Virus record (IMG/VR): IMGVR_UViG_3300032291_000988
Location: 1 to 30,170 of that record
Source: a virus
Strand: one strand, 5' to 3'
Length of the DNA: 30,170 nucleotides
In this document: piece after piece, positions 1 through 30,170 of the stretch
Position numbering within the stretch: the stretch's first letter is position 1
How the letters are laid out: each line of letters opens with the position of its first letter
Notes under the pieces: generated by a model
The model's input: the letters and a program-made list of their open reading frames with translations, nothing else
Told to the model about the DNA's origin: nothing
Database searches by the model: none
Program-made: the position numbers and the translations under genes

Positions 1-690
1 ATAACCGTATACTGCAATGACAATGCGGCAAATATAAAACAAACAAGAATTAAAAGAAGTTGGATGGATAAGACTTATGATGCTCATGCCTATCATTGTT
101 TTCCAATGACAATTGCAAACTCTATTGGGTATGAAATATCTTTTCCAGAAGATATAGTATTTATTTGGGATGGAATAAATAATTCAGAATCTGATCATAT
201 AAAAATACTACAAGGTGAAAGATATTGCTACAACACAAGAGCAAATGCCTCATTAAGTTTTAAAACTGGATTAATTATAAAAAGTACAGAAGACATTACA
301 ATGCTTCATATGCCAGTGCCAAACTATTTTAATGATGGATATCAAGCATTTACAACATTGATAAGTACATCTTTTTATTCTTCAGAGTTTCCAGTTGCTA
401 TAAGGATATTAACTCCTAATAAAAAAATAGTAATAAAAGCAGGAGAGCCTATAGTAACCTTGCTACCAGTATCACTAAGTAAAATGTCTGATGTAGTTAT
501 GAATATAGAAAAATCAAACTTCAACAAAGATTTTTATAATTATGTAAATGAAAAAGTAGACGCTGCAGCAACCATAAATAAGGCTGGCAATTGGACAAAT
601 TGGTATAGAGATGCAACTGATCATAAAGGTAAAAATTTAGGAAATCACGAAGTAAAATCTTTAAAACTAAAAGTTATAGACAACAGATAG
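1..690 (+). CDS. DUF6065-like protein, 5' end cut by the window
   Basis: The reading frame is open from base 1, so the ATG at 64 is probably internal: the residues just upstream (KRSW) join it to give RSWMD, followed by AYHCFPMTIANSIGYEI. From memory this matches the conserved R-x-WMD ... Y-R-C-L-P-L-x-I-A-N ... G-W-E-I core of DUF6065, a family of unknown biochemical function. The C-terminal half (PVPNYF ... IKAGEPIVTLLPVSL) looks like a beta-sandwich or cupin-like half and can be aligned by eye with the same part of the next gene, suggesting an ancient duplication. No catalytic residues or membrane segments are recognised. Six bases separate it from the next gene, so the two are probably cotranscribed. 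The function is unknown; a role in modification or in virion chemistry is only a guess from the neighbours. The family call is moderate. Confidence 0.6.
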   Translation: MTVYCNDNAANIKQTRIKRSWMDKTYDAHAYHCFPMTIANSIGYEISFPEDIVFIWDGINNSESDHIKILQGERYCYNTRANASLSFKTGLIIKSTEDITMLHMPVPNYFNDGYQAFTTLISTSFYSSEFPVAIRILTPNKKIVIKAGEPIVTLLPVSLSKMSDVVMNIEKSNFNKDFYNYVNEKVDAAATINKAGNWTNWYRDATDHKGKNLGNHEVKSLKLKVIDNR

Positions 691-696
691 GAAAAT

Positions 697-1434
697 ATGG
701 ATACGCAAAAAGCAAGGTTTATAAGTAACAAGTCTTGGATGGCTAAGAATTATAAATCTTTATCTACTCCAGTACCATCTTCAAAAAGTCTTCCTGAGTG
801 GTATATAAATGCTGATAGGTACGCTAAAGATCCAGAGGGCAAACACTACAAGGAGCCAGACAATGGTAAAGTCTTAACTTGGAAATCGTGTCATGCTTTT
901 TTTGATGCAATGATAAGTGGGTATATGGTTAATACTCCATGTGATGTTGAGTTTTATTTAAATAAAGAAAATAAGATAGCAGCAAAGATTGAAGATATAA
1001 AAAATAAACATTTCGTTGAGCCAAGAACCCCTATGAATCAGTTTTATCAACCAGATGGGTATTACCTAGATCACTTTGCTTGGTTTATAGATTGGGGAGT
1101 AGAACTGCCAGTAGGATACAGTGCTTTGTATTTAACACCAATGAATAGGTTTGATTTACCCTTTATAAATACACAAGGAATTATAGACAACGACAAAGTA
1201 AACCTATCTGGGTCTCTTCCATTTTTTATCAGAGAAGGTTTTACTGGAGTTATACCTAAAGGAACACCGTTTGTTCAAATATTTCCATTTAAAAGAGAAA
1301 GTTGGGAGCACGAGATAGTTATAGAAGATCCTAGAAAGATAAATGAAAAAAATCAAAAGAATGCAACAAAATATAGGGTGCCAAATGGCGGGGTATATAA
1401 AAATGAAGTTTGGGAAAAAAGAACCTATAGATAA
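697..1434 (+). CDS. DUF6065-related hypothetical protein, probable paralogue of the preceding gene
   Basis: The ATG at 697 has AGGA a few bases upstream. The 245-residue soluble protein has an N-terminal region with P-x-W-Y and then K-S-C-H-A-F-F-D-A-M-I-S-G-Y, a pattern I associate with uncharacterised phage proteins. Its C-terminal half carries YLTPMNRFDLPF, then GFTGVIPKGTPFVQIFPF, which lines up with the PVPNYF ... IKAGEPIVTLLPV segment of the gene before it. The pair therefore looks like tandem, diverged paralogues of a DUF6065-type beta-rich fold. The stop codon directly abuts the stop codon of the convergent sulfotransferase gene (1434/1435), leaving no room for a dedicated terminator. 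There is no signal peptide or membrane segment. The biochemical function is unknown; a real coding gene is very likely, the family link less so. Confidence 0.6.
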   Translation: MDTQKARFISNKSWMAKNYKSLSTPVPSSKSLPEWYINADRYAKDPEGKHYKEPDNGKVLTWKSCHAFFDAMISGYMVNTPCDVEFYLNKENKIAAKIEDIKNKHFVEPRTPMNQFYQPDGYYLDHFAWFIDWGVELPVGYSALYLTPMNRFDLPFINTQGIIDNDKVNLSGSLPFFIREGFTGVIPKGTPFVQIFPFKRESWEHEIVIEDPRKINEKNQKNATKYRVPNGGVYKNEVWEKRTYR

Positions 1435-2190
1435 CTAGATACTATTCCACAATCTAATATCTATATCATTTAAATTTAATATCTTCTGTATTTGACTATC
1501 TGTTATATTATCTTGAATATATTTGCTTAGTTGAGATGTTTGCTTTTTATCCCCTTTATTAGGATGTTTAGAGTATATTAAATTTGTATTAAACTCATCA
1601 TTTAGTAGTTTGTATAGATTGTTCATAAAGGTATCCATATCTTCCATCTTTCCAACTAAGATCATAGAATCCAACATATTCTTTGCATCAATATACTTTG
1701 GTTCTTTTGTATCTATTCCAAAACCAGTACCCCAAAAAAACTTCATTTCTAACGGATCTTCGCTTTGTTTAATATCTTTACCATTCATTTTTATATTATC
1801 TAAAGATACATTTGTTAAAAATCTTGCTTGTAGGTTATTTTTTAAAGCATAGTTCTTTGAGTCATCAAATAACCACTCATCAAATACACGCAAAGAGTCC
1901 TTTTGCCTTATTGGAAAGTAAAGCATTGCAAAATGACTAATAACCCTGGTAACTGGATTTCTGAGGGTGGTAAATGATCTAATGTCTGGATTAATCAATA
2001 GTGGCTCTATACCAAAATGACCATGTATAAAATCAGAGTTTAAAACCATATCTGGATTAGGCTTATCAAACAAGTACATATAATCTATTGAATATTTTTT
2101 AATATTAGTATTCTCTATGCCAGATAAAATTAAATTGTTTTCTATATAACTACCACCAGTTTTAGGAATATGAAAATGATAAAAGGACAT
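1435..2190 (-). CDS. Sulfotransferase family protein (PAPS-dependent type)
   Basis: This 251-residue protein begins with FHIPKTGGS (residues 6-14), the 5'-phosphosulfate-binding loop of PAPS sulfotransferases. It continues with DFIHGHFG (residues 53-60), resembling the catalytic H-G-H region of the Sulfotransfer_2/heparan-sulfate 2-O-sulfotransferase type, and TTLRNPVTRVISHF (residues 74-87), the 3'-phosphate-binding R-x-P ... S element. Members move sulfate from PAPS to a hydroxyl, often on a carbohydrate. The start ATG lies immediately after the stop of the upstream oxygenase gene with no clear ribosome binding site, so translation is probably coupled. Length and motif order look complete. 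The acceptor is unknown; a virion or host surface glycan is plausible given the glycosyltransferase nearby. It cannot be told whether it modifies phage or host material. Confidence 0.8.
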   Translation of the reverse strand: MSFYHFHIPKTGGSYIENNLILSGIENTNIKKYSIDYMYLFDKPNPDMVLNSDFIHGHFGIEPLLINPDIRSFTTLRNPVTRVISHFAMLYFPIRQKDSLRVFDEWLFDDSKNYALKNNLQARFLTNVSLDNIKMNGKDIKQSEDPLEMKFFWGTGFGIDTKEPKYIDAKNMLDSMILVGKMEDMDTFMNNLYKLLNDEFNTNLIYSKHPNKGDKKQTSQLSKYIQDNITDSQIQKILNLNDIDIRLWNSI

Positions 2191-2760
2191 TTATACTAAC
2201 CAGGTTACAACCGAATATCTAATCCCACTAGTTACTTCTTCAACAGAATGTCTATAAATATAGTTTGATGGAAAGATAATAAGTTGATTGCTCTTAGGTT
2301 TAATAGAAACATCAAGTGCTTGAAAAGTTATTGTTCCACCTTCATAGTTATCATTAATAAAGTAAACCAATGATATTGTTCTATCAACACCTGGAACCTG
2401 ATCAACATGCTCATCAAATTTTTGACCAACTCCGTATCTTAAAAGGCTATATTCGTAATGATTTTCTGTATACACTTTATATCTATTAAAGTAATCATTT
2501 ATTGCTGGAGAAAAACTTTGTGTTAACAAGTTAGATAATTTATTTTTTGAGGATGTTTCATCAAGCATATTTTTACTGTACGGTATTCGCGATATGTCAG
2601 TATCTCTAGAATTATAATCTTTAATTGATTTATTGTTTGACAAAACTGCTGCTTTTTTCCACACTAATTCATTATCATTTACTAAACTATCTATTATTGT
2701 GTTATCTTTAATTACATTGTTATACGATACAAGTCCAAGACCTAATTCTTTTATTTCCAC
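2191..2760 (-). CDS. 2-oxoglutarate/Fe(II)-dependent oxygenase (prolyl 4-hydroxylase-like)
   Basis: The protein has the facial triad of the double-stranded beta-helix oxygenases: H118-x-D120 within FDEHVDQVPGVDRTIS and H171 in IYRHSVEEV, with R181 (GIRYSVVTW) as the 2-oxoglutarate carboxylate ligand. The intervening LVYFINDNYEGG and KPKSNQLIIFPS are typical of the P4H/PKHD group. These enzymes hydroxylate a substrate with O2 and 2-oxoglutarate; the substrate here is unknown. At 189 residues it is a short, complete, single-domain form as is common in phages. Translation starts at GTG (2760) with AGGA five bases upstream; the next ATG lies far inside. It is the first gene of a two-gene minus-strand unit with the sulfotransferase, driven by the minus half of a divergent promoter. 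Confidence 0.85.
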   Translation of the reverse strand: MEIKELGLGLVSYNNVIKDNTIIDSLVNDNELVWKKAAVLSNNKSIKDYNSRDTDISRIPYSKNMLDETSSKNKLSNLLTQSFSPAINDYFNRYKVYTENHYEYSLLRYGVGQKFDEHVDQVPGVDRTISLVYFINDNYEGGTITFQALDVSIKPKSNQLIIFPSNYIYRHSVEEVTSGIRYSVVTWLV

Positions 2761-2780
2761 ACGGTTCCTATCTTTATATA

Positions 2781-2809
2781 ATTATATCATTCTAGGTTAT
2801 GTTTGACAA
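2781..2809 (-). promoter_or_regulatory. Minus-strand promoter of the oxygenase-sulfotransferase pair
   Basis: On the minus strand TTGTCA (bases 2809-2804) and a consensus TATAAT (2786-2781) are separated by exactly 17 bases. The expected transcript start, near 2774, gives a leader of about 14 bases containing AGGA before the GTG start at 2760. The -35 box shares five bases with that of the oppositely oriented promoter. Confidence 0.7.
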
Positions 2810-2831
2810 GCATCTAACAATGCTGTACAAT
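2803..2831 (+). promoter_or_regulatory. Strong plus-strand promoter of the holin-like gene
   Basis: TTGACA (2803-2808) and TACAAT (2826-2831) are separated by exactly 17 bases, a near-consensus housekeeping sigma-factor promoter. Transcription should start near 2838, giving a leader of about 21 bases that carries the AAAGGAGG ribosome binding site (2847-2854). Confidence 0.75.
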
Positions 2832-2858
2832 TGCTTATATGTTCTTAAAGGAGGACAA

Positions 2859-3101
2859 ATGGAATCAGTACTAAATAAAGCAGTTTTGAGTTCCGCTCTT
2901 AACGCTTTTGTAATTACCTTAATTGGTAAGTTTGTTGAATCAGGTGCAGACGTATCTGCTTTAACAGGCGATGTAGTGAGTAACGTACTAAATGCAGCAG
3001 TGACTGCAGCAGCATGGGTAGTTATCCGTGCAGTTAATCCAAAAGATACAAAATTTGGAATCGGTGCTGTAGCACCAAAGACTACTTCCAAAAAGAAATA
3101 A
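2859..3101 (+). CDS. Small two-helix membrane protein, putative holin
   Basis: The start is the ATG at 2859, four bases after AAAGGAGG. An upstream in-frame ATG at 2799 is rejected because it overlaps the promoter. The 80-residue product has two hydrophobic stretches, about residues 8-26 and 39-59, joined by a short polar turn (ESGADVSALTGD), and a lysine-rich tail ending in SKKK. Small size, two helices and a basic C-terminus are what is known of many phage holins, which open the cell membrane so that a muralytic enzyme can act. A membrane-anchored hydrolase gene lies about 1.1 kb away, which supports a lysis role, but no specific family signature is recognised. It is a self-contained transcription unit with its own promoter and terminator, hence probably made in large amounts. 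It could instead be a small membrane protein of another role. Confidence 0.6.
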   Translation: MESVLNKAVLSSALNAFVITLIGKFVESGADVSALTGDVVSNVLNAAVTAAAWVVIRAVNPKDTKFGIGAVAPKTTSKKK

Positions 3102-3111
3102 GTCTTAAATT

Positions 3112-3139
3112 AAGGGGGTAGTTAATTCTGCCCCCTTTT
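3112..3139 (+). terminator. Rho-independent terminator after the holin-like gene
   Basis: AAGGGGGTAG (3112-3121) pairs with CTGCCCCCTT (3128-3137) through 10 base pairs including one G-U, around a TTAATT loop, and the arm runs into TTTT. It lies 11 bases after the stop codon. Confidence 0.85.
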
Positions 3140-3144
3140 ATAAT
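3139..3144 (+). promoter_or_regulatory. Possible -10 box for the glycosyltransferase gene
   Basis: A perfect TATAAT starts on the last T of the terminator tract and would give a start near 3151, a few bases before the ATG at 3157. No convincing -35 is seen (GGGTAG at 17 bases), so support is the -10 box plus the same arrangement at two other sites in the window. Confidence 0.35.
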
Positions 3145-3156
3145 AGAAAGAGAAAA

Positions 3157-4248
3157 ATGTCAAAACCTACCCTTTGTTATTTAACGTATGATTGGTCATG
3201 GGGAACCAAACCACTACAGCCTAATGGTTGTGCATGGTATCGATGCTTTCTTCCAATGGAAGAGTTAAAGAAAAAAAACTGGGAAGTTGGAATGGGATTT
3301 CCTGGCTTTCACCCAGAACATGGATTTGGATTATTAATACCTGAAAAAAAAGCGGTACATGGTTGGGATATTGTTTTATTAAAACTAATGATGTTAGATA
3401 GTATTGTTGAAAACATTCCAAGAGCCAAAGAAACTGGTCAAAAAATAGTTATTGATATTGATGATCACCATGCTGGACTAGAGCCAACAAATATGGCCTA
3501 CATAGCAACAGACCCAAAAACTAATCCAAAAAATAATAGAGAACACTACTTTAAATCAATGGAGTTAGCAGACGCACTTATTACATCAACCCCATTCTTA
3601 TATGATTATTATAAAAAACAATATCCAGATAAACCAATATATCTTGTTCGTAATGGTGTTGACCCACAATATTTCGGAATGAGAAAAGATAAGTCTGGTG
3701 CATTTCCAACAATTGGATGGGTTGGTGCAACCCCTTGGCGTTCAAGTGATTTAGAAACTTTAAATCCTTTTGTAGGAGAGTTTATTGAAAAAAATAAACT
3801 TAGATTTCATCATTCTGGATCTATCATTAATGCTCCAACAGTTCAAGAACAAATGGGTATTCCTGTAAAGAGTTTTTCATCTCAACCAATGAAACCAATA
3901 TTAACTTACAAAGAATTGTTTAATAGAATTGACATTGGACTAGTTCCACTAAATACTGTTGAATTTAATCGTGCAAAATCTTTTATTAAAGGACTTGAAT
4001 ATGCTGCTGCTGGAGTGCCTTTCATTGCAGAAGATATGGAAGAATATTCATACCTTCACAGTGAATATGGACTTGGCAGGGTAGCAAAAACAAAAGACCA
4101 ATGGTTATCTCATTTAGAAGATTTAAAGAATCCAAAAACAAGAAATATTGAAAGACAGAATAACTATAAACTATTAAAAGAATTTCATACTATGGAAGTA
4201 AGAGGGCAAGATTGGGATGAAGTTTTTAGAGAGATTAGAGAACTTTAG
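3157..4248 (+). CDS. Glycosyltransferase, GT-B fold (GT4-like)
   Basis: The 363-residue protein has the two-domain layout of GT-B glycosyltransferases. The N-terminal half carries NGCAWYRCFLPMEEL and then VIDIDDHHAGLEPTN, a D-x-D-D segment seen in many phage-encoded members. The linker has VRNGVDPQYF, the usual entry into the C-terminal domain, followed by IGWVGATPWRSSD. The nucleotide-sugar site is FNRAKSFIKGLEYAAAGVPFIA (about residues 269-290), corresponding to the E-x7-E loop region of GT4 enzymes. It should transfer a sugar from an activated donor to an unknown acceptor, acting in the cytoplasm; virion protein or host surface glycosylation are both possible. It lies just after the holin terminator and its end overlaps the convergent hydrolase gene by four bases. 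No strong ribosome binding site is seen (GAAAGAG only). Confidence 0.85.
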   Translation: MSKPTLCYLTYDWSWGTKPLQPNGCAWYRCFLPMEELKKKNWEVGMGFPGFHPEHGFGLLIPEKKAVHGWDIVLLKLMMLDSIVENIPRAKETGQKIVIDIDDHHAGLEPTNMAYIATDPKTNPKNNREHYFKSMELADALITSTPFLYDYYKKQYPDKPIYLVRNGVDPQYFGMRKDKSGAFPTIGWVGATPWRSSDLETLNPFVGEFIEKNKLRFHHSGSIINAPTVQEQMGIPVKSFSSQPMKPILTYKELFNRIDIGLVPLNTVEFNRAKSFIKGLEYAAAGVPFIAEDMEEYSYLHSEYGLGRVAKTKDQWLSHLEDLKNPKTRNIERQNNYKLLKEFHTMEVRGQDWDEVFREIREL

Positions 4249-4754
4249 TACCAACCGCGTTTATATCTAAAATCCCAAGCCTTACAACCATCACCATAAA
4301 TAACTTTTACGTATTTAACCATTGCATCAATTTGAGTATATGGGTTTTTAGTTTTTGTATGATCTACTAATCCCCAAGTACTGTCTAAGAATTGACCAAT
4401 GCCAAATGCTGTTGATTTAGGATTCTGTGCCAAAGGATTCCATTTGCTTTCTTTATCAATAATATTAAAATAACAAGATTCTTCTCTTTCTGGAATGATG
4501 CCCTTTAGGTATTCTTGATAAGCGGCAATTGCAAGGTCAGATTTAGGATCTTCAAAGTTAGCCTTAGTTCTTGCTGCAGTACCGCTAGAAGCCTCTCTAG
4601 CGGCTTGTACGGCCCCTAAAACACTTGAAGTGGTCTGTCCTTCTGGGACGACCACTAACGGTTCTGCGGGGTATAAAATATATGACCTATCCAGTCGATT
4701 TATATAAGTTCCAATAACAATAAATGCCATTAATGCTAATAATACTTTCTTCAT
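4245..4754 (-). CDS. Signal-anchored SLT-type peptidoglycan hydrolase (lytic transglycosylase-like)
   Basis: Residues 3-16 (KVLLALMAFIVIGT) form a hydrophobic N-terminal segment after MKK, a signal peptide or signal anchor. A linker of about 60 residues leads to the catalytic domain: IIDKESKWNPLAQNP (E102 the likely catalytic acid), then STAFGIGQFLDSTWG, and a C-terminal C157-K-A-W ... R-G-W-Y. This is the SLT/lysozyme-like goose-type layout, and the C-x-A-W ... W-Y ending is typical of actinobacterial proteins of this group. C94 and C157 could form a disulfide outside the membrane. It should cut the glycan strands of peptidoglycan and is the best lysis-enzyme candidate here. The ATG follows AAGGAGG by six bases, and a promoter lies upstream. 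With an N-terminal export signal it may be secreted or released from the membrane when the holin acts. A virion-entry role is less likely. Confidence 0.8.
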   Translation of the reverse strand: MKKVLLALMAFIVIGTYINRLDRSYILYPAEPLVVVPEGQTTSSVLGAVQAAREASSGTAARTKANFEDPKSDLAIAAYQEYLKGIIPEREESCYFNIIDKESKWNPLAQNPKSTAFGIGQFLDSTWGLVDHTKTKNPYTQIDAMVKYVKVIYGDGCKAWDFRYKRGWY

Positions 4755-4794
4755 AAGTTACCTCCTTGAAGAAGAGATTCTTAGTTACTAGACT

Positions 4795-4823
4795 AGTATA
4801 ACCCTTTTATTCCCTAAAATCAA
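4795..4823 (-). promoter_or_regulatory. Minus-strand promoter of the peptidoglycan hydrolase gene
   Basis: On the minus strand TTGATT (4823-4818) and TATACT (4800-4795) are separated by 17 bases. The predicted start, near 4788, gives a leader of about 34 bases with AAGGAGG (4767-4761). The -35 lies just past the stop of the small gene upstream, so this gene can be driven alone. Confidence 0.65.
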
Positions 4824-4828
4824 CCTTT

Positions 4829-5068
4829 TTATAAATTTTCGTTATTTTTATCTAATATAAACTTAGTAATAGTATTTTTAATAGTGTTTGTAACATTTAT
4901 TCCTGGATAAAAAATTGAATCACACGTTATACACTCAAAGTAAACTTCATCTTTAGAGTTAACTCTAGTAACAACAGTATCATCAAGATCAAAAGGACAA
5001 TTTATTTTACCAACTAAGCCTTTATTAACTAAATCATTATAAAATGTTACTTCCTGGACTGATAACAT
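4829..5068 (-). CDS. Small hypothetical protein with a Cys pattern like a zinc ribbon
   Basis: The 79-residue product is not recognised as a known family. C24-P-F-D and C46-I-T-C49 give a C ... C-x2-C arrangement, which could be a partial or degenerate zinc ribbon with a fourth ligand elsewhere (a D in CPFD or DCDS is possible). The rest is beta-strand and short helix in style, without membrane segments. The ATG at 5068 follows AGGAAGG by about eight bases on the minus strand. It is transcribed away from the ribonucleotide reductase gene, with 74 bases between the two starts, and toward the hydrolase gene. I see no strong minus-strand promoter in front of it. Coding status is likely on ribosome-binding site and placement; function unknown. 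Confidence 0.6.
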   Translation of the reverse strand: MLSVQEVTFYNDLVNKGLVGKINCPFDLDDTVVTRVNSKDEVYFECITCDSIFYPGINVTNTIKNTITKFILDKNNENL

Positions 5069-5071
5069 GTA

Positions 5072-5100
5072 TTGACCTTCCTAATAAACTCGTGTAGAAT
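5072..5100 (+). promoter_or_regulatory. Promoter of the ribonucleotide reductase gene
   Basis: TTGACC (5072-5077) and TAGAAT (5095-5100) are separated by exactly 17 bases. A start near 5107 leaves a leader of about 36 bases carrying AGGAG (5127-5131). The -35 sits four bases from the divergent small gene's ATG. Confidence 0.65.
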
Positions 5101-5142
5101 ACTATTATCCCATAAAATCAAAAACTAGGAGTTGTATTATTT

Positions 5143-7083
5143 ATGTCATTTATTAACGAAAACGGATCAATCACAGATCCATATAAGAATTTTATTCACA
5201 TCTCAAGATACGCAAGATGGATTGAAGATAAAGGTCGCAGAGAAACCTGGGTAGAAACTGTAGATCGTTATGTCAACTTTATGAAAGATCATTTAATATT
5301 AAATTATGGCTATAGCCCAAATGCAAAAATATTTGACGAAGTAAGAGATGCAATTTTAAATCATAAAATTATGCCTTCAATGAGAGCCTTGATGAGTGCT
5401 GGTCCAGCATTAGAACGAGATCACATCGCAGCATACAACTGTTCTTTTATTGCCATAGATAGTCTAAGAGCATTTGACGAAGCAATGTACATTTTAATGA
5501 ATGGAACAGGAGTTGGATTTAGCGTTGAGTCTAAATATGTTGACGAACTTCCTATTATTGCTGAATCATTTAATCAAACAGAAACTACTATTATTGTAGA
5601 AGATTCTAAACTTGGTTGGGCAAAAGCATTTAAAGAATTAATTGCATTACTATCACAAGGACAAGTTCCAAAGTGGGATATGTCAAAAGTTCGTCCAGCA
5701 GGTGCTAGATTAAAAACTTTTGGTGGTCGTGCTTCTGGACCTGGGCCACTTAGTGCATTATTTACATTTACAGTTGACACATTTAAAAATTCTGCAGGAC
5801 GTAGATTAAAACCAATTGAAGCACATGACTTAATGTGTAAGGTTGGAGAGGTTGTGGTTGTTGGCGGAGTACGCCGTTCTGCATTAATCTCACTTTCTAA
5901 TCTTGATGACTTTGAAATGGCCAAGGCTAAAAGTGGCTCTTGGTGGGAAAAAGAATCACAAAGATCATTAGCAAATAATTCTGCTGTATACAACACAAAG
6001 CCAAATACTGCTCAGTTCTTACGTGAGTGGAGAAACTTATATGAATCAAAGTCTGGTGAAAGAGGAATTTATAATATTGACTCAGTTCGTAAACACGTTG
6101 AGTCATTTGGAAGAAGAGACGCTTCCTTAGTGGCTGGAACAAATCCTTGTGGTGAAATTATTCTTCGCCCAAATGAATTTTGTAATTTAACAGAAGTGAT
6201 TATTTCTGCAGAAGACATAAAAGAAGATTTAATAGAAAAGGTCAGACTTGCTACTATACTAGGAACATGGCAATCTACCTTGACTAACTTTAAATATATT
6301 AGAAAAACATGGAAAGATAATTGTGAAGAAGAAAGACTTCTTGGAGTATCTTTAACAGGAATCTACGGAAACAAGATTACTTCAACTGCAGGAAAAGCAT
6401 TAGAACAGTTATTGACTGATATGAGATTAGAGTCAGTAAGAATTAATGACGTAGAAGCAAAAAAATTAAACATTAATCCTTCTGTCTCAATTACTTGTGT
6501 TAAGCCTTCTGGTACTGTAAGTCAATTGGTCGGGGTCTCAAGCGGTATTCATCCATGGTATTCAGAATACTACATTAGAAGTGTTAGAGGATCAAACAAT
6601 GATCCACTTACTCAATTCTTAAAAGATTCTGGAATTCCAAATGAACCAGATGTTATGAAGCCTGATGAAACAACAGTATTTTATTTTCCTCAAAAGGCTC
6701 CAAAGAACGCAACAATAACAAAAGATTTAACAGCCATAGATCATCTAGAAATGTGGAAAATTTATAGAACATGCTGGACAGAACATAACCCTAGCGTTAC
6801 TGTTAATGTTCACGAAGATGAATGGTTAAGAGTAGGTGCATGGGTTTTTGATAACTTTGATTCAATTGGTGGTATATCTTTCTTACCATCGAGTGAGCAT
6901 ACTTATAAGCAAGCCCCATATCAAGAAATTTCTAAAGATGAATATGAAGAATGGGTAAAGAAATCTCCTTCAAATATTCAATGGGAAATGCTATCTATTT
7001 ATGAAAAAGAAGATGGAACTACTGGCACACAAGAATTATCCTGTGTTGCTGGGGTATGTGAAATAGTCGATATTACTAAATAG
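5143..7083 (+). CDS. nrdJ: Class II (adenosylcobalamin-dependent) ribonucleotide reductase, monomeric type
   Basis: The 646-residue protein reduces ribonucleotides to deoxyribonucleotides for phage DNA synthesis in the cytoplasm. Its key residues match the monomeric Lactobacillus leichmannii RTPR type: C100 (AAYNCSF, the C119 equivalent), N334-P-C336-G-E338 and C347 (N406/C408/E410/C419, with the same 11-residue spacing between the two Cys), and a C-terminal swinging pair C634-x4-C639 (C731/C736, same spacing). MNGTGVGFSVES and KPSGTVSQL are further barrel signatures. It is shorter than the 739-residue model enzyme, as is common in phage versions. There is no intein or frameshift. No glycyl-radical site or small-subunit gene is present, consistent with a B12-dependent mechanism, so the host must supply or import cobalamin. 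The gene is monocistronic with its own promoter. ATG at 5143, AGGAG 11 bases upstream. Confidence 0.93.
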   Translation: MSFINENGSITDPYKNFIHISRYARWIEDKGRRETWVETVDRYVNFMKDHLILNYGYSPNAKIFDEVRDAILNHKIMPSMRALMSAGPALERDHIAAYNCSFIAIDSLRAFDEAMYILMNGTGVGFSVESKYVDELPIIAESFNQTETTIIVEDSKLGWAKAFKELIALLSQGQVPKWDMSKVRPAGARLKTFGGRASGPGPLSALFTFTVDTFKNSAGRRLKPIEAHDLMCKVGEVVVVGGVRRSALISLSNLDDFEMAKAKSGSWWEKESQRSLANNSAVYNTKPNTAQFLREWRNLYESKSGERGIYNIDSVRKHVESFGRRDASLVAGTNPCGEIILRPNEFCNLTEVIISAEDIKEDLIEKVRLATILGTWQSTLTNFKYIRKTWKDNCEEERLLGVSLTGIYGNKITSTAGKALEQLLTDMRLESVRINDVEAKKLNINPSVSITCVKPSGTVSQLVGVSSGIHPWYSEYYIRSVRGSNNDPLTQFLKDSGIPNEPDVMKPDETTVFYFPQKAPKNATITKDLTAIDHLEMWKIYRTCWTEHNPSVTVNVHEDEWLRVGAWVFDNFDSIGGISFLPSSEHTYKQAPYQEISKDEYEEWVKKSPSNIQWEMLSIYEKEDGTTGTQELSCVAGVCEIVDITK

Positions 7084-7112
7084 CAACATGCTAAAATAGA
7101 CTAGAGGTAAAA

Positions 7113-10100
7113 ATGCTTTCTAATCTTTATGCTGCTAGGGTATTTGCAGAACATCCACTTGCTCTATGGAGCCTAGATGACGATGTTTATTTTAGAACAC
7201 TACTAGATCAAGAAGATTTTTATATTCATAATTGGTCTATAGTTGACAATAATGCAGAATGGATATTGGATACATATATACCTCCAAATATTCCAACAAC
7301 CGCTTCTACAGCAACACTTTCTAAAACTTCTAGTGCAAGCGTTACTTATTCAGAGATAAGATCATCATCAATACCAATTGCTAACATAGATCAAACAAAA
7401 GATAGCATATGCATATCTTCTTGGGTTTGGGAATATGGCTCTTTAGTAGAGGGCTACGAGTTTGGATTTATATACAATAGTGGATCTAGTACATTTGTAG
7501 ACAGCACTACAACTACTTCAATAGGTAGTCAAACATGGCAAGAGGTTCATTACACATCTCAGATACCAAGCAATACTACATCTATTACACCTTTTATAAA
7601 AGTAAACTATATGGTAGAATCTGGATCGTCAACAGAATATAAAGTTATGTTTAACTCTATGGCAGTTGCTCAGTGGTCTGAGCAATACTTAAATACAGGT
7701 GGAGGTGTCTCTGGATCAGTACTATATGATCCACTTTTAGATTCACTACTGCCAAGCAACAACTATAAAGTAATTAATTTAGACGCATATGGATTTCAAG
7801 ATTTAGACAATGCACTATGCTTTATAGACAACAACAAACTTCTTGCATATAATACAAATTTTCCAATGGTATTTGGATCTAATAATTTAATAAGAATTGA
7901 AGATCCAGTTATAAATGGTATGCCATCAATTTTATTTCCAGGAAAAGGGTTTTTAAATAAACACGGAAAGTATAACAATACTACTGCAGAGTTTTGGATA
8001 AGATTAAACCCACACGGTAATATGACAAAAAGAGTTTTTGGACCCATAGGATCTACCGATGGTTTATATGTAAACAATGAATTTTTAGAACTAAGAGTCG
8101 GAACATATAATAAATCATATTTTGTTGGAAAGTGGTATAGACCAATGCTTATTGATATCATATATTCAACAACCTCTGTAAGTTTATTAATAAATGGTGA
8201 TGTTGTTATAAATTTAGAAATTAATATAAATAATATTGAATTTCCAGATAAAGTTTATGATTGGTTAGGATTTTTTAGCAATGAAAACATAAATCCATTT
8301 GAGTTAGACTGTGTTGCAATATATCCATATATAGTTCCAGATCAAGTTGCAAAAAGAAGATTTCTTTACGGACAGGCTGTTCAAAATCCAGAGTTCATTA
8401 CCAACAACTATGGAGGAGAGTCTTTTTATGTCGATTTTCCATTTGCTCAATATACCTCAACAATAAACTATCCAGATATGAATACATGGAATTCGGGCTA
8501 CTTTAATAATTTAGATGCAAACTCCAAGTACTTAGGATTTCAAAATTATACCCTTCCAGAATTTAAATTTACAGGAGACACAACATCTTTAAATATTAAT
8601 GCAGATGTAAGAAACTGGCAAGAATATGATATTTATACTTGGTACAGTTTAATATCACAGTCATGGCAAAATACAGCATCGGTAGGCTTAAATTCAGTAA
8701 CTGATATATTTATCGATAACTTTTTAATTCAGTCTGGGTCAGCATTGTTTTTTAAGATGAAGCCAAACAGTGGTTATGATAATATAAACGGTGCAATTGA
8801 GTTTGATAGTATAAATACAATATCAGAAAAACTTGCATCAATCCATGGAGTATTTGAGGCACCACTTTCACTATCATCAATACCAGAAACATTGATGTAT
8901 TTTTATAACTCTATAAACTCAAACAATTTTAAAGTAACAATAAATAATCAAGGTCTTAAATATATATATAATGATCAGGTATTGGAAACATTTCCTGTAT
9001 CTGCAAGTTCTACATTTACTGCTGGAATAGATTTAGATAAAATAAATATAAACTATTCCAATATAATTGGAAACTTTTTTTCAAATCCTCAAAACATTTC
9101 TTTAAGTTTACTTGGAGACGGAAGTTCTACCTTTACAGGAAAACTTTATCAGTTTACGTTTAATAATACTTTTTTAAATAATAAGGAAACATCTGGACTA
9201 TATAACTCAAATGGAATTGCCTATACTGGATTTGATTTAAATAGTATTATTTATATAGGAAACTATACATTAAAGCCAATACTAACAGGAACTGGACTTT
9301 CAATGGACATTGGATCATCTGGGTATTGGGAAGATTCAATACCCCTATCTTACTTTGGAAAAAGAGTTTTATCTAAAACTGGGCTAACATATTATGACTT
9401 AGACATGATTCAATTCAATATAGATTTTCCATCATTTCAAATAGTTGATTCTTCATCTAGTGTTTCTCATGTAGACTCCACACACTTAAAAACATACATA
9501 ACGCTACAACATATAGATGATGTAGGAAAAATATCGTATTTACAATATTCTAATACTGAAGATACAAAACAAACAAGGGTGTTAGATTTTGATAATACTA
9601 CAGATGTTATAAATACTAAATTTGAAGTAATAGATGGAACAGTTATTTTTCCACCAAAAGAGTTGATTGATTTTAAAGACTACTACATTACCATTCATAT
9701 AGAAACAAAGGTTCAAAGCATACAAACAAAGCCTCTTCAAATTAAAAGAATGTCTTTATCTTCACTTGCTGTAGATGATGGATCTTTTTATTACATAGGA
9801 ACAAAGAGTGGAAATAAAATATCTCCTACCTCTAGATATAATAATACATATTCTTTTAAAGACAAAAATCCTTTTATAACATATACAAACTCAACACCAT
9901 ATTTATATTTAACTGGAGACTCTGGAATATCCTTATTGTCATATAATTCATCTGCAGATAGGGCATTTTCAGTTCCAATAAATTCAATTAAAAAAGAAGA
10001 CTACTATCTAGGTGGTATTCAATTTTGGGGTATGTATAATAAAGATGAAAGCATACTTGGAATACAAAAGATAGGTAGATTAATAACTACAGATAAAACA

Positions 10101-10688
10101 TATGACTTTTATATTGAGGGAATAGATAATGGTAAAAGAGGTATTATAAAAGCATATGACGCTGAAACTGGGTATGTAAGCAATATCGTTAACTTGGAAA
10201 ATGAAAATATTTCATACTATCAAGACGGTGTAAAGATAAAAAATCCAATTATACAGCCCTTGCTTTGGACATCTATAATAATTACATTTGGAGAAACAAT
10301 ACCATTAAATAACGTTACTGGACAAATGGAGTTTTATGAAGGATTCTTATATAACAACATATCTGTATATCAAAAATCCAGCAGTGTTTTAGGGTCAGTC
10401 ACTGGCAGCAGGAGTTGGCAAGAAACAAGATTTTCCCAGGTTATAACAGAGTCAGAATCTATTAATATTGAAAATCAATGGGAAGACTGGCTTCCAATAA
10501 ACTGGGTAGATGTTTACTCTCCAGTTGAAATTAACACATATACGATAGATGGAGAAAGCATTTTAGGTTCATACGTAGGAACAACTGGTGCAATATCCAA
10601 TGATATTTCTTCAATTATGATAAATTCAGAAGGTGTTGATGTAATTTCTGACGTTATATGGAACACAACTATTGCTAAACCTGTGTAA
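7113..10688 (+). CDS. Large virion-associated protein with LamG-like domains
   Basis: The 1191-residue protein starts with LYAARVFAEHPLALWSLDDD, an opening I associate with large actinophage minor tail or LamG-type proteins. It appears built of concanavalin-like beta-sandwich modules: one at about residues 269-371 (TAEFWIRLNPHG ... INGDVVINLEI), a second at about 570-690, and a third at about 900-1090 (GIQFWGMYNKDES ... EGFLYNNISVYQ). SxxWQE motifs at about residues 142 and 1100 suggest repeated carbohydrate-binding-like sandwiches. No enzyme motif is seen. It is Ser/Thr/Asn-rich, fitting a secreted or virion-surface protein, perhaps head decoration, fibre or receptor binding. GAGGT precedes the ATG, with an extended -10-like TGCTAAAAT (7089-7097) upstream. 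It precedes the head genes rather than following the tape measure, an unusual place for a tail fibre. Confidence 0.65.
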   Translation: MLSNLYAARVFAEHPLALWSLDDDVYFRTLLDQEDFYIHNWSIVDNNAEWILDTYIPPNIPTTASTATLSKTSSASVTYSEIRSSSIPIANIDQTKDSICISSWVWEYGSLVEGYEFGFIYNSGSSTFVDSTTTTSIGSQTWQEVHYTSQIPSNTTSITPFIKVNYMVESGSSTEYKVMFNSMAVAQWSEQYLNTGGGVSGSVLYDPLLDSLLPSNNYKVINLDAYGFQDLDNALCFIDNNKLLAYNTNFPMVFGSNNLIRIEDPVINGMPSILFPGKGFLNKHGKYNNTTAEFWIRLNPHGNMTKRVFGPIGSTDGLYVNNEFLELRVGTYNKSYFVGKWYRPMLIDIIYSTTSVSLLINGDVVINLEININNIEFPDKVYDWLGFFSNENINPFELDCVAIYPYIVPDQVAKRRFLYGQAVQNPEFITNNYGGESFYVDFPFAQYTSTINYPDMNTWNSGYFNNLDANSKYLGFQNYTLPEFKFTGDTTSLNINADVRNWQEYDIYTWYSLISQSWQNTASVGLNSVTDIFIDNFLIQSGSALFFKMKPNSGYDNINGAIEFDSINTISEKLASIHGVFEAPLSLSSIPETLMYFYNSINSNNFKVTINNQGLKYIYNDQVLETFPVSASSTFTAGIDLDKININYSNIIGNFFSNPQNISLSLLGDGSSTFTGKLYQFTFNNTFLNNKETSGLYNSNGIAYTGFDLNSIIYIGNYTLKPILTGTGLSMDIGSSGYWEDSIPLSYFGKRVLSKTGLTYYDLDMIQFNIDFPSFQIVDSSSSVSHVDSTHLKTYITLQHIDDVGKISYLQYSNTEDTKQTRVLDFDNTTDVINTKFEVIDGTVIFPPKELIDFKDYYITIHIETKVQSIQTKPLQIKRMSLSSLAVDDGSFYYIGTKSGNKISPTSRYNNTYSFKDKNPFITYTNSTPYLYLTGDSGISLLSYNSSADRAFSVPINSIKKEDYYLGGIQFWGMYNKDESILGIQKIGRLITTDKTYDFYIEGIDNGKRGIIKAYDAETGYVSNIVNLENENISYYQDGVKIKNPIIQPLLWTSIIITFGETIPLNNVTGQMEFYEGFLYNNISVYQKSSSVLGSVTGSRSWQETRFSQVITESESINIENQWEDWLPINWVDVYSPVEINTYTIDGESILGSYVGTTGAISNDISSIMINSEGVDVISDVIWNTTIAKPV

Positions 10689-10690
10689 TG

Positions 10691-10699
10691 TGGTATACT
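10691..10699 (+). promoter_or_regulatory. Extended -10 promoter, possibly giving a leaderless mRNA
   Basis: TGGTATACT (10691-10699) has an extended TG and a TATACT -10; a weak ATTGCT-like -35 lies 17 bases upstream. The -10 ends seven bases before the ATG at 10707, so transcription would start at or next to the start codon, and no ribosome binding site is evident. Confidence 0.4.
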
Positions 10700-10706
10700 T
10701 GTTGAC

Positions 10707-11072
10707 ATGAATTCAAAAAAACTTAAAAACGGTGGTAAGCCAAAGATTACTTTGGTAGAAAAGAAGTCAGACTGGGGTATTTATGTGTGGATGTGCAATC
10801 AAGATAACAAACCCTTTGGAGATGGAAATGGAAATATTTTAAACATTCCTGGTCGTCCATACGATTTAGAAAAAATGGGAAAGATGAGAAAAGCAGCAGA
10901 ACACTACGGTGCTCCCGAAGGCAAAGTTCAGTTTATGGCTGGAGTAAATAGAGTTTCAGATGAACAACACGAAGAACAAATAGAAAGAATGAAGTCAGGA
11001 TTGATCCCAAGTGAAACCGATATTGGTGCTTGGATGGCAGCAGAAAAAGGATTTAATAAACATGGAAGATGA
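10707..11072 (+). CDS. Conserved-looking hypothetical protein upstream of the portal gene
   Basis: The 121-residue product is not assigned to a family. It is basic and charged at the N-terminus (NSKKLKNGGKPK), has SDWGIYVWMC and a Gly/Asn turn (GDGNGNILNIPGRPYD), then a helical acidic-basic stretch (DEQHEEQIERM). It has no membrane segments. It reads into the portal gene, whose ATG at 11062 lies inside its last codons (11-base overlap), so the two are translationally linked. Position between a LamG-type protein and the portal suggests a role in head assembly or packaging, but this is inference from order only. No ribosome binding site is seen in front of its ATG, consistent with leaderless translation from the -10 just upstream. 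Confidence 0.7.
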   Translation: MNSKKLKNGGKPKITLVEKKSDWGIYVWMCNQDNKPFGDGNGNILNIPGRPYDLEKMGKMRKAAEHYGAPEGKVQFMAGVNRVSDEQHEEQIERMKSGLIPSETDIGAWMAAEKGFNKHGR

Positions 11073-12618
11073 AGGCGTAATAGCAAGAATAGATAATTTA
11101 GATAAAGCCGAAAAGACATTAAAGGTAGATCCTTTTAATACCGATGGTGAATTGGTAAAGTCATACGATGGAATCCATCAAAACTTTAAACGTAAAATTG
11201 CAAGAACCGTTAACAAAGTGTATCAAGGCGTTGAGGATGCAAAATCAAAACAATTATTTCCAGAACAAGACATGGTTACAGCCTATGGTCTTTTTGACGT
11301 AGTTATCCCACCATACAATTTAGATGAGTTAGCATATTTTTATGAAAACTCATTTGCTAATCATGCAGCAATTCAAGCCAAGGTAGCAAATATTGTAGGA
11401 TTGGGATATTCATTTGACATGACTGATTCCACAGTTGCAAGACTCGAAGAAGCCCCAGATGATGCCTCACTTATGAGAGCACAAAGAAAAATTCAAAGAT
11501 TAAAAGCAGAGATGACTTCGTGGGTAGAAAGTTTAAATGATGAAGATACCTTTACACATGTATTAGAAAAGGTATATACGGATGTTGAAACTGTTGGTAA
11601 TGGATATATTGAAATTGGAAGAAAGGTAAATGGAGATATTGGTTATATCGGCCATATCCCAGCAACCACAATCCGTGTTCGCCGTATGCGTGATGGATAT
11701 ATTCAAATAGTAAATCAAAGGGTAGTATATTTTAGAAACTTTCAAGAATCAAGAAATATCAATCCAGTAACAAGTGACAATAGACCAAATGAACTAATTC
11801 ATATTAAAAAGTACTCACCAAAGAACTCATACTATGGAGTACCAGACACAATAGCCGCAGCCACATCTATGGTCGGTAATGAACTTGCAGCAAAGTATAA
11901 TATTGACTACTTTGAAAATAAAGCAGTTCCTAGATACATTGCAATTGTTAAGGGTGCAAAACTAAGTTCAGAGGCAGAGGATAAATTCTTTAGATTTATG
12001 CAAGCAGGACTAAAGGGTCAAAATCATAGAACCCTTTATATCCCACTTCCTGGAGATGGACCAGATAGCAAGGTAGACTTTAAATTAGAGCCAATTGAAA
12101 ATGGAATTCAAGATGGATCATTTGACAGTTATCGCAAAGCAAATCGTGATGATATTCTTATGGCACATCAAGTTCCATACTCAAAGGTTGGCGGTGGTGC
12201 AGGAATTTCTATCGCATCAGCATTAGTAGCAGATAGAACATTTAAAGAGCAGGTTGCAAGACCATCTCAGAGAAATCTAGAAAAGACCATTAACAAGATT
12301 GTTAAGGAAAAGACAGATATGCTCTTACTTAAATTCAATGAACTAACATTAACAGACGAACAAACTCAGAGTCAAATAGACGAGAGATACCTACGTATGC
12401 AGGTAGTTGTTCCAAATGAAGTTCGTGAAAGAATGGGATACCCAGTAAGACCTGGCGGATCAGAACCAATCGTTCTTAATGCTCAAGCAAGGGCAGAACA
12501 AGTTGCTCAAGCAAATAGCAATAGAAATAGGGATCAACAAAGAACCAACAATGCATCAGATTCAACCTCAACCACTACTGGACGAAACGCTCAGGGTGAA
12601 GGTAGATCTCAGCAATAA
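11062..12618 (+). CDS. Phage portal protein
   Basis: The 518-residue protein is a phage portal of the PBSX/SPP1-like group. Such proteins form the dodecameric ring at one capsid vertex through which DNA is packaged and to which the tail joins. Recognisable parts are IPPYNLDELAYFYENS with NHAAIQAKVANIVGLGYSF (N-terminal wing), TVGNGYIEI, HIPATTIRVRR and YSPKNSYYGVPD (clip and wing), NIDYFENKAVPRYIAI, and DILMAHQVPYSKVGGG with the crown-side helix. The C-terminus is a low-complexity Gln/Asn/Ser tail (NRNRDQQRTNNASDS), probably disordered. An in-frame GTG at 11011 exists, but the ATG at 11062 preceded by AAGGA is preferred. It overlaps the previous gene by 11 bases. Terminase, its usual upstream neighbour, is not next to it. 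Confidence 0.9.
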   Translation: MEDEGVIARIDNLDKAEKTLKVDPFNTDGELVKSYDGIHQNFKRKIARTVNKVYQGVEDAKSKQLFPEQDMVTAYGLFDVVIPPYNLDELAYFYENSFANHAAIQAKVANIVGLGYSFDMTDSTVARLEEAPDDASLMRAQRKIQRLKAEMTSWVESLNDEDTFTHVLEKVYTDVETVGNGYIEIGRKVNGDIGYIGHIPATTIRVRRMRDGYIQIVNQRVVYFRNFQESRNINPVTSDNRPNELIHIKKYSPKNSYYGVPDTIAAATSMVGNELAAKYNIDYFENKAVPRYIAIVKGAKLSSEAEDKFFRFMQAGLKGQNHRTLYIPLPGDGPDSKVDFKLEPIENGIQDGSFDSYRKANRDDILMAHQVPYSKVGGGAGISIASALVADRTFKEQVARPSQRNLEKTINKIVKEKTDMLLLKFNELTLTDEQTQSQIDERYLRMQVVVPNEVRERMGYPVRPGGSEPIVLNAQARAEQVAQANSNRNRDQQRTNNASDSTSTTTGRNAQGEGRSQQ

Positions 12619-12654
12619 TTGTTGTAAACTTTTTATTTACCTATAAACAGTTAT

Positions 12655-12660
12655 TATAAT
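12655..12660 (+). promoter_or_regulatory. Possible -10 box before the protease-scaffold gene
   Basis: A perfect TATAAT ends nine bases before the ATG at 12670. No good -35 is seen, and the GAGGT site lies between box and ATG, so a transcript begun here would be nearly leaderless while read-through transcripts would use GAGGT. Weak support in an AT-rich region. Confidence 0.3.
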
Positions 12661-12669
12661 AGAGGTAGC

Positions 12670-14073
12670 ATGACTAATTTAAATAAAGCCTTTTGGCACT
12701 CAGAAGAAAACAGCATCAAATTATCGATGCCGATTGCCAAGGTAGACAAAGAAAAGCGTATGGTTTCAGGGTTCGCTACCCTTGACAATGTTGACAAGCA
12801 GTCAGACATTGTCCCAACAGACGTAAGCGTAAAAGCATTCGAAAGATTCCGTGGAAATCTTCGTGAAATGCATATGCCAATTGCAGTGGGTAGAGTGGTG
12901 GCATTCAAATCAGATAAATTTTATAATAAAGAAGAGGATAAATTCTATAATGGAGTTTTCGTAAATGCATATATTTCTAAAGGTGCTCAAGATACTTGGG
13001 AAAAGGTTCTTGATGGCACTCTTTCTGGCTTTTCTATTGGCGGTAGTATCAAAGATTCTGACCAAATCTACGATGCCGAGATGGACAAGTCAATTCGCGT
13101 TATTAAAGAATATGACCTCCACGAACTATCATTAGTATACAATCCAGCAAATCAATTTGCAAACATTGTATCTATTGAAAAAATGTCAGATGGTCAAAAT
13201 AAATTTGATGGTATCATTAGTAAAGTAGATCTTGAAAATGTTTATTGGTGTGAGTCTGACTCACTCATTAGACTTTCTCGAGAAGAAGATTCTTCATGCC
13301 CATCATGCGACAAAGGTATGACAAATATTGGTTTTGTAGAATCAAATGATTCAGAAAAGAATTCTGTGGTAAAAAATTTATTGATATCACAGAAAAATAG
13401 ACTTGGTAACAAAGTAACCAAGGCTGAAAATCCTGATAAGGAGGGAAATAATATGGCAGAAGAAAATGTAGAAGTAGCACCAACAACTGAAGAAGTTGTT
13501 GAAACACCAGCAGCAGATGCACCAGCAGTAACTGAAGAAGTTGCAGCAGAAGCACCAGCAGCAGAAGAAGTTGCTACAGATCAAAACATTGAAAAATCAG
13601 CAGATGCAGAAGAAGTTGCACCAGCAGAAGCAGCACCAGCCGAAGTTGCACCAGTTGCACCAGAAGCACCAGCAGTAGACGCACCAGCAACAACAGAAGC
13701 ACCAGCAGAAGATGCCGTCACTCCTGCTAACGAAAGCGAAAACGCTGAATTAGCAAAGGCTGTAGATACAGTACAAGAATCAGTAGATGAGGTTCAAAAT
13801 ACAGTTGCTTCAGCACTTGGAGACTTGGTGAAAACAGTAAAATCACTAAATGACAAGATGGTAGAACTGCAAAAAAGCATTGCTTCCGCACAAGAGGAAA
13901 TTAAAGGCGTTAAGGGCAATGTAGACAATTTTGGAAAGCGTGTTGACTCACTAGAAGATGACACCGCTATCCGTAAGTCTGGCGATCTCGGCGGGATCGT
14001 TCAGGAAACACAAGTAACAAAGAAAACGATGTGGGGCGGGCGTTTCCTCAATTCCGCTGACCTATATCGCTAA
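12670..14073 (+). CDS. XkdF-like prohead protease fused to a scaffold domain
   Basis: The first 170 residues resemble the Peptidase_S78-type XkdF prohead proteases: H68 in LREMHMPIAVG, S122 in GTLSGFSIGG and E152 in DLHELSLVYNPANQ are the likely catalytic His, Ser and acidic residue. Residues 194-213 carry C194 and C210-P-S-C213, a small metal-binding-like knuckle. From residue 262 an Ala/Pro/Glu-rich low-complexity segment leads into a coiled-coil region (about residues 355-435) and a short basic-aromatic end (KKTMWGGRFLN), as expected for a capsid scaffold that binds capsid protein. The protease should remove the scaffold during head maturation. The ATG at 12670 follows GAGGT. The capsid gene starts 29 bases later. 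A strong internal start at 13453 would give the scaffold part alone. Confidence 0.85.
   Translation: MTNLNKAFWHSEENSIKLSMPIAKVDKEKRMVSGFATLDNVDKQSDIVPTDVSVKAFERFRGNLREMHMPIAVGRVVAFKSDKFYNKEEDKFYNGVFVNAYISKGAQDTWEKVLDGTLSGFSIGGSIKDSDQIYDAEMDKSIRVIKEYDLHELSLVYNPANQFANIVSIEKMSDGQNKFDGIISKVDLENVYWCESDSLIRLSREEDSSCPSCDKGMTNIGFVESNDSEKNSVVKNLLISQKNRLGNKVTKAENPDKEGNNMAEENVEVAPTTEEVVETPAADAPAVTEEVAAEAPAAEEVATDQNIEKSADAEEVAPAEAAPAEVAPVAPEAPAVDAPATTEAPAEDAVTPANESENAELAKAVDTVQESVDEVQNTVASALGDLVKTVKSLNDKMVELQKSIASAQEEIKGVKGNVDNFGKRVDSLEDDTAIRKSGDLGGIVQETQVTKKTMWGGRFLNSADLYR
13453..14073 (+). CDS. In-frame internal scaffold protein (nested start)
   Basis: Within the protease gene, AAGGAGGG (13438-13445) stands seven bases before an in-frame ATG at 13453 (residue 262), a better site than that of the full-length product. 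The 206-residue product would hold the acidic Ala/Pro/Glu stretch, the coiled coil and the C-terminal capsid-binding part without the protease. This is the lambda C/Nu3 arrangement, in which free scaffold is made in excess from the 3' part of the protease gene. The internal start lies exactly at the boundary between the protease/knuckle part and the low-complexity part, which supports the idea. The nested product has not been shown and is inferred from sequence. Confidence 0.7.
   Translation: MAEENVEVAPTTEEVVETPAADAPAVTEEVAAEAPAAEEVATDQNIEKSADAEEVAPAEAAPAEVAPVAPEAPAVDAPATTEAPAEDAVTPANESENAELAKAVDTVQESVDEVQNTVASALGDLVKTVKSLNDKMVELQKSIASAQEEIKGVKGNVDNFGKRVDSLEDDTAIRKSGDLGGIVQETQVTKKTMWGGRFLNSADLYR
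13470..13712 (+). repeat. Imperfect GCA/CCA/GAA codon repeats encoding an Ala/Pro/Glu-rich stretch
   Basis: The DNA repeats variants of GAAGAAGTTGCA and GCACCAGCAGCAGAAG many times. It encodes runs of EEV, APAA and APAEA in the scaffold part, a likely unstructured linker and a candidate site for length variation by slippage. Confidence 0.7.
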
Positions 14074-14102
14074 AAACAAAATTCACTGGGAGGTGAAATA
14101 TT

Positions 14103-15083
14103 ATGGCAGATGAAATTTTAGAAAAGGCCGCAAGTACAGGATCAATCGTTTCTGGTGGAGTTGGAGCAGTATCAACCCCAGCCGCTGGAGACCTTGGAGT
14201 ATACGGTAGTTCCGCAAATGACGGAGGTATCTTATCACCTGAACAATCACGCCAATTCATCGAATATATTTTCGAACAACAAGTGCTAGCACGTGACGGA
14301 CGCAGAGTAACAATGCGTACAAACGCTGCAGAACTTGAAAAAATGAACGTAGGAGAACGTGTAATCCGTGCCGCTGCTCAAGCAGACAACACATACACAA
14401 ACGCTGGCGTAACATTTACAAAGGTTGAACTAACAACAAAAAAGATTCGTCTTGATTGGGAAGTTTCAACAGAAGCACTAGAAGATAACCTTGAAGGTGC
14501 TGGATTAGAAGATCACTTAGTTCGCGTAATGACTCGTGCATTCGCAAACGATCTTGAAGATCTTGCAATCAATGGTACAGGAGCGGGCTCAAACGCATTC
14601 CTTAACATCCTTGAAGGCTTCACAACAAAAGAAAATAATGGTGCAAGTGCAACATACGGTACAACTGTCGAATCCTTACAAGCATTGGTATTAGCAATGC
14701 CTCGTAAGTATCGTGCATCTCGTGCTAACATGAAGTTCTATGCAGATACAGAAACAGTATCTGACATCATTAATGGTCTTGGATCTAACGGTAACTTAAA
14801 CAGCGAAAGAATCGTTGAAAGAGTTATTGGTGGAGCAGAACCACAACTTGTTGGTGCACCTATCGCTTACCGCGTTCTAGGTCTTCCTTTATTGGAAGTT
14901 CCTTTGATGCCTGCAAACCGTGTCGTTTTGACATTCCCTGAAAATCGTATTTGGGGTTTCCAAAGAGACATTACAGTTCATCGTGAGTTCCAACCAAAGA
15001 AAGACACTGTAGAATATACAGTATTCTTACGCTTTGGTGTACAAATCGAAGAAACATCAGCAGTAGCAAGAATGCAAGGATAA
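14103..15083 (+). CDS. Major capsid protein (HK97 fold)
   Basis: The 326-residue product builds the capsid shell. Its order fits the HK97 family: a Gly/Ala/Ser-rich N-terminal arm, an ILSPEQSRQFIEYIFEQ helix, an E-loop-like region (MNVGERVIRAAA ... DWEVSTEALEDN), a spine helix (LEDHLVRVMTRAFANDLEDLAINGTG), an A-domain (YRASRANMKFYADTETVSDIING), and a C-terminal strand region (NRIWGFQRDITVHREFQPKKDTVEYTVFLRFGV). GGGAGGTG stands in front of the ATG. The scaffold is encoded in the preceding gene, so no long N-terminal delta domain is needed. Of 22 Arg codons I count 17 CGT/CGC and 5 AGA, unlike most neighbours, where AGA dominates; this fits the highest-expressed gene. A strong terminator follows. 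Confidence 0.93.
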   Translation: MADEILEKAASTGSIVSGGVGAVSTPAAGDLGVYGSSANDGGILSPEQSRQFIEYIFEQQVLARDGRRVTMRTNAAELEKMNVGERVIRAAAQADNTYTNAGVTFTKVELTTKKIRLDWEVSTEALEDNLEGAGLEDHLVRVMTRAFANDLEDLAINGTGAGSNAFLNILEGFTTKENNGASATYGTTVESLQALVLAMPRKYRASRANMKFYADTETVSDIINGLGSNGNLNSERIVERVIGGAEPQLVGAPIAYRVLGLPLLEVPLMPANRVVLTFPENRIWGFQRDITVHREFQPKKDTVEYTVFLRFGVQIEETSAVARMQG

Positions 15084-15099
15084 TATCCTTAAACCAATT

Positions 15100-15137
15100 A
15101 GAGAGGGGCATTTATTTGTCCCTCTCTTTTCTTTTAT
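15100..15137 (+). terminator. Rho-independent terminator after the major capsid gene
   Basis: Bases 15100-15110 (AGAGAGGGGCA) pair with 15117-15127 (TGTCCCTCTCT) over 11 base pairs with one G-U, around a six-base loop (TTTATT), followed by TTTTCTTTTAT. It lies 16 bases after the capsid stop. Confidence 0.88.
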
Positions 15138-15145
15138 AGTATAAT
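15116..15145 (+). promoter_or_regulatory. Promoter overlapping the capsid terminator, for the neck genes
   Basis: TTGTCC (15116-15121, inside the hairpin arm) and a perfect TATAAT (15140-15145, just after the T tract) are 18 bases apart. A start near 15152 keeps the GAGGTG in front of the ATG at 15163. Confidence 0.5.
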
Positions 15146-15162
15146 TAAATAGAGGTGCACAC

Positions 15163-16047
15163 ATGGAAATTTTAAATTATAATAGTGGTTCACTAAGTGC
15201 ATCCGTTACAGGCTTAACTGCAAGCACAAACTACTTAATAGAATTAAATGATTTAATTACTGGCAATGAATATTCAGCATCGGCAACATCTAATGTATCT
15301 GGAACTGTAGTCTTTACAATGCCTTCAAACTTTAAAGAATACACAGCAAAACTTGCTGCGTCTGTTAAAAAAATATCAAATGATGATTTAGTAAAAATAT
15401 TTAATATAGATATTGTAAGACCTTATACTAACATATCTGCAATAGTAACAGCACTTAAAGTTACAAATACCCAGGCCACTGAATATGAAAGACTTGCAAG
15501 ATATATCATAGATTCACATACTGGCGGGTTTGAATATATGCGTAAAAAGAAAGAATTTATTGGAGATAACTCAGATCAACTTTTGATAGATGAACCAATT
15601 ACTGGAAAGATTTATAGTATTTTAGAAAACAATGAGGTAATGTTTGAACGTGATAATGATTTAAATAATAATGATCAAGAGTTTGTTTACAAAAGACAAC
15701 TAAGTGCAATAGTTCAAAACCTACCAAATGGCAATAATAGAGTAAACTATACTAGGGTTTGGAGAGATAGATATCTTGATTTAGAATTTTATGATGGATA
15801 TGAATACCTAGTAGATGCAGATTTTGGATGGAAGGTTATTCCTCAAGATATTCAAGATGCAGCAGACATGCTTATCCAAGACATTGCAACAGATAATCTT
15901 AAGTATGTTAATAGATATATTGAATCATTTGATAATGATGATTTTAAAATTAAATTTGCTAAAAACTGGACAGCCAGCACAGGCAACCGTGTAGTAGATA
16001 GAATACTGGAAAAATATCAAAGACCCATTCGTGTCGGGATGTTCTAA
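15163..16047 (+). CDS. Head-tail adaptor (connector) protein with N-terminal Ig-like extension
   Basis: The C-terminal half has features of gp6/gp15-like head-tail adaptors, the helical ring that docks under the portal: FGWKVIPQDIQDAADMLIQDI, a tyrosine-containing helix (YVNRYIESF), a beta element (DDFKIKFAKNW) and a closing TGNRVVDRILEKYQRP, a common end in this family. Residues 1-65 are different: a Ser/Thr-rich beta-strand stretch (SGSLSASVTGLTASTNYLIEL ... TVVFTMPSNF), which looks like an immunoglobulin or fibronectin-type sandwich added at the N-terminus. Position directly after the capsid gene and before the stopper fits the adaptor role. GAGGTG precedes the ATG. The adaptor call is moderate to good; the Ig-like call is by eye. 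Confidence 0.7.
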   Translation: MEILNYNSGSLSASVTGLTASTNYLIELNDLITGNEYSASATSNVSGTVVFTMPSNFKEYTAKLAASVKKISNDDLVKIFNIDIVRPYTNISAIVTALKVTNTQATEYERLARYIIDSHTGGFEYMRKKKEFIGDNSDQLLIDEPITGKIYSILENNEVMFERDNDLNNNDQEFVYKRQLSAIVQNLPNGNNRVNYTRVWRDRYLDLEFYDGYEYLVDADFGWKVIPQDIQDAADMLIQDIATDNLKYVNRYIESFDNDDFKIKFAKNWTASTGNRVVDRILEKYQRPIRVGMF

Positions 16048-16500
16048 ATGTTTAGTGCTTCTGGATTAACAGATATTTACTACCCTATGTCTGCTGAATT
16101 GTATTATGCAGAAAGTAAACAAGATGAATTAGGTGTTATACAAAAAACCTGGGTATTGGATAGAACAATCAAATGTTCAATTATATCCTCTATGTCAGAT
16201 AAGACTCTTACTGGAGAATTAAAGAATAGTGGACCTATGTTTCAATATAACTCAGATGTTCTTTTAAGAACTAATGAAGATGTTCAAAAGAAAAAGAATG
16301 GCAGCATATTCTCAATAACTGAAATTTTGTTAACAAATGTAAAAGACCCTGCTGGCAAAATAGTTTGGTTAGAAAAGAATCAAAAAGCAACTCAGTATGA
16401 ATTAAAAACTTTCGTACCATCATATAATGGATTTCATGAAGTAGAGTTTTATCGTGGATACCTTGCAAGATCAACCAGACAAAACGAGGTATTATACTAA
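16048..16500 (+). CDS. Putative head closure (stopper) protein
   Basis: The 150-residue product is mostly beta-strand in style: SAELYYAESKQDELGVIQKTW, TIKCSIISS, VLLRTNEDVQ and SIFSITEILLTNVKD. This suits the small beta-barrel stopper proteins that close the head below the adaptor. The ATG follows the adaptor stop directly, without a spacer, so translation is coupled, and the gene ends in TAATG shared with the next start. No distinctive motif allows a family assignment, so the role rests on gene order: adaptor, stopper, gp10-like, tail terminator, tail tube. The coding call itself is firm. Confidence 0.6.
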   Translation: MFSASGLTDIYYPMSAELYYAESKQDELGVIQKTWVLDRTIKCSIISSMSDKTLTGELKNSGPMFQYNSDVLLRTNEDVQKKKNGSIFSITEILLTNVKDPAGKIVWLEKNQKATQYELKTFVPSYNGFHEVEFYRGYLARSTRQNEVLY

Positions 16501-17201
16501 TGAGTTCTATAGCCGTAAAATTTGATACAGTTAAACTAACTAGAACAATAAATAATATTGTAAAATACTCAGATGGATTTTTAAGTGAAACAAAACAAAG
16601 TAAAAATAAGATAGCCTTGAAGATGGCTAATACAAGTGTTAATGCTTTTTATCAATACCTAGATGGTGTGGCTAGAATGCACCCTGAGATGCTTCATCAC
16701 ATATATGAATGGGGACAGGTTGGAAACCCATTTGCAAGACTTGTAGAACTTAATATCAAATCTGGTCAAGGCGGTACTGTTGTTAGTGCAAATTTTACTC
16801 AATCAAATACTAGTCCTAAAAGTGGTGGTGAGCCATTTTATAATAAGGCTGAGGTTATGGAAGATGGACAGTCAGTAACTATTCAAGAAAGAGATGCAGA
16901 AGTTTTGTTTTTTGAAATTGACGGTAAAGAGTTTTTTAGAAAGGGTCCTATCACTATTGAAAATCCTGGTGGAGAAGCAGTAAGAGGATCATTCGTAAGA
17001 ACATTCAATGAATTCTATACTTCATACTTTTCTCAAGTATACTTAAGATCTATAAAGTTTTATGAGCATTTTCAAAAACCTAAACCATATGCTAGAAACT
17101 TTTCAGCAGCAATTAGAAGTGGTAGTGCAAAAAACGCTGGTAAGGCTGCTGCTATTCAGTGGATAAACAGTGTTCCAGGAGATGATGAAATTGGCTTATA
17201 G
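16500..17201 (+). CDS. HK97 gp10-like neck or tail-completion protein
   Basis: The 233-residue product sits where siphoviruses carry the gp10-like gene. Its N-terminal half is helical (LTRTINNIVKYSDGFLSETKQSKNKIALKMANTS), then has beta segments with GKEFFRKGPITIENPGG and a long C-terminal helix (SFVRTFNEFYTSYFSQVYLRSIKFYEHF), an alpha-beta layout in keeping with tail-completion proteins. It ends in a basic, Ala/Ser-rich tail (RSGSAKNAGKAAAI). The start ATG overlaps the stop of the stopper gene by one base. No diagnostic motif was recognised, so the function is inferred from order and general shape. The next gene begins inside its last codons. Confidence 0.55.
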   Translation: MSSIAVKFDTVKLTRTINNIVKYSDGFLSETKQSKNKIALKMANTSVNAFYQYLDGVARMHPEMLHHIYEWGQVGNPFARLVELNIKSGQGGTVVSANFTQSNTSPKSGGEPFYNKAEVMEDGQSVTIQERDAEVLFFEIDGKEFFRKGPITIENPGGEAVRGSFVRTFNEFYTSYFSQVYLRSIKFYEHFQKPKPYARNFSAAIRSGSAKNAGKAAAIQWINSVPGDDEIGL

Positions 17202-17757
17202 TGCAGCAAGTGTGATGTTGTTCACACCAACAGCAAACATATTAAAATATGCATTTGATGAGATTATTCAACTGCCAGAGTTTGATTATTTAAATAAGAT
17301 AATTGATCAAGAAGGAAATAAACTTAGCCCCATTGTTCCATTAACAATTATTAATTCTGGTGCAGATGCTTTACCATTTAATACACTCACAAACCCACAA
17401 CAGGTATCTATTGTTCATGATGAATTTATTAAACAAAGAAGTGGACAATACAAATATTTTTATCCAATTAAAGGTGTTCAGTCTAGAGTAAAGTTAAGTC
17501 ATGGAAACCTTGCAGACCTTATGGCTTTGAAGTGGAAGTTTTTAGAAATTATAGATAGAGACGATGCAGCAGCAGAAGACATAAATGCCTGGATGCAAGA
17601 CACTTATGGCGGGGATCAAAAAATTTACTTCCATTGTGTAAATGCCTATGAAACTACATATATGGCAGATGCTACTAACTTAGATGACCAAAGAAATGTA
17701 TTTTCTGGAGATATTATAATTAAGGCTGACTATCATACAATATCAGACTACCGATAA
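17182..17757 (+). CDS. Putative tail terminator protein
   Basis: The start is uncertain. An in-frame GTG lies at 17170, ATGs at 17182 and 17185 directly follow AGGAG, and another ATG lies at 17215. I chose 17182 (191 residues), which overlaps the end of the preceding gene; the most conserved-looking part begins at the 17215 Met (MLFTPTANILKYAFDEIIQ). The protein has ADALPFNTLTNPQQVSIVHDEF, then GVQSRVKLSHGNLADLMALKWKFLEI and a C-terminal strand region (FSGDIIIKADYHTISDY), an alpha-beta mix in agreement with tail terminators, which cap the tail tube and set its end. The placement just before the tail tube supports this. No signature motif is recognised. Confidence 0.5.
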   Translation: MMKLAYSAASVMLFTPTANILKYAFDEIIQLPEFDYLNKIIDQEGNKLSPIVPLTIINSGADALPFNTLTNPQQVSIVHDEFIKQRSGQYKYFYPIKGVQSRVKLSHGNLADLMALKWKFLEIIDRDDAAAEDINAWMQDTYGGDQKIYFHCVNAYETTYMADATNLDDQRNVFSGDIIIKADYHTISDYR

Positions 17758-17765
17758 ACAAGACT

Positions 17766-17771
17766 TATAAT
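17766..17771 (+). promoter_or_regulatory. Possible -10 box before the tail tube gene
   Basis: TATAAT lies just past the previous stop codon, within the 66-base gap before the ATG at 17824. No clear -35 is seen. If used, the leader would be about 45 bases and would contain the strong GGAGGA site. Confidence 0.3.
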
Positions 17772-17823
17772 TGTATTGAGGAACGCCCCCACTATCAAAA
17801 AAATCATAGAGGAGGAAACAAAT

Positions 17824-18471
17824 ATGGCATATAATCGTGGTAATTCTAAGCAAATTATCGTAGGTGCAGCAGCATTATTCGTTGCAGACGATTCTCTAGA
17901 ATACTTTGATTCCGTAGGACAATACAGATTTTCATCTGCATCAACTACAGGAGTCCCAGCATTCTCAGCAGGAATCGACTTCAAAACAACAATGAGTGCA
18001 TGTACAGCATTTACAAACGTAGGCTACACAATGAATGGTTTGGAATTACAATTCCAACCAGACTTTGGTGAAGTTCAAGTAGACCAATTGCTAGACGTTG
18101 CACGTCTGTATAAGCAAGGTATGTCCGTAAGTTTAGTTACAGCATTCGCTGAAGCAACTTTGGACAACTTGATTACAGCAATCGCAGCGAAAGAAGCAGA
18201 TAAAACAACATCAGGATCAACCGAAACACTAGAACTAAAATCTGGTGACATCGGTGACGTTCCAGTTGAACGTGCTCTTGTTGCAGTAGGTCCAGGAACA
18301 GGTGACCCAAACGTTACTAAGGAACGCGTTTACGTTGCAAACCGTGCACTTTCAATCGAAAGTGTAACAGTATCAGCAAAACGTGACACACCTTCAATGT
18401 TTGAAGTAACTTTCCGCTTGCTTTCAGCATCTAACGGATCTTACGGAAAAATTGTTGACCGCACAGTCTAA
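17824..18471 (+). CDS. Major tail tube protein
   Basis: The ATG at 17824 is chosen because GGAGGA (17811-17816) lies seven bases upstream; the frame is open upstream to 17776 but has no good site there. The 215-residue product should polymerise into the tail tube. It is beta-rich and Ser/Thr/Ala/Val-rich, with SKQIIVGAAALFVADDSLEYF near the start, GYTMNGLELQFQPDFGEVQVDQLLDVARLY in the middle, and a closing SIESVTVSAKRDTPSMFEVTFRLL, the beta-hairpin ending typical of actinophage tube proteins. Its position before the frameshifted chaperone and tape measure genes is decisive. Eight of nine Arg codons are CGT/CGC, as in the capsid gene, a sign of very high expression. A terminator follows within about 25 bases. 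Confidence 0.88.
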   Translation: MAYNRGNSKQIIVGAAALFVADDSLEYFDSVGQYRFSSASTTGVPAFSAGIDFKTTMSACTAFTNVGYTMNGLELQFQPDFGEVQVDQLLDVARLYKQGMSVSLVTAFAEATLDNLITAIAAKEADKTTSGSTETLELKSGDIGDVPVERALVAVGPGTGDPNVTKERVYVANRALSIESVTVSAKRDTPSMFEVTFRLLSASNGSYGKIVDRTV

Positions 18472-18494
18472 ACAATAATTTCATAAACACTTAG

Positions 18495-18523
18495 CCCACT
18501 TCCCTATACAGGGGGTGGGTTTT
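18495..18523 (+). terminator. Rho-independent terminator after the tail tube gene
   Basis: CCCACTTCC (18495-18503) pairs with GGGGGTGGG (18511-18519) over nine base pairs including two G-U, around a seven-base loop, followed by TTTT. It lies 23 bases after the stop codon. Confidence 0.82.
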
Positions 18524-18533
18524 GTGCTATAAT
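18505..18533 (+). promoter_or_regulatory. Promoter overlapping the tail tube terminator, for the tail assembly genes
   Basis: TATACA (18505-18510, in the hairpin loop) and TATAAT (18528-18533) are separated by 17 bases, and TG stands one base before the -10 (TGCTATAAT), giving an extended -10 promoter. Transcription starting near 18540 keeps the AAGGAGG site at 18547. Confidence 0.55.
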
Positions 18534-18558
18534 TTTAATGAGTCTTAAGGAGGCTTGA

Positions 18559-18894
18559 ATGGCAACAAGTGTTTATGAACCAGTTGAAATTGAACTACAA
18601 AATGGAACAAAAATTACTATGGCTCCTTTAAAAATTACTCTATTAAGAGAATTTATGAAAGAGTTTCAAAAAATTTCCGATCCAAAAATTGCAGAAGATA
18701 ATATCAAATCTATGGATTTACTAGTAAGTTGTGCAGCAATTGCAATGAAGCAATATAATGTAGAACTATCTGATCCAGCAAAGTTTGAAGAAATTATTGA
18801 TCTTCCAACAGTTTATAAGATCATCGAAGTGGCGGCGGGTATTAAGTTGAACGACCCAAACGCACTAGCGGCGGCTCTAGTTGGGACGAACTAG
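18559..18894 (+). CDS. Tail assembly chaperone, unshifted product (gpG-like)
   Basis: AAGGAGG (18547-18553) precedes the ATG by five bases. The 111-residue alpha-helical product (LKITLLREFMKEFQKISD ... KSMDLLVSCAAIAMKQYN ... TVYKIIEVAAGIKL) fits tail assembly chaperones, which bind the tape measure so that tail tube protein can polymerise around it. It lies, as expected, between the tail tube and tape measure genes, and near its end it carries a slippery heptamer giving a longer product in the -1 frame. No enzymatic motif is expected. Position, size and the frameshift together make the assignment strong. Confidence 0.88.
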   Translation: MATSVYEPVEIELQNGTKITMAPLKITLLREFMKEFQKISDPKIAEDNIKSMDLLVSCAAIAMKQYNVELSDPAKFEEIIDLPTVYKIIEVAAGIKLNDPNALAAALVGTN

Positions 18895-19232
18895 ATCTAG
18901 CCGAGATAGAGTCTAAAGTATTTCTTCTAGGATTCTGGAAGAATTATAAAGATATGGAAGACTCTATATCAATGCCTGAGTTAGTAGCAATACTAAACGC
19001 AAAGAGCAAACAAGAACATGAAGATAGAAAGTTCTTTGCTGCTCTTCAAGGTGTAGATATGGATAAAGATAATTCGTCCGAAGGTCAAGAGGCTTGGGAA
19101 AGAATCAAAGCCAAAGCCTTTAGTGGTGGAAAGACCACTGACCCTAACGATATAGTATCTCTGCAAGGTGCTTCCGCAAGGAAGGCAGGATTCGGTATTG
19201 GTGAGGGATTAGACTACGAGGTGATTGATTAG
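18559..19232 (+). CDS. Tail assembly chaperone, -1 frameshift fusion (gpGT-like)
   Basis: A -1 slip on CCCAAAC (18855-18861) joins the first 101 codons to the second frame, which is open from 18846 to 19232; the product would have 224 residues. The second part reads SSWDELDLAEIESKVFLLGFWKNYKDM and then EDSISMPELVAILNAK, before an acidic-basic tail. The downstream ORF starting at the ATG at 18954 has no good ribosome binding site, and its frame extends back without a stop to the slippery region, so it is best read as the gpT part of the fusion and not as a separate gene. In lambda the fusion binds the tape measure while the short form binds tube protein, in an unequal ratio. The tape measure start overlaps its stop by one base. 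Confidence 0.85.
18855..18861 (+). promoter_or_regulatory. Programmed -1 frameshift slippery site CCCAAAC
   Basis: The heptamer fits X-XXY-YYZ in the zero frame (codons CCA AAC preceded by C), so both tRNAs can re-pair on CCC AAA. Downstream, CTAGTT (18877-18882) and AACTAG (18889-18894) form a hairpin that GGCT/AGCC can extend with a bulge, beginning about 11 bases after the heptamer, a possible stimulator. Confidence 0.82.
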
Positions 19233-22200
19233 TGGCTGAAGTTGTCAAGGGTATAGTTGATATTGAAATCAACACTGGCAATGCTGCAAAAGAATTAAAA
19301 GCATTACAACAACAAATTAATGCTTTCAATCTTGCAATTAACAAAGGTAACACTTTTCAAACTGCTGCTGCTGCAAAGTATTCATCTGAATTAAAAGATG
19401 TAATTAATGCAAGTAGATTCTTTACTGCTGAAACAGTAAAAATGCAAACTGCTGCAGGAGCACTTGACTCAACACTTAAAAAAGGTCAAGGAACTTTAGG
19501 TAGTTTCTTTAATGCAAAATTTAACCGTAATAGTGCTCTATTCGCTGAAACAATGGGTCTTGCTGCAGAACGTGCAAGAACCATGCAAACTCAGTTTATT
19601 GCCACCTCTGGGTCCGCTAAGGGCATGCAAGAGGCACTTGCTATCAGACCGCTTGCTGCGTTTAATTCTGAGATGTCTGTTGCCGTTCAAAGATCTCAAA
19701 TCCTTAGCACAATGTTTCGTCAAGGAACTACACAATTAATTAACTTTGGTAAAAACGTTCAATGGGCTGGTCGTCAACTTATGGTTGGCTTTACACTACC
19801 ACTAGTATCATTTGGAATGGTTGCTGGAAAAACATTTGCAGATTTAGAAAAACAAGCAGTATCATTTAAAAAAGTTTACGGAGACATCTTTACAACTCCA
19901 GCAGAATTACAAGGAAACCTAGATGCAGTAATGTCTTTAGGTAAAGAATATACTAAATATGGAATTGCAGTAAAAGATACAATTGGTTTGGCCGCTCAAG
20001 CAGCGGCTGCAGGTAGAAGAAATTCTGACTTAACAGATGCTGTTAGGGAAGCAACAAGATTATCAACACTTGGCCAGATGGAACAAAACGAAGCATTGAA
20101 GACAACCATTGCACTTCAAAGTGCTTTTAAATTGTCTGGAGAAGAACTTTCAAATGCAATTAACTTTTTAAACATTGTAGAAAACCAAACAGTAGTAAGT
20201 TTACAAGACTTGGCTTCAGCAATTCCTCGTGTAGCACCAGTAATTGTAGGTTTGGGTGGTGACGTAAAAGACCTATCAGTATTTCTTGCTGCTATGCAAG
20301 AAGGTGGTGTGTCAGCAGAACAAGGTGCTAACGCATTAAAGTCTGGTCTTGCATCTTTAATTAATCCTTCTAGAGCAGCAAAAGAAACTTTGGGTCAACT
20401 AGGAATTAACATGGAATATATTGTTAATCAAAATAGAGGCGACCTAATGGGTACAGTTACGGCATTCAGTAGAGCATTGTCAACACTAGATGATTTTACA
20501 AGACAGCAAGCATTAGAAAAAATATTTGGTAAGTATCAATATGCAAGACTTGGTGCATTATTTGATAATCTAACTCGTCAAGGATCACAAGCACAGCAGG
20601 TGATGGATGCAGCAGGTTTCTCTGTAGAGCAAATGGCAGCATCAGCAGATAAAGAATTAAAAACAATAGAAGAGTCTTTTGGGGTTCAATTAACTGCTGC
20701 TGTAGAAAGATTTAAACTATCTATAGCACCAATTGGTCAACTATTCATCCAACTAGCAATACCAGTTGTTAACTTTTTTACAAAAATAGTTGAAGGGTTT
20801 AATAATTTACCAGACTTTACTAAAAGATTTGCAGCATTAGCCACAATAATTACAGGACTTATTATTCCAGCAGGAACTATGTTCTTTGGTTTGCTTATGA
20901 ACTTAAGTGGAACACTTGCTAAATTAATGCAAGGTGTAGGAATATTTACTAAAGGAACACTTAAGGGTGGAATTCTTGGCGGTATTCAAGCCGTAAGCCA
21001 ATCAATGAAGTATATGTCACTTCAAGAATTAGATTCAGCACTTGCTGCTAAACAACTAGGTACAGCAACCATGTCAGTAAATGATGCACTACTTGCTCAA
21101 GTAAGTTCAGCACAAGGTGCTCGTCAAGCAATAAATGGACTAGCAGACACATATGGAATATTAATTACTAGAATGGCTGAGGCTGCATCAATTTCTAAAT
21201 TTACACTTGGTACACCAGGTGCAGCGATGCAAATGGCACAAACAAGAAACATTAAAGGTGGTTTCCCAAGAAAGAAATTTGCAAGCGGCGGAGTTGTGCC
21301 AGGAACTGGTAATGAAGATACAGTTCCAGCAATGCTTACACCAGGTGAATTTGTTGTAACTAAGAAGGCTACTAATTCAATTGGCACAAACTTTTTAAAG
21401 ATGTTGAATGGTGGAAAAGTTGGTGGGTATAATAATGGTGGATTTTTTAGTGATTATAGTAACATGCAAAATGAAAGTTCTGGTAGCACTAATAGATATT
21501 CAAAAATTATTGCAGGACAATATGATAGTCCAAATGTTCCATTTAGCCAACAACCATTTGAAATTGGAAATGCTCCATCACCATTATTAAATGAAATGTT
21601 AAAAGATTTAAATTTAAGCCACAATACATATACAAGATTTATATCTCCAATGCCTAGATTTAAACCATCAGTAGGTAGTCTTGCAAAAAGTTTAATTGGA
21701 AATAGCAAAGAATATGATTTTAATAATAGATTAAGAACAGGAACAGCAACAAGGGCAGAGGTTGGTGGATTCTTTTTAGGAAATAGAAGAATTCATGGTG
21801 GATCGTCAGCAATCGTTAGTCCTTTTAGATATCTTTTAGACGAGGCTGGAATTACAGATCCAGGTGTTGAAAAACAATTGGGTAGAACTGCTCATAAAAT
21901 ATTAATGCAAAAAGTAGCGGCTGGTCAAACAGTAAACGATAAAATGTTTTCTGAAATTTTTAATGACGCAATAAATAGAGTTGGGGCAAGTGTTCCAGAT
22001 AAACAAAAGTTAGGACTTGCTAGAGCCGCACTTGGTCAACAAACTGGTGAAGCAAGAGTTAGCGGAAGAGTTGCTGGATTATTAAAACTATTGCCAAATA
22101 AAATTAGAAAAATTCCTGGAATGAGAAGAAGTACATATGTGTATACAGGTAGTTCAGGAAGTATTAAGTTTAGTCCAGGTCAAACTAGATCATCTGGCGG

Positions 22201-25200
22201 TTCTGGATATCAAACAATGCCACAATATGAAGGCTATAACAAGGGACATGTACAAACATTTGCTAAGGGTGGATCTGTTCCATCATTATTGACACCAGGA
22301 GAATTTGTAGTAGGTAAAGAAGCGGCAGCAAAAAATAGACCATTCTTAGAAGCATTAAATGGCGGAATGGTAAATAAGTATGCAGTTGGTGGAGATGTTA
22401 TGCTTGGTCCACAAACAAAGCGTCAAGCAGCAATGACATCATTTAGGGGTGGACTTGGAACTGCAGGAACAGTTGCAGCAGGTGCATCAATTCCATTAAT
22501 GTTTGCTGGACAAATAATGGCAGAAAGTTCAAATCAATTTGCTGCATCAATAGGAAGTTTTGTAAACTCAATGACTCCAGCATTATTTGGATTACAACTT
22601 CTTGGACCACTTCTTCCTAAATTAGCAAATCCAATTGGTCTTGCAATTGGTGCTACAGCAGCACTTGCTTACGGAACATACAAAGTAGTAGCACAAATTA
22701 AAAAATTAGAAGACTCTGGTGCTGCATTAACTAGAGCAATGTATGGATCATCTAAAACAGTTGATCAAATGGCTGCAGCATTTGGAAGACAAACTTCAAC
22801 TCAGCAAGTTACATCTACATTAGCACAAAGAGTTGGTGGTGCAGTAGGTCAACCAGCAGCAGAGGCTGCTAATCAATTTGTTGGAACAGATGCAGGAAAA
22901 CAATTAATTGCAGATGTTGAATTGGTTAAGAAGGCTGGTGGAGACGCTGTTGCAGCATTAAAGAATCAATTAGCAAGAAGTGTTGTGTCTGGTGCTATTA
23001 CAGCAGAAGAAGCCAGGGGTGTAGCAATTGAAATTGGAAAAACTCTTAATGATCAACAATTAGCAGTAAATGTATCTGCTCAATTAACACAACTAATAGG
23101 ACAAAATGGTGAATTAATTAAGGGAAATGAAATAAACATTATTGGAAAAATAACTCCTACAGTAGATATGGCACAGGTAAATGCAATTACTGAACAAATG
23201 TTTGCTCAAAATACTTCTGGATTCTGGGGTGGTCTTGCAAAAATATTTACTGATGACGATGTAGCAAAAAATAAGATTGCTGTTAATTTAATTGCTGAAA
23301 GTACAATTCAAGCATTTAAAACATCAGAAGAGTCAGTTTCAAACTTTAAACTTGCAGTTTTAGATGGTTCTATGAGCCTTGATGAATATAATAGAAAAAC
23401 AAATGAATTAGGAAGAACAAGTCAACAAACAGCACAAGGTGGACTTGATGCAATTGCAAATAAACTTAAAACTACCAAAGGTGAATTAAATAATCTTGCA
23501 AATCAAAAAAGTGTAGTTGGCGGAAGGGGTGGCTCTGCACTTGTTCCAACTGGAACCGCTAAGTTACTAGAAGCAGAATTAAAGAAAACAAAAACAGCAG
23601 CACAATCAGCATTAAAGAATATGGGTCTTACAGACACTATGGTTGAGCAAATTAGCAAAGGTCTTTCTTCTGAAAACTTTGTAACTCAAATGGAACAATT
23701 TGGAATGCTTGCTGGTGGAGCATTGACTGATGAAATGGAAATTAAACTTGCAGCAATGCTTGGAAAAGGACAATATTATTTTGACAATTTATTAAATCCA
23801 GGAGGAAAGGGTGGAACACCAGGAGCAGATACTGGCGGAGGCTTTGGTGGAGATGGCACAGAAGGAGAAAAATCTGCACTTCAATTATTACTAGAGCGTA
23901 TTGCCTTGACAAAACAACAAACTGCCGCAGTATCTGGATTAGTTGCTAATGGATTAAATCCAGAAGCAGCCGCTACACTAACCGCTGAAGAAGCAACACA
24001 ACTTTATAATAAAGCCAAAAGAGATCAAAAGGATATTATTAAAACAATTAACGATGATTCAGTTAGACAAAGAGTGTTAACAGCAGCAGGACTAACTCAA
24101 GATCAAAAATCAATTAATTTAAATAATCTTAAAATTCAAGGTATGAATTTAGAAATTGCTCAAAATCAAAAACAAATTGATCAAGTTGCTAGATTAAATG
24201 AATTAGATACTAGACAAGTTTCTATTAGACAAAAAGCATTAGACATATTAGGAAAGAAAGAAAAATCAGTAAATGATTTATATAACAATAGAACAAAGGC
24301 TTTAGATGCAGTTGCTCAAGCAAATGAGAGAGCAAATCAACAACAAAGAAATTCTATTGCACTTGCTAGTGCTTTAACTAGTGGAGACTTTGGTGCTGCT
24401 GCTTCAGCCGCTGCACAGATGACATCTGATTCAGCATCAAATCAAATACAAGATGCAAAGACAGCATTGGAAACACAACGTCAAGCAGAAATTAGTGCAC
24501 TTACTACAGACATTAATGGTAAATTAATGACCAGGGCAGAAATAGAAGCACAAATAGATACATACAATGAAAATATTTATCAAAGAACACAAAGCACACT
24601 TCAATACGAAGATACTATCTATACTATTAAATCTAATATAGCAACACTTGAAAGAGAAAACGATTTAATTCAACAAAAAGTTGCAATAGAACAAGTAAAA
24701 ATAGAAGCATCTATGGCTAACCAAGAAAAATACTCTAAGAGTATTAGAGATTATTATAAAGAAGTTCTTACAATTATGAGTAATTTCCCTAAAGGATCTC
24801 CGATACCAGGTCGTAAATATGGTGGATCAATTCAAAAACTTATGTATGGAGGACTACCTAAAGGATCTACACAGAGCCCTCCTTCTCTTAAATTTGCCAA
24901 TGGCAACATAGTTCCAGGAACTGGCATGACAGATAAAGTCCCAGCATTACTAACACCAGGAGAATTTGTTGTTAGAAAATCTGTAGCAGAAGCAAATATG
25001 CCATTATTAAAATCACTAAACAGCAACGTCTTTGGTGCGGGAATGAGCCTTGGATCTTCAAACATATCTCCAATTGATGCTACAACATCTGTTTCAAATG
25101 TATCCGCACCAGTGTATAATTATAATGTAAACGTTAATGTTGCAGATACAAATGCATCTCCAAATGAAATTGCAGATGTAGTAATGAATAAAATTAGAAT

Positions 25201-25237
25201 GACAAAAGATAGAAGCGTCAGAGGAAACAGATACTAA
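19232..25237 (+). CDS. Tape measure protein
   Basis: This 2001-residue protein is by far the longest in the window and sits right after the tail chaperones. It begins at GTG 19232, whose G is shared with the preceding TAG stop, with GAGGTG nine bases or so upstream. The N-terminal third (NFGKNVQWAGRQLMVGFTLPLVSFGMVAGKTFADLEK, then the VKDTIGLAAQAAAAGR and SALSLQDLASAIPRVAP region) is like TP901-type tape measure modules. There are hydrophobic segments at about residues 535-565 and around 1110-1145, three copies of a G-x-V-P-x-LTPGEFVV-x-K motif, coiled coil at about residues 1780-1840, and a C-terminal YNYNVNVNVAD. It determines tail length and probably inserts in the membrane at DNA entry. 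At roughly 0.15 nm per residue it would allow a tail up to about 300 nm, less if the middle segment is globular. Confidence 0.9.
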   Translation: MAEVVKGIVDIEINTGNAAKELKALQQQINAFNLAINKGNTFQTAAAAKYSSELKDVINASRFFTAETVKMQTAAGALDSTLKKGQGTLGSFFNAKFNRNSALFAETMGLAAERARTMQTQFIATSGSAKGMQEALAIRPLAAFNSEMSVAVQRSQILSTMFRQGTTQLINFGKNVQWAGRQLMVGFTLPLVSFGMVAGKTFADLEKQAVSFKKVYGDIFTTPAELQGNLDAVMSLGKEYTKYGIAVKDTIGLAAQAAAAGRRNSDLTDAVREATRLSTLGQMEQNEALKTTIALQSAFKLSGEELSNAINFLNIVENQTVVSLQDLASAIPRVAPVIVGLGGDVKDLSVFLAAMQEGGVSAEQGANALKSGLASLINPSRAAKETLGQLGINMEYIVNQNRGDLMGTVTAFSRALSTLDDFTRQQALEKIFGKYQYARLGALFDNLTRQGSQAQQVMDAAGFSVEQMAASADKELKTIEESFGVQLTAAVERFKLSIAPIGQLFIQLAIPVVNFFTKIVEGFNNLPDFTKRFAALATIITGLIIPAGTMFFGLLMNLSGTLAKLMQGVGIFTKGTLKGGILGGIQAVSQSMKYMSLQELDSALAAKQLGTATMSVNDALLAQVSSAQGARQAINGLADTYGILITRMAEAASISKFTLGTPGAAMQMAQTRNIKGGFPRKKFASGGVVPGTGNEDTVPAMLTPGEFVVTKKATNSIGTNFLKMLNGGKVGGYNNGGFFSDYSNMQNESSGSTNRYSKIIAGQYDSPNVPFSQQPFEIGNAPSPLLNEMLKDLNLSHNTYTRFISPMPRFKPSVGSLAKSLIGNSKEYDFNNRLRTGTATRAEVGGFFLGNRRIHGGSSAIVSPFRYLLDEAGITDPGVEKQLGRTAHKILMQKVAAGQTVNDKMFSEIFNDAINRVGASVPDKQKLGLARAALGQQTGEARVSGRVAGLLKLLPNKIRKIPGMRRSTYVYTGSSGSIKFSPGQTRSSGGSGYQTMPQYEGYNKGHVQTFAKGGSVPSLLTPGEFVVGKEAAAKNRPFLEALNGGMVNKYAVGGDVMLGPQTKRQAAMTSFRGGLGTAGTVAAGASIPLMFAGQIMAESSNQFAASIGSFVNSMTPALFGLQLLGPLLPKLANPIGLAIGATAALAYGTYKVVAQIKKLEDSGAALTRAMYGSSKTVDQMAAAFGRQTSTQQVTSTLAQRVGGAVGQPAAEAANQFVGTDAGKQLIADVELVKKAGGDAVAALKNQLARSVVSGAITAEEARGVAIEIGKTLNDQQLAVNVSAQLTQLIGQNGELIKGNEINIIGKITPTVDMAQVNAITEQMFAQNTSGFWGGLAKIFTDDDVAKNKIAVNLIAESTIQAFKTSEESVSNFKLAVLDGSMSLDEYNRKTNELGRTSQQTAQGGLDAIANKLKTTKGELNNLANQKSVVGGRGGSALVPTGTAKLLEAELKKTKTAAQSALKNMGLTDTMVEQISKGLSSENFVTQMEQFGMLAGGALTDEMEIKLAAMLGKGQYYFDNLLNPGGKGGTPGADTGGGFGGDGTEGEKSALQLLLERIALTKQQTAAVSGLVANGLNPEAAATLTAEEATQLYNKAKRDQKDIIKTINDDSVRQRVLTAAGLTQDQKSINLNNLKIQGMNLEIAQNQKQIDQVARLNELDTRQVSIRQKALDILGKKEKSVNDLYNNRTKALDAVAQANERANQQQRNSIALASALTSGDFGAAASAAAQMTSDSASNQIQDAKTALETQRQAEISALTTDINGKLMTRAEIEAQIDTYNENIYQRTQSTLQYEDTIYTIKSNIATLERENDLIQQKVAIEQVKIEASMANQEKYSKSIRDYYKEVLTIMSNFPKGSPIPGRKYGGSIQKLMYGGLPKGSTQSPPSLKFANGNIVPGTGMTDKVPALLTPGEFVVRKSVAEANMPLLKSLNSNVFGAGMSLGSSNISPIDATTSVSNVSAPVYNYNVNVNVADTNASPNEIADVVMNKIRMTKDRSVRGNRY
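21278..21415 (+). repeat. TPGEFVV motif copy 1 in the tape measure
   Basis: FASGGVVPGTGNEDTVPAML is followed by TPGEFVVTKKA and FLKMLNGGKVGG. It is the first of three related segments of about 45 residues (positions about 683-728 of the protein). Confidence 0.75.
22259..22366 (+). repeat. TPGEFVV motif copy 2 in the tape measure
   Basis: FAKGGSVPSLLTPGEFVVGK is followed by NRPFLEALNGGMV (about residues 1010-1045). This shorter copy lacks the PGTG...D stretch of copies 1 and 3. Confidence 0.75.
24893..25027 (+). repeat. TPGEFVV motif copy 3 in the tape measure
   Basis: FANGNIVPGTGMTDKVPALL is followed by TPGEFVVRKSV and MPLLKSLNSN (about residues 1888-1932), close to the C-terminus. It resembles copy 1 most closely. 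Confidence 0.75.
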
Positions 25238-25827
25238 TGGCTACAAGTACATACATTCAAAATAGATGGGCCTATACTAGGCCACAGGCTATTGCATGGG
25301 CTAACAATAGTGGCAGTGTCAATGGAGGCTTGCTTGTTCCTGGGGGTACTGAATTAGAAGACTTTATTATATTATCAGATCATAATCGTGGAGAAATATC
25401 AATAGGTCAAAATAGAATTGAAAATAGAAAGAGAATGATTAATGGAACAATGCGTTCATATCATATTGCAGATAAATTAAATATATCTTTAGATTGGGAA
25501 ATGCTTCCATCTAGATCACATAGTAATAATCCAAACTTTAATGCGTATGGCAATGCCGCATCTGGACTAACTGAGTATACTGCTGACGGTGGTGCAGGGG
25601 GTGTAGATATAGTATCGTGGTATGAATCTAACCCTGGATCATTTTATATGTTTATGTCTTATGATAGACATGATAAGTTTGCTGGACAAAATGATAGGTT
25701 TGATCATTTGCATCAATACAATGATGTTATAGAAGTTTATTTTTCTTCATTTTCTTTTAACGTAGTAAAACGTGGCGGATCTAATCATGACTTTTGGAAT
25801 GTTTCATTATCTCTTGAGGAAGTATAA
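25237..25827 (+). CDS. Distal tail (Dit-position) protein
   Basis: The 196-residue product starts with ATG sharing its A with the tape measure stop (TAATG). It is rich in beta-strand and aromatic residues: RWAYTRPQAIAWANN, then IENRKRMINGTMRSYHIADKL, FYMFMSYDRHDKF and a closing SSFSFNVVKRGGSNHDFWNVSLSLEEV. The tail-tube-like ending, and the position between tape measure and a large hub-like protein, fit a distal tail or tube-end baseplate protein, which forms a ring at the tip. No family-specific motif is recognised. Gene and structural role are likely; the exact Dit assignment is inference. Confidence 0.6.
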   Translation: MATSTYIQNRWAYTRPQAIAWANNSGSVNGGLLVPGGTELEDFIILSDHNRGEISIGQNRIENRKRMINGTMRSYHIADKLNISLDWEMLPSRSHSNNPNFNAYGNAASGLTEYTADGGAGGVDIVSWYESNPGSFYMFMSYDRHDKFAGQNDRFDHLHQYNDVIEVYFSSFSFNVVKRGGSNHDFWNVSLSLEEV

Positions 25828-28800
25828 TGTTTGTAGACTCCGATTTAAATACACATCTTAAAACTAATAATACTTTAAAATCAGAATCTTTGGTAATTGC
25901 AGAATGGAATCTTAATGATTTTGAAAATATCTTAATATACGGAAATTATAGATATAGACCAGCAGACCCTGCTGGTTCAATATACTCTACTATTCCATCA
26001 TCATTTGATAAATTTGATACAGGTGATTATTACACAGATGCTACAGTTTCTAGCATTGAGTCAGAAACTATGATTGATGAAAATGATGAGTCATTAATTT
26101 TTACAACACCAGAAGTAGATAGACAACTGTATTATGATTTAAAACAATGTTTTAATTCTTTTAGACCTAGATCTGGAATAAATAAACCATTATTTTTTGA
26201 TAATGGAAAATATATAGATGATATAAAGTCTGCAAGAAGACCAAGATATTACATGGCCTCAAGAAATGATTATTTTAAATACTGGAATTCATTTAGATTT
26301 GAAGATGGAGTTGAAAGAGGAAGGTCTGAAAGAATAGACACAACTGGTATTGGATACTCTATTACAGACTCTTGTCCATTTGTTGTATATAAAGAACAGG
26401 TGGCATCAAATAGAATTGTGGTTAAATTACAAACAAATTTATCAGAAACATCAGCGGGTGAAATAAGAAACCAAAATGGAGATATATTATTAGACCCCTT
26501 GTTTGATAGAAACAAATCGAGCATTCCTAAAAGATGGTCAGTTGAATACTTAGATAATGAAAATAATTGGATTAATGCTATATCATTTACAGAGGATTCA
26601 TTAAGAAGAGACGGTTCTAACATAATTAACTGGGATGGATATTTAGAATTATTTTACGGAATAGCAATACCAGAAAACTATAAAGGATCTTTTTATTATG
26701 TTGGAATTTTAGAAAATTTATCACAACTACCACCATTTGGATCAGTTACAGGAGAGGCTTATGTTATCAATGCCTCAACAACTAATGCTGGAACATTAAA
26801 AATTTGGGATTCAATAGATATAGAATGGAAATCTTTTGATGTAGAATATAAATTTCAACTTTTAGAAGATGACAATACAAAAAGGATTGGAACTATATTG
26901 TCTTTGACCAATCCAGATTATTATATTTCTGGAGGAAAAACAATATTTAGAGATATTGTATTTTTAAAAGGTCTTAGATTAAAAGTAGAAACACTTTATG
27001 GCCCAGATAACACGTTTGACCTAATAGAGTTAAGTCCTAGACTAACTGCAAATATATCAGATTACGTACTTGGTTTTGAAATTAATAAAAGTATATCTAA
27101 TGACTCAACTGGATTACCAGTTGGAGGCCTATCAGTTTCTAACGGATCTATGACAATAATGAATCACGACTTTGCTTTTAGTGATCAAAACATATTTTAT
27201 AACAATGAAGGCAGTATTATATACAATTTATTGAATCCAAATACAAGAGTAGATTTTTATGAAGTAATTAAAAATGTTAATAATTATGATAAATACATTC
27301 CAATAAAAAGTATGCATGTTGAAGAATTTCCTAAAGGTGGAAGTGGTTTGATAGATGTTAATTTGACTTTGCGTGATTCTTTTTTTAGATTTGAAACACA
27401 GTCTTGTCCACCACTATTATTTGAAAATGTTTCATTAACTTTTGCAATAGCAGTTTTATTAGATAATATTGGATTTTCAAACTATGTATTTAAAAATATT
27501 ACAAGCAAAAATGATCCAGTAATTCCATATTTTTTTGTTGAGCCAGATTCTAATGTTGCTGATGTTTTACAAAAATTAGCAATTGCAACTCAAACAGCAA
27601 TGTTTTTTGATGAGTACAATAATTTTGTTGTGATGTCAAAAGAATACCTATTGCCATCAGTTGGAGAAAGGCAAACAGATATCTTTATGTACGGACAAAA
27701 ATCTAATAACGTACTTCCTAACATAATTGAAATTAAAGATTCTCAAACAAAAGTTATAAATGATGGAAAAGTAAATTATGTTACTAGGTATATTCAAAGA
27801 GCACCATCATCTCTTAAGCAAGCATCATACATTGATGAGGACAGAACTTACGGATATCAACCTGTTGTGCTATGGGAAGTTCCAAGTCAAACAAATAGTA
27901 AAACAATAAATGAGAAGTCTAAAACTGGAACATTTACTTTAGGTGCAGTTGCTTTAAACTCTTCTTTAAATAATTTACATCCATATGTAGAAAATAACTC
28001 TATATTAAATAACATAATAGATATTGGAGAAAACGTATATTGGCTTCCAAGAATGCAAGGTTATCTATATGCAAATGGAGAAGTCATTAAGTATGACGCT
28101 GTACAGTATACAATTCCAGGGGTAGGAACTGAATGGATAACTAATGAAATACAATATCAAGAATACTTTTCTAAGTTGCCATTTAATGGAAAAATATACC
28201 CTACTGGATTATTAAGAATTTATAGTGAACCATACTATGAAGATGTTGTTTCATCAAGTGGTTCATATACTACTTTATATAAGAATGGTCAAGTAAAACA
28301 AAGTGGTAGAGCACAGTTTGGAACTAAAATAACAGATCATAGTGCAGGGTTAAGTTCATTTTGGACAGATAATCAAAATGTTAAAGGTTTGCAGATGGAT
28401 TCAACATATCTTTTTACCACTACCCCTACATCAAAAATATCATATCCAACAGAAACTGTAGTGTCATCTAACCCAGTTGCTTGGACAGACGGTGCTCTTG
28501 GGTCATCCCTATCAAAAGATTCTTCAAGAAATGGAATTATTGCAAACTTTTTAAGAGAAACAATACCATCAGATGATATTGTAAAAACACAAAAAACAAC
28601 ATCAAAAGGAACTGTGCAGTCTTCAGCATTAGTCTTTACTGGTCCAACAACAAATATTAATAAAAATAAAATATCTTATATTCAAAAAAATCTAGACTCT
28701 GACTACAAACATTTTGGAACAAGAATGAGAGTCATAGGAAAAAAAGAAGCATCAACTAAAATACAAACAGCAACAAATGCAACAGAATACTATACTGTAA

Positions 28801-30158
28801 CTTCAGCAACAGGAACAGATAATATAACTCTTACTGGCGGCTCTGGTGGAATATCTATAATGACAGATTCAAGTGGATTGGGCGGATACTACTTTGAAAT
28901 ATGTACACTAAGTTCTGACAACTTAGAAAATTATAATACAAAGGATAGCGATACTGGAGAGGAGTTTTCAGTATTGCACAATGTATTATTTTATAAAATA
29001 GTTCTTGGACAAAAAGAAAATAAACAAATTGCTGTTCCTAAAAAAATATGGGGAGGGCTATCAAAAATTTTAATTGATGAAGGAAGATTTGTAGGACAAG
29101 ATAGACTGACTACAGAAGCAAATCCAACAGTATATGATTTAGCAGTAGAATATAAAGACATTGGCTCAACAAGAAGATTTTATTTATATATAAACAATAT
29201 ACAGGTTGCCACAGTTGACGATCCATCACCACTTCCAAAATATAACAATATGTCATTGTTTGTTAGAGGCTCTTCAAAATGTATGTTTGAAAATGTTTAT
29301 GCTTTAAAAAATCAATATTCTCAAAATTCAAAAAATACTATTATAGAAAATGTGTCTCAATCATTTGGTACAAAGCAGATTAACTCTTCGGATGCATTAA
29401 AAAAATATGCCCTATCTGGCTTTATACAATCAACACATCTTTCAGAAATAGGTGGGCAAAATTCTCCAAAGTATGATATTTATTATGAAGAGTTTGGAAC
29501 AATAATGAGAGAATGTGTATACTTTAATATTAAATACGATAAGGCATACCCAGCGTTTAGAGCAATTTTAAAACCAACAATCAGTAGTGAAAAAACATAT
29601 ACCTCCTCTGGGTTTTACGCAGACGCATACGGTGCAGAATTTTTAATATTTAATGCAACAGATAAAATGATAGTTCTTGATGAAACATCTGGAAACTATC
29701 TTCAGGTTATAGGAATAACATTTACACAGAACACATCAAACACACTAAGTGTTGATAAGTACTTTCAAGAAAAATCAAACTTCTCTGATCCAACTATTAT
29801 AAACAATATAATAACATCTCCAAATAAACAAGAAAAAATTTATCAAGATGTTAAACTAAGTAGGTCAAAATATGGAAGAAGAGACTTTACTCTTGACTCA
29901 CTATATATTCAAAGTGAAGATCAGGCTAGAAATATAATTGATTGGATTATGTCAAAAACAATAAAACCTAGAAAAATAATTCTTTTAGAAACATTTGGAA
30001 CACCACATATACAACTTGGTGATATAGTTTCAATAGACTATACAATGCCAAGCAACGACAAGTTTGTTGAAGTAGATAAACAGTTTGTTGTTTCAGAAAT
30101 TCAATATGGAAGATCAGAAAGCGGTCCTTCTAGTATAATTAAGGTAGTGGAGGTATAA
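25827..30158 (+). CDS. Large tail tip/hub-like protein with embedded LamG-like domain
   Basis: The 1443-residue product follows the Dit-position gene with one-base overlap (TAATG). A middle region (VEPDSNVADVLQKLAIATQTAMFFDEYNN, near residue 580) and the C-terminus (FGTPHIQLGDIVSIDYTMPS, near residue 1395) resemble baseplate hub/Tal-type modules. Between them, residues 930-1165 read as a concanavalin-like (LamG-type) sandwich (FGTRMRVIGKKEAST ... FYLYINNIQVATVDD), probably a surface sugar-binding part. The N-terminus (SLVIAEWNLNDFENILIYGNY, DVYYDLKQCFNSFRPRSG-like) is like large actinophage minor tail proteins. It is likely a tail-tip structural protein engaged in receptor contact. No peptidase or lysozyme motif was recognised, so it is not clearly a tail lysin. 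The next gene starts in the shared TAATG at its end. Confidence 0.72.
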   Translation: MFVDSDLNTHLKTNNTLKSESLVIAEWNLNDFENILIYGNYRYRPADPAGSIYSTIPSSFDKFDTGDYYTDATVSSIESETMIDENDESLIFTTPEVDRQLYYDLKQCFNSFRPRSGINKPLFFDNGKYIDDIKSARRPRYYMASRNDYFKYWNSFRFEDGVERGRSERIDTTGIGYSITDSCPFVVYKEQVASNRIVVKLQTNLSETSAGEIRNQNGDILLDPLFDRNKSSIPKRWSVEYLDNENNWINAISFTEDSLRRDGSNIINWDGYLELFYGIAIPENYKGSFYYVGILENLSQLPPFGSVTGEAYVINASTTNAGTLKIWDSIDIEWKSFDVEYKFQLLEDDNTKRIGTILSLTNPDYYISGGKTIFRDIVFLKGLRLKVETLYGPDNTFDLIELSPRLTANISDYVLGFEINKSISNDSTGLPVGGLSVSNGSMTIMNHDFAFSDQNIFYNNEGSIIYNLLNPNTRVDFYEVIKNVNNYDKYIPIKSMHVEEFPKGGSGLIDVNLTLRDSFFRFETQSCPPLLFENVSLTFAIAVLLDNIGFSNYVFKNITSKNDPVIPYFFVEPDSNVADVLQKLAIATQTAMFFDEYNNFVVMSKEYLLPSVGERQTDIFMYGQKSNNVLPNIIEIKDSQTKVINDGKVNYVTRYIQRAPSSLKQASYIDEDRTYGYQPVVLWEVPSQTNSKTINEKSKTGTFTLGAVALNSSLNNLHPYVENNSILNNIIDIGENVYWLPRMQGYLYANGEVIKYDAVQYTIPGVGTEWITNEIQYQEYFSKLPFNGKIYPTGLLRIYSEPYYEDVVSSSGSYTTLYKNGQVKQSGRAQFGTKITDHSAGLSSFWTDNQNVKGLQMDSTYLFTTTPTSKISYPTETVVSSNPVAWTDGALGSSLSKDSSRNGIIANFLRETIPSDDIVKTQKTTSKGTVQSSALVFTGPTTNINKNKISYIQKNLDSDYKHFGTRMRVIGKKEASTKIQTATNATEYYTVTSATGTDNITLTGGSGGISIMTDSSGLGGYYFEICTLSSDNLENYNTKDSDTGEEFSVLHNVLFYKIVLGQKENKQIAVPKKIWGGLSKILIDEGRFVGQDRLTTEANPTVYDLAVEYKDIGSTRRFYLYINNIQVATVDDPSPLPKYNNMSLFVRGSSKCMFENVYALKNQYSQNSKNTIIENVSQSFGTKQINSSDALKKYALSGFIQSTHLSEIGGQNSPKYDIYYEEFGTIMRECVYFNIKYDKAYPAFRAILKPTISSEKTYTSSGFYADAYGAEFLIFNATDKMIVLDETSGNYLQVIGITFTQNTSNTLSVDKYFQEKSNFSDPTIINNIITSPNKQEKIYQDVKLSRSKYGRRDFTLDSLYIQSEDQARNIIDWIMSKTIKPRKIILLETFGTPHIQLGDIVSIDYTMPSNDKFVEVDKQFVVSEIQYGRSESGPSSIIKVVEV

Positions 30159-30170
30159 TGGCAAAAAAAG
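30158..30170 (+). CDS. Start of the next tail gene (partial, 3' cut by window)
   Basis: ATG shares its A with the hub gene stop (TAATG), and GGAGG stands five bases upstream. Only M-A-K-K is visible. The conserved coupled spacing makes a real gene very likely; the product is unknown. Confidence 0.75.

Follow-up and report, generated by a model that had tools for sequence, protein, structure and literature searches.

A DUF6065 and 2OG oxygenase gene set of tailed phages, truncated at a contig end, and its possible role in fibre modification

Results and Discussion

The viral DNA analysed here, called the window, is the whole stretch of 30,170 nt from IMG/VR record IMGVR_UViG_3300032291_000988 (positions 1 to 30,170). 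One broken-off end of a gene set that is conserved among phages lies within it. In this set DUF6065 proteins go together with 2OG oxygenases, and the link is both real and strong. There is perhaps an even chance that what survives is the truncated end of an oxidative fibre-modification cassette with DUF6065 as its dUTPase-fold partner; gene order, co-occurrence, the dUTPase-like predicted fold, intact catalytic residues and purifying selection come directly from the computations, and the substrate, the fibre location, the scaffold role and the order of steps are what we infer. The features are as follows.

1-690, plus strand: DUFa, a DUF6065 protein (PF19541) with its 5' end open at the contig end; predicted dUTPase fold
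697-1434, plus strand: DUFb, a diverged DUF6065 paralogue (phrog_7084) retaining a GIIDND motif; predicted dUTPase fold
1435-2190, minus strand: sulfotransferase (ST; Sulfotransfer_2, PF03567), an optional member
2191-2760, minus strand: 2OG-Fe(II) oxygenase, prolyl-hydroxylase-like, GTG start (PF13640, 2OG-FeII_Oxy_3)
2761-2858, no strand: intergenic; contains two promoter-like sites in divergent orientation, each with 11 of 12 matches
3157-4248, plus strand: glycosyltransferase (GT; phrog_7162), a phage backbone gene judged to lie outside the cassette

An ORF check and profile matches confirmed, at the stated places, the genes described in an earlier note on this DNA (the DUF6065 pair, ST and oxygenase, with a GT nearby). 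The relatives of DUFa extend a few residues beyond the window protein at the 5' end, and the repeat protein described below is missing from the window because the contig begins at DUFa. DUFb and ST are convergent with abutting stop codons, and the ATG of ST directly follows the TAA of the oxygenase. The latter pair had been described as divergently controlled: the two 11-of-12 sites (2781-2831) are indeed oriented outward, away from one another, but 10 promoter-like sites were counted in the region against a shuffle mean of 18.6, fewer than in shuffles, so divergent control is plausible only.

The DUF6065-oxygenase array in related viruses

Oxygenases were found in all of the best 80 viral loci anchored on DUFb (80/80); the profiles used to detect DUF, oxygenase and halogenase genes had been built in part from the loci being counted. 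In 75 of the 80, DUFa and DUFb are adjacent within a tight, same-strand oxygenase array. The arrays carry a median of six contiguous, distinct oxygenases on the same strand (at least three in 73/75 loci), and their intergenic gaps (n = 490) have a median of -1, with 472 at most 25 bp. The order in relatives runs from an Fn3-(F/Y)FPP fibre-type protein through one or two oxygenases, DUFa and DUFb to three to five further oxygenases, on one strand with nearly all genes overlapping or abutting. Among 320 unique oxygenases, HxD was present in 320, the second H in 319 and the Lys/Arg in 317, and PF13640, a check independent of the detection profiles, scored over its cut-off in all eight array ORFs tried. 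Array positions mostly correspond to orthologue groups (U1, 51 sequences from 51 loci; U2, 44 from 44; D1, 56 from 55) in an oxygenase tree where 44 enzymes from outside the labelled positions were marked X, and the residue at the 2OG site is Lys in 88/88 of U1 and U2 and Arg in 49/50 of D1. Orthologous comparisons gave dN/dS values of 0.02-0.27, signifying purifying selection, with one D1 pair showing no amino-acid change; two L072/L073 pairs were set aside, DUFa (0.71, different paralogues) and D3 (no dS).

Scanning from the other side, DUF6065 accompanied an oxygenase in 74 of 77 loci anchored on the window oxygenase (best-80 scan). The best 80 portal-anchored loci had an oxygenase in 10 and a DUF gene in one, a weak baseline because many of these loci fall short of the slot; a whole-record search of 26 portal-chosen records, with a PF13640 check that is likewise independent of the detection profiles, is fairer, and found at least four oxygenases in 7/7 records with a close DUFb versus any oxygenase in 1/19 of the others. 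The co-occurrence beyond chance that the earlier note had asked to be checked is thus borne out, and the two families are not independently distributed. Counting against the fibre-modification proposal, gammaproteobacterial MAGs carry DUFb without oxygenases. DUF6065 neighbours in Gammaproteobacteria (G175 and the MAG loci) included no consistent partner.

The oxygenase of the window

The window enzyme matches PF13640 over the cut-off (1e-16, 61.9 bits) and retains the H, D, H and R of the HxD...H facial triad and 2OG-binding residue. It lies outside the array orthologue groups, in a tree clade of three (support 0.999) with L058:14717-15274 and L029:1-537; that it is no array member, like the missing repeat protein of the window, weighs against the fibre-modification proposal. 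Its closest relatives stand one or two genes below other Pro-rich proteins, with PAPVTPPVSP, PVTP and TPPA repeats. The nearest solved structures are prolyl 4-hydroxylases (P4H/EGLN; E 0.0017). The P4H/EGLN type of 2OG-Fe(II) oxygenase (PF13640) includes the Chlorella virus P4H and the collagen-modifying enzymes of mimivirus. The phage enzymes resemble the P4H/EGLN type in their HxD...H and Lys/Arg residues as well as in these nearest structures, and their genes, as in P4H systems, adjoin those of Pro-rich or collagen-like proteins. They differ from such systems in belonging to bacteriophages, where as many as eight distinct enzymes form an array together with a dUTPase-fold pair, and their substrate is putative.

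The DUF6065 pair and its predicted fold

DUFa matches PF19541 with E 6e-28 (98.4 bits against a cut-off of 26.6), and DUFb had no match at all in the Pfam search and so did not reach that cut-off. DUFb is termed a diverged DUF6065 relative on the strength of phrog_7084, which matches DUFb at E 3e-35 and DUFa at E 4e-8, and of an alignment of the two family profiles (hhalign probability 95.4, E 1.7e-8). Both proteins are predicted to have the dUTPase (beta-clip) fold. Structure prediction, a check named beforehand, gave AlphaFold (AF2) models with pLDDT 84 for DUFa and 87 for DUFb; Foldseek returned dUTPases as all top 50 matches of DUFa (best E 6e-5), and dUTPases or dCTP deaminases as all top rows for DUFb, but at an E of only 0.005. 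The VIA Z scores for this likeness were 10.3 for DUFa and 9.6 for DUFb (119 aa, 2.7 A). A predicted fold is thereby available for a DUF family.

The likeness to the dUTPase/dCTP deaminase superfamily extends to the G-x-[IV]-D motif and G-T-P-x-x-Q segment of DUFb, which we take to recall dUTPase motifs 3 and 4, and an Asp aligns with the catalytic Asp of dUTPases in 173/193 DUFb-type sequences, as placed by sequence pattern rather than by superposed residues. DUFa, unlike dUTPases, has lost the catalytic-Asp position, its motif-3 columns being Ser/Thr in 34 relatives. The C-terminal motif 5 of dUTPases was not recognised by eye, neither protein matched PF00692 (dUTPase) up to E 1 in hmmscan, and a PDB sequence search with the DUF profiles gave nothing significant, the weak top matches for DUFa being a viral dUTPase at E 1. 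A search of cultured phages with DUFa gave no match. Replacement of a host dUTPase by DUF6065, prompted by PF00692 being over the cut-off in 0/7 DUFb-bearing genomes, was dropped since only 2/137 genomes of that family have such a match; with 135 of 137 lacking it, the absence in the seven is uninformative.

These features could also be read as nucleotide or DNA modification, in which DUFb would be a working dUTPase- or dCTP-deaminase-like enzyme and the oxygenases would act on bases or nucleotides in the manner of AlkB or TET/JBP. The predicted fold and the pattern-aligned Asp of DUFb are consistent with this, as are a ribonucleotide reductase (RNR) of the B12-dependent type 2.4 kb away in the window (Pfam search), a figure legend in PMC3037559 that proposes DNA repair for phage 2OG enzymes, and a halovirus DUF6065 gene adjoining thymidylate synthase, which itself counts against fibre modification. 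We nevertheless regard it as unlikely: DUFa has no Asp, the window oxygenase matches Tet_JBP at E 0.059 only, the gene context of DUF6065 in most loci is other than nucleotide metabolism, and the array sits in the tail-fibre slot, away from replication genes, in the company of Pro-rich proteins and, in other phages, flavin halogenases.

Fibre-type neighbours and a proposed mechanism

A protein that combines (F/Y)FPP repeats with Fn3 is usually encoded upstream of the array. Fn3 was found in 37 of 40 Pro-rich proteins, which stand among tail-type genes, and some repeat proteins end in an intein/Hint-like domain. Scans anchored on the repeat and on the window oxygenase recovered the same neighbours. 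The repeat scan gave at least 120 loci, of which 22 were left out because no ORF contained the repeat and 36 because less than 3 kb lay downstream; among the matches listed, 56 dereplicated loci with no overlap with the DUF set and at least 3 kb downstream had an oxygenase downstream in 45 and a DUF gene in 39. Speaking against the fibre-modification proposal, neither an oxygenase nor a DUF gene was present in 10 of the 62 repeat loci that extend 3 kb downstream. A BLAST search of cultured phages with the repeat protein, in which low complexity is masked, gave no match. In bacteria, the gene preceding DUF6065 encodes a surface protein that contains poly-Pro or collagen-like stretches, though autotransporters often have Pro-rich linkers anyway.

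In the fibre-modification proposal, the oxygenases would act during virion assembly on the repetitive fibre protein encoded next to them, hydroxylating its prolines or aromatic residues. DUFa and DUFb, a dUTPase-fold pair with one subunit lacking the catalytic Asp, would form an oligomeric scaffold by which the repeats are presented to oxygenases or, in some other phages, to flavin halogenases. The window phage lacks four array oxygenases beside DUFb, and another prolyl-hydroxylase-like enzyme is coupled to the sulfotransferase. Alternatively, the Fn3-repeat-Hint protein could be a secreted, heavily tailored precursor of a natural-product-like peptide made during infection. Oxygenases and halogenases commonly serve as tailoring enzymes, and the intein/Hint-type domains could release a peptide, but the frequency of Fn3 and the tail-type surroundings fit virion parts, making a precursor very improbable.

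The glycosyltransferase and sulfotransferase

The earlier note had proposed a set that hydroxylates, glycosylates and sulfates, acting on host or virion glycans. GT matches phrog_7162 (3e-27; its Pfam match is below the cut-off) and lies in a fixed GT-SLT-RNR-structural block that is present also in relatives without DUF, ST or oxygenase genes; in one of these, L213, GT is 97% and the portal 100% identical to the window. It is accordingly judged a backbone gene of the phage lineage. ST is just over the cut-off for Sulfotransfer_2 (4.7e-5, 24.1 bits against 22), resembling that family and phrog_3347 in HIPKTGG and LRNPVTR, read by eye and presumably PAPS motifs; a sequence search found no solved structure for it. 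It occurs in 6 of the best 80 DUFb-anchored loci, and in L002, L003, L005, L007 and L012 a gene about 50% identical to it converges on the array. An ST-anchored scan recovered no relative and, given these copies, is insensitive.

The three-step set therefore holds in part: DUF6065 goes with the oxygenase, whereas GT and ST are distributed independently of them. That GT and ST lie nearby in the window, that a GT-like gene follows a window-type oxygenase in L058 (by eye) and L318 (Glyco_transf_61), and that ST-like genes, at motif level, are close to DUF6065 and an oxygenase in L376 and L393 would suit glycan modification, which we consider quite unlikely with GT staying in the backbone where the others are absent and ST so infrequent. 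As to a cell-surface glycan target, the context of Fn3/Pro-rich, Gly-rich and collagen-like fibre-type genes favours the phage's own fibre proteins.

Halogenases and cultured cyanophages

Distant DUF6065 proteins adjoin flavin halogenases in the fibre region of other phages, including the cultured cyanophages Syn9/Syn10 and S-CREM1. The order is Gly-rich tips, two halogenases, DUF6065 and oxygenases in Syn10, and collagen-like protein, halogenase, DUF6065 and oxygenases/JmjC in S-CREM1. The cyanophage 2OG-oxygenase and tryptophan-halogenase 'auxiliary metabolic genes' (S-CREM1, S-SCSM1, Syn9/Syn10) belong to the same enzyme families as those described here, and Syn10 and S-CREM1 share with the arrays the fibre-side position and a DUF6065 protein; unlike them, the freshwater arrays mostly lack a halogenase and have DUFa with DUFb.

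The extracts of PMC3037559, PMC9602691 and PMC9964418 interpret the cyanophage oxygenases as metabolic genes, and the extracts of this 2OG/halogenase literature do not group them into one unit with either DUF6065 or fibre proteins. On such an account the oxygenases would alter host 2-oxoglutarate pools or small molecules, and the fibre-side position would be just an insertion hot spot, in keeping with the hypervariability of the tail-fibre slot among relatives of the window. Ordered, non-interchangeable orthologue groups, overlapping ORFs and invariant catalytic residues fit specific substrates better, however, and a hot spot leaves the fixed DUF pair and repeat protein unexplained, so that auxiliary metabolism seems improbable.

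Extending fibre modification to these phages, we tentatively suggest, as a possibility short of an even chance, that tailed phages in lakes and seas possess an oxidative line for fibre maturation, in which a repurposed dUTPase-fold DUF6065 pair feeds repetitive Pro-, Gly- or collagen-rich fibre proteins to 2OG oxygenases and flavin halogenases. If true, most cyanophage 2OG/halogenase 'metabolic genes', including the Syn10 halogenases, would be modifiers of virion proteins. The association with fibre-type genes and with a predicted dUTPase-fold protein yields a hypothesis testable in Syn9/Syn10 and S-CREM1, and a further level of receptor-binding diversity, chemical and not a matter of sequence, might exist. 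For S-CREM1, PMC9964418 reports a virion proteome with 14 proteins detected. In the dereplicated halogenase-anchored scan (best-80 scan), a DUF gene was present in 20/55 loci, in favour of fibre modification. Against it, 35/55 had none, and the S-B64 halogenase is located outside the fibre region. The DUF6065 protein of S-CREM1 is annotated as a 'triphosphate nucleotidohydrolase'.

Gene order at the start of the window

The record is a linear IMG/VR contig of 30,170 bases, with a major capsid protein about 41% and a B12-type ribonucleotide reductase (RNR) about 62% identical to those of Streptomyces phages. The locus considered here sits at the contig start, so that DUFa is cut and upstream content is lost. 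The genes are:

1-690, + strand, DUFa, first of a tandem DUF6065 pair
697-1434, + strand, DUFb, second of the pair
1435-2190, - strand, sulfotransferase
2191-2760, - strand, 2OG-Fe(II) oxygenase (PF13640)
2799-3101, small conserved ORF ahead of the glycosyltransferase
3157-4248, + strand, glycosyltransferase
5143-7083, B12-dependent-type RNR, between lysis-type and structural genes

The small ORF has a lysis-type position adjoining an SLT gene, and the start Met of its relatives corresponds to 2859. The RNR gene is conserved in those portal relatives that reach it.

In the window, DUFa-DUFb is followed tail-to-tail by the sulfotransferase gene, whose ATG is directly abutted by the oxygenase TAA. 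In relatives of the type of locus L005 the sulfotransferase gene is likewise tail-to-tail, there with the last oxygenase of an array; the four oxygenases that lie there between DUFb and the sulfotransferase are absent from the window, and a different oxygenase, coupled to the sulfotransferase, occupies their place. The earlier note read these genes and the glycosyltransferase as a possible surface-modification set that would hydroxylate, glycosylate and sulfate; its observation of the genes stands and belongs to a larger set than was seen then.

Oxygenase arrays in related viruses

Among the best 80 of 109 viral loci encoding DUFb relatives, all 80 carry 2OG oxygenases (49/49 once dereplicated). 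DUFa adjoins DUFb in 75 of these 80; at the median, such a locus has six oxygenases in an unbroken run on one strand, and gaps are 25 bp or less in 472 of 490 cases (median -1). Across 320 unique oxygenases the HxD motif is invariant, and the second His (319) and the Lys/Arg (317) nearly so. Most sequences in the oxygenase tree group by position and not by genome (groups U1, 51 sequences from 51 loci; U2, 44 from 44; D1, 56 from 55), and pairwise dN/dS in orthologous comparisons is 0.02-0.27, with one D1 pair lacking any amino-acid change. From the position-wise grouping, catalytic residues and low dN/dS it follows that several different oxygenases are kept side by side. In one array oxygenase (L025:11407-12144) the N-terminus resembles a CDGSH-type iron-binding segment, though the match (4.7e-6) falls short of the cut-off.

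As a control for phage lineage, 26 whole records were searched, drawn from 80 portal-related loci. A close DUFb occurs in seven, each of which has four or more PF13640 genes, and only one of the other 19 has an oxygenase, near a contig edge (Fisher p 1.2e-5, with four of the seven, G154, G155, G156 and G159, having near-identical scores and not being independent). Five further records among the 26 have a distant DUF6065 and zero PF13640 genes. The block of glycosyltransferase, SLT, RNR and structural genes is retained in all portal loci that reach it, and locus L213, with a portal 100% and a glycosyltransferase 97% identical to those of the window, has Gly-rich and other tail-type genes in place of the array. 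The array slot is therefore a variable, fibre-side position and the glycosyltransferase a backbone gene, kept in L213 without the array and so not specific to the set. The sulfotransferase is optional: window-like copies occur in 6 of the best 80 of 109 DUFb-related loci, in 4 of the 120 repeat-anchored loci listed and, among the matches listed, in 1 of 77 loci anchored on the window oxygenase.

Repeat proteins upstream of the array

Where the contig extends far enough, a gene for a Pro-rich protein with repeats of the PPFFPPFFPP type usually precedes the array. Fn3 was found in 37 of 40 Pro-rich proteins sampled, and some had intein/Hint-type matches (Intein_splicing 9, PT-HINT 4, Hint 3, possibly overlapping). 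The link was tested independently by scanning viral contigs for the DNA of the repeat, giving at least 120 stretches; among the matches listed, 62 loci had the repeat inside an ORF and 3 kb or more of downstream sequence, with a same-strand oxygenase following in 52 and a DUF6065 protein in 45 (45/56 and 39/56 after dereplication and without overlap with the DUF-anchored set). Among the matches listed in the scan anchored on the window oxygenase, DUF6065 was present in 74 and a Pro-rich ORF in 62 of 77 new loci; the closest relatives of that oxygenase lie just downstream of other Pro-rich proteins, with PAPVTPPVSP repeats and, by eye, an intein/Hint-like C-terminus (L058), PVTP repeats (L318), or TPPA repeats and a weak Hint match (L363). 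The reading we prefer, held at about even confidence, is a fibre-modification cassette with DUF6065 as a dUTPase-fold partner.

Halogenases and cultured phages

Among the five distant-DUF6065 records, three were inspected. In the slot of L399 and L400, fibre-type Gly-rich ORFs in tandem precede a gene resembling flavin halogenases and either one or two DUF6065 genes; L401 has DUF6065 and no halogenase within the stretch inspected. In the best 80 of 379 confirmed halogenase loci, DUF6065 occurs in 26 (20/55 dereplicated, 12 of the 20 on the same strand and at most two genes apart) and oxygenases in 29. Loci with DUF6065 adjoining a flavin-dependent halogenase include:

L399, 6145-9041
L400, 4247-7933
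L321, 5465-9331 (Trp_halogenase by Pfam)
L462
L409

In cyanophage Syn10, Gly-rich fibre-type proteins are followed by two halogenases, the DUF6065-like gp43 (hhalign probability 95.7, E 1e-8; profile E 1e-19) and an ORF run with several 2OG/JmjC enzymes; the Syn10 halogenase VirX1 was reportedly described by Gkotsi 2019. Gp43 and the run lie at L488:10577-17667, and gp52 matches DUF6445. In S-CREM1 a collagen-like protein, a halogenase and a 'triphosphate nucleotidohydrolase', which the profile identifies as DUF6065, are joined by eight genes for 2OG enzymes plus JmjC; P-TIM40 has two halogenases and then DUF6065. Matches to gp43 were found in 15 cultured-phage records, nine overlapping a gene annotated as halogenase. 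In Sf-CH11 and S-WAM1, halogenase and 2OG genes adjoin structural or fibre genes, and no DUF6065 was found within the surrounding stretch. The S-B64 halogenase lies among replication genes. Auxiliary metabolism, one of the two strongest rivals, would accord with parts of published accounts in which cyanophage 2OG/halogenase enzymes are treated as metabolic (PMC3037559, PMC9602691, PMC9964418); it seems to us improbable. In the literature searched, with most subscription journals outside its scope and absence thus not proven, no report tying phage oxygenases or halogenases to DUF6065 and no demonstration of hydroxylated or halogenated phage fibres was found.

Predicted fold and wider distribution of DUF6065

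DUFa matches DUF6065 (E 6e-28) and DUFb does not, yet phrog_7084 is hit by both, and the two profiles can be aligned with each other. DUFb has a GIIDND...GTPxxQ pattern that resembles dUTPase motifs 3 and 4. AlphaFold2 models were confident (pLDDT 84 for DUFa, 87 for DUFb); the best 50 Foldseek rows for DUFa were all dUTPases (top E 6e-5; VIA Z 10.3, one row covering 112 residues at 2.5 A), and the best for DUFb were dUTPases and dCTP deaminases (E 0.005; VIA Z 9.6, 119 residues at 2.7 A). At the motif-3 position, as placed by sequence pattern, 173 of 193 DUFb-type sequences have the Asp; DUFa has Ser/Thr there. Because of these matches and the Asp pattern, DUF6065 is predicted to be a dUTPase-fold family, a family of which no mention was found in the literature searched (most subscription journals lying outside its scope); DUFa looks like a non-catalytic partner.

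Nucleic-acid modification, the other of the two strongest rivals and in our view similarly unlikely, would suit that predicted fold and the halovirus DUF6065 copies that adjoin thymidylate synthase. Fibre modification, the preferred reading, would suit the rhizobial and Ochrobactrum plasmid loci (L490, L491, L492), where DUF6065 is directly downstream of outer-membrane/autotransporter genes: in Sinorhizobium its start lies about 10 bp past an autotransporter gene (the S. medicae one encodes a poly-Pro linker), and the Ochrobactrum copy comes after an outer-membrane-type protein whose repeats are collagen-like. Gammaproteobacterial copies had no oxygenase at the loci examined, among them tandem DUFb-type genes in metagenome-assembled genomes (L089:7977-9505, L091:8001-9485); 135 of 137 genomes of that family had no recognisable dUTPase over the cut-off. 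Five loci (L014, L064, L072, L078 and L079) carry an extra DUF6065 copy apart from the main DUFa-DUFb pair.
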